DNA of 64,000 nucleotides, taken from positions 124,001 to 188,000 of the forward strand of contig NZ_JARFYM010000003.1 in NCBI RefSeq assembly GCF_030272705.1. The letters are read 5' to 3'. This document shows positions 1 to 64,000 of this stretch, one piece after another; position 1 is the stretch's first letter; every line of letters begins with the position of its first letter. Under the pieces are notes generated by a model. It was given only the letters and a program-made list of their open reading frames with translations. It was not told where the DNA came from and made no database searches. The DNA comes from Rhizobium mayense (GTDB taxonomy: Bacteria > Pseudomonadota > Alphaproteobacteria > Rhizobiales > Rhizobiaceae). The translations under genes and the position numbers were made by a program.

Positions 1-494
1 GCAGCTTCGCCGTCAATCTCCATGGCGTCATCAACTGCCTGGTGCCGGCCGTGCGCCATATGAGGGCGAGGGGACATGGCCAGATCGCCATCGTCTCGTC
101 CGCCGCAGGCTATGGCGGTGTACCGGCAGGCGCCGCCTACGGCGCCACCAAGGCTGCCCTGATCAATATGGCCGAAAGCCTGAATTTCGAACTTGACCGT
201 ATGGGCATTCATATCCAGCTCGTCACGCCCGGCTTCGTTGACACTGCGCTGACTGGGGAGAACAAATTTTCAATGCCTGGACTGATGTCGGCTGAAGATG
301 CAGCGAAGGCAATCGCCGCTGGCCTGAAATCGCCTGGTTTCGAAATCACGTTTCCAAAGAGCTTCACCTACCGCGCAAAGCTGGTGAACTTTCTGCCCTA
401 TAGCCTTTATTTCCGCGTCATCAGACGTATCATCGACGGCCGTCGCCCGTCGCAGGCCTCCGGCCACCATCCCAATCCGCATCCGGCCGAATAA
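1..494 (+). CDS. Short-chain dehydrogenase/reductase, 3' part only
   Basis: The reading frame is open from the first bases and stops at 492-494, so the 5' end lies outside the window. It shows the classical SDR second half: an NLHG-like turn near the left edge, the catalytic Ser in IVSSAAG, and the YxxxK pair in YGATK (about 138-152), followed by an LVTPGFVDT segment where the cofactor loop closes. SDRs of this type are soluble NAD(P)-dependent oxidoreductases; the substrate cannot be read from what is present. The C-terminal 40 residues are basic and proline-rich. Family is secure, function open. Confidence 0.85.
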   Translation, partial: SFAVNLHGVINCLVPAVRHMRARGHGQIAIVSSAAGYGGVPAGAAYGATKAALINMAESLNFELDRMGIHIQLVTPGFVDTALTGENKFSMPGLMSAEDAAKAIAAGLKSPGFEITFPKSFTYRAKLVNFLPYSLYFRVIRRIIDGRRPSQASGHHPNPHPAE

Positions 495-547
495 CTGCTA
501 AATGTTGCCCTGCTGAAAAGCTTGTGCGCTGCACAATTCGCGGGGTC

Positions 548-565
548 TTGTCACCGTTTTGTAAT
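548..565 (+). promoter_or_regulatory. Candidate PhoB box upstream of ugpC
   Basis: TTGTCAC, a 4-base spacer CGTT, then TTGTAAT. This resembles the tandem CTGTCAT-like half sites spaced 11 bases apart that bind PhoB in rhizobia. It lies 63 bases before the ugpC start. The ugp genes are known phosphate-starvation genes in related bacteria, which raises the prior, but the second half site is imperfect. Confidence 0.4.
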
Positions 566-627
566 GCAAGTTCGCTAGCAGTCCAGCGAACTGACAGGCC
601 CAGAATTGACAGGCAGGGAAGAGCAAG

Positions 628-1740
628 ATGGCAGAGATCCGGATCGAGCAAGTCCGCAAGGCCTATGGACGCAATCAGGTCGTGCACGGCGTCGACTTGA
701 ACTTCCGCTCTGGCGAGTTCGTCGTCATTCTTGGCCCTTCCGGCTGCGGTAAGTCCACGCTGCTGCGCATGATCGCAGGCCTCGAGGATATCACGTCGGG
801 CGAAATCGTCATCGACAACAAGGTGGTCAATCAGCTGGAGCCGCGCGAACGCGGTTGCGCCATGGTTTTCCAGAACTACGCGCTTTATCCGCATATGGAT
901 GTCGCCGCCAACATGGGCTACGCGCTGAAGGTGGCCGGAGTGCCGCGCGAGGAACGCGACCGCCGCATCAAGGAAACCGCACGCATCGTCGGCCTCGAGG
1001 ATTTCCTTGCCCGCAAACCATCAGAGCTTTCCGGCGGTCAGCGCCAGCGCGTCGCCATGGGCCGCGCCATCATCCGCGAACCGAAGGTCTTCCTCTTCGA
1101 CGAACCGCTCTCCAACCTCGACGCCAAGCTGCGCGTGCAGATGCGTGTCGAAATCCGCCGCCTGCACAAGCGCCTTGCGGCCACCTCGGTTTTCGTCACC
1201 CATGATCAGGTCGAGGCCATGACGCTCGCCGACAAGCTGGTAGTCATGTACAGGGGCAATGTCGAGCAGGTTGGCACGCCGCTGGAAGTCTACAATACGC
1301 CGCGCACCCGTTTCGTCGGCTCCTTCATCGGCTCGCCGGCCATGAACTTCCTCGAAGGTTCCTTCTCGGCGAATGGCGAACAATTCATCTTCGACGGACT
1401 GCCGATTGCCATCGACGCCAATATCGGCAAGCGCCACGCCGGTCAGCCGGTCGCGCTTGGCATCCGCCCGGAACATGCGCGTCTTGTGCCGGCGGGCACG
1501 CCCGGCGCTGTTCCGGCCACGGTGGATTTCGTCGAAGAACTCGGCGCCGGCCGCGTCATCCATTGCGACATCAACGGCTCCAACTTCGCCGTCGCTGTCT
1601 CCGACCATACCACGGGACAAACAGGTGACGCCGTCGGCCTGGAGCTTCCCCAGCAGCATACTCATCTTTTCGCCCAGGACACCGGCCTGCGCCTCGACAC
1701 CATTGCTTCCGTCACGCCCCTCAAGGTCGCGGCAAACTAA
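628..1740 (+). CDS. ugpC: sn-glycerol-3-phosphate ABC importer, ATPase UgpC
   Basis: A 370-residue nucleotide-binding subunit that would energise uptake of glycerol-3-phosphate or glycerophosphodiesters at the inner membrane. Visible are Walker [10 protein letters not shown] (36-44), Q-loop near [10 protein letters not shown] (81-90), signature LSGGQ (134-138), Walker B VFLFDEP (154-160) and the switch His in THDQ (191-194), followed by a C-terminal TOBE-type region typical of the MalK/UgpC branch. The start follows an AGGGAAGAGCAAG ribosome site. It faces the ugpBAE genes and is not cotranscribed with them, unlike the usual ugpBAEC order. A MalK-type sugar ATPase is the alternative, but the neighbouring UgpB supports ugpC. 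Confidence 0.88.
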
Positions 1741-1767
1741 TTTTCAGAATCAATTTTCAGCAAGAGC

Positions 1768-1800
1768 GCCCGGAAATTCCTACCGATTTCCGGGCTTTTT
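1768..1800 (+). terminator. Rho-independent terminator of ugpC
   Basis: Perfect 10-bp stem (1768-1777 with 1786-1795), 8-base loop and a T run at 1796-1800, 27 bases after the ugpC stop. Confidence 0.9.
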
Positions 1801-1942
1801 GTTGTCTGGCGGAAGGCGGGCTGCTGCGGCCCGAAGGCTCGATCCATCTTTAGGCTGCACGGGCGCATCCACTGGCGCCGCGACGGTCGCCACGACTTTC
1901 AGGTCTATCGTGCTTGAACGACAGCCTTGATGATCCGACCTT

Positions 1943-1977
1943 AAAAGCCTGCCGCACTCCCCGAGGAAGTGCGGCAG
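1943..1977 (-). terminator. Terminator of the ugpBAE unit
   Basis: On the minus strand a perfect 10-bp stem (1977-1968 with 1958-1949) runs into GGCTTTT. It lies just past the ugpE stop, so the two converging ugp transcripts each have their own terminator. Confidence 0.85.
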
Positions 1978-1986
1978 AAAATTCAA

Positions 1987-2901
1987 TTACTTCTCGGGCA
2001 CGATCAGGCCGCGCACGAACCAGCGCTGCATCAGCACCACAACGACGAGCGGCGGCAGCATGGTGATTAGCGTGCCGGCCATGGCGATGTGCCATTCGGG
2101 AATGCCGCCCTCATTCGGGATGAGGCTCTTCAGCCCAACGATAGCCGTGGAGAAGTTGGGATCGGTGGTGACGAGCAAGGGCCAGAGGTACTGATTCCAA
2201 GCATATAGGAACATGATAGTGCCGAGCGCGGCCATATTGGTGCGCGATAGTGGCAGCAGGATATCGACGAAGAAGCGCAACGCGCCAGCGCCGTCCATGC
2301 GGGCAGCCTCTGTCAGCTCGTCCGGCACTGTCAGGAAGAACTGGCGGTAGAGAAACGTGCCGGTGGCGGTCGCGACGAGCGGCAGGATCAGGCCGGAGCA
2401 GGTGTTCAACAGGCCGAGGTTCAGCGACACTTGAATGCCGCTTACCTGCTGGATCAGCCAGCTTATGCCGGTGATATCAAGAATTGCCTGATAGGGTAAC
2501 AGCACATTGGCTGCGACCGCAAAAGTCGGCACAATGCGCACCTCCAGGGGCAACATCAGGGTGATGAAGATCGCCCAAAAGATCAGGGCTCTGCCCGGAT
2601 AGCGGAAATAGACAAGCGAAAAGGCCGTCAGCGCCGAGATGAAGACTTTGCCGGCAGCGACGCCGGTGGCCAGAATCAAGCTGTTCAGCAGTTGCGGCCC
2701 GAGATTCGCGGTCGTCCAGGCTGTCTTCATATTAGCCCAGAAATCGCGGCCGGGGATCAGCGACATAGGGACATCGTTGACATCGGCAAGGTTATGCGAA
2801 GCGGCGATCGCGACAATGGCGAAGGGCGCGACTGCCACCACGAAGCCGATGAACAGGATGATATGGGTGAAGATATCGAGAATGGGTGTACGTTCGACCA
2901 T
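1987..2901 (-). CDS. ugpE: Glycerol-3-phosphate ABC importer, permease UgpE
   Basis: A 304-residue MalG/UgpE-type inner-membrane permease. Hydrophobic spans occur at about 12-35, 73-98, 106-125, 165-185, 222-245 and 270-295. The EAA loop that docks on the ATPase is clear: EAARMDGAG at 198-206 followed by ILLPL at 214-218. The start codon is 9 bases downstream of the ugpA stop, so the two are translated from one message. It should pair with UgpA to form the channel and use the separately transcribed UgpC. Confidence 0.88.
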   Translation of the reverse strand: MVERTPILDIFTHIILFIGFVVAVAPFAIVAIAASHNLADVNDVPMSLIPGRDFWANMKTAWTTANLGPQLLNSLILATGVAAGKVFISALTAFSLVYFRYPGRALIFWAIFITLMLPLEVRIVPTFAVAANVLLPYQAILDITGISWLIQQVSGIQVSLNLGLLNTCSGLILPLVATATGTFLYRQFFLTVPDELTEAARMDGAGALRFFVDILLPLSRTNMAALGTIMFLYAWNQYLWPLLVTTDPNFSTAIVGLKSLIPNEGGIPEWHIAMAGTLITMLPPLVVVVLMQRWFVRGLIVPEK

Positions 2902-2910
2902 GGACGCGCC

Positions 2911-3795
2911 TCAGCGGTAATGTACGCGCCGCTCAATGAAGCGGAACTGGAAGATGGTGAGCAGGATGATCAGCAACATCAGGATGATGCTCTGCGCGGC
3001 GGCGCCTGAGTAATCGAGGCCTTTGAAGCCGTCGAAAAAGATCTTGTAGACCATGAGATTGGTCGAGTTGGCCGGGCCGCCGGCGGTCATGATGTCGACG
3101 ATGCCGAAGGAGTCCTGGAAGCTTTCGGTGATGTTGATCACCAGCAAAAAGAAGATTGTTGGGGTCAGCAGGGGAAATTGTACGTCCCGGAAGCGGCGTA
3201 GCACGCTGGATCCGTCCATCGCGGCTGCCTCGATCAGCGAGCGCGGTATACCCTGCAACGCCGCAAGGAAGAAGATGAAATTATAGCCGATATATTTCCA
3301 CGAGAAAGCGACGATGATCGAGGCCATGGCATCGGTGCCGTTTAGACCCGGATCCCATAGGCCCGGCCAATAGTGATTGACGACGGCCATGAAGCCTGCC
3401 TCCGGCGCCAAAATGAAGCGGAACGCCATCGCCAGCGCCGGCGCGGCGATGCCGTAGGGCCAGATCAGCACGACACGATAGATCTTGGAGCCTTTGAGTT
3501 GACGATCGGTCAACGCCGCCAGCAGCAGCCCGCCGCCCATTGACAGCGTCGTGGTGATCGCAGCGAAAGTCAAGCTCAACGTCACCGAGTTCCAATAGTC
3601 GGGGTTGGCGAGGATGGATCTGAAATTGTCGAGCCCGACCCACTCATTGCCGCCGCCCCAGGGTTGCTGCAGCGTCAGCGACCAGTAGACCGCCTGGCCG
3701 GCTGGCCAATAGAAGAAGGTGAAGATGAGAAGGATCTGCGGCACGGCAAAGAGGAAGCCGATGCTCCATTTGTTGAAGGTTGTACGCTTTTCCAT
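2911..3795 (-). CDS. ugpA: Glycerol-3-phosphate ABC importer, permease UgpA
   Basis: A 294-residue MalF/UgpA-type permease, the usual family length when started at MEKRTT; the frame stays open upstream to 3930 but the extra 45 residues are read from the intergenic palindrome and look non-coding. A GGAAGGG site sits 4 bases before the chosen ATG. The first membrane span is at about 12-32 and the EAA loop EAAAMDGSS is at about 189-197, followed by FPLLTP. It lies between ugpB and ugpE and is separated from ugpB by two hairpins that may lower its expression relative to the binding protein. Confidence 0.87.
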   Translation of the reverse strand: MEKRTTFNKWSIGFLFAVPQILLIFTFFYWPAGQAVYWSLTLQQPWGGGNEWVGLDNFRSILANPDYWNSVTLSLTFAAITTTLSMGGGLLLAALTDRQLKGSKIYRVVLIWPYGIAAPALAMAFRFILAPEAGFMAVVNHYWPGLWDPGLNGTDAMASIIVAFSWKYIGYNFIFFLAALQGIPRSLIEAAAMDGSSVLRRFRDVQFPLLTPTIFFLLVINITESFQDSFGIVDIMTAGGPANSTNLMVYKIFFDGFKGLDYSGAAAQSIILMLLIILLTIFQFRFIERRVHYR

Positions 3796-3829
3796 CGGCC
3801 CTTCCGGTGAAGATGTCGGTTGCCAGTGC

Positions 3830-3873
3830 TGCATTATTCCTTTGGCCACACGTGTGGCGGAAGGGATGATGCA
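3830..3873. repeat. 44-bp intergenic palindrome between ugpB and ugpA
   Basis: An imperfect 44-bp palindrome centred between 3851 and 3852, with a perfect 14-bp core GCCACACGTGTGGC (3845-3858). There is no T run, so it is not a standard terminator. Its position between a binding-protein gene and its permease genes matches that of REP-like mRNA-stabilising hairpins in other ABC operons. Confidence 0.8.
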
Positions 3874-3960
3874 GTCGTTCGAACGAAGCCTTAGATCGCG
3901 AAGATCGCCGAACCTTGCCCGCCGGATCAAGGTCAGCCGTCGCGCCAGTGTCGGCTTATA

Positions 3961-3991
3961 GAAAACGTCCGCCGGGAAAGCCCGGCGGACG
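3961..3991 (-). terminator. Hairpin after ugpB, probably partial terminator
   Basis: On the minus strand an 11-bp perfect GC-rich stem (3991-3981 with 3976-3966), 4-base loop and TTTTC follow the ugpB stop by about 20 bases. Since ugpA lies downstream on the same strand, it probably acts as a partial terminator or 3'-end protector, giving more ugpB than ugpAE product. Confidence 0.75.
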
Positions 3992-4012
3992 CTTGCTGTG
4001 GAATCTTGCGGA

Positions 4013-5365
4013 TCAGGGGAGCTGCTTGCCCTTGTAGGTGGCTTCGAAACGGTCGAGGACTGCGTTGCCGTTCTTGACGATGTTGTCGACGCCTTCCTGA
4101 ACGCTGACCTTGTTGGCGAAGATGGCCTGCATCTGGTTGCCGAATTCAGCGCGGATCTGCGTGAAATTGCCCAGGCGAACGCCGCGGGTGATCGGGGTCG
4201 GCTCGGAGGCGGTCAGGCTGGCGATGGCGACTTCGCGGCCCTTATAGGGAGCCTTGTCGTAGAAGCCGGAGGACTTCATGAAATCGAAGCCGGACTTCGT
4301 GACCGGGATATAGCCGGTGTTGGTCGACCAGAAGAGGGCGGTTTCCGGCTTGGCGATGAAGTTCAGAAACGCAGCGGCGCCCTTGTACTCATCGGAAGAC
4401 TTGCCAGCGAGAACCCAGAGGGAAGCGCCACCGACGAGCGAATTCTTGCGCTCGGTGCCGGCGTAAACCGGAAGTTCGGCGACATCCCAGTTCATGCCGG
4501 CCTTCTGCGTCTTGCTGACGGTGCCGTGGTCGCCGACCGAGGTCAGGATCATCTGGCAATCGCCGGAAGCGAACGCCTGGACCATATCCTGGCCGAGGTC
4601 CTTGGACTTGATCTTGATGAGGCCGGCGTCGTACCAGCTCTTGAGATCGGTAACGTACTTGACGAACTTGGTCTTGTTGACGGTCAGACGGGCATTGAGG
4701 CCGTCATAGCCGTTGTTTTGGGTAGCAACCGGCTCGTTGTGGACAGCCGAGAACTGTTCCATCAGCTGCCAGCTTTCGTTGCCGGAGATGTTGATGGCCA
4801 TCGGGCAATCAAAGCCAGCGCCCTTCAGCGCCTTCATGTCGTCGGCAGCTTCTTCCCAGGTCTTCGGAGCTTCGGTCTTGCCGATCTTGGAGAAGGCGTC
4901 CTTGTTCCAGTAGAGCAGGGCGGTCGAGGAGTTGAACGGGAAGGAAAGCAGTTCGCCCTTCGACGTAGCGTAGTAGCGAGCGATGCCCGGGAAATAGTCG
5001 TTCCAATTAACCTTGTAGCCGTTTTCCGACATCAGCTTGCTGACCGGATAGTAGGCGCCCGAAAGCATCATGGTCGCGGTGCCGACGTCGTAAACCTGCA
5101 CGATCGTCGGCTGCTTGCCGGCGCGGAAAGCGGCAATGGTGTTCTGCAGAGCGGCGTCGTAGTTGCCCTGGCTGGTGCAAACGACCTGATAATCGGTCTG
5201 CGAATTGTTGAAGTTCGTGCACATCGTCTGAACGACGCGCTCCAGATCGCCCGACAGGCCGAACCAGAAATCGAACTTGACGGGAGCAGCGGCGGCCGGC
5301 AGGGCCAGCGCTAAGCTCATGACGCCGGCGGCAGCCGCCGAGATGCAGTTTTTAAGTTTCGACAT
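4013..5365 (-). CDS. ugpB: Periplasmic glycerol-3-phosphate-binding protein UgpB
   Basis: A 450-residue extracellular solute-binding protein. The preferred start (MSKLKNC) gives a signal peptide ending in LALPAAAA; the open frame extends 24 residues further upstream without signal features. The mature part carries segments shared with enterobacterial UgpB: QVYDVGTATMM, PFNSSTALLYWNKDAF, NNGYDGLNA, GGASLWVLAGK and RLGNFTQIR. It would capture glycerol-3-phosphate in the periplasm for UgpAE. It is first in the minus-strand unit and has its own downstream hairpin, consistent with higher expression than the permeases. Confidence 0.92.
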   Translation of the reverse strand: MSKLKNCISAAAAGVMSLALALPAAAAPVKFDFWFGLSGDLERVVQTMCTNFNNSQTDYQVVCTSQGNYDAALQNTIAAFRAGKQPTIVQVYDVGTATMMLSGAYYPVSKLMSENGYKVNWNDYFPGIARYYATSKGELLSFPFNSSTALLYWNKDAFSKIGKTEAPKTWEEAADDMKALKGAGFDCPMAINISGNESWQLMEQFSAVHNEPVATQNNGYDGLNARLTVNKTKFVKYVTDLKSWYDAGLIKIKSKDLGQDMVQAFASGDCQMILTSVGDHGTVSKTQKAGMNWDVAELPVYAGTERKNSLVGGASLWVLAGKSSDEYKGAAAFLNFIAKPETALFWSTNTGYIPVTKSGFDFMKSSGFYDKAPYKGREVAIASLTASEPTPITRGVRLGNFTQIRAEFGNQMQAIFANKVSVQEGVDNIVKNGNAVLDRFEATYKGKQLP

Positions 5366-5430
5366 AATCCCTATTTCCTTTTGAAAGCTCGGAACCGATG
5401 GCCTTGCGCAAGTCCGCGGCAGCGGCGTTA

Positions 5431-5450
5431 TAGACAAGCTGTGTGACAGT
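5431..5450 (-). promoter_or_regulatory. Candidate PhoB box upstream of ugpB
   Basis: On the minus strand the sequence holds a clear CTGTCAC half site, then a second TTGTCT-like half about one helical turn on. The first half fits the rhizobial PhoB consensus well and the second only partly. It is 66 bases upstream of the preferred ugpB start. Confidence 0.35.
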
Positions 5451-5605
5451 TTATTGAGGGCGAAAATCTCTTGTCAGCAGGCGGTTTTGCGTCTCTGCAA
5501 ACGCTTTTAAAGGGCAATTGCGGATTAATCCGAAAGGAGGAGAAGACACCGCTTTACGTGCAACATAAGGTCTATCTAAATATTGAATATCGAGAGGAGG
5601 TGCGC

Positions 5606-5731
5606 ATGAGTCGTCGGTCGCGGCGCCTCGTCAGAATGGAGCGCTATATGATGAAGCGGCTGCTTCTGATCATAGCCGCCCTCACTCTATTTGCGCTCGC
5701 CCCGTTGGCACTGTTGATCTCCGCCTATTGA
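5606..5731 (+). CDS. Small single-span membrane peptide
   Basis: A 41-residue peptide starting at ATG 5606, six bases after a strong GAGGAGG site. The first 18 residues are Arg-rich (MSRRSRRLVR...), followed by one hydrophobic span to the end (about 19-41, LLLIIAALTLFALAPLALL). The frame is open further upstream to 5471, but the ribosome site favours the short form. Basic N-terminus and C-terminal span suggest an inner-membrane peptide with the N-terminus inside. No family recognised. Confidence 0.5.
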   Translation: MSRRSRRLVRMERYMMKRLLLIIAALTLFALAPLALLISAY

Positions 5732-5830
5732 AGGACGCGGACTGAACTGCGCGTTCTCCTTGCCGCTCACCTGTGTCCTGTGCATGATCGTCCCGACACA
5801 CTGACGGAAGTCTCGGGAGGAGAACGGACG

Positions 5831-6388
5831 ATGGTCCGAAGCGAGCGGCAGAAGATGGCATCAGGGGAATGGTATTGCTGCATCGATCCAGAGCTCGATG
5901 GTTTACGCGCGATTGCTCGAGAGGCAGTGCATCAGCACAATACCATGCCGCCGGGCGAGCGTGGCAATATCGGCCCCGCTCTGTCGATGCTTTTTGCCCA
6001 CGTGGGTGAGGGCGTGTTCATCGAGGCGCCATTTCATTGTACCTACGGCATTAATATCTCGCTCGGCCCGAACGTCTATTTCAATGCCGGCTGCACCATT
6101 CTCGATACCGCGACGGTGCGCATTGGAGAAGGCAGCATGCTCGGACCGGGTGTTCATATATATTGTGCCGAACACCATAAGGATCTGCCGGAACGGCGCG
6201 CTGGGCTGGAAGTCGCGCGGCCGGTCGAGATCGGCAGGGATGTCTGGATTGGCGGTGGCGCCATCATCCTTGGCGGTGTGACCATTGGCGATGGTGCGAT
6301 TGTCGGCGCGGGCGCCGTTGTTACCAGGGATGTGGAGGCAGGCGCGACCGCGGTCGGCAATCCTGCGAGGCGCGTGGCCGTCAAATAG
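5831..6388 (+). CDS. Maltose/NodL-type sugar O-acetyltransferase
   Basis: A 185-residue cytoplasmic enzyme of the hexapeptide-repeat family, the usual length for maltose O-acetyltransferase. The start at 5831 follows a GGGAGGAG site; the open frame extends 17 residues upstream. An N-terminal Mac-type helical segment (MASGEWYCCIDPEL) precedes left-handed beta-helix repeats (GINISLGPNVYFNAG, GGGAIILGGVTIGDGAIVG), with the catalytic His in AEHHKD. Members move an acetyl group from acetyl-CoA to a sugar; NodL of rhizobia belongs here, but no nod genes are nearby, so a housekeeping sugar acetylase is likelier. Confidence 0.85.
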   Translation: MVRSERQKMASGEWYCCIDPELDGLRAIAREAVHQHNTMPPGERGNIGPALSMLFAHVGEGVFIEAPFHCTYGINISLGPNVYFNAGCTILDTATVRIGEGSMLGPGVHIYCAEHHKDLPERRAGLEVARPVEIGRDVWIGGGAIILGGVTIGDGAIVGAGAVVTRDVEAGATAVGNPARRVAVK

Positions 6389-6397
6389 GTAAGAAGG

Positions 6398-6712
6398 CTA
6401 GTCTGCCGGCCGCCGCCGTCTCGTCCACCATACGGCAAGGCGCCGTCGCCAGCGCCGTATGAGTGGCAGGTCGTGCGATAAGAGGATGAAACCCAGTGGC
6501 AACATCCAGAAGCCCAGGACAGGCAGGAAGCCGAGACAGCCGCCGAAGATCAGCGCGAGGCCAATGCCAAGGCGGGCAAGCCGCGATCGTGGGAGCGGAA
6601 TGCGAATGGAGCCGATGACGAGCTCGCGTGTAGTGTGATCGATCCCGAAACGCCGGGCCTTTTCGCTGCCATTGCGATCGGTTTTTTTTTCGGCTCTGCC
6701 CTGATCAGTCAT
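6398..6712 (-). CDS. Conserved small membrane protein, function unknown
   Basis: About 104 residues from the preferred ATG at 6712; the frame remains open to 6781. The first 30 residues are charged, a double hydrophobic hairpin follows (about 45-80, LGIGLALIFGGCLGFLPVLG), and the C-terminus is very basic (RRWRRRLAVWWTRRRR). The layout recalls small PGPGW-type transmembrane proteins, but the diagnostic motif is absent. It converges with the acetyltransferase, 10 bases stop to stop. A run of nine T on the + strand (A9 in the gene, in the EKKTD codons) is a slippage-prone site near the N-terminus. Confidence 0.55.
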   Translation of the reverse strand: MTDQGRAEKKTDRNGSEKARRFGIDHTTRELVIGSIRIPLPRSRLARLGIGLALIFGGCLGFLPVLGFWMLPLGFILLSHDLPLIRRWRRRLAVWWTRRRRPAD

Positions 6713-6829
6713 CCACAGGAGATGGTAAGGCGACGAAATAATACAAGGGAAATGGATTTTTTTGAAAAAACCGCTTGGCAAATCGGGAAAGCATTTGTAT
6801 TACCCCGCTCACACCGCGCCAAGCGGTAT

Positions 6830-6904
6830 TCCCTGGTAGCTCAGCGGTAGAGCATTCGACTGTTAATCGACAGGTCGCCGGTTCGAATCCGGCCCGGGGA
6901 GCCA
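6830..6904 (+). tRNA. tRNA-Asn (anticodon GTT), CCA encoded
   Basis: Complete cloverleaf: acceptor TCCCTGG pairs with CCGGGGA, D arm TAGCTCAGCGGTAGAGC, anticodon loop CTGTTAA with GTT, T arm with GGTTCGAATCC, discriminator G and encoded CCA at 6902-6904. It stands at the left edge of a gene-poor accessory strip, and tRNA-Asn is a frequent integration site, though no copy of its 3' end is visible in the window. Confidence 0.97.
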
Positions 6905-6915
6905 GTTTTTAAGAT

Positions 6916-6961
6916 AAGTGCCTGTTTTTGTTGTGTTTTCAAAAACGGGCACTTTCTTCCC
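6916..6961 (+). terminator. Terminator of tRNA-Asn
   Basis: A 15-bp stem with one G-T pair (6916-6930 with 6940-6954) and 9-base loop, then a pyrimidine-rich TCTTCCCCTCTTT tail, 12 bases after the tRNA. Confidence 0.75.
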
Positions 6962-7050
6962 CTCTTTCCCTCCCCACTTTTGATTTCTGTTAAGTCACTG
7001 AATTTGTTGGTTGGCTCCAATGCGGAGTCGATCTGGCGGCCCGTCGTTCT

Positions 7051-7227
7051 TTATTTATCCCGGCTTGGCGCCTTAAGCTCCTCGCACCGCAGCTGATCGC
7101 TGCCCGATATAAACCGCTTCCGATTCCCGAATCGCATATCCTGGTGACGCGGGCAGGCTCCATTTGTTTTATGCGGTTTGCAGAGACCGCACGCAGCGAT
7201 GCGTGGACGTTTGCGCTTGTGATGCAT
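7051..7227 (-). CDS. Small Cys/His-rich basic protein (CxxCKPHK motif)
   Basis: A 58-residue product starting at ATG 7227, five bases after GGAGG. The first 30 residues are strongly basic and hold CGLCKPHKTNG followed by another Cys and His, a pattern I associate with small rhizobial proteins of unknown role that carry a CKPHK-NG segment. The four Cys and nearby His could bind a metal. The last 20 residues look unrelated to that core and may be a replaced tail. It stands alone in the accessory strip downstream of tRNA-Asn. Confidence 0.5.
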   Translation of the reverse strand: MHHKRKRPRIAACGLCKPHKTNGACPRHQDMRFGNRKRFISGSDQLRCEELKAPSRDK

Positions 7228-7445
7228 GATTGCCTCCGACATTGGCTGGTGCGCCCCTATGGCGCACGCGCATGTGTCGGAGGTGAGTGGGTTGAATGGT
7301 CATGGTGGGTTAATTACTACAAAGGCCGAAAGTGAAAAAGCCGTCGGCTGGTGGCCAGCGGCGAGCTGTGGTGGGCGCTCAAGGGTTTCCGCATGGCGAC
7401 TGGGCGCAGGATATAACGGCCGCCTTTGCCAGAATGCCCGCAGCG

Positions 7446-8138
7446 TTAAGCTTCACCGAAGCGTGGCTTACCTACCCAATCACCAGGAAGCGGCATTGCC
7501 CATCGCTCCGCGTTGTAGTGTGCCCCACCAATGGGCTTCTGTGAGCTCTTGGCGAGCCGAACGGGTCCTTGTGTTCCCCGCCCCCCGTCAACACGAAGTC
7601 TGTCCGAAAAGTATTCTCCTTCCAATATGTCTCCTTTTGCGCCGGTCTGCAAACGAAGTATGAACGTAACAGAATGGTTAGATGAGACGTTTTCATTGGA
7701 TTCGTGAATCCGGACGTCGGATGTAAAAATAAGAGAATACCGCGTCTTGCTCTCATCACTGACGATGGCTGCAGTTCTACTCTCGGAGCTGGCCAGCTCA
7801 GAGAAAGTCGCGATTGACAATGTCAGTCCGTTTTGCGCAACTTCCAGGGCAAGCACGTCGCATCCCGCCCGTGCCACGGAGTAGGACCATCCTTCCCATC
7901 GTCCCGAAAAATCTGGGACACCTAGCATCGATCGGATCCATCGAAGTCGGAGGGCTATTGTGTATAGAACGTAGCTCGATCCGGCTCCGATAGTGGCGCT
8001 TATGGTGACGTACCTCAGTGCTTTTCCTATTTGATCTGCGCCGATGATGCCCACAGCCGAGAGTGAGACGAGAAACGATAAGATGCCGCTGATAACGGCT
8101 ACCTTAATGATCAGATCTCGCTGCTCGCGGACTTGCAA
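7446..8138 (-). CDS. Cap15-like 2TM beta-barrel protein, putative anti-phage membrane effector
   Basis: About 230 residues. No ATG is available: an in-frame TGA at 8160-8162 limits the start to TTG, either 8156 or, preferred, 8138, which follows AAGGGGAG by 7 bases. Two membrane spans (about 9-33 and 42-64) lead into a soluble domain that opens PDFSGRWEG (79-83 for GRWEG), continues with a Ser-rich SELASSES strand, and closes with LEGEYFSDR and GGRGTQG (about 173-190). This order matches the SMODS-associated 2TM, beta-strand-rich effector family (Cap15 of CBASS, also used by Panoptes). Known members disrupt the inner membrane on a nucleotide signal. No nucleotidyltransferase is visible in the window. 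Base composition is less GC-rich than the flanks. Domain call is by eye. Confidence 0.65.
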   Translation of the reverse strand: MQVREQRDLIIKVAVISGILSFLVSLSAVGIIGADQIGKALRYVTISATIGAGSSYVLYTIALRLRWIRSMLGVPDFSGRWEGWSYSVARAGCDVLALEVAQNGLTLSIATFSELASSESRTAAIVSDESKTRYSLIFTSDVRIHESNENVSSNHSVTFILRLQTGAKGDILEGEYFSDRLRVDGGRGTQGPVRLAKSSQKPIGGAHYNAERWAMPLPGDWVGKPRFGEA

Positions 8139-8159
8139 GATGTCACTCCCCTTCAAACC

Positions 8160-8899
8160 TCATATAACCAGACATCGCTGCTTACCGCAAGTTGAGTCGG
8201 CCAGCGCGCGTCTGGTGTAGGCGACGGTGGTGATCGCGCCGGCGTGTGGTAATTTGGCGATCCCTGAAACGTCTTCCCGCGCCATCAGAAGCTCGATGAC
8301 GTAGTCGACTTCAGGCGGTGGCTCGTCAAAGCTTGGATCTTCCGCCTTGAGTGGCGAACCTTTCGACTTGCCAGGGCGTGGCGTCCCCAAGCCTGATTCC
8401 GCTCCTATGAAATCGATGCCAAGGGACGCAACCGCATCTGCACAAGATCCATACGACAGGAAATCGTCTGATAGCTCGTCAACGTCGTTCCGCGGCCGGA
8501 GCTCGTAACGCTTGTGTCAGTTGCCAGTTCGGGCCGGTTGTGGTTCAGCGTCAGCAAGCCGAGGCATAACTGCTGGCAAGTCCAGATGCTCTCCGAGATT
8601 TGACTTCGCCTTCGACTTTCCGCGTGCCGTTCCGTTCCTGCGCGTGTCGAGTCCTCCCTGCGGCGGCTCGTTATCGTAGCAACAACAGAAGCCAGGAGCC
8701 GTTGGCGCGCTATGAGCCAGAGGCAGGCCGCTCCATACTTGTCGTGTTTCATCGCCCAATTGAACGCGGGCCGGCCACCTCGATAGACCGGAGCCCTCCC
8801 TTTAGGTGGTGTGTTGTCATTGGCAGCTATGAACTTCGTGGCGAGGCGCTCTGCTGCGTTTCGCGAAGATGTCGTGCGTAGGTTCGTCGGTAGGTTCAC
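8160..8899 (-). pseudogene. Decayed unidentified gene upstream of the Cap15-like gene
   Basis: Two coding-looking pieces lie in different frames. The upstream piece starts at 8899 (MNLPTNL, then FIAANDNTPPKG and a GGRPAFNWAMKHDKYG segment) and loses coherence near 8650. The downstream piece (HKRYELRPRNDVDEL to the TGA at 8160) is interrupted by a TGA at 8517-8519. The simplest reading is one gene broken by a frameshift and a stop. Its last frame runs straight into the Cap15-like frame with only the 8160 TGA between them. No family recognised in either piece, and no nucleotidyltransferase motif seen. Confidence 0.4.
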
Positions 8900-9534
8900 G
8901 CTGTCCTCCTACGCGGCAAGTTGTCGTTCGCGGCGACGAGCCGCGTTACAGGTGATGGCATTTATGATTTCCCTCGGTAGCAGCGAGCCGCAAAAGCGGC
9001 TGGTGGCGGGCCCTTGGTGGCCTTCGTATGGATAAGGTGATGATGCTGTAAACTAGCGAATTTATCAATATAGAGATTGACACGGAAGGCGATATGTGCA
9101 TGCAAAGATATTTAATAAAAATTCAACACGCTATTTAATTAATTCAAAGTATTCGTTGTGATTCAAATATTGAATGATATCATTAAATTGTTAGGCGACT
9201 TTCCGCCTACGTGGCGGCGATAAACAGCCGCATTGGGCCGCCGCACGATCCCCGCCGACGGCCCAATTTTTATGATTTCTCCAATTGCGAATTTTGCGGA
9301 TGAGAAAAAATGCCTAGGCCGCCGGTAGGTTGGCGAACGGATGTAGAACGCCGATATTGCCCTCCCGTTAGCCCCGATTTGCGCTAAATTTCCCAACGAT
9401 TCCTCATGCGCGCTCTGCGCGTACGCGCCTGGGATTCCTGTGTTAGCACCATCGTGGTGGAGGCCGAGCGGTAGTAGGAGAGGGAGTGGGCAGGATGCGA
9501 GCACCCCTCCCGCTCGCCAATATTGCTTTTGCCG
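8900..9534. other. Gene-poor stretch with an AT-rich pocket
   Basis: No convincing gene. From about 9040 to 9195 the sequence is strikingly AT-rich (TTTAATAAAAATTC, TTTAATTAATTC), unlike the GC-rich surroundings. The open frame 9163-9504 on the minus strand has no signal, motif or ribosome site. The stretch is best read as foreign or decayed DNA of the accessory strip. Confidence 0.6.
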
Positions 9535-9882
9535 TCAGCGACCTTGCACGACCTTGATGAGGTTTGGCGATGGTACCTGTGTTCTCACGAATGTTTCGAC
9601 TTCTTCGCTCGTGATCTTGCCCGCCGTCAGACCATTGACCACCCGGCGACAGACCACCGCCATCGGATCGCTGGCGCTGACATTTGCCATTGTGGCAATT
9701 GCCTGCTTTTGTTTGGCCGTAATATTTCCGGAGCGGCAGGACGCGTAAAAATTTTCCCTAAGTGCGGGGCTTCCTTGTAACGCGGTCTTAACGGCTTCGG
9801 ATTTTTGAGCCCTCTGCTCGGGCGTGCAAGCTGCAAGAGATGCTAAGACAGAAGCAATAGCCAGAATATGTAAGTATTTCAT
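9535..9882 (-). CDS. Small predicted lipoprotein
   Basis: 115 residues from ATG 9882, which follows GGGGGAA by 3 bases; four extra residues upstream are in frame but poorly placed. The N-terminus MKYLHILAIASVLASLAAC is a lipoprotein signal with lipobox LAAC, so the mature protein should be lipid-anchored at Cys19. The mature part is helical and includes two further Cys (YASC, VVCRR) that might pair, and a conserved-looking TAKQKQAIATMAN segment. No known domain recognised. A strong inverted repeat lies directly upstream. Confidence 0.65.
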   Translation of the reverse strand: MKYLHILAIASVLASLAACTPEQRAQKSEAVKTALQGSPALRENFYASCRSGNITAKQKQAIATMANVSASDPMAVVCRRVVNGLTAGKITSEEVETFVRTQVPSPNLIKVVQGR

Positions 9883-9890
9883 AAATTCCC

Positions 9891-9930
9891 CCAATCAATC
9901 GCGCTGCCAATAAAAGCGCGAATTGATTGG
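9891..9930. repeat. Inverted repeat upstream of the lipoprotein gene
   Basis: CCAATCAAT plus CGCGCT on the left pairs with AGCGCG, one bulged A, and ATTGATTGG on the right: 15 bp around a short loop. It sits directly before the ribosome site of the lipoprotein gene, so it would form in that transcript's leader or act as an operator. There is no adjacent T run. Confidence 0.7.
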
Positions 9931-9996
9931 AGAATTGTTAAATCCTAGCGTGCATTAAGTTTGCTGGCGGTGGTGACGTTAACCAGTTGAATCTCG

Positions 9997-10380
9997 TTGA
10001 TGCGGCTCTTCACCTCCTCGATGGGCGGCCTCTTCACGCCGGCCAACTGGGGCACCTATGTCTCCACCAAGCACGCTTTGGAATCGATTGCCGAAGCGTT
10101 GCAGCAGGAACTTGGCGCTTACGGAATCAAGATCCAGACGATCAATCCGGGCGCCTACTACACCGGCTACAACGAGACGATGGCCGACAATCCGTTCCGC
10201 TGGCTGGATGACAGCAAGAACTTCACCAAGCGCGCGGACTTGCGCAAAGGTTTCGACGACTTCTTCGCTACCCCCGAAGGCAAGATGGACCCGCCACCGC
10301 AAGTGCAACTGTCCGCAGTCGGGAGCCCCGTATCCGCCGCATCTTCAACGTGGCCCTCGGCGTCGCCACCACTATCCTGA
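9997..10380 (+). pseudogene. SDR fragment, 5'-truncated and frame-broken
   Basis: Only the second half of a short-chain dehydrogenase is present: the catalytic Ser region TSSMGG, YVSTK (the YxxxK pair) and INPGAYYTGYNETMADNPF. The N-terminal nucleotide-binding half is missing upstream of about 10000, and the last conserved stretch (FATPEGKMDPP) passes into unrelated sequence near 10295. This is a remnant, not a working enzyme. It is followed by a broken SnoaL-like gene, a common neighbour of such SDRs. Confidence 0.8.
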
Positions 10381-10414
10381 CCTTGCGCGGGTTGGAGGCC
10401 CGCGCGCGCCGCAG

Positions 10415-10833
10415 ATGCTGACCGAAACCGAACGCCGCAACAAGACAATCGTCGACGCCGGCTTTGAGGCCTGGACGGCCGGCACAGGCAGCCCCTATGA
10501 CCTCCTCGCCGACGACGTCCGCTGGACGATCGAGGGCTATTCGCTGGCATCGAAGACCTATCCGAATCGCGAGGCATTCCTGCGCGAGGTGATCCGCCCG
10601 TTCAATGCCCGCATGAAGGCGCCGCTCAAACCTGCGATCCGCAACGTCTATGCCGAGGCGACACAGTGATCGTGTTTTTCGACGCCCGCGGGATCGCACG
10701 TGACGGGAAGCCCTATGCCAACACCTATGCCTGGTTCCTCGACATGCGCGACGGTCGTATCGTCCGCGCCTCGGCCTTCTTCGATTCGGTTGCATTCAAC
10801 GAGTTCTGGACTCGTGTGACGCCGTCCGAATAG
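10415..10833 (+). pseudogene. SnoaL/NTF2-like protein gene with a frameshift
   Basis: The first part (ATG 10415 to about 10665) encodes MLTETERRN and a typical SnoaL-like start with DDVRWTIEG; the rest continues in another frame from about 10666 (VIVFFDARGIA, then ANTYAWFLDMRDGRIV) to the TAG at 10831-10833. Joined, the two parts give about 139 residues, the usual length of this cone-fold family, so a single indel near 10664 explains the break. The family includes polyketide cyclases and small isomerases; the role here is unknown and the gene is probably dead unless the indel is a sequencing error. Confidence 0.75.
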
Positions 10834-10986
10834 GGCAACACGAGGCGTACTGACGCAGTTTGCCTCTAGGTCCGGCTGCTCTCGCAAACGTGAGGACGCA
10901 TTCATGTATCGTTAATCTGAATCGGCGCATGAACGTCGCGCGCCTTTCGCGCAGCATAGTCCCCCAAATGCTTTAGAGGTTCGAAA

Positions 10987-11166
10987 ATGAAAAACCTGAT
11001 TCTTGCTTCCGCCGTTGCTCTGGCTTCTTTTGTCGGCATCAGCACGCAGTCCGAAGCAGCCACGATTGTGCATGTAGACAATCATCACCATCATTGCATC
11101 GTGAAGACCGTACGTCATCACGTCAACGGCCATTGGGTCGTTCGCAAGGAACGCGTTTGCCGTTGA
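10987..11166 (+). CDS. Small secreted His-rich protein
   Basis: 59 residues from ATG 10987, seven bases after GAGG. A signal peptide (MKNLILASAVALASFVG, cleavage after SEA) leaves a mature peptide of about 35 residues with a HHHH run and two Cys, spaced for a possible disulfide or metal site, and a basic end. Small periplasmic proteins of this type are common in rhizobia; function unknown. A strong terminator follows at 11214, supporting a real transcription unit. Confidence 0.65.
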   Translation: MKNLILASAVALASFVGISTQSEAATIVHVDNHHHHCIVKTVRHHVNGHWVVRKERVCR

Positions 11167-11213
11167 TTTTGTAACAGGTTCAAGCCGGCGGCCTTTGTCG
11201 TCGGCGAAATAAG

Positions 11214-11257
11214 CCGGCCGTTGCCGAATATTGTTCGGCAACGGCCGGAATGTTTTT
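11214..11257 (+). terminator. Strong terminator after the small secreted protein
   Basis: A perfect 15-bp stem (11214-11228 with 11234-11248), 5-base loop and TGTTTTT tail. Confidence 0.85.
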
Positions 11258-11313
11258 GGGGGTGTAAGCAGGAGACCGCGCTCATTTACATGACAGGCCG
11301 GGCACCATATGAG

Positions 11314-11640
11314 TTACGGCCTGATTTCGAAGTAGATGCCTCCGCGGTGCGGACGGTAGTAGCCGCGGCCGTAGCGCCAGTCATCATCATAGTAATGGCG
11401 GCGATCCCAGCGGCTATCGCGCCAATGGCGATCATGATAGTGGCGGTTGCGCCAATATTCCCCTCGTCCATAATCCCAGTTCGGGTCTCGCCGGGATCCG
11501 TGCTCCTGAACCAGAATGATACCGGAAGAGCTAGGCGAAGGCGAATTCGTCAACGGCATTGCCGTTGCTGGAACCACGGCGGCCAGCACTGTTCCCATGG
11601 CAAGTGAGGCCGCCAGGGCCATCAAAGCAATATATTTCAA
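11314..11640 (-). CDS. Secreted Tyr/Arg/His-rich protein
   Basis: The preferred start is TTG 11640 (LKYIALMALAAS), eight bases after AAAGGAG; the frame stays open to 11802 but the longer N-terminus has no signal character. The resulting 108-residue product has a signal peptide ending near VPATAM and a mature C-terminal half rich in Arg, Tyr, Trp, His and Asp (RNRHYHDRHWRDSRWDRR), a low-complexity pattern seen in small periplasmic or surface proteins of Rhizobiales. No enzyme motif. A TTG start would keep expression modest. Confidence 0.6.
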   Translation of the reverse strand: MKYIALMALAASLAMGTVLAAVVPATAMPLTNSPSPSSSGIILVQEHGSRRDPNWDYGRGEYWRNRHYHDRHWRDSRWDRRHYYDDDWRYGRGYYRPHRGGIYFEIRP

Positions 11641-11881
11641 AGCACCAACTCCTTTATTGGAACAACGTCCCTTTTCGCCGGACTCAACGCTGCGACGGCG
11701 GCAATGTTCCCCGTCAAGCTTGATGCGGGCCTGGGTGGCGACATGCTGGCAGAGGGCGATAGTGAGATTTAAAGGCGCTGCTGTCCGTCGAAAATGGCGC
11801 AACCGGTTGTGCTGGGGAGGGGAGTGAGCGAGACCGAGGCTGCAGGTTCAGCGGGCGCTCATATGGAAAAGGGTCAATGTA

Positions 11882-11913
11882 GAAAAGGAGCCCGGCAGGG
11901 AAAGCCGGGCTCC
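11882..11913 (-). terminator. Terminator of the porin gene
   Basis: On the minus strand a perfect 10-bp stem (11913-11904 with 11896-11887) and 7-base loop followed by TTTT, about 35 bases after the porin stop. Confidence 0.88.
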
Positions 11914-11947
11914 TCTCTTCTCTGATCGGAGGTCAATTCAGATCAGG

Positions 11948-13048
11948 TCAGAAGTTGCGTTCGAAGCGGAGGATACCGGCGACGGTATCGTCCTTGGCAA
12001 CGTCGTAGTGAACGTAGGTCACTTCCGGTTCGACCAGCAGGTTCTTGACCGGGTTGAACTTCAGGTTCGTCGTTGCTTCGAACATCTTCGAGTCGGTGTA
12101 AGCGAGCTGGACGTTCCACTTCAGCTTGTCGTTGAACGGTACGCCAACGCCGCCCCAAACTGCCCAGTCGCCCCAGCCGCATTTCGCGCCATGAACGGTG
12201 CCGTCCGGTGCCGTGCAAGCCGAGACGTTCTGGTTCGAGCCGGCATACTGGTTGAGCTTATCGCCGTCCGTGTTCCAGCCGCCCATCAAGAAGGCCGAGA
12301 AGACGCCGAAGTCAGCATCGACGCGAGCCTTGACTGCACCTTCTTCGACGATGGAGTCATAGCCACCGACGACCTTGAAGGACCATGCGCCGGACTTGTA
12401 GCCAGCACCGGCAACAACGTTCGGAGCGTAGTGGTTTTGCTTGGACGTGACCCAGGCACCGTCATAGCTGGAAGCGTCCGAACTGGAGTTGGAATCTTCG
12501 AGCGAGATGACGGCGGTGAAGCCGTTGCCGCCGTCGTAGTTGTAGGTCAACTGGTTGAGTTCGTACGGACCGTCATAGATCACGTCGTCGTTGATGACGT
12601 CGCCGGCATAACCAACGAACTGGTTGTAGTAGGAGTCCGTCTTACCAACGGTGAAGCCGCCGAGGCTGATGTACGACCACAGCAGGTTTGTTTTCGTGTC
12701 GTTGCCGTCGTTCCAATCCCAACGAACGATGGTTTCGGTCTTCAGCGGACCGTATTCGGTGTCGGTCGCGGTATCGACGTTCAATTCTGCGCGGGTGTGC
12801 CAGAGCGTGCCGACCTTGCTGGTACGGTTGTAAGCATCATACCACTCACCTTCCGTACGCACCTTGCCGCCGATCTTGAGGCAGGTTTCGGTTCCCGGAA
12901 TGAAGAAGTAGCCTGCACCGTATGCGTCGCAGATGCGAACGTATTCGAGCGGCTCCGGTTCGGCGGCGACGATCGCGTCGGCCGCGTGAGCACCGGATGC
13001 TGCCGCAAGCGCGGCAGCGGAGCCGAGAAGAAGGCTCTTGATGTTCAT
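11948..13048 (-). CDS. Outer-membrane porin (Porin_2 family)
   Basis: 366 residues from ATG 13048 (MNIKSLLLGS), with GGAG upstream; the frame continues ten residues further. A signal peptide ending AHA-AD is followed by EPLEYVRICDAYGAGYFFIPGT and CLKIGGKVR, the hallmark N-terminal segment of the rhizobial/Brucella Porin_2 family (RopA, Omp2). Alternating strands and a terminal Phe (ERNF) fit a beta-barrel assembled by BAM. It would form a general diffusion channel. A stand-alone gene with its own terminator and a long upstream region, as expected for an abundant, regulated porin. Confidence 0.92.
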   Translation of the reverse strand: MNIKSLLLGSAAALAAASGAHAADAIVAAEPEPLEYVRICDAYGAGYFFIPGTETCLKIGGKVRTEGEWYDAYNRTSKVGTLWHTRAELNVDTATDTEYGPLKTETIVRWDWNDGNDTKTNLLWSYISLGGFTVGKTDSYYNQFVGYAGDVINDDVIYDGPYELNQLTYNYDGGNGFTAVISLEDSNSSSDASSYDGAWVTSKQNHYAPNVVAGAGYKSGAWSFKVVGGYDSIVEEGAVKARVDADFGVFSAFLMGGWNTDGDKLNQYAGSNQNVSACTAPDGTVHGAKCGWGDWAVWGGVGVPFNDKLKWNVQLAYTDSKMFEATTNLKFNPVKNLLVEPEVTYVHYDVAKDDTVAGILRFERNF

Positions 13049-13442
13049 AATAACTCCAATCTGTTCCTGATTGGGCATGAGATATCGCGCCGAAAAGACG
13101 ACGTGCCCAACCCCATCCCGTTCATGTTCCCTATCAGTAGGTGCGAAGTAATAAGCTTCGCGAACTATTTCCTGAACCCGTCCCGTTGATTTGACAAGAT
13201 ACTAAGACGAACGAACTATATGCACGCTACTCGAAAAAACAGCTTGTTGCAAAAATGACGCAATTCGTCAGAAGGCGGCCTTTGAGTGCCTTATTGGCGC
13301 CAATAAAATGGCAAGGTTTGCGGCGCTTTGGCGGTGCCGGCGAGCTGGAAGCCAAGTTATTTGGTGATCAGCCGCGATAGGCCTTGCGCTCCAATAAGAT
13401 TCGTTCTAAACGCCCGCCATCACTCGCCTTTACAAATCGGAT
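13049..13442. other. Porin upstream region
   Basis: 394 bases without a gene between the porin start and tRNA-Cys. It holds a GCGAAG...CTTCGC inverted repeat near 13143 and the 16-bp palindrome listed separately. Presumed regulatory region for the porin on the minus strand and, at its right end, the tRNA promoter on the plus strand. Confidence 0.5.
13291..13306. promoter_or_regulatory. Perfect 16-bp palindrome, candidate operator
   Basis: TTATTGGCGCCAATAA reads identically on both strands and stands about 245 bases upstream of the porin start. Size and symmetry fit a dimeric regulator site; the regulator is not identifiable. Confidence 0.45.
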
Positions 13443-13516
13443 GGCCTCGTGGCGGAGTGGTTACGCAGAGGACTGCAAATCCTTGAATCCCGGTTCGATT
13501 CCGGGCGAGGCCTCCA
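13443..13516 (+). tRNA. tRNA-Cys (anticodon GCA), CCA encoded
   Basis: Acceptor GGCCTCG pairs with CGAGGCC, the anticodon loop CTGCAAA contains GCA, the T arm holds GGTTCGATTCC, discriminator T and CCA are encoded at 13513-13516. Confidence 0.96.
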
Positions 13517-13720
13517 AAATTCCCTTCCATTGAAGCAGATGCTGTCCGCGACAACCGATTGGTTGCCGCTGAAATTACAGACATTTTCTGCACCCTGCGG
13601 AATAGATTCGCATCCTTCTGAGCCAGCGTCACAACCATGCATTTGCAGCGAAATGCTGCATTGCAGAAATCCATCGCTCCCCTATGTCCCGCTCGTGTCG
13701 GTCGAATTGATGGGTAGTCC

Positions 13721-14863
13721 ATGAAATACGTTAGGGAGTTTGAGGCCCTCAGGGGCATGCTGGCGATCTGGGTTCTCGTCGGTCATGTCGCTTCGGCCGT
13801 CGCCATTCAAGGGCGATTGTTTCAGGAGCGATTCTATAATGAGTATGCAGTGGATGTTTTCATCATTCTCAGCGGCTTCGCCATCACTGCATTGATCGAC
13901 AAACGACCGGAGCCCTATCGGCTCTATATCGCCCGCCGGGCGCTCAGAATCTTTCCGGCCTACCTCTTTTATTTGGTCATTTCCGCGGCGGTCGCGACGA
14001 CAGCACTGCACATCTGGACGGATTCGCCCGATGGTTCGATGAAGGCGGCACGAATCGGCATTGCCGCCGACACGCTCGCCTATTGGCCTTGGCATCTCCT
14101 CGCGCATCTGACTGGCCTGCATGGCCTGGTGCCGCCGGGTCGCTTGCCGTCGACCGACTATGCCTTTCTCGGCCAGGCCTGGAGCATTTCGCTCGAATGG
14201 CAATTTTATCTGGTTGCGCCACTGCTGATCGGATTGGCGCTCAGGCCGGTGTCATGGCGGCGAATCGCGGTGCTCATTCTCCCGGTGCTCGCTGTCGCCG
14301 CCGTTTCGCCGAAGCTACCGCAAAGCTTTCTCGGCAAATGGCTGGTCGATTTCGGCATCGGTATCGGCAGCTTCTATTTCATGAAGTACCGGGCTCTCGG
14401 CGATCCTTTCCTGAAAGCGTTGCCGCTGCCGCAGCTTTGGCTGATCGGCATCATCCTGTGCATATTACAGCGTTCCGTCGTCTATCTGCCGCTTGCCATC
14501 TGGCTGACGGCGATCCCGGTAATCGTTTCGGCGCGCGAGGGCAGGGGCGACATCTATGCGCGGCTATCCGCCATTGCCTGCAGCCGACCGCTGCAGTGGC
14601 TGGGCGGCATGGCCTATTCGCTTTATCTCTCGCATATGCTGGTTCTGCTTTTCGCGCTCGGCACGCTCCCAAGCCTTGGCCTTTCCTCGCCATGGGCGCA
14701 GGCGGCCTATCTGCTGGCGGTGACCCTCGTCGGCACGCTTGTCGTCTCCCGGCTGTCCTATCTTTATATCGAGAAGCCGTTTCACGAGTTCGGCCGCAAT
14801 CTCGGCAGGGGCGTTGCCGTTGCGGCCGAGTCCGCCGATGTCGCTGAAAGGAAAGCGGTTTGA
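13721..14863 (+). CDS. Acyltransferase family 3 membrane protein (OafA/YrhL type)
   Basis: 380 residues with about ten hydrophobic spans. The opening REFEALRGMLAIWVLVGH (His22) is the conserved active-site region of acyltransferase-3 proteins, which move acyl groups onto sugars of surface polysaccharides across the inner membrane. A later LEWQFYLVAPLL and a PLQWLGGMAYSLYLSHM segment are also typical. No glycosyltransferases are adjacent, so the acceptor (lipopolysaccharide, exopolysaccharide or other glycan) is unknown. The C-terminal 20 residues are charged and cytoplasmic. Confidence 0.85.
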   Translation: MKYVREFEALRGMLAIWVLVGHVASAVAIQGRLFQERFYNEYAVDVFIILSGFAITALIDKRPEPYRLYIARRALRIFPAYLFYLVISAAVATTALHIWTDSPDGSMKAARIGIAADTLAYWPWHLLAHLTGLHGLVPPGRLPSTDYAFLGQAWSISLEWQFYLVAPLLIGLALRPVSWRRIAVLILPVLAVAAVSPKLPQSFLGKWLVDFGIGIGSFYFMKYRALGDPFLKALPLPQLWLIGIILCILQRSVVYLPLAIWLTAIPVIVSAREGRGDIYARLSAIACSRPLQWLGGMAYSLYLSHMLVLLFALGTLPSLGLSSPWAQAAYLLAVTLVGTLVVSRLSYLYIEKPFHEFGRNLGRGVAVAAESADVAERKAV

Positions 14864-15017
14864 CCTGTGCGTGAAGGAAGCGGCTGTTGTCGCACGGCGA
14901 CGCATCGTCACGAATTTCTGCGCCTGCCGCTGCAACGCCTTGAAAGCGTAGCCGCACGCGATTAAGACACGCTGAGCATAGCAGCAACCCCGGCTTTGCC
15001 TTTGGGCGCGAGAGGAT

Positions 15018-15689
15018 ATGATGGATTTCGAAGCAGCACGCGTGAAGATGGTCGAGAACCAGATCCGCACGACGGATGTCACCTCCCATTCCGTGTTGAA
15101 TGCGTTTCTGACGGTGCCGCGCGAGAATTTCGTGCCGGAAAAGTCGAAGCTCCTGGCCTATATCGATAATGACATTGAGGTCAGCCCGGCCGCTTCGGGC
15201 AAGCCGGCGCGCTTCCTGATGGAAGCCTCGCCGCTGGCAAAGCTCTTGCAGCTCGGCGAGATCACCAAGGAAGACAAGGTTCTCGATGTCGGCTGCGGCA
15301 CCGGTTACGTTTCGGCTCTCCTGTCGATCCTTGCCGGCAGGGTCGTGGCGCTTGAATCCGACGAGACGCTGGCCGCTGAGGCTAAGGCCAATCTCACCGC
15401 GCTCGGCCAGGAAAACGTGACAGTCGCCACCGGCGAGCTGGAAAAGGGCCATGCCGGCAGCGGTCCCTATGACGTCATTTTCGTCAACGGTTCAGTCCAG
15501 GAGGTGCCGCAGGCGCTTCTCGATCAGATTGGTGAAGGCGGCCGGTTGATCGTCGTGCTCGGCTATGGCCATGCTGCCCGCGCCACCGTGTTCATTCGGG
15601 AGCGTGGTGCTCTTTCGGAAAACGTCTTCTTCAATGCTTCCGTCAAGCCGCTGCCGGGCTTTGCAAAGGCCAAGGAATTCGTGTTCTGA
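15018..15689 (+). CDS. Protein-L-isoaspartate O-methyltransferase-like protein
   Basis: 223 residues, start preceded by GAGAGG. A class I methyltransferase fold is shown by VLDVGCGTGYVSALL (88-102, SAM binding) and the acidic end of strand 2 in VVALESDE. N-terminal MVENQIRTTDV is typical of a widespread alphaproteobacterial branch of the PIMT family. Members repair isoaspartyl residues, but this branch often stands near export genes and its substrate is not proven. A second, more canonical pcm lies at 37546-38199, so the two are probably not redundant. A good terminator follows. Confidence 0.82.
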   Translation: MMDFEAARVKMVENQIRTTDVTSHSVLNAFLTVPRENFVPEKSKLLAYIDNDIEVSPAASGKPARFLMEASPLAKLLQLGEITKEDKVLDVGCGTGYVSALLSILAGRVVALESDETLAAEAKANLTALGQENVTVATGELEKGHAGSGPYDVIFVNGSVQEVPQALLDQIGEGGRLIVVLGYGHAARATVFIRERGALSENVFFNASVKPLPGFAKAKEFVF

Positions 15690-15717
15690 CCTGTTGCGCG
15701 GCTGAACCATCCTTTTG

Positions 15718-15744
15718 AAACGGGCGCTTCGAGCGCCCGTTTTT
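15718..15744 (+). terminator. Terminator after the PIMT-like gene
   Basis: An 11-bp perfect stem (15718-15728 with 15732-15742), 3-base loop and a T run to 15744. Confidence 0.88.
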
Positions 15745-15931
15745 CGTTGGGCATTTTGATAGAGAAGTCCACAATATCAGGTGATTCGCAGGCACCGTAA
15801 CAAAACTGTGCATCAGGTGGCTTAGTGCTACCACAGTGATTTTTTTCCTGTGGCTAGTATTCTAGGGTGGCGCTGATTCGGGCGCTGCTTTGGCGGAATT
15901 CCGGTCACTGTCTGGGAAAACGGGGATGAAT

Positions 15932-16843
15932 ATGGCTCAGCCAAGTGTAGTGCGTGAACCGTCCATGGAAGAGATTCTGGCGTCGATCCGCCGGATTATC
16001 GAAAGCAACGAACCCGGTGCCGGCAAGTCCGTTTCCTCCTCCCTGCCAGCGCTTTATACCGTTGCCGACGACGACCAGGATGGCGATATCCACCTGACGG
16101 TCGACGAAGAATTTGCTGCAGCCGAGATGGATGACGTACCGCCAGCCGCTGTCGCCGAGCCGCGTTTCGTAGCAGCCAATTCGCAGGTTCCGATACGTGA
16201 GCCGGAATCGCCCGCCCGCACCATGTCGCTTGCCGACGTGGCAGCGCGCGTTCGCGCCGCCTCCGAGCGGAATGCTGCGCAGCTAAACCCGGCGCGCGAA
16301 GCGCCGCAGCCGCGCGAATTACCGCCGGCCATGGCCGCACGTTTCGCCGAGGCGCGAGTTGAGCCGATTGCCGACGTGCCATTGCGCAGCGCTATCGCCG
16401 AAGCGCCGGTGCCCGTCGTTACGCCGCCTGCGGCTGCCCTTCTCGCCGAGGCCGCCGTGCCGGTCGCGAAGGCCGAGCCACAGCCTGCACCGGTGGAAGA
16501 GCGGCAAGCCCCCGTTCCCGCAGCGCCCGCTCCGCTCGAAATGCCGGTTTTCAATCAACCGCAACAGCAGCCGGCTGCGGCCGCCGCCGATCGTTACCTG
16601 CCGCAAGTGCAGGCTGAGCTTGCATCGTCGCTGATGTCGGAAGCCGCCGGTGCGCAGGTCGCCCATTCCTTCGGCGAACTCGCCGCCGCGATCGACGGCA
16701 GCCAGCGTCGGTCGCTGGATGAGATCGCCCAGGAGATGCTGCGGCCGATGCTGCAGGAATGGCTGGACGACAATCTGCCGACCTTGGTCGAGCGTCTCGT
16801 GCGTGAAGAAATCGAACGCGTGGCTCGCGGCCCGCGCCGCTGA
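15932..16843 (+). CDS. popZ: PopZ-type polar organising protein (DUF2497)
   Basis: 303 residues from ATG 15932, seven bases after GGGGA; a second ATG lies two codons upstream. The short N-terminal motif REPSMEEILASIRRIIE and the C-terminal helices SLDEIAQEMLRPMLQEWLDD and LVERLVREEIERVARG flank about 210 residues of Pro/Ala/Glu-rich disordered sequence, the architecture of PopZ. Such proteins self-assemble into a condensate at the cell pole and anchor chromosome and cell-cycle factors; in the related Agrobacterium PopZ marks the growth pole. It precedes valS as in other Rhizobiales. A terminator separates them. Confidence 0.85.
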   Translation: MAQPSVVREPSMEEILASIRRIIESNEPGAGKSVSSSLPALYTVADDDQDGDIHLTVDEEFAAAEMDDVPPAAVAEPRFVAANSQVPIREPESPARTMSLADVAARVRAASERNAAQLNPAREAPQPRELPPAMAARFAEARVEPIADVPLRSAIAEAPVPVVTPPAAALLAEAAVPVAKAEPQPAPVEERQAPVPAAPAPLEMPVFNQPQQQPAAAAADRYLPQVQAELASSLMSEAAGAQVAHSFGELAAAIDGSQRRSLDEIAQEMLRPMLQEWLDDNLPTLVERLVREEIERVARGPRR

Positions 16844-16869
16844 TAGCCTGAGCTTCGCGTAGGCGATCC

Positions 16870-16898
16870 GCCGCTCCGGCTTCCGGGGCGGCTTTTTT
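16870..16898 (+). terminator. Terminator of popZ
   Basis: A 10-bp stem with one G-T pair (16870-16879 with 16883-16892), 3-base loop and six T. Confidence 0.87.
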
Positions 16899-16964
16899 AT
16901 TGACTTGCCCGCGCCCATCCTATTTACAACCCGCATCACCGAACCCTCCAGATCCGGTCCCCAA

Positions 16965-19808
16965 ATGCTCGACAAAACTTATGATTCTGCCGCCGTCGAA
17001 CCGAAGATCGCCCAGAAATGGGATGAGGCCGACGCCTTTCGCGCCGGTGCGAACGCGAAGCCAGGCGCGGAAACTTTCGCCATCGTCATTCCGCCTCCGA
17101 ACGTCACCGGTTCGCTGCACATGGGCCATGCGCTAAACAACACGCTGCAGGACATCATGGTGCGGTTCGAGCGCATGCGCGGCAAGGACGTACTCTGGCA
17201 GCCGGGGATGGATCATGCCGGCATCGCCACGCAGATGGTGGTCGAACGCCAGCTCATGGAGAGGCAGCAGCCCGGCCGCCGCGACATGGGCCGCGACGCC
17301 TTCATCGAAAAGGTCTGGGAATGGAAGGCGGAATCGGGCGGCTTGATCTTCAACCAGTTGAAACGTCTGGGTGCTTCCTGCGATTGGTCGCGTGAGCGCT
17401 TCACCATGGACGAAGGCCTGTCGAAGGCCGTTCTCGAAGTCTTCGTCACGCTTTACAAGGAAGGCCTGATCTATCGCGACAAGCGGCTGGTCAACTGGGA
17501 CCCAAAAATGCTGACGGCGATTTCGGACATCGAAGTCGAGCAGCATGAGGTCAACGGCCATCTCTGGCATCTGCGCTATCCGCTCGAAGAAGGCGTCACC
17601 TATCAGCATCCGGTCGCTTTCAATGAAGAAGGCAAGCCGACGGAATGGGAAACGCGCGACTATCTCGTCGTCGCCACCACCCGCCCGGAGACCATGCTCG
17701 GCGATACCGGTATTGCCGTTCATCCGAGTGACGAGCGCTACAAGGCAATTGTCGGCAAGCATGTCATCCTGCCGATCGTCGGCCGGCGCATCCCGATCGT
17801 TGCCGACGAATATCCGGACCCGACCGAAGGCACCGGCGCCGTCAAGATGACTCCGGCGCATGATTTCAACGACTTCGATGTCGGCAAGCGCCGCGGTTTG
17901 CGCGTTGTCAACGTCCTGACGCCCGATGCTCGCATCACCATCAAGGACAATGAGGATTTCCTCGAAGGCCTCGACAACCCGGCGGCGCTGCATGGCGCCT
18001 GGGATGAACTGGAGGGCAAGGATCGTTTCGAAGCCCGCAAGATCATCGTCCGCATTTTCGAGGAAGGTGGCCTGCTCGATAAGGTCGAGCCGCACAAGCA
18101 CACGGTGCCGCATGGTGACCGCGGCGGCGTTCCCATTGAGCCGCGCTTGACCGAACAATGGTATGTCGATGCCAAGACGCTCGCCGAACCAGCGATCGCG
18201 TCCGTTCGCGAGGGCCGCACCAAGCTCGTTCCGAAGAGCTGGGACAAGACCTATTACGACTGGATGGAAAATATCCAGCCGTGGTGCATTTCCCGCCAGC
18301 TCTGGTGGGGCCATCAGATTCCGGCATGGTATGGCCCGGACGGCCAAGTCTTCGTCGAGAAGAGCGAAGAAGAAGCGCTGCAGGCTGCCATCCAGCACTA
18401 TCTTGCCCATGAAGGGCCGATGAAGGCCTATGTCGAGGACTTGCTGGAAAACTTCAAGCCGGGCGAGATTCTGACGCGCGACGAAGACGTGCTCGACACC
18501 TGGTTCTCCTCGGCGCTCTGGCCGTTCTCGACGCTCGGCTGGCCGGACGAGACTCCGGAACTGGCGCGGTACTATCCGACCAACGTGCTCGTCACCGGCT
18601 TTGACATCATCTTCTTCTGGGTCGCCCGTATGATGATGATGGGCCTGCATTTCATGCAGGACGAAAACGGCGATCCCGTCGAGCCTTTCCATACGGTCTA
18701 CGTTCACGCCCTGGTGCGCGACAAGAACGGGCAGAAGATGTCGAAGTCCAAGGGCAACGTCATCGATCCGCTCGAGCTGATCGACCAGTACGGCGCCGAT
18801 TCCCTGCGGTTTACGCTGGCGATCATGGCGGCGCAGGGCCGCGACGTGAAGCTCGATCCCGCCCGCATCGCCGGCTATCGCAATTTCGGCACCAAGCTGT
18901 GGAACGCGACGCGCTTCGCCGAGATGAACGGCGCAGCCAGCGATCCGCATTTTGTGCCGGAAGCAGCCGAACTGACCATCAATCGCTGGATCCTGACGGA
19001 ACTGGCACGCACGGAGCGGGACGTCACCGAAGCGCTGGAGGCCTTCCGCTTCAACGATGCCGCCGGCTCGCTCTATCGCTTCATCTGGAACCAGTTCTGC
19101 GACTGGTATCTCGAACTGCTGAAACCCGTTTTCAGCGGCGAAGACGCGAACGCCAAAGCGGAGGCACAGTCCTGCGCGGCATACGTCCTCGAGGAGACCT
19201 ACAAACTGCTGCATCCCTTCATGCCCTTCATGACGGAAGAGCTGTGGGCGCATACGGCAGGCGAGGGCAAGGAACGTGACGGTCTGATCTGCCATGCCGA
19301 TTGGCCGGCACCCTCCTATGCGGACGATGTCGCTGCCGATGAGATCAATTGGCTGATCGATCTGGTATCCGGTTTGCGTTCCGTTCGTTCGGAAATGAAC
19401 GTGCCGCCCGCTGCTATCGCGCCGCTGGTGCTCGTTGGTGCCAATAGCCTGACGCGCGAACGTCTGTTTCGTCATGACGCGGCCATCAAGCGGCTGGCGC
19501 GTGTCGAGGAGATTTCATTCGCGGACACCGCGCCGAAGGGCGCGGCGCAGATCATCGTCGGCGAAGCGACCGCCTGCCTGCCACTCGGCAACCTTATCGA
19601 CCTGGCTGCCGAAAAGGCACGCCTCGAAAAGGGGATTGCCAAGAACGAACAGGAGACCGCCCGCATTGTCGGTAAGCTCTCGAATGAGAAGTTCGTCGCC
19701 AATGCCAATCCGGACGTCGTGGCTGCCGAACGCGAGCGCCTGAGCGAACTCGAAGGTCAACTCACCAGCCTCAAGGTGGCGCTTGACAGGGTCAGCGAAG
19801 CCGGCTGA
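16965..19808 (+). CDS. valS: Valyl-tRNA synthetase
   Basis: 947 residues from ATG 16965 (MLDKTYD), the usual rhizobial start; the longer frame from 16905 begins right after the popZ terminator and is less likely. The class I signatures are complete: HMGH at 52-55 inside PPPNVTGSLHMGHALNN, and KMSKS at 591-595. An editing domain (TTRPETMLGDT) sits between them, and a C-terminal coiled-coil arm (about 885-945, EKARLEKGIAKNEQE) binds tRNA. It charges tRNA-Val in the cytoplasm. Monocistronic, flanked by terminators on both sides. Confidence 0.97.
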   Translation: MLDKTYDSAAVEPKIAQKWDEADAFRAGANAKPGAETFAIVIPPPNVTGSLHMGHALNNTLQDIMVRFERMRGKDVLWQPGMDHAGIATQMVVERQLMERQQPGRRDMGRDAFIEKVWEWKAESGGLIFNQLKRLGASCDWSRERFTMDEGLSKAVLEVFVTLYKEGLIYRDKRLVNWDPKMLTAISDIEVEQHEVNGHLWHLRYPLEEGVTYQHPVAFNEEGKPTEWETRDYLVVATTRPETMLGDTGIAVHPSDERYKAIVGKHVILPIVGRRIPIVADEYPDPTEGTGAVKMTPAHDFNDFDVGKRRGLRVVNVLTPDARITIKDNEDFLEGLDNPAALHGAWDELEGKDRFEARKIIVRIFEEGGLLDKVEPHKHTVPHGDRGGVPIEPRLTEQWYVDAKTLAEPAIASVREGRTKLVPKSWDKTYYDWMENIQPWCISRQLWWGHQIPAWYGPDGQVFVEKSEEEALQAAIQHYLAHEGPMKAYVEDLLENFKPGEILTRDEDVLDTWFSSALWPFSTLGWPDETPELARYYPTNVLVTGFDIIFFWVARMMMMGLHFMQDENGDPVEPFHTVYVHALVRDKNGQKMSKSKGNVIDPLELIDQYGADSLRFTLAIMAAQGRDVKLDPARIAGYRNFGTKLWNATRFAEMNGAASDPHFVPEAAELTINRWILTELARTERDVTEALEAFRFNDAAGSLYRFIWNQFCDWYLELLKPVFSGEDANAKAEAQSCAAYVLEETYKLLHPFMPFMTEELWAHTAGEGKERDGLICHADWPAPSYADDVAADEINWLIDLVSGLRSVRSEMNVPPAAIAPLVLVGANSLTRERLFRHDAAIKRLARVEEISFADTAPKGAAQIIVGEATACLPLGNLIDLAAEKARLEKGIAKNEQETARIVGKLSNEKFVANANPDVVAAERERLSELEGQLTSLKVALDRVSEAG

Positions 19809-19830
19809 AACCGCAGACAATGTGAATTTA

Positions 19831-19864
19831 AAGGGCACGCGGGCGAAAGTCGCGTGCCCCTTTT
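19831..19864 (+). terminator. Terminator of valS
   Basis: A 9-bp perfect stem (19833-19841 with 19851-19859) with 9-base loop, then CTTTTC. Confidence 0.88.
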
Positions 19865-20220
19865 CTTTGCTCGCCGCTGATTCGATGTCGAGCAACAAAA
19901 AACACGCCCGATTTTTGGCGTCCGCCAGCTTCGCGCAGGCAAGAGGTGTTACCCCTAAATTGGTAGGATTTCTTGAAAAGCGAGACTGTTGTCAGATTGT
20001 AACAGAATTGTTGCTATGAGGAATGAAAATCTACTTGGGGCCTCTGATGTACATTAGAGAAGAAATAAATGCCTAAACATGGCGGCGGTTTGCCGTGCAG
20101 ATCAATTTCTTACGTAAGTCAGTCCTTATGCTGCAGCCTTGTGGATCACCGGCGCCGCATTGCCAATTCGGGTGATCGTCGCAACAATCGGATCAATGAA
20201 TACGCAGGTGGGGGAACACA
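19865..20220. other. Leader region of the FadL-type gene
   Basis: 356 bases without a gene. It is less GC-rich than the flanking genes and includes a TTGTAACAGAATTGTTGCTATGAG stretch near 19998-20021 in two parts that could hold a promoter. No convincing operator or RNA seen. Confidence 0.4.
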
Positions 20221-21474
20221 ATGGCATTTCGCATTGCGCTGAGGGGCGCATTTTCATTCATTATGAGCGCATCATTCGCCAGCGCCGCTTTTGCGGGCGG
20301 GCTTGATCGCGCCGGTTACGATATTGATCTGCTTTTCGACAAGGGGCGCTACGTATTCGAATCCGGCGTCACCTATGTGATGCCCGATCGCAAGCTGAAG
20401 AACGCGAAGGATATCAATCCGACCGACGGCAATCTCAATGGCCGCCCGCACTCGGCCGATGCGACCGAAAATTATGCTGTACCCTATATCGGCTTCAAGA
20501 TCGGCATTACCGATGACATAGACTGCTTGGCCGACTACTCCGAGCCGTTCGGCGGTCACACCAATCCGGGTCTGAACTGGGCCGGCGCCAACAGTGAAAT
20601 CGAGACCAAGGTCCGCACGCATAACTATGCGGCGACCTGCTCTTACAAATTCGATGCTGGTCCGGGTCAGTTGCGCCTGATCGGCGGTGGTTTCTATCAG
20701 GAGGTCAGCGGCTTCAAGTCCCGTCTGGTCTCCGTCGTTCCCCCTCCGTTTTCCGCCGTCTATGACGGTGTCGGCTCGCTGGATGTCGACGGTCATGGCT
20801 GGGGCTGGCGTGCCGGTCTCGCTTACGAAATTCCCGAATACGCCTTCCGCACCAGCCTCGTCTACAACAGCCGGGTCAAATACGACAACCTCAAGGGCAC
20901 CGTCGATCTGACGGAGTTGCCGCCCGTCCGCCCGTTCTTCGGCAGCGCCACATCCGTCTTCGGTTCGGCGGATGCGCCCGACTCGCTGGAATGGAAGGTT
21001 CAGACCGGCATCGCGCCGGACTGGCTGGCCTTCGGTTCGGTCAAATGGACCAATTGGAGCGTGCTGCAGAGCATCGCGCTTTGCCCGACCTCCACGCGCG
21101 GCATATCTTGCCATACGGGCGGCGCGACCGAACTCACCTCGCTCGATCTGCTCTATCAGGACGGTTGGACGATTACCGGCGGCGTCGGCCACAAGTTCAG
21201 CGACAAATGGAGCGGCGCGCTCAGCTTGAGCTGGGATCGCGGCACCAGCCAGGGCTACGGTTTGAGCACCGATACCTGGACGCTTGGCGCCGGCCTTTCC
21301 TACAAGGCGACCGAACACGTGGAGTTCACTTTCGCCGGCGCGCTAGGCCTGTTGACCAGCGGCAAATCCGGTGAGATCACCTCCAACGGCATCACCTACG
21401 GCGACGACGCGACCTATAGTTTCGGCAACGATCTGGTCGCTGCATTGTCGACGTCGATGAAGGTCAGATTCTGA
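20221..21474 (+). CDS. FadL/OmpP1/TodX-type outer-membrane transport protein
   Basis: 417 residues with a signal peptide (cleavage near AAFAGG) and a mature protein opening GLDRAGYDIDLLFDKGRYVFE, the segment that plugs FadL-type barrels. The rest alternates short strands and ends in Phe (MKVRF), as outer-membrane barrels do. FadL proteins admit long-chain fatty acids or other hydrophobic compounds. The start has a GGTGGGGGAA site. Stand-alone unit with a terminator. Substrate cannot be told from sequence. Confidence 0.85.
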   Translation: MAFRIALRGAFSFIMSASFASAAFAGGLDRAGYDIDLLFDKGRYVFESGVTYVMPDRKLKNAKDINPTDGNLNGRPHSADATENYAVPYIGFKIGITDDIDCLADYSEPFGGHTNPGLNWAGANSEIETKVRTHNYAATCSYKFDAGPGQLRLIGGGFYQEVSGFKSRLVSVVPPPFSAVYDGVGSLDVDGHGWGWRAGLAYEIPEYAFRTSLVYNSRVKYDNLKGTVDLTELPPVRPFFGSATSVFGSADAPDSLEWKVQTGIAPDWLAFGSVKWTNWSVLQSIALCPTSTRGISCHTGGATELTSLDLLYQDGWTITGGVGHKFSDKWSGALSLSWDRGTSQGYGLSTDTWTLGAGLSYKATEHVEFTFAGALGLLTSGKSGEITSNGITYGDDATYSFGNDLVAALSTSMKVRF

Positions 21475-21537
21475 ACGTAACCCATTGAACTGAACTAGGT
21501 TCTGAGGTCTCATCCCTAAAGCTTCAAGTGATTCCCG

Positions 21538-21571
21538 CGCCGCGAGCCCTTTTTCGGTCTCGCGGCGTTTT
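21538..21571 (+). terminator. Terminator of the FadL-type gene
   Basis: A 9-bp perfect stem CGCCGCGAG / CTCGCGGCG (21538-21546 with 21559-21567) then TTTT. Confidence 0.82.
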
Positions 21572-22180
21572 AATGCCAAATTTGCGCCAAGCCATTTTTC
21601 GATACGACCAGCAAATCATCCCGAATAACGGATTCGTGGTTAACGAAACCTCAAGATCGGCAAACTCTTTGTGACGAATCGGCAACACTTTATTTCAACA
21701 GATTACAGGCGCGTGTTCGCCGCCCAAATTGTCCATTTCCCGCCACAAATGGGGAGCAGCGATTATACGGGCAACGGGGTAGGCCTTGGTAGAAAGTGCG
21801 TAAGCGGTTGATGGGTCAGTTTCCACTTCGGCAGAAAAAGCAATCCGGGATCGGAACGGCGACGTTCTCGATGCAGCCGGAAAGGCATTATTTCCCGTGG
21901 GAATCCGAAAACCGTTCTATCTCGAATATCTCTCTTTGGACAGCGAAGCGGCGGGCTGTTTCGAGGGTGACATGCGCTCGCAACAGCGTGAATGCTGGTT
22001 TGGACATAATTTCAGACTACGCTTGGAATTGTGGCGAACGGCATTGTGCTGGTGCCCTGCGGACCTCCTTAAGAAGGGATCTCGCGGGTTCGCGCGCCGG
22101 TAGAGAATACATTCGCAGGCAATACGGTGCAGGTGGGATCACCGTAGCGAATGCGGATGGAGCGAAAGAAATCGACTGTT
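21572..22180. other. Long region upstream of exoR
   Basis: About 610 bases with no gene I can support. The open frames 21796-22188 (+) and 21897-22103 (+) lack motifs and ribosome sites. A long leader or complex promoter for exoR is the likely content; rhizobial exoR is under feedback control by ExoS/ChvI, but no ChvI site can be assigned by eye. Confidence 0.4.
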
Positions 22181-22984
22181 ATGTTTAAGTCCGAGTTCAT
22201 ATCAGCGCGAATGATGATGCTCAGCCTGTCGCTTGCCACCTCCGTGGCACTCGCAGGCCAGGCCTTGGCATTTGACATCAATGCGGGTGTCACCAAGGAG
22301 TCAGGGCCTTTCGATCTCTTCAAGTTTGGCTTCCGGGCCTACAAGAACGGCCAAAAGGAAGAGGCGGTCGAAGCTTATCGTTACGCTGCCGAGAAAGGGC
22401 ATACCGGGTCGCGTTGGGCGCTGGCCAATATGTATGCGGACGGCGATGGCGTGACGCGGGACGATTTCGAGGCCTTCAAGATCTACAGCGAGATCGCCCA
22501 GCAGGGCGTGGAACCCGGTTCCGAGGATACCGGCTTCTTTATCAACGCGCTGCTCGCGCTTGCCAATTATTACAAGACCGGCATTGCAAACAGCCCAGTC
22601 AAGATTGATCTCAATCAGGCACGTCAGCTCTACTTCCAGGTCGCGTCGACCTTCGGCGTTCCCGAGGCGCAGTTTCAGCTCGCGCAGATGATGCTGGCGG
22701 GTGAGGGCGGCGCGGCCAATGTGCAGCAGGCCAAGAAGTGGCTGAACCAGGCCCGCAAGAGCGGCCATCCCGGCGCCATGGCCGTCTTCGGCAATATTCT
22801 CTTTCAGGAGGGCCAGTCCGTGCGCGGCCTCGCCTTCATGACGGCGGCGTTGGATAAATGCAAGCCGAAGGACTGTTCCTGGATGGAGGACCTTCAGGAA
22901 CAGGCCTTCTCGATCGCCAACGAAGACGATCGCCGCGTTGCCGTCTCCATGGCGCATCAGCTGGATGTCGCCGGCCCCGAATAA
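22181..22984 (+). CDS. exoR: Exopolysaccharide regulator ExoR (Sel1-repeat periplasmic protein)
   Basis: 267 residues from the preferred ATG 22181 (MFKSEF); ATGs at 22151 and 22157 are in frame. A signal peptide ends near GQALA-FD. The mature protein consists of Sel1/TPR-like helical repeats (FRAYKNGQKEEAVEAYRYAA, GSRWALANMYADGDG, AQFQLAQMMLAGEGG). ExoR sits in the periplasm, binds and silences the sensor ExoS, and so holds down succinoglycan synthesis while permitting flagella; its breakdown releases the ExoS-ChvI response. Length and repeat order fit ExoR of Sinorhizobium and Agrobacterium. No partner kinase in the window. Confidence 0.93.
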   Translation: MFKSEFISARMMMLSLSLATSVALAGQALAFDINAGVTKESGPFDLFKFGFRAYKNGQKEEAVEAYRYAAEKGHTGSRWALANMYADGDGVTRDDFEAFKIYSEIAQQGVEPGSEDTGFFINALLALANYYKTGIANSPVKIDLNQARQLYFQVASTFGVPEAQFQLAQMMLAGEGGAANVQQAKKWLNQARKSGHPGAMAVFGNILFQEGQSVRGLAFMTAALDKCKPKDCSWMEDLQEQAFSIANEDDRRVAVSMAHQLDVAGPE

Positions 22985-22993
22985 TCCCCAATC

Positions 22994-23785
22994 TCAGGCC
23001 TGAAAATCGAAGCGCGCGATCACCGGAACGTGGTCGGATGGTTTTTCCCAGGCGCGCACGTGTTTTTCGATGGCCGCGGAGGTTAGGCGATCGGCTGCTT
23101 CCGGCGATAGCATTAGATGATCGATGCGGATGCCGTTGTTTTTTTGCCAGGCGCCGGCCTGGTAGTCCCAGAAGGAATAGAGCTTGTTCGCGTCCGTCGT
23201 GGCGCGCACCGCATCGGTGAAGCCCAGATGCTCGAGCGCGCGAAACGCCCGGCGGGTTTGCGGCAGGAACAGCGCATCATTCTCCCAGACCTTCGGATCG
23301 AAGCAATCATGCGGCTCCGGGATGACATTGTAGTCGCCGGCCAGGATAGTCGGCTCTTCCAGAGCCAGCCGGCCGGCCGCGAATTTCCGTAGGCGTTCCA
23401 TCCAGGCGAGTTTGTAGGGATATTTTTCCGTATCGACGGGATTGCCGTTCGGCAGGTAGAGGCAGCAAACGCGAAGCGCGCCGTGTTCCGGCACGGAAAA
23501 GACCGCTTCGATGAAGCGTGCCTGTTCATCGGCATCGTCGCCCGGCAAGCCGCGGGTTACTTCGTCGGGCTTCATCTTGGACAGGATAGCCACGCCATTG
23601 AAACCCTTCTGCCCGTTCGTTTCGACGTGATAGCCGAGCGCTTCGATCTCGAAGCGCGGAAAGCCCTCGTCGACCGTCTTGATCTCCTGCAGGCAAACGA
23701 TATCGGGATCGGAGTCCTTCAGCCACTGGCACAGATTCTCGATACGCGCCTTGACGCCGTTGATGTTCCAGGTGGCGATTTTCAT
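22994..23785 (-). CDS. xth: Exodeoxyribonuclease III
   Basis: 263 residues from ATG 23785 (MKIATWNINGVKAR). Features of the exonuclease/endonuclease/phosphatase fold: WNINGVKAR at the N-terminus, LQEIKT with the metal-binding Glu, AGDYNVIPEPHD, and SDHVPVIARF at the end with the catalytic Asp-His. The enzyme cuts at abasic sites and trims 3' ends in base-excision repair. It converges with exoR, 9 bases stop to stop. The frame is open 22 residues further upstream without support. Confidence 0.93.
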   Translation of the reverse strand: MKIATWNINGVKARIENLCQWLKDSDPDIVCLQEIKTVDEGFPRFEIEALGYHVETNGQKGFNGVAILSKMKPDEVTRGLPGDDADEQARFIEAVFSVPEHGALRVCCLYLPNGNPVDTEKYPYKLAWMERLRKFAAGRLALEEPTILAGDYNVIPEPHDCFDPKVWENDALFLPQTRRAFRALEHLGFTDAVRATTDANKLYSFWDYQAGAWQKNNGIRIDHLMLSPEAADRLTSAAIEKHVRAWEKPSDHVPVIARFDFQA

Positions 23786-23849
23786 GAAAAAGCGGCTCCT
23801 CTGCTTTGGCTTTCTTTCTATCCGCAGCAAACAGTCTTGACCACCCGTC

Positions 23850-23888
23850 AAAATGCAAACCGGCCGTAAGCAACAGCTTGCGACCGGT
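23850..23888 (-). terminator. Probable terminator after the Fe-S carrier gene
   Basis: On the minus strand ACCGGTCG pairs with CGGCCGGT-like sequence (23888-23859, one G-T pair), followed by TTTGCATTTT. Weaker than other terminators here. Confidence 0.4.
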
Positions 23889-23914
23889 GATCAATCTGTG
23901 GAAAAGCAGGAGCG

Positions 23915-24247
23915 TCAGATCGAAAAACTCGTGCCGCAGCCACAGCTTGCGACGGCATTCGGATTCTTGATCTGAAAGGATTGGCCGAGGAGATTGTCGA
24001 CGAAATCGATCTCGGAGCCGGCCATGTAGACCAGCGACAATTGATCGATCAATACGGTAGCGTCGCCCTTTTCGACAACGATATCATCGTCTTGCGGGCC
24101 CTCGGCGAGATCGAATTTGTAGGAGAAGCCGGAACAGCCGCCACCTTCGACGGCGACGCGAAGCGCTCGCTTGCCGGTCTCTGCACTGACGATCGCGGCG
24201 ATTCGCTTTGCCGCTGCGTCCGATAGGGTTACACTTGTCTCAGTCAT
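23915..24247 (-). CDS. erpA: A-type iron-sulfur cluster carrier (ErpA/IscA family)
   Basis: 110 residues with the three conserved Cys of A-type carriers: GGGCSGF (Cys38) and the C-terminal CGCGTSF pair. Such proteins pass Fe-S clusters from the assembly scaffold to target enzymes in the cytoplasm. ErpA, IscA and SufA cannot be separated by motif alone; a stand-alone gene outside a suf operon and length favour ErpA. It is divergent from dgt downstream and is on the same strand as xth, 130 bases apart. Confidence 0.88.
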   Translation of the reverse strand: MTETSVTLSDAAAKRIAAIVSAETGKRALRVAVEGGGCSGFSYKFDLAEGPQDDDIVVEKGDATVLIDQLSLVYMAGSEIDFVDNLLGQSFQIKNPNAVASCGCGTSFSI

Positions 24248-24437
24248 GCCTTCCTCCTGCCGGGGTCAAGATCCGGAGAGAACCAATGGGGCCGTCCGAC
24301 TTTCAAACGGCTGATATCCATAGCCTTTATCATGAAAGTGCGTCCGATGACAGCTTTGGTTATATGGTTGAACTACCCACCATTTTGCTGTTCTTCATTG
24401 GTATAGGTATGAAGGCCGTGAAGCGGCGTCAATGGGC

Positions 24438-24545
24438 CAGAGCATCCCGCGTTTGAATGGCATCATCAAAAATGCGGAGAAGATACGCTGGATTGGAAGC
24501 ATTGGAGCGAGCCTTGCGCGTTCAATCGAGCGTGTGGCGCTCTAA
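24438..24545. repeat. Short intergenic repeat, family B copy 1
   Basis: Begins CAGAGCATCCCGC and ends GTGGCGCTCTAA, with internal matches GGAGCGA-CCTTGCGC to the copy at 51520-51619. The ends are inverted (AGAGC / GCTCT). It abuts the dgt start region. Typical of the short palindromic elements scattered through Rhizobium chromosomes. Confidence 0.7.
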
Positions 24546-24563
24546 CGCCGGAATGGATGAAGA

Positions 24564-25781
24564 ATGACGATCGACAAGCATGCATTGGGTTTCGGTTATG
24601 GTGAGCGGGCTGTTTATGCGACCAACCCCTGGGAATCGCGTGGGCGGCTTTATGAGGAGGGATCGAGCCCGACGCGCTCGGATTTCCAGCGCGATCGCGA
24701 CCGCATCGTACATACGACCGCTTTTCGGCGGCTGAAACACAAGACGCAAGTCTTTATCGCGCAGGATGGCGATCACTACCGTACGCGCCTGACGCATACG
24801 ATCGAGGTGGCGCAGATCGCCCGGGCTTTGGCGCGTGCGCTGAAGCTCGACGAGGATCTCGCCGAAGGCGTGGCGCTGGTCCATGATTTCGGTCACACTC
24901 CCTTCGGCCACACGGGCGAAGACGCGCTGCACGAGATGCTGCTGCCCTATGGCGGCTTCGACCACAATGCGCAATCGTTGCGCATCGTGACGAAGCTCGA
25001 GCGGCGCTATGCCGAATTCGACGGCTTGAATCTCACCTGGGAGACGTTGGAAGGGCTGGTCAAGCACAATGGTCCGCTTCTGACGCCCGATGGCAAGGGC
25101 ACGCGTGGTCCGGTGCCGCAGCCGATTCTCGATTACTGTGAAATCCACGATCTGGAGATCGCGACCTTTGCCAGCCTCGAGGCGCAGGTCGCGGCGATCG
25201 CTGACGACATCGCTTACAATACTCACGACATCGACGACGGCTTGCGCTCAGGCTATCTGAATTTGGAGATGCTGGAGGAGATTCCGTTTCTTTCGGGGCT
25301 GATGGCCGAGGTCAGGGAGCGCTATCCACATCTGGAACCGAGCCGTTTCACGCATGAGATCATGCGCCGGCAGATCACGCGCATGGTGGAGGACGTGATC
25401 TCCGTTGCTCAGCATGCACTGAACGAGGTCAGGCCCGACAGTGTCGCCGACATTCGCGCGGCCGGCCGCATCATCGCCACCTTCTCGCCTGAGATGGCCG
25501 AGACGGACAAGCAGATCAAGCAAATGCTCTTCAAGCGAATTTATCGCCATCCGGATATCATGCGCATCCGGGCCGGCGCCGCGCAGATCGTCACCGACCT
25601 GTTCCAGGCCTATATGGACAATCCCAAGGAGATGCAGAGCCACTATTGGGTCGATCATATTGCCGGCCTCGCCGTTGCCGCGAAGGCTCGCCATGTCGGC
25701 GACTATCTGGCGGGTATGACCGACACCTATGCCATCAGCGCCCACAGGCGTTTGTTTGACCAGACTCCCGATTTGCGGTAG
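24564..25781 (+). CDS. dgt: dGTP triphosphohydrolase-like protein (dGTPase, HD domain)
   Basis: 405 residues. The HD-domain metal ligands are in [10 protein letters not shown] (His78), [11 protein letters not shown] (His107-Asp108, His111) and [21 protein letters not shown] and [13 protein letters not shown] near the N-terminus are typical of the shorter bacterial dNTPase branch. The enzyme removes triphosphate from deoxynucleotides and helps balance dNTP pools. It is the first gene of the long co-directional block, 54 bases before argS, and a family B repeat lies just upstream. Confidence 0.93.
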
Positions 25782-25835
25782 GCAGCGGCGGCGACGGGCC
25801 GACCGGGCCCGCCCAAGCTATGCGTGGACAATATG

Positions 25836-27596
25836 ATGAACCTTTTCACCGATTTCGAAGTCAGAATTAAGAACGCCCTTGAACAAATTGATATTGTGAA
25901 AGAAAAGCGATCCGAACTCGACTTCGGCCGTATTGGCGTGGAGCCGCCGAGAGACGCCAGCCACGGCGATGTCGCCACCAATGCGGCTATGGTGCTGTCC
26001 AAGCCGCTCGGCACGAACCCGCGTGCGCTCGCTGAGATCATCATCGCCAAATTGCGCGAAGACGCTGATGTTGCCGAGGTTTCGGTGGCGGGCCCCGGTT
26101 TCATCAATATTCGCCTTTCGGTCGGCTATTGGCAGCGCCTCCTGGCGACGATGATCTCGGAAGGCGAAAAATTCGGCCGTTCGACGCTCGGTGCGGGCCA
26201 GAAGGTCAACGTTGAATATGTTTCCGCCAATCCGACGGGGCCGATGCATGTCGGCCATTGCCGCGGCGCCGTCGTCGGCGATGCGCTGGCGAACCTGCTT
26301 GGCTTTGCCGGCTACGATGTTACCAAGGAATACTATATCAACGACGCCGGCTCGCAGATCGACGTGCTGGCACGGTCGGTTTTCCTCCGTTATCGCGAGG
26401 CGCTCGGCGAGCAGGTCGGCGACATTCCGGCTGGTCTCTATCCTGGCGATTATCTCGTTCCGGTCGGTGAGGCCTTGGCGAAGGAGTTCGGCACCAAACT
26501 GCGTGGCATGCCGGAAGACCAATGGCTGCCGATCATCAAGGAACGCGCCATCGACGCGATGATGGCAATGATCCGTGCGGATCTGGATGCGTTGAACGTC
26601 CATCACGACGTCTTCTTCTCGGAGCGGACGCTGCATGCCAACGGTGCGGCCTTGATCCGCACCGCGATCAACGACCTGACCTTCAAGGGATATGTCTACA
26701 AGGGCGCTCTGCCGCCGCCGAAGGGCCAGTTGCCGGAAGATTGGGAAGATCGCGAGCAGACCTTGTTCCGTTCGACGGAAGTGGGCGACGATATCGACCG
26801 TCCGCTGATCAAGTCGGACGGATCCTATACCTATTTCGCTGCTGACGTCGCCTACTTCAAGAACAAGTTCGACCGAGGCTTCAACGAGATGATCTATATT
26901 CTCGGCGCCGACCATGGCGGCTACGTCAAGCGGCTGGAAGCCGTGGCGCGCAGCATATCGGATGGCCAGGCGAAGCTGACGGTGCTGTTGTGCCAGTTGG
27001 TCAAGCTGTTCCGAAATGGTGAACCAGTGAAGATGTCGAAGCGCTCCGGCGACTTCGTCACGCTGCGTGACGTGGTCGACGAGGTTGGTCGCGATTCCGT
27101 GCGGTTCATGATGCTTTATCGGAAGAGTTCCGAGCCGCTGGACTTCGATTTCGCCAAGGTGACCGAACAGTCAAAGGATAATCCGGTCTTCTACGTGCAA
27201 TATGCCCATGCGCGCTGCATGTCGGTGTTCCGCCAGGCCAAGGAAGCCTTCCCGGATCTCGATATTGCCTCGCTCGATCTGGCGAAAGCGGTGGGCGGTG
27301 CGATCTCCGATCCGGCCGAGTTACAGCTCATCGCGAAGATTGCGGAATTCCCGCGAATCGTCGAGGCTGCGGCCCAGTCGCAGGAGCCTCACCGCATCGC
27401 ATTTTATCTCTACGATTTGGCTAGTTCCTTCCATGGACATTGGAATAAAGGTAAAGATTTACCTGAATTACGATTTGTTAACGATAAGAACCGAGAATTA
27501 AGCATTGCCAGACTTGGGCTGGTGTACGCTGTCGCGTCGGTTTTGAAGTCGGGCCTTGGTATAACCGGGACCGCTGCACCGGACGAAATGCGATAA
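25836..27596 (+). CDS. argS: Arginyl-tRNA synthetase
   Basis: 586 residues from ATG 25836 (MNLFTDF); an ATG one codon earlier and a GTG at 25824 are also in frame, and no ribosome site decides. Class I signatures: HVGH at 138-141 in [14 protein letters not shown] and KMSKR at 399-403. An N-terminal Arg-S additional domain (about 1-90) and a C-terminal DALR anticodon-binding domain are present. The last 120 bases of the gene use more A/T-rich codons ([11 protein letters not shown] region) than the rest. Confidence 0.96.
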
Positions 27597-27658
27597 ACGT
27601 CACCATTTGCCCACATTGCACTGGCATTTAACTGTAGCGTTTGCGAGTGGATTGGGTG

Positions 27659-30568
27659 ATGGCAGAAAAACAGTTGGCGTATCGCGCAAGCGGAAACGAC
27701 GAGTTCTTTGCGGATGATGATCCGCTTGCCGAACTCGCCCGCATCGTCGGTTTCGAGCCGCGGCCCGCCGCCCAGGCGGCGCCTGCAGCTCCGCGGCAAG
27801 AGCCGGCCTTCGATCTCGAAGACGAGCTCTTACGGGAATTTGAGCGTTATGATGCGCCACGTTTGAGTCCTGCTGATGACATTCCGGTCTCGCTGGAAGA
27901 TCAGCCTTTTGCCGGCGAAGCTCAGCTTTCGCATCCGGGTGAACAGATACGCGCCGAACCTCAGTTTGAGGAATTGCCGCAACCAGTGCCTCCGGTCAGG
28001 CAGACTGCCGGTGCGCGCGATCTGATCGACGAACTCGAAATGTCGATCGCGCCCAGCTTGCAGCCCGTGCGGGCTCCGCAGCCTGTCCCGGCGCCGCAGG
28101 CGGCCGCGCCAGCTCCGAGGCCCGTTGTGGCGCCGACGCCGCAGTCTGCTGCCGCCACCGTGCGGTTGCCGCTTGCCAATTTCACTGTGAATACTCCGCC
28201 CCAGGTACGCGAACAGGCAAAGCCTGCGGCTCAGACTCCGGTCGCGCCGCCCGTTGTTCAGGCTAAGCCGCCCATTGAAACGGCGGTCGATTTCGATCTG
28301 CCGATGATGCGGGACGCGCCGCAACCGCAACCAACTCAGCCCCAGCCTATTGTTGCTCAGCCAGCAGCGCCGGTCACCAGGGCACCGGAGCCGATCAAGC
28401 CGGCCCGTATGGATGCTGCGGCCCTTTCCGCCGAGATCGATGATCTGCTGGCCGATGTCGACCGCTATCCCGTTCCCGTTAGAGGCGCAGCGCCAGACGC
28501 CAAGGTAGAGCCGGACTTCGATATTTTCGGGTCTCAGCAGATGACGTCGCCGTCGTTTGCACCGGATCTGGGCGCTCCCGTTACTGTTACGGCTGCTCCT
28601 GTTGCCGCGAAGGCTCCGCAACGCGAAGAGCCGAAACCGATCGTCCTGGAAGCCGACGATCCCTTCGCCGGCCAGGACTTCGAGTTCGACCTTGCAGATA
28701 TCGAAATGGAACTTGCCGAGCTCGATTTCGCCGAAACGAGCAAGCCTGCTCCGATCACGCCGCCAGCGCCTGCTCCGGTGGCTGCATCGCAGCCGTCCCC
28801 GATCGTTTCTCGGGCGACGCCGGTAGCGCAGCCCCCGGCTGCTCCGATCGCCGCAGCCCCGATGGCCGCTGCTCCGCAAGTCGTGCAGGCTCCACGTCCG
28901 GAGCCGGCTCCTGTGCGTCCGGTTCAGCCGCCGGTCGCTGCCGCAGCACCGGTAGCGCGCAAGGCTGCGCCGGTTTTTGATGCCGATCAGGCATTGCCTT
29001 TCGATCCTGCCGAAATCTCCGACACGGAAGATCGCGTCGAGAATTTCGAAGGCTCCCATGTTCCGAACCTGCCACCCGTCGAGCCGGAACAGCCGATCGT
29101 GGTCCCGCCGGAATATGATTTCGACATCGACTCGGAAATGGCGAGCCTGTTCGGCACCCCTGCTAAGGAAACGGCTCCCGAGCCGATCAAGCCAGCCGCC
29201 GCAGCCGCCCTCGGCGGCGCTGCCATGGCTGCATCCTGGTCCAAGAATGCTGCGGCAAAGCCCGTTGCGGTGGCGGCTAAACAGCCTGCCGACGAGTTCG
29301 ACGAGTTCGAGCGGGCGTTGGAAGAGGATTTCCGCCGCAGCTATCGTGAAGCGTCCAATCCGGTCGAGAATGTCGCCCGCATGACGCTGAACCCGGCGGC
29401 TGTGGCTGGTCGCCGCCCGGCGCGCTCGTTCCGTGGCATGGCGACTGCCGTTGCAGTCATCGCGGTTCTGGGTCTCGGCGCATATGGCGTCTACGGCTGG
29501 GTTCGTCACGGTTCACCGATTTCAAGCTTGTCCGGCGAGCCGCGCGTCATCACGGCCGATGCGGATCCCGTGAAGGTCGCTCCGGAAAATCCGGGCGGCA
29601 CCGTTGTTCCGAATCAGGACAAGGCCGTCTACGACCGGGTAGCCGGGGACAGCACGACAGCGCCTAAACAGAAGCAGCTGGTTTCCTCCAACGAGCAGCC
29701 GGTGGATGTCGTCCAGAAAACTTTGATCCCCGAAGCCGTGTCGCCCGACGATGGCAGCGACGATCAGGTCACGCCGACCCCGGTCGGTGAAACCGAGGAT
29801 CCGCGGCTGCTGCCGAACCAGAACGGCAACAATGCCAATACGGCTGCCAACGACGATGCCCAGATCCCTTCGGTGTCGCCGCGCAAGGTGCGCACCATGA
29901 TCGTCAAGCCGGACGGCTCGCTGGTCGCTCGCGAAGAGCCGGCTGTCGACAAGACCACGACGGCAGCATCCCCGGCGTCGACGCCTAAGACCGCTGCCGC
30001 GAAGGCGCCGGCGGATAACCAGGTTGCCTCCGCTGATCTTCGCCCATCGACTGCAGAAACGCAGGCCTCGCAACTCGCTGCTGCCCAACCCGCCGACGGC
30101 GACGCTGCCAGTGCCGAAAGCACGCCGATCCGCGTCGTGAAGACGGCGCCAGTGCCGTCTTCACGCCCCGTGCAGCAGCCAGCACGGCCCGCTGTCGCCC
30201 CTGCCGCGAATGATGCCGCCGCCGCTCGTCCGGTTCAGGCTCAGCCGAAGCCGCAGGAGGTTGCGTCGGCAAGCCAGGCCGCGGCTCGGCCGGCTCCGGC
30301 TCCGGCTGCATCGGCAAGCGCGGGCGGTGCTTACGGCGTGCAGATCGCGTCGCTGCCTTCCGAGGCCGAGGCGCAGAAGTCGCAGGCTAATCTGAAGGCG
30401 AAGTTCGCCAGCGTCATCGGTGGTCACCCGCTCGAAATTCGCAGGGCCGACATCGCCGGCAAGGGCACCTACTATCGCGTCCGCGTTGTCGCCGGCTCCA
30501 AGGACGAAGCCGCCGACATCTGCCAGCGTTACCGCGCAGCAGGCGGCACCTGCCTGATCTCGAAGTAA
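27659..30568 (+). CDS. Large SPOR-domain septal protein
   Basis: 969 residues from ATG 27659 (MAEKQLAYRASG). The cytoplasmic N-terminal 590 residues are low-complexity Pro/Ala/Gln-rich with acidic patches, a single membrane span follows (about 592-613, ATAVAVIAVLGLGAYGVYGW), then a periplasmic Pro/Ala-rich linker and a C-terminal SPOR domain (about 895-969, GVQIASLPSEAEAQ to GGTCLISK). SPOR domains bind denuded peptidoglycan at the division site. The position between argS and nagZ is shared by related alphaproteobacteria. The bitopic layout suggests linking cytoplasmic division factors to septal wall. Confidence 0.85.
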   Translation: MAEKQLAYRASGNDEFFADDDPLAELARIVGFEPRPAAQAAPAAPRQEPAFDLEDELLREFERYDAPRLSPADDIPVSLEDQPFAGEAQLSHPGEQIRAEPQFEELPQPVPPVRQTAGARDLIDELEMSIAPSLQPVRAPQPVPAPQAAAPAPRPVVAPTPQSAAATVRLPLANFTVNTPPQVREQAKPAAQTPVAPPVVQAKPPIETAVDFDLPMMRDAPQPQPTQPQPIVAQPAAPVTRAPEPIKPARMDAAALSAEIDDLLADVDRYPVPVRGAAPDAKVEPDFDIFGSQQMTSPSFAPDLGAPVTVTAAPVAAKAPQREEPKPIVLEADDPFAGQDFEFDLADIEMELAELDFAETSKPAPITPPAPAPVAASQPSPIVSRATPVAQPPAAPIAAAPMAAAPQVVQAPRPEPAPVRPVQPPVAAAAPVARKAAPVFDADQALPFDPAEISDTEDRVENFEGSHVPNLPPVEPEQPIVVPPEYDFDIDSEMASLFGTPAKETAPEPIKPAAAAALGGAAMAASWSKNAAAKPVAVAAKQPADEFDEFERALEEDFRRSYREASNPVENVARMTLNPAAVAGRRPARSFRGMATAVAVIAVLGLGAYGVYGWVRHGSPISSLSGEPRVITADADPVKVAPENPGGTVVPNQDKAVYDRVAGDSTTAPKQKQLVSSNEQPVDVVQKTLIPEAVSPDDGSDDQVTPTPVGETEDPRLLPNQNGNNANTAANDDAQIPSVSPRKVRTMIVKPDGSLVAREEPAVDKTTTAASPASTPKTAAAKAPADNQVASADLRPSTAETQASQLAAAQPADGDAASAESTPIRVVKTAPVPSSRPVQQPARPAVAPAANDAAAARPVQAQPKPQEVASASQAAARPAPAPAASASAGGAYGVQIASLPSEAEAQKSQANLKAKFASVIGGHPLEIRRADIAGKGTYYRVRVVAGSKDEAADICQRYRAAGGTCLISK

Positions 30569-30681
30569 GAGATCTAGACCCTATGATTGTTGAAAGCGGC
30601 GGGCCGAGGCTCGCCGTTTTCTTTTGTGTATCTCGGTTCGAGGTTATTCGCATTTCGCGAGGCGGCCTTTATGATTCGAAC

Positions 30682-31695
30682 ATGACCGAATCAAAATCCA
30701 TGATCCTCGGCTGTAGCGGCCATTCCATCACGCCCGAAGAGCGTTCCTTCTATCAGTCGGAACAGCCATGGGGCTTTATCCTCTTTGGACGCAATATTTC
30801 CGAGCCGGCGCAGATAGCCGATCTCGTGGCTTCGTTGCGCGATAGCGTTGGTCGCGATGCGCCAGTATTGATTGACCAGGAAGGGGGGAGGGTGCAACGC
30901 ATCCGTCCGCCGATCCTGCCGCATTATCCGTCCGGCCAGGCGCTGGGTGATATTTATCGCAAGAACCGTGAACAGGGCCTGCGCGCCGCCTGGCTGATGT
31001 CGCGGCTGCACGCTTTCGATCTCCTGAAATTCGGCATCAACGTCGATTGCCTGCCGGTGCTCGACGTGCCGATCGAAGGCTCCAGCAATGTCATCGGCAA
31101 CCGGGCCTATGCGGGTGATCCCGTGACGGTAACGGAGATGGGACGCGCTGCTGCCGGGGGCCTCAAAGCCGGCGGCGTCCTGCCGGTGATGAAGCACATG
31201 CCTGGCCACGGCCGTGGCTTTGCCGATTCGCATCACGAATTGCCGGTTGTCACGGTTTCGCGCGCGGAGCTGGAAGCGCATGACTTTCCACCCTTCGCGG
31301 CGCTTAAGGATGAGCTGATGGCCATGACTTGCCACGTGGTATTTACCGACATCGATCCCGCCAATCCGGCGACGACGTCGCGCAAGGTTATCGACGAGAT
31401 CATTCGTGGCCATATCGGCTTCCAGGGTCTGCTGCTCTCGGACGATACGTCTATGAACGCGCTTGCCGGCACGATCGGCGAGCGTGCGGCGAATATTGTT
31501 GCGGGCGGATGCGATATCGTGCTGCACTGCAATGGCGTCATGGATGAGATGCAGCAGGTGGTACGCAATGTTCCGGTGCTGACCGGCGCCGCGCTGGCGC
31601 GTGCGAAAGCGGTCGAGGCGGCTTTCGGCCACAATGACGGCGCCGACGAGGCTTCGATCCGCGCCGAATTCGACGCGATGCTTGCGGTGGCGTAG
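30682..31695 (+). CDS. nagZ: Beta-N-acetylhexosaminidase NagZ
   Basis: 337 residues from ATG 30682 (MTESKSM); the open frame begins 99 bases earlier in the intergenic region. Family 3 glycoside hydrolase marks: VLIDQEGGRVQRI, the KHMPGHGRG loop (171-179) carrying the His-Asp pair, and LLLSDDTSM with the probable nucleophile Asp254. NagZ removes GlcNAc from anhydro-muropeptides during cell-wall recycling in the cytoplasm. It follows the SPOR gene and precedes scpA by 24 bases, in the order conserved in rhizobia. Confidence 0.92.
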   Translation: MTESKSMILGCSGHSITPEERSFYQSEQPWGFILFGRNISEPAQIADLVASLRDSVGRDAPVLIDQEGGRVQRIRPPILPHYPSGQALGDIYRKNREQGLRAAWLMSRLHAFDLLKFGINVDCLPVLDVPIEGSSNVIGNRAYAGDPVTVTEMGRAAAGGLKAGGVLPVMKHMPGHGRGFADSHHELPVVTVSRAELEAHDFPPFAALKDELMAMTCHVVFTDIDPANPATTSRKVIDEIIRGHIGFQGLLLSDDTSMNALAGTIGERAANIVAGGCDIVLHCNGVMDEMQQVVRNVPVLTGAALARAKAVEAAFGHNDGADEASIRAEFDAMLAVA

Positions 31696-31719
31696 GACCG
31701 AGCTCCAGGGATCTGAGGG

Positions 31720-32565
31720 GTGAACAAGGTGGACGGCACGGAGAAGAATCTGCAGGCGGGGACGCCGATGGACAAGCTCTGGCAGGACAATGGTGCGGAG
31801 CGCGGCATGCATGAACCGGCGCTCGTCGTCGACATTGCCGGCTTCGAAGGTCCGCTCGACCTTCTGCTGCATCTCGCCCGCAACCAGAAAGTGGATCTGT
31901 CGCGCATCTCCGTTCTGTCGCTTGCCGAGCAATATCTGCAGTTCATTGAGCGCGCCCAGCGGATCCGCATCGAGCTTGCCGCCGATTATCTCGTCATGGC
32001 CGCCTGGCTCGCCTATCTCAAATCGAAACTGCTCATTCCGCAGCAGAGCAAGGAAGATGGCCCGACCGGCGAGGAAATGGCCGCGACGCTCGCCTTCCGC
32101 CTGAAACGCCTTGAGGCTATGCGCGACGCGGCGACAGACCTCGTCAATCGCAATCGTCTCGGCCGCGACGTCTTTGCCCGCGGAGCACCGGAACATATTC
32201 CCGACCGGCGCCAGTCGGCCTATGACGCCAGCCTCTACGATCTTCTGACCGCCTATGCGAGCCTGCGTCAGCGTCAGGCGATCACGCAGGTGACGATCGA
32301 GCGGCGGCGTGTCTGGTCGCTGGTCGACGCGCGTACGATTCTCAGCCGGATGATCGGTGAGATCACCGATTGGACAGCCTTGGAACACTATCTCTTGGAC
32401 TATATGACCAACGCGAGCGAGCGCGTGACCGCCATCGCCAGCGCCTTCGCCGCTTCACTGGAGCTTGTGCGCGAAGGCAAACTGGAGATTCGCCAAGAGG
32501 GCGCCTTTCAGCCGCTCTATATGCGGCGCGGGCCGAACCATATAGAACTTGAGGCAGCGGAATAG
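31720..32565 (+). CDS. scpA: Segregation and condensation protein A
   Basis: 281 residues from GTG 31720, or 265 from ATG 31768 (MDKLWQDN), which has the better-placed GGGG site; I keep the longer frame but the start is uncertain. The kleisin N-terminal signature FEGPLDLLLHLARNQKVDLSRI is clear, followed by AADYLVMAAWLAYLKSKLLIP; the C-terminal winged helix contacts the SMC head. ScpA joins SMC and ScpB in chromosome condensation. It is 13 bases from scpB, and the pair follows nagZ. Confidence 0.93.
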   Translation: MNKVDGTEKNLQAGTPMDKLWQDNGAERGMHEPALVVDIAGFEGPLDLLLHLARNQKVDLSRISVLSLAEQYLQFIERAQRIRIELAADYLVMAAWLAYLKSKLLIPQQSKEDGPTGEEMAATLAFRLKRLEAMRDAATDLVNRNRLGRDVFARGAPEHIPDRRQSAYDASLYDLLTAYASLRQRQAITQVTIERRRVWSLVDARTILSRMIGEITDWTALEHYLLDYMTNASERVTAIASAFAASLELVREGKLEIRQEGAFQPLYMRRGPNHIELEAAE

Positions 32566-32578
32566 AGCAGGAGCGAGC

Positions 32579-33304
32579 GTGACCGGCCCGGACAACGATC
32601 AGCACATGGACGACGAAGCGGCTGCCGTGACGGCGCCTGCCGTTGATGGGTACCTTGTCCGCGAAGCCGAACGCATTGCCGAAGCCTTGGTCTTTGCCTC
32701 CGCTCAGCCGGTTTCCGAAGGCTTTATCGCCGATCGCGTCCCCCGCGGCGTGGATGTGCGCGCTGTTATGCAGCGTTTGAAGGCCGATTATACGGAGCGC
32801 GGGGTCAATCTGATACAGGTCGACGGCGCCTGGGCCTTTCGCACCGCCGCCGATCTTTCCTTTGTGATCCGCCGCGATGATAACGAGGTTCGGAAACTGT
32901 CGCGCGCGGCCCTCGAAGTCCTGGCCATCATTGCCTATCACCAGCCGGTGACGCGCGCCGAGATCGAGGATATCAGAGGTGTGCAGACGTCGAAGGGGAC
33001 GCTCGACGTGCTGATGGAATCCGGTTGGGTTCGTTTTCGTGGACGTCGGCGCACCCCCGGCCGGCCGGTGACGCTGGGCACCACGCGGGATTTCCTCGAT
33101 CATTTCGGCCTGGAAGAGCTGCGTGACTTGCCCGGTCTCGAAGAATTGAAGGGGGCAGGGCTGCTTTCGGGCCGTATTCCTTCTAATTTCAACATTCCGT
33201 CGCCATTGATGAGCGACGAATTGACCGAGGAAGAAGATCCGATCACGCAGTTGGATCTCGAGGAACTCGGCCTTTTGGCGCCGGGCGGGGCTTCGGACGA
33301 CTGA
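32579..33304 (+). CDS. scpB: Segregation and condensation protein B
   Basis: 241 residues from GTG 32579, six bases after AGGAGCG; the frame overlaps scpA upstream. Two winged-helix units are evident, with EALVFASAQPVSEGFIA, LEVLAIIAYHQPVTRAEIE, and RGVQTSKGTLDVLMESGWV matching ScpB. The C-terminal 40 residues are acidic (DELTEEEDPITQLDLEELG). It dimerises and binds ScpA in the SMC condensin complex. Confidence 0.93.
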   Translation: MTGPDNDQHMDDEAAAVTAPAVDGYLVREAERIAEALVFASAQPVSEGFIADRVPRGVDVRAVMQRLKADYTERGVNLIQVDGAWAFRTAADLSFVIRRDDNEVRKLSRAALEVLAIIAYHQPVTRAEIEDIRGVQTSKGTLDVLMESGWVRFRGRRRTPGRPVTLGTTRDFLDHFGLEELRDLPGLEELKGAGLLSGRIPSNFNIPSPLMSDELTEEEDPITQLDLEELGLLAPGGASDD

Positions 33305-33408
33305 GCCGAAATCGGTGCCATCACCGCATCTCAGGCCGATCGGCTGCGATAAAGCTTTTTTCCAAGGATTGGCGCCAAGTCTCGGTTTTGCCATTAGCGG
33401 ATGCGAAT

Positions 33409-33501
33409 ATGAAAATCATTCTCCTTAGTTGGGGATGTTTGGCCGCGGCTTTGGCGTTCGCTATCCCCATCTGCGTCGCCGGAGTACATTTTGGTGTTTG
33501 A
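33409..33501 (+). CDS. Possible 30-residue hydrophobic peptide
   Basis: ATG 33409 opens MKIILLSWGCLAAALAFAIP and ends after GVHFGV. One membrane span, positive start. It lies between scpB and tatA. The ribosome site is poor, so this may be chance. Confidence 0.25.
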   Translation: MKIILLSWGCLAAALAFAIPICVAGVHFGV

Positions 33502-33556
33502 AAAAGATCCGTAAACGTCTTACATCGGAAAGACGTTGAAATTGGGAGTTATCGCA

Positions 33557-33760
33557 ATGGGTTCTCTAAGCATATGGCATTGGCTGATCGTTCTGGCCAT
33601 CGCCCTGTTGTTGTTCGGTCGTGGAAAGATCCCGGAGCTGATGGGTGACGTTGCCAAGGGCATCAAGAGCTTCAAAAAAGGCATGAACGACGACGAAGAT
33701 GCGCCGTCTCAGACGACAGCGTCCCGTACGGTTGAACACAAGGCCGACGAATCGAAATAA
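33557..33760 (+). CDS. tatA: Twin-arginine translocase subunit TatA
   Basis: 67 residues from ATG 33557, nine bases after GGGAG. One N-terminal span ([21 protein letters not shown], in two parts around the FG hinge), then an amphipathic helix ([18 protein letters not shown]) and a short charged tail: the full TatA plan. Many copies form the pore that moves folded proteins across the inner membrane. First gene of tatABC, with tatB 55 bases on. Confidence 0.95.
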
Positions 33761-33815
33761 TCATGTCGGGTGCGTCAGGAGCTGAGAGGCTTGCTGCCGG
33801 CCCAGGAGCCTTTTC

Positions 33816-34502
33816 ATGTTCGATGTAGGCTGGTCTGAGCTGCTGATTATCGCCATCGTGGCGCTTGTGGTCATTGGCCCTAAGGAACTGCCGTCGACTT
33901 TGCGGACGATCGGTAAGATGACGGCGCGGGCCCGAAAAGTGGCCGGCGAATTCCGCGCGCAATTCGATGAGGCCATGCGTGAGGCGGAGCTGGACGATGT
34001 GCGGCAGACGATCTCCGACGCCCAGAAACTCAATCCGGTCAATTCATTGCGGGAGGCAATGAACCCGTTGCGGCAGATGGGCAACGAAATCAAGGCCGAT
34101 CTGCAGCGTTCGACGACGGTGGATAAGTCTGAGGTCGCCACATCGACGCCGGCTGTCCAGGTTTCCGAGCTGTCCATGGGGCTGCCGGAAACGCCTCCGA
34201 TTGTTCCTGCTGCCGATGCGACGGCGCCGATAGTTTCGCCTCCGCCGGTGACCCCTCCGCCGCCGGCTGCCACTGCCGAAGAGACGCCCGAAAAGCCGAA
34301 AACCGTACGCAGGCCGCGGGCGAAAACGCCGGCCAAGACGGATGAAGTTGTTGCTGCCGCGGTCGACACGTCGGTTGTCGCGGAAAAGCCGAAGCGGGCG
34401 CCCCGCAAGGCTGCAACCACCGCCACGGATGCTCCCGCCGCCGCACCAAGAACGCGCTCAACGGCCAGCAAAACCACGCCTAAGAAGAAGGACCAGGCAT
34501 GA
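33816..34502 (+). CDS. tatB: Twin-arginine translocase subunit TatB
   Basis: 228 residues. MFDVGWSELLIIAIVALVVIG gives the TatB span and Glu8, then the GPKELP hinge and a long amphipathic helix (RTIGKMTARARKVAGEF). The C-terminal 130 residues are Pro/Ala/Lys-rich and disordered (PPPVTPPPPAATAEE), longer than in E. coli but common in rhizobia. TatB with TatC forms the receptor for twin-arginine signals. Its stop overlaps the tatC start (ATGA). Confidence 0.95.
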   Translation: MFDVGWSELLIIAIVALVVIGPKELPSTLRTIGKMTARARKVAGEFRAQFDEAMREAELDDVRQTISDAQKLNPVNSLREAMNPLRQMGNEIKADLQRSTTVDKSEVATSTPAVQVSELSMGLPETPPIVPAADATAPIVSPPPVTPPPPAATAEETPEKPKTVRRPRAKTPAKTDEVVAAAVDTSVVAEKPKRAPRKAATTATDAPAAAPRTRSTASKTTPKKKDQA

Positions 34503-35326
34503 CGGGTGATATCGACGATAAGCCGCAGCCGCTTATCGAACACCTCATGGAATTGCGCACGCGGCTGATCTGGTCGCTGGTGGCGTTTTTCGTAGCCTTC
34601 ATCGCCTGCTTCGCCTTTGCCAAGCATCTCTTCAACTACCTGGTCTACCCGTACAAATGGGCTGTCGTCTGGGCTCATCTCGATATCGCCAAAGCCGAGC
34701 TGATCTATACGGCGCCGCAGGAGTTCTTTTTCACCCAGGTGAAAGTCGCGATGTTCGGCGCCCTGGTGATCTCTTTCCCAATCATCGCCGCGCAGATCTA
34801 TAAATTCGTGGCGCCGGGCCTCTACAAGAATGAACGCTCTGCCTTCCTGCCGTTCCTGATCGCGTCGCCGATCCTCTTTCTGATGGGCGCGGCGCTGGTC
34901 TACTTCTTCTTCACGCCCATGGTCATGTGGTTCTTCCTGAAGATGCAGCAGGCTCCGGCCGACGGTCAGGTGGGTATCGCGCTGCTGCCAAAGGTCTCGG
35001 AATATCTCAGCCTCATTATGACGCTGGTGTTTTCCTTCGGCCTCGTCTTCCAACTGCCGGTCATTACAACGCTCCTCGCCCGCGTCGGCCTGCTGACCTC
35101 GCAATGGCTGGCACAAAAGCGCAAGTTCGCAATCGTCTTCGCCTTCATCGTCGCCGCCGTGCTGACGCCGCCGGATCCGATGTCCCAGATCGGCCTTGCA
35201 CTGCCGACGATCCTTCTCTACGAGATTTCCATCTACGCGGCGCGACTCGTGGAACGCCAGCGTGCCCGGCAAGCTCTTGAAGAGAGTGACGGAAACTCGG
35301 ATGTCGCCAAGACGGATAGTGTCTAG
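34499..35326 (+). CDS. tatC: Twin-arginine translocase subunit TatC
   Basis: 275 residues with six membrane spans. PLIEHLMELRTRLIWS near the N-terminus is the conserved signal-peptide-binding face; later FGLVFQLPVI and VVAAVLTPPDPMSQ-like segments are also TatC marks. The start overlaps the tatB stop by four bases, so the two are translationally coupled. The C-terminus is hydrophilic and cytoplasmic. Confidence 0.96.
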   Translation: MTGDIDDKPQPLIEHLMELRTRLIWSLVAFFVAFIACFAFAKHLFNYLVYPYKWAVVWAHLDIAKAELIYTAPQEFFFTQVKVAMFGALVISFPIIAAQIYKFVAPGLYKNERSAFLPFLIASPILFLMGAALVYFFFTPMVMWFFLKMQQAPADGQVGIALLPKVSEYLSLIMTLVFSFGLVFQLPVITTLLARVGLLTSQWLAQKRKFAIVFAFIVAAVLTPPDPMSQIGLALPTILLYEISIYAARLVERQRARQALEESDGNSDVAKTDSV

Positions 35327-35371
35327 GCGACCACTCGGTATCGTCTTTTCATAGGGTTTTGCCGGTTCGAT

Positions 35372-35395
35372 CTCCGACCGAAATTTCGGTCGGAG
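35372..35395. repeat. Perfect 24-bp palindrome before serS
   Basis: CTCCGACCGAAA followed by its exact reverse complement, ending 31 bases before the serS start. No T run follows, so it may be a weak tatC 3' hairpin, a leader structure of serS or an operator. Confidence 0.8.
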
Positions 35396-35426
35396 CTAAG
35401 CCCATGTGCAACAACCTGGAACGACG

Positions 35427-36710
35427 ATGCTAGATATCAGATGGATTCGTGAGAATGCCGAGGCTTTGGACGCAGCGCTTGCCAAGCGTGGTGCCGAGCC
35501 TTTGTCGCAAAGCCTCATTGCGCTCGATGAGAAGCGCCGCTCCGTCATCCAGTCTGTCCAGGATATGCAGTCCCGCCGCAACGCCGCTTCGAAGGAAATC
35601 GGTGCGGCCATGGCGCAGAAGAAAACCGAGCTTGCCGAGAAGCTGAAGGCCGAAGTCGCCGAAATCAAGACGTCGCTGCCGGCAGCGGAAGAGGAAGAGC
35701 GCGTGCTGACGGCCGAGCTCAACGACGCCTTGTCGCGCATTCCCAATATTCCGCTCGATGACGTGCCGGTTGGCAAGGATGAACACGACAATGTCGTCAA
35801 ACATGCCTGGGGCGCCAAGCCGACCTGGAACCATCAGCCGAAGGAGCACTTCGAGATCGGCGAAGCGCTCGGCTACATGGATTTCGAGCGCGCCGCCAAG
35901 CTCTCCGGCTCGCGTTTCACCGTACTGACCTCGCAACTGGCGCGCCTGGAACGGGCGCTTGGCCAGTTCATGCTGGATCTTCACACGGGCGAGCACGGCT
36001 ATACCGAAGTCAGCTCTCCGCTGATGGTGCGAGACGAGGCCATGTTCGGCACCGGACAATTGCCGAAATTCGCCGAAGACCTCTTCAAGACCACGGATGG
36101 TCGCTGGCTGATCCCGACCGCTGAAGTGACGCTGACCAACCTCGTCTCCGGCGAAATCCTCGATCAGGAGAAGTTGCCGCTGCGCTTCACGGCGCTGACG
36201 CCGTCTTTTCGCTCGGAAGCGGGTTCGGCCGGTCGCGATACGCGCGGCATGCTGCGCCAGCACCAGTTCTGGAAGTGCGAGCTTGTATCCATCACCGACG
36301 CCGAAAGCTCGATTGCCGAGCACGAGCGCATGACCGCCTGCGCCGAGGAAGTGCTGAAGCGTCTTGGCCTGCATTACCGTGTCATGACGCTTTCGACCGG
36401 CGACATGGGCTTTGGCGCCCGCAAGACCTACGATCTCGAAGTCTGGCTGCCGGGGCAGGATACCTATCGCGAAATATCTTCCTGCTCGGTCTGCGGCGAT
36501 TTCCAGGCGCGGCGAATGAATGCGCGCTACCGCGGCAAGGACGACAAGGCGACGAAATTCCTCCACACGCTGAACGGCTCAGGTACCGCGGTCGGCCGCT
36601 GCCTGATCGCGGTTGTCGAGAATTATCTGAACGAAGACGGCTCGGTTACTGTTCCGGACGTACTGCTGCCATATATGGGTGGTGTGAAGAGGATCGAGCG
36701 GGCAGCTTGA
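35427..36710 (+). CDS. serS: Seryl-tRNA synthetase
   Basis: 427 residues from ATG 35427 ([10 protein letters not shown]). The N-terminal 110 residues form the antiparallel coiled coil that grips tRNA-Ser. Class II core motifs: [12 protein letters not shown], motif 2 [15 protein letters not shown] and motif 3 [14 protein letters not shown]. It charges tRNA-Ser, and probably tRNA-Sec-like RNAs if present. It lies between tatC and surE; a terminator-type hairpin follows. Confidence 0.97.
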
Positions 36711-36722
36711 TTGATGTGACAT

Positions 36723-36762
36723 GATCCCGAAAGCCGCTTCACACTTTTCGGGATCGTGTTTT
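36723..36762 (+). terminator. Terminator between serS and surE
   Basis: A 10-bp perfect stem GATCCCGAAA / TTTCGGGATC (36723-36732 with 36746-36755) followed by GTGTTTT. The CATGATCCCGAAA arm is a sequence common in rhizobial intergenic repeats. Confidence 0.75.
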
Positions 36763-36775
36763 GAGCGGTGGGGCA

Positions 36776-37549
36776 ATGCGGATACTTCTGACCAATGACG
36801 ACGGCATTCATGCCGAAGGGCTGGCCGCGTTGGAGCGCATCGCCCGCACCATGTCCGATGATGTCTGGATCGTTGCTCCGGAAACCGACCAAAGTGGCCT
36901 TGCCCATTCGCTGAGCCTTTCCGAACCTTTGCGTCTGCGCAGAGTCTCCGAGAAGCAATATGCGCTGCGCGGAACGCCGACGGATTGCGTCATCATGGGC
37001 ATTCGCCAGGTGATGGACACCAAGCCGGACCTGGTGCTCTCGGGGGTCAACTCCGGCTCCAACGTCGCCGATGATGTCACCTATTCGGGAACAATCGCCG
37101 GCGCGATCGAAGGTACGCTGCAGGGCGTGCGCTCCTTTGCGCTTAGTCAGGCCTATTTGCATGAGAATGGGACGCGCGTCGTGCCTTGGGAGGTGGTCGA
37201 GGAGTATGCGCCCGCGCTCCTTGGCAAGCTCATCGATATCGACTTGCCCGACGGCACTTTCCTCAATCTGAATTTCCCGAACTGTCGGCCGGACCAGGTT
37301 TCCGGCATCGAAGTCACCGCGCAGGGCAATCTGGCTTTCAATCTGCAGGTTGAGGAACGGGCCGACGGACGCGGCTTTCCCTATTATTGGCTGCGCTTCG
37401 GCGAACGCAGCGGCATTTTTCGCCCGGGCACCGATATCCATGCGTTGAAAGAAAATCGTATTTCGGTAACTCCTTTGAAACTCGATTTGACGGATTATTC
37501 GGTGCAAGACCGCGTGGCGCGGGCGCTCGGGTATGGAGTGGCGGATTGA
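36776..37549 (+). CDS. surE: 5'/3'-nucleotidase SurE
   Basis: 257 residues from ATG 36776, after GGTGGGG; five more residues are open upstream. Metal and phosphate motifs: LTNDDG (5-10), [13 protein letters not shown], and [20 protein letters not shown]. SurE removes phosphate from nucleoside monophosphates and short polyphosphates. The last bases overlap the pcm start (TTGA), and surE-pcm-nlpD is the same order as in enterobacteria. Confidence 0.95.
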
Positions 37550-38199
37550 CAGCTCGTTTGGTCGAGAAGGAAGGCTTTGCGGCCGTCGTGTTGCGGCTGC
37601 GAGCCGAGGGCATATTGGACCTCGATTTGATGACGGCCGTCGAACAGACGCCGCGCCTTCCTTTTGTGCCGCCGCAATTTGCCGATGACGCCTATTCCAG
37701 CCGAACGATCCCGATCGAATGCGGTGCCTTCATGGAAGGCATCGATCTGGTCGTCCGCATTCTTCACAGCCTGAAGATCAAGCCCGGTCACCGCGTTTTG
37801 GAAGTTGGAACAGGCAGCGGATTCACGGCCGCCGTCATGGGGCGCATCGTCGAGCGGGTGCTGACGGTCGATCGCTACAAGACACTGACGACGGCTGCGC
37901 AGCAGCGTATGGACACCTTGGGCTTGCGCAACGTCATCATTCGTCAGGCTGACGGCAGCGTCGGTATGCCGGGCGAGGGCACTTTCGATCGTATCCTGGT
38001 GACGTCGGCCTTCACCGCCATGCCCCGCTTTTTTGCCGAGCAACTGGTTTCCGGCGGATCGATGATCGCGCCCCTGATACTTTCAGACACGACCTGCCGC
38101 ATGGTGCGTCTCACCAAGACCGGAAGCCGCTTCGAGCGCGAGGAACTTTTTGACGTTCCCTATCAGCCGATCGTGCCGATGCTCGCCTCCTATCTTTGA
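37546..38199 (+). CDS. pcm: Protein-L-isoaspartate O-methyltransferase
   Basis: 217 residues from TTG 37546, eight bases after GGAG and overlapping the surE stop. [18 protein letters not shown] is the SAM-binding loop; [19 protein letters not shown] upstream is the PIMT substrate-loop region. The enzyme methylates isoaspartyl residues for repair of aged proteins. It is the more canonical of the two PIMT-type genes in the window. A short terminator-like hairpin follows. Confidence 0.92.
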
Positions 38200-38228
38200 G
38201 GCCTAATTTAGATTGAGATCCCTGAACT

Positions 38229-38256
38229 ATCCCCGCGAGCGCGGGGATTTCTGTTC
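38229..38256 (+). terminator. Terminator of surE-pcm
   Basis: An 8-bp perfect stem ATCCCCGC / GCGGGGAT (38229-38236 with 38241-38248) and a short TTCTGTTCT tail. Confidence 0.65.
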
Positions 38257-38369
38257 TATGGTTAGCAATTCATCAAAAAAACACATGCGACACCAGTGCT
38301 TTAACCGCATGGTAAGATTAACGCGCTTTAATCGACCCATAAACGGTTGCGTCTCAAGTGGGTCGAGTC

Positions 38370-40145
38370 ATGGGTTTCAGTCTTTCGTCAAACTTCGGTA
38401 AATCGGCAGGGAAAGTCCTGGTGGCCATTCTCCTGGCGAGCACCGCGACAGCTTGTAGTTCGGACACGACGCGCTTCGGCGGGCTCTTCGCAGGCTCCCC
38501 GGATCGGACGACGACGGGCTCGATCAATCGTCGCGGTCTGACTGGCCCCGACGGCGATCCGGTGCCGCGTGCGGATGTTGCCCAGGGTGGCGGCTATCAG
38601 CAGCAGGATTATTCGCAGCAGAACGCATCGCCCTATCCGAATTCACCGGCGCGCTACAATCCATCCTATTCGAGTGCCCGTGTATCGACGGCGCCCGTCG
38701 CGATCCAGCGCTCCGATCTCGCGGCCCCGACCGCGTCCGCGGCGCCGGTTCGCTCGCATGTCGCATCAAGGGCCGAAAAGGAAGCGCTCGCCCAGCCGTT
38801 CCCGGCATCGCATGGCAAGGCCGCCGCGTCTCGGATGGAGCCGGCTCTGGCTCCGGACGCGATGCCGACCGGAACGATCAAGGCGCCTCCGACTGCAGCG
38901 ACTTCTTCCGCCTGGACGGCGGTCAACGCGCCGAGCGTCACATTGCGTCCCGGCGAAAGTATCGATTTGCTGTCGCGCCGCTACGGCGTTCCGGAAAAGG
39001 AAATTCTGCGTGTTAACGGCTTGAAGAACAGCGCCAGCGCTCAGCCCGGCCAGCAGATCATCATTCCGACCATGAACGGTGCCGGCGCCCCCGGCCCGGC
39101 CAAGATGGCCTCGGAAGCGACGGACCTGTCCAAGGGCGGCAAGATGCCGGGTCCCGCCAAGGCTCCGGAACAGGATTCCGTTGCACTGCCGTCCAACGGC
39201 CAGATGCGCGGCAAGTCGCAGGCCGGCCTTGCCGATCCCAGCAAGCTCGCTGCCGGCAACGGCAAAGGTCCGCATCCGAAGGGCGATGGTACCTATGTCG
39301 TCAGGCCCGGCGACTCGCTCGCAAAGATCGCGAAGAACGCGGGCATCAGCGTCGATGCGCTCAAGCAGGCAAACCACATTCAGTCGGGCGGCGTCCGCGT
39401 CGGCCAGACGCTGAAGCTGCCGCGCGGTGCGATTGCCGAAGCCGAGCCAGTCAGACCCGATCCGGTGAAGACCGCTTCCATCGAGCCGCAGAAGTCTGCC
39501 GTGAAGTCGGTCGCGGTGCCGGCGATGGAGCCGAAGCAGGCCGCCGCTGAGCCGACCGTAAAGCCGGCTGCGAAAGCCGCCGCTGCAAAGACTGTGGCGA
39601 CGAAGACTGCCGCCGCAGAACCGGCAGCAAAGGCGACATTCAAGACCGTTGCCGCGTCGGAATCCGATGCCGCCAAGCCGCAGGCGGTCGCGGCCGCAGC
39701 GCCGACCCAATCCGTCAGCGACGCCGCCGCCAAGGCCGACGTGTCGGCTGATGCACCGGAAGAAACCGGCATCGGCAAATATCGCTGGCCAGTTCGCGGG
39801 GCCGTCATCGCCGGCTACGGCTCCAACGTCAACGGCAGCCGCAACGACGGTATCGACATCTCGGTTCCGGAAGGCACGCCGATCAAGGCCGCTGAAAACG
39901 GCGTGGTTATCTACGCCGGCAACGGCCTGAAGGAACTCGGCAACACCGTCCTCGTCCGTCACGACGACGGCACCGTCACGGTCTACGGCCACGCCGATGC
40001 GCTAAGCGTCGCCCGCGGCCAGAAGGTCCAGCGCGGCCAAACGCTCGCCACCTCGGGTATGAGCGGCGATGTCAAGCAGCCGCAGCTTCACTTCGAAGTC
40101 CGCAAGAATTCGGCCCCGGTCAACCCAATGACGTTCCTTGAATAG
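38370..40145 (+). CDS. NlpD-like lipoprotein, two LysM and a degenerate LytM/M23 domain
   Basis: 591 residues from ATG 38370. A signal segment ends ASTATAC, likely lipidated at Cys. Two LysM units (about 190-232 and 309-350, YVVRPGDSLAKIAKNAG) bind peptidoglycan. The C-terminal LytM domain (about 470-591) contains RNDGIDIS where active M23 peptidases have a zinc-binding His, so like E. coli NlpD it is probably an amidase activator, not a peptidase. Long Ala/Lys/Pro linkers separate the parts. The surE-pcm-nlpD order supports this. It should act at the division septum. Confidence 0.88.
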   Translation: MGFSLSSNFGKSAGKVLVAILLASTATACSSDTTRFGGLFAGSPDRTTTGSINRRGLTGPDGDPVPRADVAQGGGYQQQDYSQQNASPYPNSPARYNPSYSSARVSTAPVAIQRSDLAAPTASAAPVRSHVASRAEKEALAQPFPASHGKAAASRMEPALAPDAMPTGTIKAPPTAATSSAWTAVNAPSVTLRPGESIDLLSRRYGVPEKEILRVNGLKNSASAQPGQQIIIPTMNGAGAPGPAKMASEATDLSKGGKMPGPAKAPEQDSVALPSNGQMRGKSQAGLADPSKLAAGNGKGPHPKGDGTYVVRPGDSLAKIAKNAGISVDALKQANHIQSGGVRVGQTLKLPRGAIAEAEPVRPDPVKTASIEPQKSAVKSVAVPAMEPKQAAAEPTVKPAAKAAAAKTVATKTAAAEPAAKATFKTVAASESDAAKPQAVAAAAPTQSVSDAAAKADVSADAPEETGIGKYRWPVRGAVIAGYGSNVNGSRNDGIDISVPEGTPIKAAENGVVIYAGNGLKELGNTVLVRHDDGTVTVYGHADALSVARGQKVQRGQTLATSGMSGDVKQPQLHFEVRKNSAPVNPMTFLE

Positions 40146-40168
40146 GTAGTGCGTCTCAAGGAGTCTGC

Positions 40169-40196
40169 AAAAAGCCCGGTCACCACCGGGCTTTTT
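40169..40196. terminator. Bidirectional terminator between nlpD-like gene and the ATPase gene
   Basis: A 12-bp perfect stem (40169-40180 with 40185-40196), 4-base loop, T run on + and A run usable on -. It closes two converging units. Confidence 0.9.
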
Positions 40197-40223
40197 GTCG
40201 TTCTGGGCCTTGGAAAGCGAAGG

Positions 40224-41096
40224 TCAATCCCGCTCCAGCACGATACGCTGCCGCCCGGCCAGATCCTGAATATATTGCCACGCCACACGCCCGGAGCGAG
40301 CGCCGCGTGTTGTCGCCCATTCCAGCGCTTCATGGTGCATCTGGGCGCGATCGAGGGGGAGCTTGAAGTGATCGGCGTAGCCGTCGATCATCTGCAGATA
40401 GTCTTCCTGACTGCATTTGTGGAAGCCGAGCCACAGGCCGAAGCGGTCGGAGAGCGACACCTTTTCCTCGACGGCTTCCGACGGATTGATCGCCGTCGAT
40501 TGCTCGTTTTCCATCATATTCCGAGGCAGCAGGTGGCGGCGGTTCGATGTGGCGTAGAACAGCACATTGTCCGGCCGGCCCTCGACACCGCCGTCCAGCG
40601 CGGCCTTCAACGACTTGTAGGCGGTATCGTCGTGATCGAAGGAAAGGTCGTCGCAGAAGACGATGATGCGATGCGGCGTGTTCTTCAGGATATCGAGCAG
40701 CACCGGCAGCGAGGATATGTCCTCACGGTGCACTTCGACCAGCTTCAGTGAGACCCCGGTGGCGCGGCGCACATCCTCGTGAACGGCCTTGACGAGCGAC
40801 GACTTGCCCATGCCGCGCGCGCCCCACAGCAACACATTATTGGCGGCGAAACCCTCGGCGAAGCGCAACGTGTTCTCGTGGAGAATGTCGCGCACATGGT
40901 CGACGCCGCGGATCAGGGCCAGCGCCACGCGGTTCGGCCGTTCAACAGGCTGCAGATAGAGCCGGGCCGGCGCCCAGACGAAGCAATCGGCCGCCTTCCA
41001 ATCGTTGGCGGCCGGCGCCGGGCCGGCGAGGCGCTCCAGTGCGTCGGCGAGGCGGCGGACTTCCGCAAGGATCAGCTTGTTTTGATCTTCGGTCAC
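40224..41096 (-). CDS. DUF815-type AAA ATPase
   Basis: 290 residues. Walker A GARGMGKSS (92-100) and Walker B IIVFCDDLSF (about 147-156), then an SNRRHLLPRNM segment usual in sensor regions. These single-domain ATPases are widespread and uncharacterised, often near cell-envelope or quinone genes. It runs against the block on both sides, ending at the bidirectional terminator and diverging from yajC with about 205 bases between starts. Confidence 0.85.
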   Translation of the reverse strand: MTEDQNKLILAEVRRLADALERLAGPAPAANDWKAADCFVWAPARLYLQPVERPNRVALALIRGVDHVRDILHENTLRFAEGFAANNVLLWGARGMGKSSLVKAVHEDVRRATGVSLKLVEVHREDISSLPVLLDILKNTPHRIIVFCDDLSFDHDDTAYKSLKAALDGGVEGRPDNVLFYATSNRRHLLPRNMMENEQSTAINPSEAVEEKVSLSDRFGLWLGFHKCSQEDYLQMIDGYADHFKLPLDRAQMHHEALEWATTRGARSGRVAWQYIQDLAGRQRIVLERD

Positions 41097-41221
41097 CGTT
41101 TTTCCTCCAGAACGTTAGTCGGGAAAGGAGTAAAATGCTTCCTGTGCTGCCGGTACCATGCTCCTTCCGGAGCCGAAAGGCTAAGAGGCCGGGAAAACAG
41201 TACGGTTCGCGGCTGTTTTTG

Positions 41222-41249
41222 TTGCATTCGCGATCATCGCAACTATATT
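41222..41249 (+). promoter_or_regulatory. Candidate promoter of yajC-secDF
   Basis: TTGCAT (41222-41227), 16 bases, TATATT (41244-41249), about 50 bases before the yajC start and in a region read in neither gene. Confidence 0.4.
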
Positions 41250-41301
41250 CCGGCCACCTGACGCGGGCCCCGTTCCCGCAGGGAGTTCAAGGGAGTTCTC
41301 G

Positions 41302-41652
41302 ATGTTTATTACCAACGCATATGCACAGAGCGCGACAGATTCAGCCGCAGGCGTCTTCGGCGGTTCCGGCTTTGAAATGATCATCCTGTTTGTGCCGCTG
41401 ATGGTGGTTTGGTATTTCCTTCTTATCCGTCCGCAGCGCGCGCAGGCTAAGAAGCGTGAGGAAGTCCTGAAGAATATCCGTCGCGGCGACCAGATCGTCA
41501 CTGGCGGCGGTATCGTCGGCAAGGTTACCAAGGTCGTCGACGACAAGGAACTGGAAGTCGAAATCGCCGAAGGCGTCCGCATCCGGGTCGTCCGCAGCGC
41601 CATTTCGGAAGTTCGTGTCAAGGGCGAACCGGTCAAGGCTGACGCCGCGTAA
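41302..41652 (+). CDS. yajC: Sec translocase accessory subunit YajC
   Basis: 116 residues; GGGAG precedes the start. One membrane span (about 24-43, MIILFVPLMVVWYFLLIRPQ), then the conserved RPQRAQAKKREEVL and GDQIVTGGGIVGKV segments. It associates with SecDF in the inner membrane and assists protein export. The yajC-secDF order is general. Confidence 0.96.
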   Translation: MFITNAYAQSATDSAAGVFGGSGFEMIILFVPLMVVWYFLLIRPQRAQAKKREEVLKNIRRGDQIVTGGGIVGKVTKVVDDKELEVEIAEGVRIRVVRSAISEVRVKGEPVKADAA

Positions 41653-41817
41653 GGCTTTGACAGCGGCGGATCGAAGCGGCTTGCCACGCCAGCGTGCAGT
41701 TTCGAAAATCGGATTCGACTTTCGAACGGAACTATGCGCAAATTCAAAGCGTTACTGCGCCTTTACGTGCCTCGGCGAATGTTGGGGCGCAGTAGGAAGC
41801 CAAAACTCGAGAGAGCG

Positions 41818-44361
41818 ATGCTGCACGTCTCCTGGTGGAAGACCGTCCTGATCTGGTTCGCCGTTCTCTTGAGCGTTATCCTTGCCGTGCCTAATCTGCT
41901 TAGCGATGAGCAGCTTTCCTCCTTTCCAGTCTGGTTCGCGCAACGGCAAGTCGAATTTGGGCTCGATCTCAAGGGCGGCTCGCATATCATGCTCAAGATC
42001 GAGCGTGGCGATGTGGTCAGAAGCCGGCTGGAGACCGTCGTCGGTGACATCAGCGCCAGGCTGCGCACGGTCAATATCGGCTATTCCGGTCTGACAGGTA
42101 CTGGCCAGAAGATCCAGCTCCGCATCAACGATCCGGCGCAAGTGCAGGCGGCGGTGAATGCCCTGAAGCCGATCACCAGCGCCAACGGCAGGCCCGGAGC
42201 AGCGCTGTCGGTGGGTGACAATGGCGCGCTCACGATCGATATCAGCGATGCCGGCATCAATGAGCGCGTTTCCGCAGCCATGACACGATCGCTCAAAGTC
42301 ATCCGCAACCGTATTGCTCAGTTGGGCGTCGGTGAACCGCTCATTCGCCGGCAAGGGGCGGACCGTGTCGTCATCCAGGTGCCTGGCCTTCCTGACCCAC
42401 AGCGCCTCAAGAACGTTCTGAACCAGCCGGCGCAGCTCAGCTTCCGTTTGGTCGATCAATCCATGCAGGTGCAGGACGCCATGAACGGCCGTCCGCCCGC
42501 CGGTTCGGAGGTCCTGTTTTCCGAGGATGACCCGCCTGTCGGCTATCTCGTCCTGAAGCAGCCTCTGCTCTCGAATATCGACTTTGCCGACGCCGTGGCG
42601 GTATCCAATACCCAGAACAATGACGGCAATATCTCCGTCAAGCTGACGCCCGAGGCGACCAGCCGTTTCGCACAGGCGACCGCCGACAATCTCGGCAAGA
42701 ACGTCGTGGTCGTGCTTGACGATCAAGTTATTTCGGCCGCCGCGTTGAAGACCGCAATTACCACTGGCGATATCGATATCCCCGGCGATTTCACTGCACA
42801 GGGCGCGCAGGATCTGGCCGTCATGCTGAAGTCAGGCCCGCTGCCGGCGACACTGACGACGGTCGAAGAGCGGACCATCAAGCCCGGCTTGGGCAATGAA
42901 ACGATGCGCTCCGGCGTCACCGCCTGCATTGTTGCCGGCATCTTCGTCGCTGCGCTGATGATCGGCTTCTATGGGCTGCTCGGCGTTGCCGCCACGATCG
43001 CGCTGGCCATCAATATCATCATGGTCCTGGCAATCATGGGGCTATTCGGCATCACGTTGACCCTGCCGGGAATTGCCGCAATCGTCCTCATCATCGGTAT
43101 CGCGCTCGACGCCAATGTTTTGATCTACGAACGCGTCCGGGAAGAGGAGAAGAAGACGCATCTCCTCGTCGATGCGCTGCGTCACGGCTTCAACAGGGCA
43201 GCCGCCACCGTTGCCGACGCCAATCTGACCCTGCTCATCGTTGCGGCGATTCTTTTCTACGTGAGCAGCGGCGCGGTTCGTGGCTTTGCCGCGACATTGA
43301 TAACGGGCGTCTTCACCACCTTCTTTACCGCTTGCTTCGTCACGCGTTCACTCGTCGATGCCTGGATTTCGCATCGCAAGCCGCGCGTGCTGCTTGCGGG
43401 TGTCCGAAGCGGCATCTTCGACGGCGCGAATATCCGTTTCATGGGCATCCGGCGCTATACCTTTACGGTGTCGGCGGCCTTGTCGATAGCAACGCTGCTT
43501 GCCTTCGCAGCGGTCGGCATGCATCTCGGCATCGATTTCACCGGCGGCTCGATCATCGAGGTTCGCGCCAAGCAGGGCGTCGCCGATCCTGCCAATATTC
43601 AATCACGCCTGCAGAACATCATTCCAGGCGATGTGCAGGTCGATCGGTTGGACGATCGGCTGAGCGCCGTGATCCGTGTGCATGCACAGCAGGGTGGCGA
43701 GAACGCCGAACAATCCGCTGTGTCCCTCGTGCGCGACGAGCTGGGCAAGGACTACGACTTCTCCCGTGTCGAGGTCGTTGGCCCCGCCGTCTCCGGCGAG
43801 ATCAGCACGACGGCCTCGCTCGCCGTTCTGGCGGCGCTGGCGGCAATCCTCATCTATATCTGGTTGCGTTTCGAATGGCAGTTCGCCGTCGGCGCGATCG
43901 TCGCGACGCTGCATGATGTCATCCTGACTCTTGGCCTTTTCGTGCTGACCGGCATGGAATTCAATATGACCGGCATTGCCGCACTTTTGACCATCGTCGG
44001 CTATTCGCTGAACGATACGGTCGTCGTCTATGACCGGATGCGCGAGAATTTGAAGCGCTATTCGCAGATGCCATTGCCGATCCTGATCGATGCTTCGATC
44101 AATCAGACGCTATCGCGCACCGTCCTGACCTCGGCAACGACTTTGCTGGCGCTTCTCGCGCTATATATATTCGGTGGCGAAGTGATTCGCTCCTTCACCT
44201 TCGTCTTGCTCTTCGGCGTCGCGGTCGGCACCTTCTCGTCGATCTATATTGCGGCACCGGTCCTGATCGTCTTCAAGCTGCGCCCGGATAAGTTCCAGGC
44301 CAGCGGCGAAAATAAGGGACAGGCAGGCGGCGACATGCAATCAGGCAAACCAGCGGTGTGA
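41818..44361 (+). CDS. secDF: Fused SecDF preprotein translocase subunit
   Basis: 847 residues from ATG 41818 (MLHVSWWKTV), preceded by GAGAG; 28 more residues are open upstream. SecD half: FGLDLKGGSHIML, a large periplasmic P1 domain and a six-span RND block (KPGLGNETMRSG to VDAWI). SecF half from about residue 545: LGIDFTGGSIIEVR and a second six-span block with GYSLNDTVVVYDRMREN. The fusion is usual in rhizobia. It uses proton flow to pull secreted chains through SecYEG. Four bases separate it from the next gene. Confidence 0.97.
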   Translation: MLHVSWWKTVLIWFAVLLSVILAVPNLLSDEQLSSFPVWFAQRQVEFGLDLKGGSHIMLKIERGDVVRSRLETVVGDISARLRTVNIGYSGLTGTGQKIQLRINDPAQVQAAVNALKPITSANGRPGAALSVGDNGALTIDISDAGINERVSAAMTRSLKVIRNRIAQLGVGEPLIRRQGADRVVIQVPGLPDPQRLKNVLNQPAQLSFRLVDQSMQVQDAMNGRPPAGSEVLFSEDDPPVGYLVLKQPLLSNIDFADAVAVSNTQNNDGNISVKLTPEATSRFAQATADNLGKNVVVVLDDQVISAAALKTAITTGDIDIPGDFTAQGAQDLAVMLKSGPLPATLTTVEERTIKPGLGNETMRSGVTACIVAGIFVAALMIGFYGLLGVAATIALAINIIMVLAIMGLFGITLTLPGIAAIVLIIGIALDANVLIYERVREEEKKTHLLVDALRHGFNRAAATVADANLTLLIVAAILFYVSSGAVRGFAATLITGVFTTFFTACFVTRSLVDAWISHRKPRVLLAGVRSGIFDGANIRFMGIRRYTFTVSAALSIATLLAFAAVGMHLGIDFTGGSIIEVRAKQGVADPANIQSRLQNIIPGDVQVDRLDDRLSAVIRVHAQQGGENAEQSAVSLVRDELGKDYDFSRVEVVGPAVSGEISTTASLAVLAALAAILIYIWLRFEWQFAVGAIVATLHDVILTLGLFVLTGMEFNMTGIAALLTIVGYSLNDTVVVYDRMRENLKRYSQMPLPILIDASINQTLSRTVLTSATTLLALLALYIFGGEVIRSFTFVLLFGVAVGTFSSIYIAAPVLIVFKLRPDKFQASGENKGQAGGDMQSGKPAV

Positions 44362-44365
44362 CAGA

Positions 44366-44752
44366 GTGGCAAAAGGCATAGAAATACGGAACGCGCATTT
44401 TCCCGGTCGCGCACCGATCGACGCTTACGGCAATGGTGGCTTCCGCTTTGCCGACATGTCGCATCGCGGCTCTCTGCTCTGCCTGCCCTCCGGCATCTAT
44501 GGCTGGGACATGACGCTGGAGGACGCGCTGACGCCGGCGCATTTTCAGAAAGTGCTCGATGAGGCCGCTGAGATAGAAGTATTGCTGGTCGGCACCGGCA
44601 TGGACCTCCGGCCGTTGCCCTCGGAGCTGAAAGCGGCTCTGCGCGCCAAGCACATTTCTTCCGATGCGATGAGCACGGGGGCGGCGGTACGCACGTTCAA
44701 TATCATGCTGTCCGAGTCGCGCGCCGTGGCCGCGGCGCTGATCGCCGTTTGA
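44366..44752 (+). CDS. Mth938-like protein, homologue of complex I assembly factor NDUFAF3
   Basis: 128 residues from GTG 44366. DUF498/Mth938 features: FRFADMSHRGSLLCLPSG, VLLVGTGMDLRPLP and TGAAVRTFNIMLSESRAVAAAL. The human member NDUFAF3 helps assemble mitochondrial complex I, and alphaproteobacterial members are known to sit next to secDF, as here. An inner-membrane assembly role is therefore the likely function. It is 4 bases after secDF and 18 before a squalene-synthase-fold protein. Confidence 0.85.
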   Translation: MAKGIEIRNAHFPGRAPIDAYGNGGFRFADMSHRGSLLCLPSGIYGWDMTLEDALTPAHFQKVLDEAAEIEVLLVGTGMDLRPLPSELKAALRAKHISSDAMSTGAAVRTFNIMLSESRAVAAALIAV

Positions 44753-44770
44753 CCAGGATCAGGCAAGTAC

Positions 44771-45631
44771 ATGACGACAGGAGCTGCGCCTCGTAGCAAC
44801 CAGGATCTTTGCCTGGCGACGCTTCGCGACACCGACCGTGACCGCTATCTCGCCTGCCTGCTGGCACCGGAGGATAAACGCGGCGCCCTGGCCGCACTTT
44901 ACGCCTTCAATGCCGAGTTGGCGCGCATTCGCGATCTGGTCCATGAGCCACTGCCGGGCGAAGTGCGAATGCAATATTGGCGCGATCTGCTCGAAGGGCA
45001 AGCGCATGGATCGAGTGCTGCCAATCCCATCGCCGCCGAACTGCTTGCCGCGATCGAGCTGCATCGGCTGCCGCGTCAAACGCTGATCGATATGATCGAT
45101 GCGCGCATCTTCGATCTTTATGACGATCCGATGGAAACACGCGGCACGCTGGAAGGCTATGCCGGCGAGACAGCGTCGGCGCTGATCCAGCTTGCAAGCC
45201 TTGTCCTAGCGCCGGAGGATGCCCCTCGCTCGGCTGACGCCGCCGGCCACGCCGGCGTGGCGCAGGCGATTGCCGGGCTGCTGTTGCTCATGCCGCTGCA
45301 TCGTCGCCGCGGTCAGCTTTATCTGCCGCTCGAAATTCTGAAGGCGACTGGTCTCGATCGCGATAGCTTCCTTGAGGGCAAGGATACGGCGCGGATTTCT
45401 GCCGCCATCGAGGCTTTCGCCGGCCTCGGCCGCGAACACCTGGTGAAGGCTAGGGCCGCCGGCAATATCTCGCCAAGGGTATTTCCGGCTTTCCTGCCGG
45501 TCGTCTTGGCAGAGCCTGTGCTAAAACGTGCACAAACCCTGGGCGCCAAGTTGTTCGATCAGTCTTTCCTGCAGCCGCAATGGCGCCGGCAGATGCGCAT
45601 GGCGCGGGCCGCGATGACCAAGAAAATCTGA
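44771..45631 (+). CDS. Squalene/phytoene-synthase-fold protein, NDUFAF6-like
   Basis: 286 residues with the fold of trans-isoprenyl head-to-head synthases (LYAFNAELARIRDLV, FDLYDDPMETRGTLEGYAGET). The first Asp-rich catalytic motif of true synthases is missing: the segment reads RIRDLVHEPLPGEVRMQYW, and the second is weak. The human NDUFAF6 is such a degenerate member and assembles complex I. With the NDUFAF3 homologue next door, an assembly or lipid-chaperone role is likelier than carotenoid or hopanoid synthesis. Confidence 0.8.
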   Translation: MTTGAAPRSNQDLCLATLRDTDRDRYLACLLAPEDKRGALAALYAFNAELARIRDLVHEPLPGEVRMQYWRDLLEGQAHGSSAANPIAAELLAAIELHRLPRQTLIDMIDARIFDLYDDPMETRGTLEGYAGETASALIQLASLVLAPEDAPRSADAAGHAGVAQAIAGLLLLMPLHRRRGQLYLPLEILKATGLDRDSFLEGKDTARISAAIEAFAGLGREHLVKARAAGNISPRVFPAFLPVVLAEPVLKRAQTLGAKLFDQSFLQPQWRRQMRMARAAMTKKI

Positions 45632-45706
45632 AACCGACCACGTTCGCGCAAGGCTCGCGGTCTATGAAGATCGCCGAACCATTTACCTGCATCCTGGGAG
45701 AGCCGC

Positions 45707-46180
45707 ATGGGCATCATCGTCTGGTGCATACTCTTTGCGATCGTCGTTTTCTTTGCCTTCTTTGCAACGCGTATGGCGTCGCAGAACAAGGAAGATGGTT
45801 TGCACGATACCGGTCTTGCGATTCTGGAGTTCGGCCGCGCTTTTCCGATGGAGGCGATTCGACAATTGCAGACGACCGCCAACGGCCAGGCCGTTTTCGT
45901 GCGCCTGCATGATGACAAGGCCGGCTTCATGCGGAGCTTGCGCAATCACTTTGCCGTTCACCTGATCGAGCCGGGCAGGGCACGCGCCAAGGATTCAGGA
46001 ACCGGTCGCGGTCTGACTGTCGATTTCCTTGACGCTCCGCATCACAGCGGCACGTTCGAATTCGCTACGCCCGCGGAGGCCGCCGAGGTTTCCCTCTGGC
46101 TGCTTGGGAACTATGTCGAAAAACCTTCGCCCCAGCGGGGAGAGGGTGGGCATGATCGGTTGAGTGAAACGAAACCGTGA
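45707..46180 (+). CDS. Conserved membrane protein with a repeat-derived tail
   Basis: 157 residues from ATG 45707. One N-terminal span (IIVWCILFAIVVFFAFFAT), then a soluble domain of about 110 residues (EAIRQLQTTANGQAVFVRLHDD, LTVDFLDAPHHSGTFEFA) not matched to a named family. The last 20 residues (KPSPQRGEGGHDRLS) are read from the left arm of the inverted repeat at 46124-46314, so the original C-terminus probably ended at LGNYVE. Function unknown. Confidence 0.65.
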   Translation: MGIIVWCILFAIVVFFAFFATRMASQNKEDGLHDTGLAILEFGRAFPMEAIRQLQTTANGQAVFVRLHDDKAGFMRSLRNHFAVHLIEPGRARAKDSGTGRGLTVDFLDAPHHSGTFEFATPAEAAEVSLWLLGNYVEKPSPQRGEGGHDRLSETKP

Positions 46181-46314
46181 ATGGCCGGTTGAGGGTGCGC
46201 CGCCGGCAAAGTGCGCCTGGCATGCGTACGCTATTCTTCCCAGTAATGCCCCCTCAACCCGCATCCTGAGCCTGTCGAAGGGGCCGGGCGACCTTCTCCC
46301 CGCTGGGGCGAAGG
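46124..46314. repeat. Inverted-repeat element at the end of gene 45707
   Basis: Arms of 23 bp (46124-46146 and 46292-46314) match at 22 positions; the core is CTTCGCCCCAGCGGGGAGA. A nested pair GGTTGAGGG / CCCTCAACC lies at 46187-46195 and 46251-46259. Palindromic intergenic element also seen elsewhere in rhizobial genomes. Confidence 0.8.
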
Positions 46315-46317
46315 TGG

Positions 46318-47727
46318 TTATTGTCCAAGCCATCCAGCGCAATCGGCAAGCGCCCGCTTGGCGATGAGTTGCCGTTTTATGATCGTCTTGTCCTTGCCGC
46401 GGAAGCGCTTGACGCCTTCCGGCTTGACGATCGAGCCCGGTCGCAATTCCGGAAACAGCCCGAAATTGATGTTCATCGGCTGGAAGGAGCGTTTACCCGG
46501 CTCTTCATCGGAAACGATATGGCCGCCGGTAATATGATTGAGCAGCGACCCCAGCGCCGTCGTGTCCGGCGGCAGCGACGGCGACTGGCCCTTGCGCTCG
46601 GCGGCGGCGAAGCGACCGGCGAGCAGGCCGATGCTGGCGCTTTCGACATAGCCTTCGCAGCCGGTGATCTGGCCGGCAAAACGCAGGCCCGGCCGCGATT
46701 TCAGCATCAGCGAGCGGTCGAGCAGGGTCGGCGAATTGATGTAGGTATTGCGGTGCAGGCCGCCGAGCCGTGCAAATTCAGCGTTCTCGAGGCCCGGAAT
46801 CAGCCGGAAAATCTCGGCCTGCGCACCATATTTGAGCTTCGTCTGAAAGCCGACCATGTTGTACAGCGTGCCGAGAGCATTGTCCTGGCGGAGCTGCACG
46901 ACCGCATAGGCTTTGACAGTCGGATTATGGGCATTGGTCAGGCCCATCGGTTTCATCGGACCGTGGCGGAGCGTCTCGCGCCCGCGCTCGGCCATGACTT
47001 CGATCGGCAGACAACCGTCGAAATAGGGCGTGCCTTCCCATTCCTTGAAGCCGACTGCATCGCCAGCGATCAACGCATCGACGAAGGCATTGTATTGGGC
47101 TTCGTCCATCGGGCAGTTGATATAGTCCTTGCCTGTGCCACCCGGGCCGACCTTGTCGTAGCGGGACTGGTACCAGCAAATGTCCATGTTGATGCTGTCG
47201 CGATAGACGATCGGTGCGATGGCGTCGAAAAAGGCAAGTGCGTCCGCGCCAGTCTCGGCTTGGATGGCGCTGGCGAGCCCTGGCGCGGTCAAGGGCCCGG
47301 TGGCGATGATCGCCTGGTCCCATTCATTCGGCGGCAAACCGTGGATCTCCTCGCGCACGACAGTGATCAGCGGATGGTTTTCGATCGCCTGCGTTACGGC
47401 TGCCGAAAATCCGTCGCGATCCACGGCCAGCGCGCCGCCGGCGGGAACCTGATGCTTGTCGGCCGCAGCCATGATCAGCGAACCGGCAAGGCGCATTTCC
47501 GCATGGATGACGCCGACCGCGTTGCTGGTCGCATCGTCTGAGCGGAAGGAGTTTGAGCAGACGAGTTCTGCCAGACCATCGGTCTTATGCGCCTCGGTGC
47601 CGCGCACGCCGCGCATTTCGTGCAGGATGACGGGTACGCCGGCACTGGCTATCTGCCAGGCAGCTTCGGAGCCGGCAAGGCCGCCGCCGATGACGTGAAT
47701 AGGAGAAAAGGAGCTGGTATTTGTCAT
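46318..47727 (-). CDS. trmFO: Methylenetetrahydrofolate-tRNA-(uracil-5-)-methyltransferase TrmFO
   Basis: 469 residues from ATG 47727 (MTNTSSF). FAD-binding [14 protein letters not shown] (10-23), the TrmFO marks [14 protein letters not shown] and [14 protein letters not shown], and late [10 protein letters not shown]. It makes ribothymidine at position 54 of tRNA using folate and FAD. The stop lies 4 bases past the right arm of the 46124-46314 repeat. It is oriented against the neighbouring block; a family A repeat lies 44 bases upstream of its start. Confidence 0.95.
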
Positions 47728-47770
47728 GCGCGCGTCATTACCACGGGCAGGCCGGCGATCCAATTGCTTT

Positions 47771-47880
47771 GCTAAAGCATGTCGTGCAAAAGTGTGCCGC
47801 GGTTTTGCGATAACGACATGCGCAAGATCAAAAACTTAAAGCGCAAAGAGCGAATCTGAAAGATCGCGATGCGCTTTAGC
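47771..47880. repeat. 110-bp intergenic repeat, family A copy 1
   Basis: Ends in perfect 8-bp inverted repeats GCTAAAGC / GCTTTAGC and contains an inner GCATGTCGT...AACGACATGC pair. Matches the element at 53289-53396 in order and spacing of its conserved blocks. Confidence 0.8.
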
Positions 47881-47890
47881 AGCCGGAATC

Positions 47891-47914
47891 AAAAACGGCG
47901 CCGAAGAGCGCCGT
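47891..47914 (-). terminator. Terminator of the left DUF1127 gene
   Basis: On the minus strand a 7-bp perfect stem ACGGCGC / GCGCCGT with 6-base loop then TTTTT. Confidence 0.85.
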
Positions 47915-47943
47915 CTTGAGGCAGTCTGCTGAGTCCGTCTCGA

Positions 47944-48087
47944 TTAACGGAAAGAGCGGGAAGCGATGTTGCGGATTTCGTAGCGGCTAACGCCGATATC
48001 CGAGAGAGTCTGTGCGGAAAGGTTGCCGAGCTCGTTCAGGGTGCGGCGATAGCTAATCCAGTTCTTGGCAATACGAATCGGGTTCAT
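47944..48087 (-). CDS. DUF1127 small protein (left copy)
   Basis: 47 residues, start after GAGGACA. Sequence MNPIRIAKNWISYRRTLNE then LGNLSAQTLSDIGVSRYEI: the DUF1127 pattern of a basic helix followed by an LxxLSxxxLxDIGLSRxDI motif. Rhizobial and agrobacterial DUF1127 proteins are linked to RNA metabolism and to phosphate and stress responses. It carries its own terminator; a second copy lies 304 bases upstream on the same strand. Confidence 0.9.
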   Translation of the reverse strand: MNPIRIAKNWISYRRTLNELGNLSAQTLSDIGVSRYEIRNIASRSFR

Positions 48088-48311
48088 TGTCTTGTCCTCG
48101 GTCATTCAGTTGCGAGCGGCACGATTGCCGCCTCAGCGCTTGACATTCATATAGGTGCGAGGACGAATATTTTGCAGTGCAAATAAAAGGCGTCTGCTAT
48201 GCATTTGTGCAATATGACGCCCAAAAAGCCACCAATGCCCAAATTTTATGTGCCATGTGCCGGGCGAATGGCTTTAGGCAGTACGTCTGTTGCTGCAGGC
48301 GCGAACAGCGC

Positions 48312-48353
48312 ACAAACAAAGAACGCCCGCCGCGGTTGTCCGCAACGGGCGTT
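48312..48353 (-). terminator. Terminator of the right DUF1127 gene
   Basis: On the minus strand a 14-bp stem with two G-T pairs (48353-48340 with 48335-48322), 4-base loop and CTTTGTTT tail. Confidence 0.85.
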
Positions 48354-48391
48354 GTGAAGGCTGTCGCTATTCAGCGAAGCCAATCCGGCAA

Positions 48392-48538
48392 TTAGCGGCC
48401 GGTGGCTTCGCGAGCTACGCGATGGATGTCCGAACGGTCGATACCGAGGTCGTGCAGTTCGCGGGTGCTCATGCGGCCGAGTTCGGTAACGGTCTGACGG
48501 TACTTGCGCCAGTTATTGAAAGAGCGGGTCAGGTTCAT
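48392..48538 (-). CDS. DUF1127 small protein (right copy)
   Basis: 48 residues, start after AGGGAC. MNLTRSFNNWRKYRQTVTE then LGRMSTRELHDLGIDRSDI, with a REATGR end. It is a paralogue of the 47944-48087 gene rather than a recent duplicate: the core motif is kept but most other positions differ. Both have separate terminators and separate ribosome sites, so they are two small transcription units. Confidence 0.9.
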   Translation of the reverse strand: MNLTRSFNNWRKYRQTVTELGRMSTRELHDLGIDRSDIHRVAREATGR

Positions 48539-48998
48539 TTTAAGTCCCTTTCGAGGATCTGGAGATCTTGTCGGTTCCGTAATTGGTTCCGTCCGCGATC
48601 TGATGAGCGTGAATATATGCTGCGCTGCAAGAACTAAAAGAGCGAATGCTTCATGTCACCTATGCATATGACGCATTTCTCACGGGCGATTTGCCGAGGC
48701 AAATGACTGCTTTATGTGCACATCACGGCAGCGTGAACATGACTCATCAGCTGAAAGGTGGACGAATACGCGCGTTTTTGCGCAAATGCAGGGCAATTGC
48801 TCAGGTATTGCCTGCTTTCGATCATGATTCACATGATGTTGTGAGGCTCGCTGGATTGGGAGGCGGTCGTCATCCCGCGAGGTAAGAATTCTGCTCTCTG
48901 CATTTTTTCCGCGTTAATCCCGTGCTCTGTCCTGCTTAACGGCGCCTTGCAGGTCATATCCGCTGATTCATGAAGAATTAACTGACTTAATTGGGAGA
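48539..48998. other. Region between DUF1127 gene and sRNA terminator
   Basis: 460 bases without a supported gene. The open frame 48646-48885 (+) has no ribosome site or motif. It presumably contains the promoter of the right DUF1127 gene on the minus strand; no distinct element could be fixed. Confidence 0.4.
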
Positions 48999-49118
48999 TA
49001 AAAATAACGCCCACCGCGGGAGGAGGAGGCGGTGGGCGTCATTTGTGGTGATTGACGACTGGGAGGAGGAGTGTCGTCAATCCATCGGAGCGCACTGGGA
49101 GGAGGAGTGTGCGGCTCC
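48999..49118 (-). ncRNA. alpha-r14-type small RNA with three anti-Shine-Dalgarno loops
   Basis: About 120 nt on the minus strand folds into three hairpins in a row, each exposing CCTCCTCCC in its loop. Hairpin 1: 49118-49086 (CGGAG plus CGCAC arms). Hairpin 2: 49081-49051, perfect 9-bp ATTGACGAC / GTCGTCAAT. Hairpin 3: 49039-49007, perfect 11-bp stem followed by TTATTTTTA, the terminator. This is the plan of the alpha-r14 (also called cuckoo) sRNAs of Rhizobiales, which are thought to pair with ribosome-binding sites of target mRNAs. A CTTGAG/TAGAAT promoter stands upstream. The 5' end is uncertain by a few bases. Confidence 0.85.
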
Positions 49119-49120
49119 GA

Positions 49121-49148
49121 ATTCTATCTGAGGAAATCCTTCCTCAAG
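49121..49148 (-). promoter_or_regulatory. Promoter of the alpha-r14-type sRNA
   Basis: On the minus strand CTTGAG (49148-49143), 16 bases, TAGAAT (49126-49121). This fits the rhizobial sigma-70 pattern CTTGAC-N17-CTATAT and would start transcription near 49114. Confidence 0.6.
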
Positions 49149-49449
49149 CTCTTTCCGGCTTTCGCCGAAGCGGCGCGCTACCGCCGTCCTTCGATGCTCA
49201 CAAAATAGTATGACTTTTGAATTTTGTGCAGCGCAATAATTTCATGGGAGGTATGTCGGCTGCGCATGCCTTCGAAGCTCTGCATTCTACAGATCGAATT
49301 ATAACGAATGAAGCCTTAACCCCCCCCCTTTTAATGTGGTGCGGCATGCCCTGCATTGCAGGTGATTTCAGCGATGAATGAGCGACCTCGCTCGCACTTA
49401 ATATGTGATAAGACACGTTGATGAGGGAATCGCAGTTTAGAGGCGCGCA
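49149..49449. other. Region upstream of the DUF2157 gene
   Basis: 301 bases with no gene. It includes a run of nine C (49320-49329 area, CCCCCCCCC) after TTAACC, a homopolymer that could vary in length, and no recognisable operator. Confidence 0.4.
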
Positions 49450-50604
49450 ATGTATCGGGGTAGGCTGGAGCGTGATCTAAAGGTCTGGGTGGAGAAGGGA
49501 CTGGTCGACGCGTCGGCGGCGGCAGCGATTCTCAACGAATATGACAGCCGCCCGGCAAGCTTCAGCCTCGGTCGCGTGCTTGCCGTCATGGCCGCACTTC
49601 TCGTCGGTGCGGCGATCCTGCTCTTCGTGGCGTCGAATTGGGAAGAAATTCCGAGAGTTGTCCGGCTCCTCGGGCTAATCGCGCTGATATGGGCCTTTTA
49701 TCTTGGCGCCGCCTATTTATTCGTGCGCGCCCGCCCGATCCTCGCCTCGGCCTTGCTGATTATCGGCACGATCAGTTTCGGCGGTGCCATGTCACTGGTT
49801 GGTCAGATGTATAATCTGTCCGGTGATGAGCTGACGATGATGATCGTCTGGTTCGCGGTCGCCAGTGTAGCCGCCGCGCTATTTCGCTCGGGCGCGCAGG
49901 TCGGCCTCGCCGGTTTCCTGGCTTGGGGATTTTGCGGCCTCTATCTCTGGGAGCACTATAACGAATGGTACGGCGTCATGCCCTGGGTGCCGCCGATCAT
50001 GGCGGCCGTGCTGATCTCCCTGGTCCGATATGTCGATGCGCCTGCGTCCCGGCATTTGGCCTATCTCATGCTTGTCGGCTGGCTGACCTGGATTTTCACG
50101 CAGTATGAGAGCCTGCGCGCGGCGATCCTGTTTGCCGCCGCCGGCATGATTGCCTTCCTCGCCGTCAGCCTCCCGCTTTCGCCTTTGACGAGGGTCGCAC
50201 GAACTGCCGGCGCCGCACCTGCCTTCTATACTTTTCTTATCGCTACCATCGGGTTCTTCGCGATCCATGGGGAGATCAGCGATGGGGGCTTTGAGAATAG
50301 TGCATGGGTTGGAAACAGGCTGCCGCTCATCGTGGTCTCCTTCGCGACGCTGGCAAGCGCGGTTGTTGCGATCATTCTGAGCGGCCGCGACAACAGTGCG
50401 GTGCGCTACCTTGTCTACTTCGTCTTCGCCGGCGAAATTTTCTATCTCGCCAATGAGACGGTCGGTTCGATCATCGGTACGTCCGGGTTCTTCCTGATTT
50501 GCGGCGTGTTCGTGGCAATCGCCGCCTGGCTGGTCATCCGGCTGGAGCGGCGATTCTCCCATAGCAACGGCTCCCATGGTGATGGGCAAGGGGTGCAGGC
50601 ATGA
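49450..50604 (+). CDS. DUF2157 multi-span membrane protein
   Basis: 384 residues. A soluble N-terminal segment of about 35 residues (MYRGRLERDLKVWVEKGLVD) with the DUF2157 LxxWVxxGLIxxxxAxxIL pattern, then about nine to ten membrane spans from 45 onward, and a hydrophilic tail. GTISFGGAMSLVGQMYNLSGD is the most conserved-looking loop. Role unknown. The stop overlaps the start of the GDYXXLXY gene (ATGA), so the two are coupled and probably form one complex. Confidence 0.85.
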   Translation: MYRGRLERDLKVWVEKGLVDASAAAAILNEYDSRPASFSLGRVLAVMAALLVGAAILLFVASNWEEIPRVVRLLGLIALIWAFYLGAAYLFVRARPILASALLIIGTISFGGAMSLVGQMYNLSGDELTMMIVWFAVASVAAALFRSGAQVGLAGFLAWGFCGLYLWEHYNEWYGVMPWVPPIMAAVLISLVRYVDAPASRHLAYLMLVGWLTWIFTQYESLRAAILFAAAGMIAFLAVSLPLSPLTRVARTAGAAPAFYTFLIATIGFFAIHGEISDGGFENSAWVGNRLPLIVVSFATLASAVVAIILSGRDNSAVRYLVYFVFAGEIFYLANETVGSIIGTSGFFLICGVFVAIAAWLVIRLERRFSHSNGSHGDGQGVQA

Positions 50605-51221
50605 CGGTCACAGGCGACGTCAGCTCCGTTGCACGCAATTTCAGCCGCCGCATGTGGGTCGCCGCCGTCGTTGTCGCCGCGCTGCAGACGGCGGTCCTGG
50701 GCTATATGGTCGGCGAAAGGGCATGGGGCCTGAGGAGCGGCGTCGAAGTCCTATTGAAAACAGCACCGATCGATCCGCGCGATTTACTGCGTGGTGACTA
50801 CGTGACGCTGAACTACGACATTTCGCGCGTGCCGGTATCGACCCTGATCGGTGGCCCACCGACGGAAAATCGGACAAACCAAGTTCTGTCCGTCCGCCTT
50901 AAAAAGCAGGATGACGGCTATTGGGGCGTCGTCGAATCGTCCTTCGGAACGCTGGAACCGAAATCGGACACGGTCGTCCTCAAAACCCTGCCTTTTGACT
51001 ATTTCTCCTATGGCGATAGTGCGCCGTCCCCGCAGGCTACGATTTCTGTCACCTACGGCATCGAGCGCTATTATGTGCCCGAAGGCGAGGGCCGCAATAT
51101 CGAGGATGCCCGCAACCACGACCGCGTCGCGATCGCTGCCCGCGTTTCCGCCGATGGCGAGGCGCATATCAGAAGCCTGCTTTTGGACGGTAAATCCGTT
51201 TATGAAGAGCCGCTTTACTGA
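50601..51221 (+). CDS. GDYXXLXY-domain membrane-anchored protein
   Basis: 206 residues. One N-terminal span (about 16-36, AAVVVAALQTAVLGYMVGER), then a periplasmic domain with the family motif RGDYVTLNYDIS (about 67-78) and a YYVPEGEGRNIED segment typical of the family. These proteins usually neighbour DUF2157 genes, as here. No catalytic role is known. Translation is coupled to the upstream gene through a 4-base overlap. Confidence 0.88.
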   Translation: MTVTGDVSSVARNFSRRMWVAAVVVAALQTAVLGYMVGERAWGLRSGVEVLLKTAPIDPRDLLRGDYVTLNYDISRVPVSTLIGGPPTENRTNQVLSVRLKKQDDGYWGVVESSFGTLEPKSDTVVLKTLPFDYFSYGDSAPSPQATISVTYGIERYYVPEGEGRNIEDARNHDRVAIAARVSADGEAHIRSLLLDGKSVYEEPLY

Positions 51222-51365
51222 CTAGGTTTCGGTATAAAGCCAAACAAGGTCCGTGGACGGTCGTGGAACCGTCATTTTTCCTTTGCGTGGTTTAAAACGG
51301 GTGATATAGAGACGCCGCGCTCCGGAAGGCCCCATGGGCAGGCATTGCCGTGCGGTTTTGGGAAC

Positions 51366-51450
<85 letters not shown>

Positions 51451-51519
51451 AGGCTGCCCTTGTGGACGGGAGAGGCTTAACGGTCTGCCTCCTGACCCGC
51501 TGTGGACGCGCCATTTTGC

Positions 51520-51619
51520 CTAGAGCATCCCGCTTTCTAGTGGAAAGTGGATAAGATGCCCTAGATTCCGAGAGGTGGAGCGACCTTTTGCGCATTCCTT
51601 CGAACGCGCGGCGCTCTAG
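51520..51619. repeat. Short intergenic repeat, family B copy 2
   Basis: 7-bp perfect inverted ends CTAGAGC / GCTCTAG; starts TAGAGCATCCCGC and ends GCGGCGCTCTAG. Same family as 24438-24545. It separates tRNA-Leu from trigger factor. Confidence 0.8.
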
Positions 51620-51726
51620 CAGAATGATGAGGAATTGCATCCAAGCCACGCTCGGGATTTTCCGGCGTCGTGCTCATCGAAACGAACGGCTGTCTGGGCA
51701 CGGCCGCCATGAATGAAGGTAGGACA

Positions 51727-53226
51727 ATGCAGGTTATCGAAACGCTCGCTGAAGGGCTGAAGCGCGAAATCAAGGTGGTCATCCCGGCCAAGGACATGGA
51801 AGTTCGCATGAACGAGCGCCTGGCCGAGGTCAAGGACAAGGTCCGTATCAACGGTTTCCGTCCGGGCAAGGTGCCGGTTGCGCATCTGAAGAAGGTCTAT
51901 GGCAAGTCGATCATGGCCGACCTCGTCAATGAGATCGTTCGTGACCAGCCGCCGGCAATCCTGACCGAGCGCGGCGAAAAGTCGGCGACCCAGCCGGAAA
52001 TCGCCATGACCGAGGACAAGGATGAGGCTGAAAAGATCCTCGCCGCTCAGGCCGATTTCGAATTCACGCTCTCCTATGAAGTCATCCCTGCGATCGAACT
52101 GAAGTCGGTCAAGGGCATCAAGGTTACCCGTGAAGTCGCCGAGATCAGCGAAGACGAAGTCACCGAACAGATCCTGAAGATCGCCGAAAGCGCCCGCAGC
52201 TACGAGACCAAGAAGGGCAAGGCCGCCAACGGCGACCGCGTCACCATTGATTATCTCGGCAAGGTCGACGGCGAAGCCTTTGAAGGCGGCAAGGACGAAG
52301 ACGCTCAGCTCGTCCTCGGTTCCAACCGCTTCATCCCGGGCTTCGAAGAGCAGCTTGTCGGCTTCAAGGCTGACGACGAGAAGACCATCACCGTGACGTT
52401 CCCGGCCGACTACCCGGCCAAGAACCTTGCCGGCAAGGAAGCGACCTTCGACATCAAGGTGAAGGAAGTCGCAGCTCCCGGCGAAATCGAAATCAACGAC
52501 GAACTCGCCTCCAAGCTCGGCCTCGAATCCGCCGACCGCCTGAAGGAAATCGTTCGCGGCCAGATCGAAAGCCAGTATGGATCGGTCACCCGCCAGAAGG
52601 TCAAGCGTCAGATCCTCGACCAGCTCGACGAGATGTACCAGTTCGACACGCCGCAGAAGTTGGTCGAAGCCGAATTCGCCAGCATCTGGCGGCAGATCCA
52701 GACCGATCTGGATGAATCCGGCAAGACCTTCGAAGACGAAGACACGACGGAAGAGAAGGCTCGCGAAGAATATCGCAAGCTGGCTGAGCGTCGCGTTCGC
52801 CTCGGTCTCGTTCTCTCCGAAATCGGCGAAAAAGCCGGTGTCGAAGTCAGCGAAGACGAATTGCAGCGTGCTCTTTATGCGCAGCTCCAGCAGTTCCCGG
52901 GCCAGGAAAAGGAAATCCTGGAATTCTTCCGCAACACGCCCGGCGCTTCCGCCAACCTGCGCGCGCCGATCTTCGAAGAAAAGGTCATCGACCACCTGCT
53001 GACCGAAGTCGACGTCACGGACAACACCGTTTCCAAGGAAGCGCTGCTGGCTGACGACGAAGCTGAAACGGAAGGCAAGCCGGAAGCCAAGAAGGCTGCT
53101 CCGAAGAAGAAGGCTGCTGCCAAGGCTGAAGCAACCGAAGCCGCCGCTGAAGGCGAAGAAGTTGCCGCTGCTCCGAAGAAGAAGGCTGCTCCGAAGAAGA
53201 AGGCTGCTGAAGACAGCGCCGAATGA
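51727..53226 (+). CDS. tig: Trigger factor
   Basis: 499 residues from ATG 51727 ([10 protein letters not shown]), after AAGGTAGGA. Ribosome-docking domain with GFRPGKVP (43-50), FKBP-type prolyl isomerase domain (about 150-245, [20 protein letters not shown] in the centre) and a long helical C-terminal cradle. The last 50 residues are a Lys/Ala/Glu tail with repeated APKKKAA blocks, longer than in E. coli but seen in rhizobia. It chaperones nascent chains at the ribosome exit. Strong terminator follows. Confidence 0.96.
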
Positions 53227-53252
53227 TTCGGCTTTCTTCCGTAACGAAATCA

Positions 53253-53284
53253 GGCCCTGCCGTTCGCGGCAGGGCCTTTTTTGT
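53253..53284 (+). terminator. Terminator of tig
   Basis: A 10-bp perfect stem GGCCCTGCCG / CGGCAGGGCC, TTCG loop and a long T run (53277-53282). Confidence 0.93.
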
Positions 53285-53288
53285 TGGC

Positions 53289-53396
53289 CTGGAGCATGCC
53301 GCGCGAAGGTGAGACCCGGCTTCGGGTTAAAGACATTTGTGAAAACAAGCGCCCAAAGCGCGGTAAGCGGTCAGAAAAATCGCGACGGGCTTTAAG
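53289..53396. repeat. Intergenic repeat, family A copy 2
   Basis: Begins CTGGAGCATGCCGCGCGAA and ends CGACGGGCTTTAA; aligns along its length with 47771-47880 but has drifted. From 53397 to the next gene at 53632 I see no further gene, only AT-richer sequence with a TATACT at 53571-53576 that may be the -10 of that gene. Confidence 0.65.
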
Positions 53397-53631
53397 GTGA
53401 TGGGACGCCGCAATGCAGGTGAACATATAATCGCGCACACTGCCAGAGTAATCGGAAGCATACGCGCGTCGATCTTCACGCCAATTTTACTTCAGAGCAG
53501 ATAATGCGCTGTTTCGAAAAATAACTTCGGCTGCGAATTATAGTTACTTTAATGGTCTATGTTAGGAGAGTATACTGTTAGGGTAAGTGCATCCGCTGTG
53601 GGTCTCAAATTACTCATTGGGGAGAAGTACA

Positions 53632-53889
53632 ATGACTAGATTCGTGACTGCAATGTCACTTGCTCTGATCTTGTCAGCGGCTCCCGCTCTTTCTGCCGCT
53701 GGCTATTATGTCGTGCGTGCTCCGCACTCGAAGCGATGCGAAGTCGTAAAAACAGCACCCAACGGACGAACCCTGCTTCTCGTGGGCAAACCACATAGCA
53801 CGATGAGTGCGGCCAACCACGCAATGCATACATCGGTCAGTTGCACCCAGACAAAGAAGGGTTCGAGCTCGAAGGGTTCGAGTTATTAA
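53632..53889 (+). CDS. Small secreted protein, function unknown
   Basis: 85 residues from ATG 53632, after GGGGAG. A signal peptide (MTRFVTAMSLALILSAAPAL, cleavage after SAA) precedes a compact mature domain with YYVVRAPHSKRCEVV and SVSCTQTKKG, holding two Cys that could form a disulfide, and a Ser/Lys-rich end. Many Rhizobiales carry proteins of this size and pattern; no function is known. Confidence 0.7.
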   Translation: MTRFVTAMSLALILSAAPALSAAGYYVVRAPHSKRCEVVKTAPNGRTLLLVGKPHSTMSAANHAMHTSVSCTQTKKGSSSKGSSY

Positions 53890-54039
53890 TCCGCCTCGGC
53901 CCGGTGTCAGGCTCTTTTCCGCGCATCAAGGGAAAGACTTCGCACACTGGGCCTTTATTTGTGGCATTTGCCGCAAAACGTCGGAAATTGGGCGTCTGCT
54001 TACCGTCTTGACGGGGAGGGCGTCGATCCCGAGACCTAC

Positions 54040-55443
54040 TCATATCTCCGACTTGATGTCACCCATGCGATTCCATGCATCCAAGCCCGCGATTTTGTAG
54101 GCTTCGGCGAGTGTCGGATAGTTGAAGGTGTTTTCAACGAAATATTCGACCGTGCCTTTGAGGTTCAACACTGCCTGGCCGATATGGACAAGTTCGGTTG
54201 CGCCTTCGCCGACGATATGGACGCCGAGCAGGCGACGGGTCTTCAGCGAGAAGATCATCTTCAAGAGGCCGGTGTCGAGGCCCATGATATGGCCGCGCGA
54301 TGTCTCGCGGAAGCGGGCGATCCCGCATTCGTAGGGAATGTGGCGTTCCTTGACCTCTTCCTCGGACAGGCCGCAGGTCGAGATTTCCGGCACGGCATAG
54401 ATGCCGTAGGGGAAGTATTTCGGCGGTTCCTTGGCGATGGCACCGACAGCAACGCGGGCCGCGATTCGGCCCTGTTCCATCGAGGTGGACGCAAGGCTCG
54501 GAAAACCGACGACATCGCCGGCCGCGAAGATATGCGGGACGTTGGTGGCAAAGGTCTCAGGGTTGACGCTGAGGCGCCCGCGATTGTCAGCCTCGAGACC
54601 AGCGGCGGCCAAATTGAGCGTATCGGTCGCGCCCATGCGGCCAGCCGCAAACAGCACCATATCGGTAACGATGCGGCGACCATTGTCCAGCAGCAGTTCC
54701 ACCTTGCCGTCCTCGCGGGTGACCTTTTCGGCCTTTTGCCCCAGCAACAGCTTCATGTTGCGGTCGCGGAGCTGGTAGGTGAAATCCTCGACGATTTCCT
54801 TGTCGATGAAATCAAGCATCGTCGTTTTCGGATCGATCAGCGTCACCTGCGTGTCGAGCGAACTGAAGATCGTCGCATATTCGATGCCGATGACGCCGGC
54901 GCCGATGACGACCATCGAGCGCGGCAGGTCCCCGATCTCCAGCAGTTCGTCGCTGTCGAGAACGGTCTTGCCGTCGAAGGGCATGTAATCCGGGCGGAAG
55001 GGCTTGGTGCCGACCGCGAGCAGAATGCTGGCTCCAGTGACATGGAGCACTTCGCCATCATCCTTGACGACCTGCATCGTCTGCGGGTCAACGAAGCTCG
55101 CCTTGCCGCGGATATGGTGCACGCGATTGCGGGCAAACTGATGCTCCAGCACTTCCACTTCATGGTCGAGGGTGATCAATAGGCGGCGACGCAGATCCTC
55201 GGCGCTGATTTCCTGCTTGACGCGGTAGGCGCGACCGTAGAAGCCGCGTTCGCGCCAGCCGGAGAGATTGAGCGCGGTTTCACGCAACGTCTTCGACGGA
55301 ATTGTGCCGGTATGGACAGATACACCGCCGACACGCTTGCCCTGCTCGATCACAAGCACCCTCTTGCCGAGCTTGGCGGCCTGAATGGCGCCTCTGCGGC
55401 CTGCGGGGCCGCTGCCCACGACTATGAGATCGAATTGGTCCAT
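54040..55443 (-). CDS. sthA: Soluble pyridine nucleotide transhydrogenase SthA
   Basis: 467 residues. FAD motif GSGPAG (10-15), then GGVSVHTGTIPSK (39-51) where disulfide reductases have a Cys pair: both Cys are absent, the mark of SthA. The NAD domain has VIGAGVIGIEYATIF, and AAGRMGATDTL and the C-terminal dimer domain follow. SthA moves hydride between NADPH and NAD in the cytoplasm. It stands alone, with no pnt genes near. Confidence 0.92.
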   Translation of the reverse strand: MDQFDLIVVGSGPAGRRGAIQAAKLGKRVLVIEQGKRVGGVSVHTGTIPSKTLRETALNLSGWRERGFYGRAYRVKQEISAEDLRRRLLITLDHEVEVLEHQFARNRVHHIRGKASFVDPQTMQVVKDDGEVLHVTGASILLAVGTKPFRPDYMPFDGKTVLDSDELLEIGDLPRSMVVIGAGVIGIEYATIFSSLDTQVTLIDPKTTMLDFIDKEIVEDFTYQLRDRNMKLLLGQKAEKVTREDGKVELLLDNGRRIVTDMVLFAAGRMGATDTLNLAAAGLEADNRGRLSVNPETFATNVPHIFAAGDVVGFPSLASTSMEQGRIAARVAVGAIAKEPPKYFPYGIYAVPEISTCGLSEEEVKERHIPYECGIARFRETSRGHIMGLDTGLLKMIFSLKTRRLLGVHIVGEGATELVHIGQAVLNLKGTVEYFVENTFNYPTLAEAYKIAGLDAWNRMGDIKSEI

Positions 55444-55546
55444 CGGGAAGCCTCGGGTGATGAATTAAGGAATCAATGTCGCAACGCAACATGCGGTCCG
55501 TCAACCGGTAGCGGCTCAATGTTACAGATTATCTAACGAGAAATGA

Positions 55547-56143
55547 TCAGGAGCTGGAAAGGCCGAGCCAAGGCTCCAGCTTTTCAAAAGTCCGGTCCAT
55601 GGCATAGGCGCTGGTGAAGGAAAGCGGCAAATGTCCGTACATGATCGACATCTGACCTTCCGCAGTCGCTTCGCCGGTTTTGGCGATAGCCGCGAGATAG
55701 AGGGCTGAGGCAAGCCCGGTGCGATCGGCGCCCGCCTGGCAATGAATCAGCAACGGTTTCGGTGCATCGCGCATGATCTCGACAAGCTGGGCTGCCTGGC
55801 CCTGGGTCAGCTCGCGACTGGCAGACATCTTGAAGTCGATGTGGTTGATATTCAGTTCCTTCGCCTGGGCGACTTCCCTGTCATACCAACTGCGGCCACT
55901 GTTGTCGCCACGCAGATTGATGATGGTCTTGATGCCGTATTGCTTCTGCAGTTCGGCGATTGTCGCCGCCGACGGCTGAGAAGAACGGTAAACCTGGCCG
56001 GCGATGACGGGGTGGAAATTCGTCGTCCAGAGCATGTGTGCGTAGAAGCCGCCGGCGATCAGTGCGAAGGGGGCGAGCGCCCAAAGTACGCCGCGGCCGA
56101 TGCTGCATAGGCGACCAGAAAGCGATGATGATGTCTTCGGCAT
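55547..56143 (-). CDS. Dual-specificity/tyrosine phosphatase-like protein, membrane-anchored
   Basis: 198 residues from ATG 56143 (MPKTSSSLSG), six bases after GGAG; the long upstream open frame to 56353 is unlikely. One N-terminal span (about 18-38) then GQVYRSSQPSAATIAELQ and IKTIINLRGD, leading to the catalytic loop HCQAGADRTG (134-143, Cys135, Arg141). Such phosphatases dephosphorylate proteins or lipids; the span suggests action at the periplasmic face. Substrate unknown. It ends 104 bases from the sthA start. Confidence 0.87.
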   Translation of the reverse strand: MPKTSSSLSGRLCSIGRGVLWALAPFALIAGGFYAHMLWTTNFHPVIAGQVYRSSQPSAATIAELQKQYGIKTIINLRGDNSGRSWYDREVAQAKELNINHIDFKMSASRELTQGQAAQLVEIMRDAPKPLLIHCQAGADRTGLASALYLAAIAKTGEATAEGQMSIMYGHLPLSFTSAYAMDRTFEKLEPWLGLSSS

Positions 56144-56401
56144 GTGGTCTCCGCACACGCCGAACCCTGAGTGGATAAGGCGCAAACAAAAAAATGGCTT
56201 CCGCCGGTAAATGCGCCGGTGTGGAGGCGCTGCTTTTCTCTCAGAACATCCTGACAAATACCTGAAAAGCGTAGGGAAGCGGGGGAGGCTGGACACCACC
56301 AATGCCTCGAGATCCGAGAATGAAACAGGATTGAAGAATATAAATAAAAACAATTAGATATATTAATATTCTAACGGATCAATCTATCTCGAAGACGCGG
56401 T

Positions 56402-56590
56402 TCAAACCAGCCTCAGCGCCCTGAAGGTCACGTGGCCGCCCTTGCCGAAGATAATGTGATCTTGAACGGAGATGCCCAGGGGGCGGGCCGTGTCTATGAT
56501 CGTCTTCGTCAGTTCGATATCGGTGCACGAGGGAAAACATCACCGAAGGGTGGTTGCGCGCGTCAAAAAGAGATGCCGCGCCCAGATTTG
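56402..56590 (-). pseudogene. radC: radC 3'-end relic
   Basis: The minus strand reads ASLFDARNHPSVMFS, then in another frame TDIELTKTIIDTARPLGISV and DHIIFGKGGHVTFRALRLV to a stop at 56404-56402. These are the C-terminal JAB/MPN segments of RadC, missing the N-terminal part and broken by an indel near 56545. It is probably a leftover of a mobile element or plasmid-borne radC. Confidence 0.8.
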
Positions 56591-56742
56591 AGATTCCCGG
56601 CTATTGTCTGCCGCGCCCCCCAAATATAAATTTTTGCAGATTTTACGCTGTCTTATGTCCGAGCCGGCCGAGCCGATATGGTGTGAGGCCGACGTTTCGG
56701 TAGCTGCGTAGCGTCCGCCGCGGGCAAGTTTCAGCTGAATGA

Positions 56743-57015
56743 ATGACCCCACCGAGGTATGGATTCCCCCATCGCGCCGAATTCCTGCAATCAAATGGGG
56801 ATAGCTTCTCGCGTTGGTGCGGACCTGCGGTTGGGTATTTGCTGCCAGTCAAGGAACCAAACGGCTTCATCTGGCAGGAGTTGACCGGCGTGGTCGAGAT
56901 GGTCGGAAGCATCCCAGTATATTTCGATCCACCGAAGGCAAGCGCGGTGACCACTGCGCTCTTCGTGGGCGGCCCTCTATTGCGAAGAATCTACGGTGAG
57001 GGAATTGCTCCATGA
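56743..57015 (+). CDS. Uncharacterised small protein coupled to the HlyD gene
   Basis: 90 residues (MTPPRYGFPHRAEFL), without signal peptide or membrane span. Its stop overlaps the HlyD start as ATGA, which supports translation, but there is no clear ribosome site at its own start and no family is recognised. It could be the end of a gene eroded by the same event that broke radC. Confidence 0.35.
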   Translation: MTPPRYGFPHRAEFLQSNGDSFSRWCGPAVGYLLPVKEPNGFIWQELTGVVEMVGSIPVYFDPPKASAVTTALFVGGPLLRRIYGEGIAP

Positions 57016-58070
57016 CACGAAAGGGCTTGATCATAGTTGCGCTGATCCTGGTGGTGGCGGGCGCCGCTTACGCTTTCATCAGACTCCACAATACCGGCTT
57101 GCCGGCGGGCATGGCCAGCGGCAATGGCAGGATCGAGGCTGTTGAAATAGACATAGCGGCAAGAACGGCAGGAAGGATCGCGGATATTCTGGTGAATGAA
57201 GGTGATTTTGTCCAACGGGGCCAGGAGCTAGCGCTTATGGACACCGAGCAACTGAGGGCACATCGCCGTCAGGCGGAAGCTGAATTGCGCCGCGCCAAGA
57301 TTGCTGTCGGCACCGCGAACAGCCTCGTCAAGCAGCGGGAAGCGGAGCAGGAAGCGGCCGTTTCTGTTGCCGCGCAGCGGCAGGCCGAACTTGATTCCGC
57401 TGTGATAAGAGTGAGCCGGTCAGAGCGACTCGTCGGTTCAAGCACGATTTCGCAACAGGTCCTGGACGATGATCGGGCAGCCTCCCATAGCGCGCAGGCA
57501 GCGCTGGCTGCAGCCAAGGCACAGGTGGCGGCGTCCGAGGCGTCCGTCGGTTCGGCGCATGCACAGGTAGTGGATGCGGAGGCGGCGGTGGAAGCCGCCG
57601 AGGCCGCAATCGAAAGCATCGACGCCGACATCAATGACAGCACGCTCAAATCACCGCGCGCCGGCCGCGTACAGTACCGCGTTGCTCAGCCGGGCGAAGT
57701 GTTGTCTGCGGGCGGGCGGGTGCTCAATTTCGTTGATCTCGGCGAGGTCTACATGACCTTCTTCCTGCCGACCGAACAGGCCGGGCGCGTGCCCATCGGG
57801 GCGGAGGTTCGCATCGTGCTCGATGCCTTTCCCCAGTACGCCGTACCGGCCAGGGTGACATTTGTCTCCAGCGTGGCGCAGTTTACTCCAAAGACCGTGG
57901 AGACGCAGGATGAGCGCCAAAAGCTCATGTTCCGCGTCAAGGCGAGAATTGCTCCTGAATTGCTTCAAAGACACATGGAACTGGTCAAGACAGGACTGCC
58001 GGGCACGGCCTATGTCAAAATCGACCAGGCGGTCGAATGGCCGGAAAGCCTCGGGAATCTCGCGCAATGA
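57012..58070 (+). CDS. HlyD-family periplasmic adaptor (YhiI type)
   Basis: 352 residues. One N-terminal span (about 5-24), a [20 protein letters not shown] lipoyl half, a long alpha-hairpin (about 75-205, [20 protein letters not shown] onward), the second lipoyl half ([20 protein letters not shown]) and a beta-barrel. Adaptors of this type link an inner-membrane ABC exporter to an outer-membrane channel. The start overlaps the previous gene and the stop overlaps the ABC gene, giving a tight operon. Confidence 0.92.
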
Positions 58071-60841
58071 CCGATCGGGTGAGCGAAGAGGCGCCGTCTT
58101 CCGCGCATGTCGCGAGGCTCGAAGGCGTAGGCCTATCCTACGGCAAGACCCGCGCCCTAGACGGGATCACCCTCGATATTCCGTCGGGATGCATGGTGGG
58201 CTTGATCGGGCCGGATGGGGTTGGCAAATCGAGCCTTCTTTCCCTCATCGCCGGCGCCCGGGCGCTGCAGGAGGGCCGCATCAATGTGCTCGGCGGTGAT
58301 ATCGGAAACGCCGTTCACCGCCGCCTGGTTTCGCCGCGTATCGCCTATATGCCGCAGGGCCTGGGCAAAAATCTTTATCCGACGCTTTCGGTCTTCGAGA
58401 ATGTCGATTTCTTTGGCCGTCTGTTTGGCCAGGACAAGGAGGAGCGCGACAGACGCATCGCGGGGCTGCTCAAAGGCACGGGCCTTGCGCCGTTCGTGGA
58501 TCGACCGGCCGGCAAGCTCTCCGGCGGCATGAAACAGAAGCTCGGCCTTTGCTGCGCTCTGATTCATGACCCCGATCTGCTGATCCTCGATGAGCCGACG
58601 ACCGGCGTCGACCCCCTGTCGCGCCGACAATTCTGGGAACTGATAGACGAGATACGCCTCGGCCGCGCCGGCATGAGCGTTATCGTTTCCACAGCCTATA
58701 TGGAGGAGGCCGCCCGCTTCGACTGGCTGGTGGCGATGGATGCCGGCAACGTTCTTGCGACCGACACCGCAGACGAGATTCTCCGTAGGACCGGCGCGCC
58801 CAATCTTGACGCGGCTTTCATCGCGTTGCTGCCGGAAGAAAAGCGTGCGGGCCACACGGAAATTGTCATTCCGCCGCGATCGGCAGAGGCGGACGGCGAA
58901 ATTGCCATCGAGGCGGAACACCTGACCATGCGGTTCGGCAATTTCACCGCCGTCGACAATGTGAGCTTCCGAATCCTGCGCGGCGAAATCTTCGGCTTTC
59001 TCGGCTCAAACGGCTGCGGAAAGACCACGACCATGAAGATGCTGACTGGACTTCTGCCGGCGAGCGAAGGAACGGCGCGCCTCTTCGGTAAAGATGTCGA
59101 TCCCAATGACATCGAGATCCGCCGCCGCGTCGGCTATATGTCGCAGGCCTTTTCACTCTACACCGAATTGACCGTGCAGCAGAATCTGGAGCTGCACGCC
59201 CGCCTTTTCGGAATGGCGTCGGCTGCGATACCCGCCAGGGTCAGGTCCATGGCAGAGCGATTCGATCTGGCGGGCTCGATGGATGCCATGCCGGAGGCGC
59301 TGCCGCTTGGCATTCGCCAGCGACTTTCCCTTGCCGTTGCCATGGTGCATTCACCCGAAATCCTGATCCTCGACGAACCTACCTCGGGTGTGGATCCGGT
59401 CGCCCGTGACAATTTCTGGGAGATTCTTTCCGGCCTTTCCCGCACCGACAACGTGACCATCTTCGTTTCGACGCATTTCATGAACGAAGCGGCTCTTTGC
59501 GACCGGATCTCCTTCATGCATGCGGGCAAGGTCCTTGTCAGCGACACGCCGGCGGCGATCATGGAAAAACGGGCCGCGGCCACTCTCGAGGAGGCGTTCG
59601 TCGCTTATCTCGAGGAGGCCATCGGCGAAAAGGAAGCTGCCAGAGAAGGCGAAGTCATTTCGGTGGTGGAAGCAACCAGCAGCGCTGCGGGAGTGCTGGA
59701 ACGCACCCAGCGGTTCTTCGACCCTCGCCGGATGTTCGCCTACAGCAACAGGGAAGCGCTCGAGCTGCAACGCGATCCGATCCGGGCGACGCTTGCCCTC
59801 GTCGGCAGTCTCATCCTGATGCTGGTGATCGGCTACGGAATCAACATGGACGTCGAGAATCTCAGTTTTGCCGTCCTCGACAGGGACGACACCGGCATCA
59901 GTCGCGAATACGCACTGCAGATCTCAGGATCGCGCTATTTTAACGAAAGGCCGCCGATCACCGACTATGACGACATGGACAGGCGCATGCGCAACGGCGA
60001 GCTCAGCCTTGCGATCGAAATTCCTCCTGGATTTGGCCGGGACGTCGCGCGGGGCAACCGTGCCGAGATCAGCGCATGGATCGACGGCGCGATGCCGACC
60101 CGCGCTGAAACCGTGCGCGGCTACGTGCAAGGCGTGCACTCTGCCTGGCTGACGCAGAAAACGAGACAGCGCTACGGCGAGGCGGCGACCATCGGCGATT
60201 TCCAGCTTGCGATCCGCTATCGATACAATCCGGATGTCCGCAGCCTTGTCGCTATCGTGCCGGCGATCATCCCGATCCTGCTTCTGATGATACCGTCCAT
60301 GCTTGCCGTGCTCAGCGTCGTTCGGGAGAAGGAGCTCGGTTCGATCATCAATTTCTATGTCACTCCGGTGACGCGGATCGAATTCCTGCTGGGCAAACAG
60401 ATCCCCTATGTGCTGCTTGCGGCATTCAATGTGATCCTGCTGACCGGCTTTGCGATTTTCATCTTCCGCGTACCGTTCACCGGCAGTTTTCTGGTTTTCG
60501 GCACGGCGGCGCTGCTCTATGTGATCGTAACCACGAGCATGGGGTTGGCGATCTCGACATTCGTCAACAGCCAGATTGCCGCAATCTTCGGTACCGCGCT
60601 TATCACGGTCGTTCCCGCAGTGCAGTATTCTGGGCTGATCGATCCCGTGTCATCGCTCCATGGGTTCGGGGCTTTCATAGGTAACATCTTCCCGACGACC
60701 TATTTCGTGACAATTTCCCGCGGCTCCTTCTCGAAGGCACTCGATTTCGGCGATCTTGCGGGATCCTTCGTGCCACTGATTATCGCCATCCCCGTCCTGC
60801 TCGGCTTTGGAGCGGCTTTCCTCAAGAAACAGGCGGGCTGA
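58067..60841 (+). CDS. Fused ABC exporter: two ATPase domains and ABC-2 permease (RbbA/YhiH type)
   Basis: 924 residues. First ATPase domain with GPDGVGKSS (48-56), [11 protein letters not shown] and [12 protein letters not shown]; second with GSNGCGKTT (about 313-321), [11 protein letters not shown] in place of LSGGQ, and [12 protein letters not shown]. An ABC-2 membrane part follows (about 575-924), with one early span, a large periplasmic loop and five late spans. The E. coli RbbA/YhiH protein has this plan. With the HlyD adaptor upstream and a second permease downstream it should form an efflux system; substrate not readable. Confidence 0.92.
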
Positions 60842-60843
60842 GC

Positions 60844-61956
60844 ATGCGCATCGCCAATGTCTTTCATCTCGGCATCAAGGAACTGCGCGGGCTCGCGCGC
60901 GATCCCATGTTGCTCGTTCTCATCGTCTATGCATTTTCGCTGTCGGTATACACGGCCTCGAATGCCACGCCGGAGACCCTGAACAACGCGGCGCTTTCCA
61001 TCGTCGACGAGGATCATTCGCCGGCGTCGTCACGCATCATCACGGCTTTCTATCCTCCCTATTTCATTGTGCCGCCATTGATCTCGCGATCCGAAATGGA
61101 CAGCCGCATGGATACCGGCTTAGACACCTTCGCCCTTAATATTCCCCCCAATTTCCAGCGGGATCTGCTTGCCGGCCGATCTCCGACGATACAGCTCAAC
61201 ATAGACGCGACGCGCATGTCGCAGGCCTTCACCGGCGGCGGCTACGTGCAATCGATCGTATCCGGCGAAGTCAGTGAATTCGTGAACCGCTACCGGGCGG
61301 CGCCGAACGCGGCGATCGATCTCGTTCTCAGGGCGCGGTTCAATCCGCAGCTCGAGAAGGGATGGTTCATGCCCATATCCAACGTAATCACCTCGATCAC
61401 CATGCTGTCGATCATTCTGACGGGGGCAGCACTAATTCGCGAGCGCGAACATGGCACGATTGAACATCTCCTGGTGATGCCGGTGACGCCCGTCGAAATC
61501 ATGGTGAGCAAAATCTGGTCGATGGGGCTGGTCGTATTGATCGCCACCACTTTTGCCCTGACGGTCGTCGTGCAGCGATTGCTGAACATACCCATCGAAG
61601 GATCTATCGCGCTTTTCTTGGGTGCAACAGCACTCCAGGTCTTTGCTACCACCTGTATGGGCATTTTCCTTGCGACGGTTGCGGGCTCCATGCCGCAATT
61701 CGGCCTGCTGCTGATGCTGGTGCTGCTACCGTTGCAGGTGCTCTCGGGTAGCATGACGCCGCGCGAAAGTATGCCGGAGATCATCCAGTACATCATGCTC
61801 GCAGCCCCCAACACGCACTTCGTGATCCTCGCCCAGTCGGTCCTTTTCCGGGGAGCAGGTCTTTCGGTGGTTTGGCCCCAGTTCATCGCTCTGGTGGTGA
61901 TCGGGGCGATATTGTTCTATTTTTCCCTGCGACGTTTTCGGCAGTTTTTGCGATAG
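60844..61956 (+). CDS. ABC-2 permease (YhhJ type)
   Basis: 370 residues. One N-terminal span (about 22-42), a periplasmic domain of about 130 residues, then five spans from 180 onward (PISNVITSITMLSIILTGAA first), with ALIREREHGTIEHLLVMPVTP, the conserved ABC-2 coupling segment. It starts 2 bases after the ABC gene. This completes a HlyD / fused ABC / ABC-2 permease exporter like yhiI-rbbA-yhhJ. Confidence 0.93.
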   Translation: MRIANVFHLGIKELRGLARDPMLLVLIVYAFSLSVYTASNATPETLNNAALSIVDEDHSPASSRIITAFYPPYFIVPPLISRSEMDSRMDTGLDTFALNIPPNFQRDLLAGRSPTIQLNIDATRMSQAFTGGGYVQSIVSGEVSEFVNRYRAAPNAAIDLVLRARFNPQLEKGWFMPISNVITSITMLSIILTGAALIREREHGTIEHLLVMPVTPVEIMVSKIWSMGLVVLIATTFALTVVVQRLLNIPIEGSIALFLGATALQVFATTCMGIFLATVAGSMPQFGLLLMLVLLPLQVLSGSMTPRESMPEIIQYIMLAAPNTHFVILAQSVLFRGAGLSVVWPQFIALVVIGAILFYFSLRRFRQFLR

Positions 61957-62177
61957 GCAGTTCTCCCTATCGCATGGCGGCGTGACCAATCTGGTCGGTG
62001 CTGCGCTCTCGCCGTCAGTCTATTCGCACAGGAAAATGTCACTTAAACAGGATAATATGATTATATGTTAATGTATTTTCTTGTGCCTAGTGGAATAATT
62101 TAAATGGCTTATCCCGTTCGCACAGGTGTTAACCACATCTAGCGTTGCAAAATGACACATCTCTCCTTCTCCGATAA

Positions 62178-63515
62178 ATGAAGGGCATGAGCGAGAGCCT
62201 CTTTCCGACACGCTGGGCGAACGACAAGCCGCCATCGCTGAAGAAGTTCATCTCGGACTTCGCCGACGACTACGCCTGTGCGGAGTATCTGGCGAAGAAG
62301 CGCTGGAAGGACAGCTTTCGATGCCCACGTTGCAGCGGGAACCGGGCATGGCGACTTGAGGCTCGCCCTTGGGTCTGGGAATGCCAGGGTGTCGCCGTTG
62401 CGGACGACGGGGGACGAACCACGACCGGCTGCCGTCATCAGACATCGCTCATCGCCGGGACAGTGATGCACGGCACGCATCTTCCACTACCAGTCTGGTT
62501 TCTGGCCGCCTACCTCCTCGCGACCCACTCCAACGGAATGTCCGCCCTGCAGCTCCAGCCGAAGCTGGGTCTCGGCAGCTACAAGACCGTCTGGCTTCTG
62601 CTTCACAAGCTCCGCCGGGCGATGGTCGATCCGGACAGGCGTCCGCTGCGCGGCATCATAGAGATCGACGAGACGAGCGTGCCCTTCCGCCGCAGGGACG
62701 AGCCCGAAGGCGGTGGTCAGGGGCGCAGCCCCATCGGCAAGATTTTCATGATCGGTGCCGTCGAGGTGGAAAACGGGAAATATCCGGCGCGATGCCGCCT
62801 GCGGCGTATCGTGAACATCAATCGGGAAAGCTTGCACGGCTTCATCCGGGACAATACCGTCCTCGGCAGCCTGCTCGTCACGGACGGGAACACCGCCTAC
62901 CGGCGCTTGCCGGATCGCGGCCACCAGGCGATCAACCTAAGCGCGGTCGACGCTCCACCAGCCCATGAGGTGCTGCCGTGGGTGCATCGGCTCTTCGCCA
63001 ACTTCAAGAGATGGAGCTACGGGACCTACCACGGCGTCCGCGACAAGCATGTCGACATCTACGCCAACGAGTTCGTCTTTCGCTGGAACCGAAGACGGCA
63101 CTTCCAGACGAACGTCGACACTATCCTCGGCATCGGTCACAGGATCGGCCGGGCAACCTGGCGCGACGTCGTCGGTGACACCAGCCAATGGAAATACGGC
63201 CACGAGGATCAGATTCTCAACATGGTCCGCCCGGACCGATTGGACCACGCGAAGGAGTGCGCCGTTGAGAACGACTGCGACATCTTCGACGCGCTCGCCG
63301 AAATCAGACGTGAGGAGAAGCGGTGGCGGTACGGCCGAAAGAAGCCGAGACGTTCGGCACTTCCGCCGAGGCGTCCGGGCGAGGAGCGTGGTACTAGGCG
63401 ATATGTTCATCCGCCGAGCCTTGCTCCCGAGGAAATCGTCAAAGGCTATCTTCGCCATGTACCCATCGGCTCGAAGTTAGCCGGAACCCGACGGAAGACA
63501 ACCGAACTGACGTAG
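62178..63515 (+). CDS. IS1595-family transposase
   Basis: 445 residues. A zinc-ribbon N-terminus (FRCPRCSGNRAWRL, and later GCRHQTSLIAGTVMHGTHLP) precedes the ISXO2-like catalytic domain: IEIDETS (Asp164), LLVTDGNTAYR (Asp236), and a YHGVRDKHVDIYANEFVFRW run with the late catalytic His and Asn/Glu. Upstream DNA (62030-62110) is AT-rich. I could not match terminal inverted repeats or a target duplication, so the ends of the element are undefined. The frame appears intact. Confidence 0.9.
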   Translation: MKGMSESLFPTRWANDKPPSLKKFISDFADDYACAEYLAKKRWKDSFRCPRCSGNRAWRLEARPWVWECQGVAVADDGGRTTTGCRHQTSLIAGTVMHGTHLPLPVWFLAAYLLATHSNGMSALQLQPKLGLGSYKTVWLLLHKLRRAMVDPDRRPLRGIIEIDETSVPFRRRDEPEGGGQGRSPIGKIFMIGAVEVENGKYPARCRLRRIVNINRESLHGFIRDNTVLGSLLVTDGNTAYRRLPDRGHQAINLSAVDAPPAHEVLPWVHRLFANFKRWSYGTYHGVRDKHVDIYANEFVFRWNRRRHFQTNVDTILGIGHRIGRATWRDVVGDTSQWKYGHEDQILNMVRPDRLDHAKECAVENDCDIFDALAEIRREEKRWRYGRKKPRRSALPPRRPGEERGTRRYVHPPSLAPEEIVKGYLRHVPIGSKLAGTRRKTTELT

Positions 63516-63574
63516 AAGCTACCGATCTCCACCAAACGTATGGGGCAGCCGCGTCGCGTCAATTGCAGTCATCA

Positions 63575-63880
63575 ATGAATCTAGCTAGAGTACGCCCATG
63601 GGTTGAGCAATACGATGGAATATCGAGTGATATGCATCAGGCTTTGGACATTGGTGACTATCTCAGCATTGCCATCCTCGCCGGGGGGATGGTGTTGGTT
63701 TACATACTCGCAGTGGGGCCAAATCGCTACAAGTCGGTCGATGAAATTCCTAAGCGCGTGCTCGTCAGGATAGCCCTCATAGGGTTCCCACTTGTTGTCG
63801 TGCTTATCCTTATTCAGACTAATCACCGTTCAACCCCGTGGCTGATGTACACGCCAGTTTCATGGTTGGGTCCCGTGTGA
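63575..63880 (+). CDS. Small two-span membrane protein, unknown
   Basis: 101 residues from ATG 63575, or 82 from ATG 63632; neither has a strong ribosome site. Two spans (about 30-48 and 65-82; SIAILAGGMVLVYILAV, VRIALIGFPLVVVLILI) with a charged loop between. It lies just after the transposase and may be cargo or an interrupted neighbour. The remaining 120 bases to the window end show nothing certain. Confidence 0.45.
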   Translation: MNLARVRPWVEQYDGISSDMHQALDIGDYLSIAILAGGMVLVYILAVGPNRYKSVDEIPKRVLVRIALIGFPLVVVLILIQTNHRSTPWLMYTPVSWLGPV

Positions 63881-64000
63881 GGCTTTCGGATTTGATCCGC
63901 GTCCGCTTCGGGCCGAATGCTGCCCCTGCGCAGGTGGTGTTTGCTACCTAACTCCGAAATCATTTGTGGATCAGTCGGCCACGGCGACGGCTCGACGTGA

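Follow-up and report, generated by a model that had tools for sequence, protein, structure and literature searches.

The minus strand of the window, by which we mean the whole 64,000-nucleotide stretch of Rhizobium mayense DNA that was analyzed, encodes a real member of an already described RNA family, ar14. Taking the evidence together, we consider it likely that the locus specifies a trans-acting sRNA of ~195 nt, leader included, with its own promoter and redundant loops, and that it is the Rhizobium form of the DUF1127/CcsR-type (CIN1) locus. The sRNA is of a known kind. As far as the literature searched shows, the corrected gene model, the leader class and the place in a DUF1127 locus are new; the leader class was not found in that literature. 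The useful outcome is a corrected gene model, comprising leader, start and promoter, and a tie to DUF1127 genes. Coordinates are collected in Table 1.

Table 1. Features of the ar14 locus and its neighbors, in window coordinates.
Feature	Position	Strand	Evidence
ar14 body (RF02344)	49002..49125	-	full-length match, 112 bits, gathering score 58.8, model 1-123
Hairpin H1, CCUCCUCCC in loop (49097-49105)	49085..49120	-	fold, motif, pair changes on both sides in 23 orthologues
Hairpin H2, CCUCCUCCC in loop (49061-49069)	49050..49082	-	fold, motif, pair changes on both sides
Hairpin H3 with terminator, CCUCCUCCC in loop (49018-49026)	49002..49044	-	fold, motif, one pair changed on both sides
Predicted 5' leader, ~75 nt, non-coding	49121..49196	-	kept in place in 23 orthologues; model R1; no conserved reading frame
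Leader hairpin Ha	49171..49186	-	folds; C-G/G-C change between clades; no double change in 16-row alignment
Leader hairpin Hb	49154..49169	-	3/6 pairs changed on both sides in 16 orthologues; missed by RNAalifold on 23 rows
Leader hairpin Hc, overlapping the CTTGAG-N16-TAGAAT string	49128..49147	-	22/23 orthologues; 4/7 pairs changed on both sides
Predicted core promoter: TTGCGCTGCACAA box, -35-like CTGCAC (49226-49231), 17 nt, -10-like CTATTT (49203-49208)	49203..49236	-	box in 23/23 orthologues
LsrB-type dyad TGCR-N6-RCAT, -70 from predicted start	49253..49266	-	strict in 20/23 orthologues
DUF1127 gene 1, 48 aa	48392..48538	-	Pfam PF06568, 59.4 bits, cut-off 23.3; dyad 48662-48675
DUF1127 gene 2, 47 aa from inner ATG	47944..48087	-	PF06568, 47.6 bits, cut-off 23.3 (query one codon longer upstream)
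Putative promoter element of DUF1127 gene 2, ar14-like: TGCACAAATGCAT (N5 form of dyad), TTGCACTGCAAAA, CTATAT	48151..48211	-	sequence pattern
trmFO-like gene (GIDA family), synteny anchor	46321..47763	-	Pfam PF01134, 332 bits

The ar14 body, its motifs and its copies

A first-pass annotation had placed the locus in the alpha-r14 (cuckoo) family and proposed a covariance search. Using cmscan, RF02344 (ar14) matched over the whole model (1-123) at 112 bits, above the gathering score of 58.8, which bears out the assignment. No Rfam sRNA family other than ar14 reached its gathering score in the window. Identities as CcsR1 (RF02791) and 6C RNA (RF01066) were rejected because their covariance scores, 29.1 and 15.8 bits for CcsR1 and 27.7 bits for 6C, lay below the gathering scores of 65.3 and 47, respectively.

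The 127-nt fold of the ar14 region had an energy of -59.3 kcal/mol (z = -9.18), which was equaled in 0 of 200 shuffles. As previously proposed, three minus-strand hairpins carry the exact CCTCCTCCC in their loops, at 49018-49026, 49061-49069 and 49097-49105, and CCUCCUCCC is unpaired in each of them. Exact CCTCCTCCC occurs at four sites in the window against 0.44 expected, and at least four were obtained in 0 of 100 shuffles; the sole further exact copy lies at 16035-16043 on the plus strand. The last stem contains the perfect 11-bp terminator hairpin that had also been described (ACGCCCACCGC/GCGGTGGGCGT). Specifically, this arm lies inside a 16-bp stem, the loop (CTCCTCCTCCC) is longer than the motif, and the stem is followed by UUAUUUUUA, an interrupted T-run in the DNA and hence an interrupted U-run in the RNA. 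A simple terminator scan, which accepts loops of 3-8 only, did not report the last-stem terminator. Conservation of the three loops is strong among orthologues of the window locus, although members of one clade (L046, L058, L065, L078, L094, L107 and L141) have a shortened third loop.

RNAs of the ar14 family are described as having three hairpins with an identical anti-Shine-Dalgarno motif (PMC10746234, PMC7143759, PMC3927594), and NfeR1 is reported to silence target mRNAs, including ntrBC, redundantly through its three motifs (PMC10746234, PMC7143759). By analogy, it is plausible that the window RNA pairs with several mRNA leaders. The target site that had been quoted at 5606 reads GAGAGGAGGTGCGCATG, not GGAGGAGG. 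The site near this position is GAGAGGAGG before an ATG, a strong yet generic Shine-Dalgarno sequence. Targets ranked by duplex energy over 55 crude window ORFs (candidate starts at 9504, 5831 and others) were dropped as too crude; the random 1% level in this search was -15.1 kcal/mol, with many starts permitted per ORF.

The Rhizobium genome holding the window has four ar14 copies. An ar14 match was present in all 37 genomes of the genus examined, our own included, and 100 of 111 genomes of the family scored above the cut-off. In 36 genus genomes, 187 copies exceeded the cut-off; we compared 100 of them, drawn from 21 of these genomes, together with our own four. Among the 104, 72 carry three exact motifs, 28 carry two, three carry one, and one carries none. 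Defined by its flanks, the locus of our own L002 was found in 22 of 22 genomes and that of L004 in 21 of 22; one over-cut-off copy of G003 (on C899) lies outside the set, so the 22nd genome may have the latter too. In L002 (1501-1623, minus strand) and its orthologues the third loop is CTCCTCCCC or similar, so that many genomes have only two exact motifs there. The other groups comprise copies with an added fourth 5' hairpin, our own L003 among them, and some rarer groups. In L003 (1501-1625, minus strand) and similar copies, this fourth hairpin also bears an anti-Shine-Dalgarno motif; it is shortened in L003 itself. The window locus, which was split by eye from a larger group merged by clustering, was found in 19 of 22 Rhizobium genomes and was missing from G003 (82% complete), G015 and G036.

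Predicted promoter and start, and an LsrB-type dyad

The promoter region was compared across 23 orthologous loci, the window locus being represented in 19 of the examined genus genomes and in four further named ones. The first-pass annotation had read CTTGAG-N16-TAGAAT as the promoter. The string is indeed present at 49148-49121; its role as a promoter was not supported. CTTGAG-N15-18-TAGAAT occurs in two of the 23 orthologues, CTTGAG in two and TAGAAT in five. Moreover, the string overlaps the conserved hairpin Hc, and a start ~7 nt past TAGAAT would land within the 5' arm of H1 and so cut this hairpin. On these grounds, the string was rejected as the promoter. A simple sigma-70 scan of 48800-49450 returned no promoter-like site, neither this one nor the one proposed below.

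Further upstream, ~110 nt before ar14, the box T[T/C]GC[A/G][C/T]TGCA[C/A]AA is present in 23 of 23 orthologues, and GTCATACTATT was found in 20. In the 7.37-Mb genome, the combination TTGCRCTGCAMAA-N9-17-CTAT has two occurrences, one preceding ar14 and the other DUF1127 gene 2. Taking CTATTT, separated from CTGCAC by 17 nt, as the -10 and placing the start 12 nt past the first base of CTATTT, we infer with good support a transcription start near 49196 from a conserved CTGCAC-N17-CTATTT promoter. A strict dyad of the LsrB type stands exactly at -70 from this predicted start in 20 of the 23 orthologues; in the remaining three, one half is altered and the place is the same. The LsrB site of NfeR1, TGCA-N6-GCAT at -72 to -60, is reported to be backed by gel shifts and mutation (PMC10746234), and by analogy LsrB may bind the predicted dyad at the window locus.

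The position of the dyad relative to the Rfam start differed among the ar14 loci. At one leaderless locus, the distance was -65 to -67 in 19 of 21 copies. At a second, it was -66 in 11 of 22 copies, and the other 11 had no strict form. Together, 30 of the 43 copies of these two groups had the dyad at -65 to -67. Four-hairpin copies that possess a dyad have it at -102 to -105, and 16 of 19 copies of the window locus have it at -137 to -142. One four-hairpin group lacked the strict dyad in 19 of its 22 copies; the dyad was also missing from all three copies of one rare group and from five single copies, and its background in downstream flanks was 0.31 per kb. The simplest reading of these positions is a constant dyad-to-start distance, which would imply ~71-76 nt of extra RNA at the window locus. 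Because a fixed distance is assumed and the dyad is farther upstream here, the start is put near 49196 and the length at ~195 nt. Thus, the RNA probably reaches ~75 nt farther upstream than first annotated. Used as a ruler, the dyad predicts the start of each ar14 class.

These data also bear on the reading that the locus encodes an ordinary, leaderless ar14 of 120 nt, started just upstream of H1, with everything farther upstream being mere promoter DNA. The existence of the CTTGAG-N16-TAGAAT string would suit such an RNA, as would the 123-nt transcript described for NfeR1 of S. meliloti (PMC10746234) and the two other ar14 loci of the genus, whose dyad lies ~66 nt before the body. However, the dyad of the window locus would then stand at about -140, the stretch supposed to be the promoter pairs with changes on both sides, and the rarity of the string (2/23; TAGAAT in 5/23) and the cut through H1 both count against it. 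We regard this reading as unlikely. Judged from the predicted promoter and dyad positions, the NfeR1-type layout, in which the promoter immediately precedes the body of a 123-nt RNA, was not found at the window locus.

It is very improbable that the locus is a silent copy, that is, one of several redundant ar14 genes transcribed at no useful level. In S. meliloti, northern blots under the conditions used reportedly gave reliable detection of just one of six copies (PMC7143759), which would be in keeping with silence here. Against this stand the occurrence of the locus in 19 of the 22 Rhizobium genomes compared, a box kept in every one of the 23 orthologues, and the strong conservation of the three loops, the third being shortened in the clade of L046 and relatives.

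The predicted leader

The additional RNA predicted by the longer gene model, containing three hairpins, was examined for kept pairing. In 16 orthologues, 90.4% of the cells in the leader structure were paired as compared to 85.0% in shuffles, 20 cells were changed on both sides as compared to 8.8, and the covariation score was 0.250 as compared to 0.158; none of 500 shuffles was as good in any of these measures, which are biased in favor of the structure in that it was derived from the very sequences counted. Under the same bias, there were 7 pairs with a change on both sides (5.1 in shuffles), a count matched in 66 of 500 shuffles, and 16 further pair types (13.4 in shuffles), matched in 22 of 500. 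When the partner was slid along the leader, pairing fell to 34-49%. Hc was kept in 22 of the 23 orthologues, L038 having a weak alternative pairing, and was better than base shuffles at the 0.05 level in 16 of 23. Folded singly, 9 of 12 leaders were within 2 standard deviations of their own shuffles, and z was below -2 in just three. From the 23-row alignment, RNAalifold recovered only three pairs of Ha, three of Hc and no pair of Hb.

Because of a one-base shift in one clade, the leader model, R1, was built on the 16 consistent rows, with the other seven held out. All seven were matched by R1 directly upstream of ar14 with 21.5-39.3 bits; the top off-site match scored 15.4 bits. This test is carried by place rather than by score, since 21-30 bits is noise at genome scale. 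Thus, across 151 genomes of the family, R1 gave 88.7 bits at its own locus and 21-30 bits in 33 other genomes, and an Rfam match was absent from all nine loci of that group that were checked. R1 was rejected as a genome-wide probe for leaders: it is too weak, with matches of 21-30 bits within noise. In the genome-scale search it missed G017, of the same genus, although the G017 locus has the promoter. Outside the genus, R1 matched directly upstream of ar14 in two of 28 loci (L156, 26.5 bits; L165, 17.2 bits). The strict promoter pattern was found in two of the 151 genomes, both of the genus, and the box with a free -10 was more widespread.

Two further explanations of the leader were weighed. 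According to the first, it is a short reading frame or an attenuator and not a structured RNA leader. An ATG or GTG does lie in the loop of Ha in 20 of 23 orthologues, and a DUF1127 gene of S. meliloti is reported to be controlled by a translated upstream frame (PMC12218461). However, the frame runs from 9 to 61 codons with different end frames, and the start is GTA in the window and L119 and ATA in L131. A reading frame in the leader was rejected, as it is not kept among the 23 orthologues, and the explanation as a whole is extremely improbable.

According to the second, RNases shorten a long precursor that starts near 49196 to a 120-nt ar14, and the leader is a discarded spacer. Such cutting has parallels in the ccaF1-CcsR transcript, which is described as cut by RNase E (PMC10253847), and in SmelA075, for which several processed forms are reported (PMC3927594). 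The kept pairing suggests that the leader is more than a spacer, yet it is compatible with cutting. This explanation agrees with most of our reading of a ~195-nt RNA, the sole difference being the use of the leader, and we judge it a real possibility that falls short of probable. Any role of the leader is hypothetical.

DUF1127 genes and relation to known systems

Both DUF1127 genes sit between ar14 and the trmFO-like gene, on the strand of ar14. We take the product of the latter gene (46321..47763; PF01134) to be TrmFO. Upstream of DUF1127 gene 1 there is a strict dyad with a 42-nt gap to the -10. At gene 2 the dyad is one base shorter, and the gap to the -10 is 44 nt, as at ar14. The pattern of dyad, gap and -10 gave two matches in the window, at ar14 and DUF1127 gene 1, against 0.05 in simulated sequence. 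We presume that VtlR is the counterpart of LsrB. In Brucella, VtlR is reported to activate three DUF1127 genes and AbcR2 (PMC12595884).

On the other side of the sRNA, and divergent from it, a gene for a DUF2157 membrane protein is followed with a 4-base overlap by a GDYXXLXY gene (49450-51221, plus strand). The DUF2157 protein has 91% identity to that of Rhizobium calliandrae CCGE524, the nearest named genome found. A run of nine C at 49320-49328 (plus strand), between the ar14 promoter and the DUF2157 gene, is a possible slippage site.

Gene order was surveyed in 80 genomes belonging to the family but not to the genus, over ~3 kb upstream of trmFO (less in two of them). Of the 80, 71 have a cluster of two or more motifs there, and 74 have a DUF1127 frame. 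In 40 of the 71 clusters, a DUF1127 gene ends at most 60 nt from the first motif. In 22 genomes the order is RNA-first, with DUF1127 solely after ar14. The remainder comprises eight genomes with a larger gap, one without DUF1127 and nine without a cluster. Identity to the TrmFO of the window served as a substitute for a tree. At identities of at least 84% (n = 19), 16 genomes were RNA-first, three had no cluster and none was DUF1127-first. At 81% or less (n = 58), DUF1127 lay directly before the cluster in 39; eight had a larger gap, five were RNA-first, five had no cluster and one had no DUF1127.

The box precedes the cluster in 30 of the 71, and 17 of these 30 have a strict dyad at -70 from the predicted start; in the other 13, mostly without a fitting -10, the box match may be something other than this promoter. 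In G073 and G072, box and dyad precede a DUF1127 frame that ends just before ar14. From these arrangements we infer that the DUF1127-first order is ancestral, with a leader occupying that place in the Rhizobium lineage; the window locus would then be the Rhizobium form of the DUF1127/CcsR-type (CIN1) locus. Remains of DUF1127 were not found in the window leader, where the best tblastn match was chance-like (E 0.028 over 11 residues). A profile search of the 300 nt preceding the first repeat gave no DUF1127 match either in the window or in the 22 RNA-first loci. Simple in-place decay of a DUF1127 gene is therefore disfavored. In the RNA-first locus L225 (1744-2004 after turning; G144), a long leader ends by eye in a frame resembling a DUF1127 tail, for which phmmer gave no match. 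Upstream of trmFO in other genera, L228, L249, L224 and L252 have three tandem ar14-like repeats after DUF1127 genes.

Based on the abovementioned features, we propose that an LsrB-type dyad at -70 and the CTGCAC-N17-CTATTT promoter would direct a start near 49196. The resulting RNA of ~195 nt would consist of a folded, non-coding leader of 75 nt with three covarying hairpins, followed by the ar14 body and terminator. Transferring the mechanism of the homologue NfeR1, the three loops would pair redundantly with Shine-Dalgarno sequences and block the translation of several mRNAs. Hypothetically, a DUF1127 protein might mature or chaperone the ar14 RNA. In Rhodobacter, ccaF1, which encodes a DUF1127 protein, comes first, and RNase E with CcaF1 is reported to mature the CcsR RNAs (PMC10253847). 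The evidence for DUF1127 proteins is described as split between RNA binding and protein binding (PMC12501420). NfeR1 reportedly does not need Hfq, and its helper, if any, is named as an open question (PMC10746234). The presence of DUF1127 in the locus (74 of the 80 family genomes surveyed), together with the maturation role described in Rhodobacter (PMC10253847), makes this question directly testable. More tentatively, and on balance doubtfully, the locus may represent a distinct ar14 class with a structured leader at the place of DUF1127 and LsrB-type coregulation with DUF1127 genes, whose proteins would be the missing maturation factor or chaperone.

Among known systems, AbcR1/AbcR2 (ar15) resemble the window RNA in their anti-Shine-Dalgarno loops and in control by LsrB/VtlR (PMC7143759, PMC10746234, PMC12595884), but are an RNA family separate from ar14. 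CcsR1-4 of Rhodobacter sphaeroides with ccaF1 (CIN1) share the arrangement of a CCUCCUCCC RNA beside DUF1127 on one strand (PMC10253847): at the window, short DUF1127 genes (48392-48538, 47944-48087) adjoin the RNA on the same strand. In contrast to CIN1, the window RNA fails the CcsR1 model (29.1 of 65.3 bits), and DUF1127 lies downstream of the RNA. With this reversed order, the CIN1 arrangement, in which the RNA follows a DUF1127 gene on a shared transcript, was not found, and co-transcription is disfavored because the RNA has its own predicted promoter and terminator.

The four-hairpin relatives of SmelA099 type share the loop motif, the body and, where present, a dyad farther upstream (-102 to -105) (PMC3927594). 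They differ in that their extra 5' hairpin bears an anti-Shine-Dalgarno motif, whereas the leader of the window locus contains no CCTCC. Finally, NfeR1/SmelC397 of Sinorhizobium meliloti, itself an ar14 RNA, is similar in its three CCUCCUCCC-loop hairpins, its terminator, the several copies per genome and an LsrB-type dyad ~70 nt before the start (PMC10746234, PMC7143759). The window locus differs from it in a predicted 75-nt structured leader, another core promoter box and adjoining DUF1127 genes.
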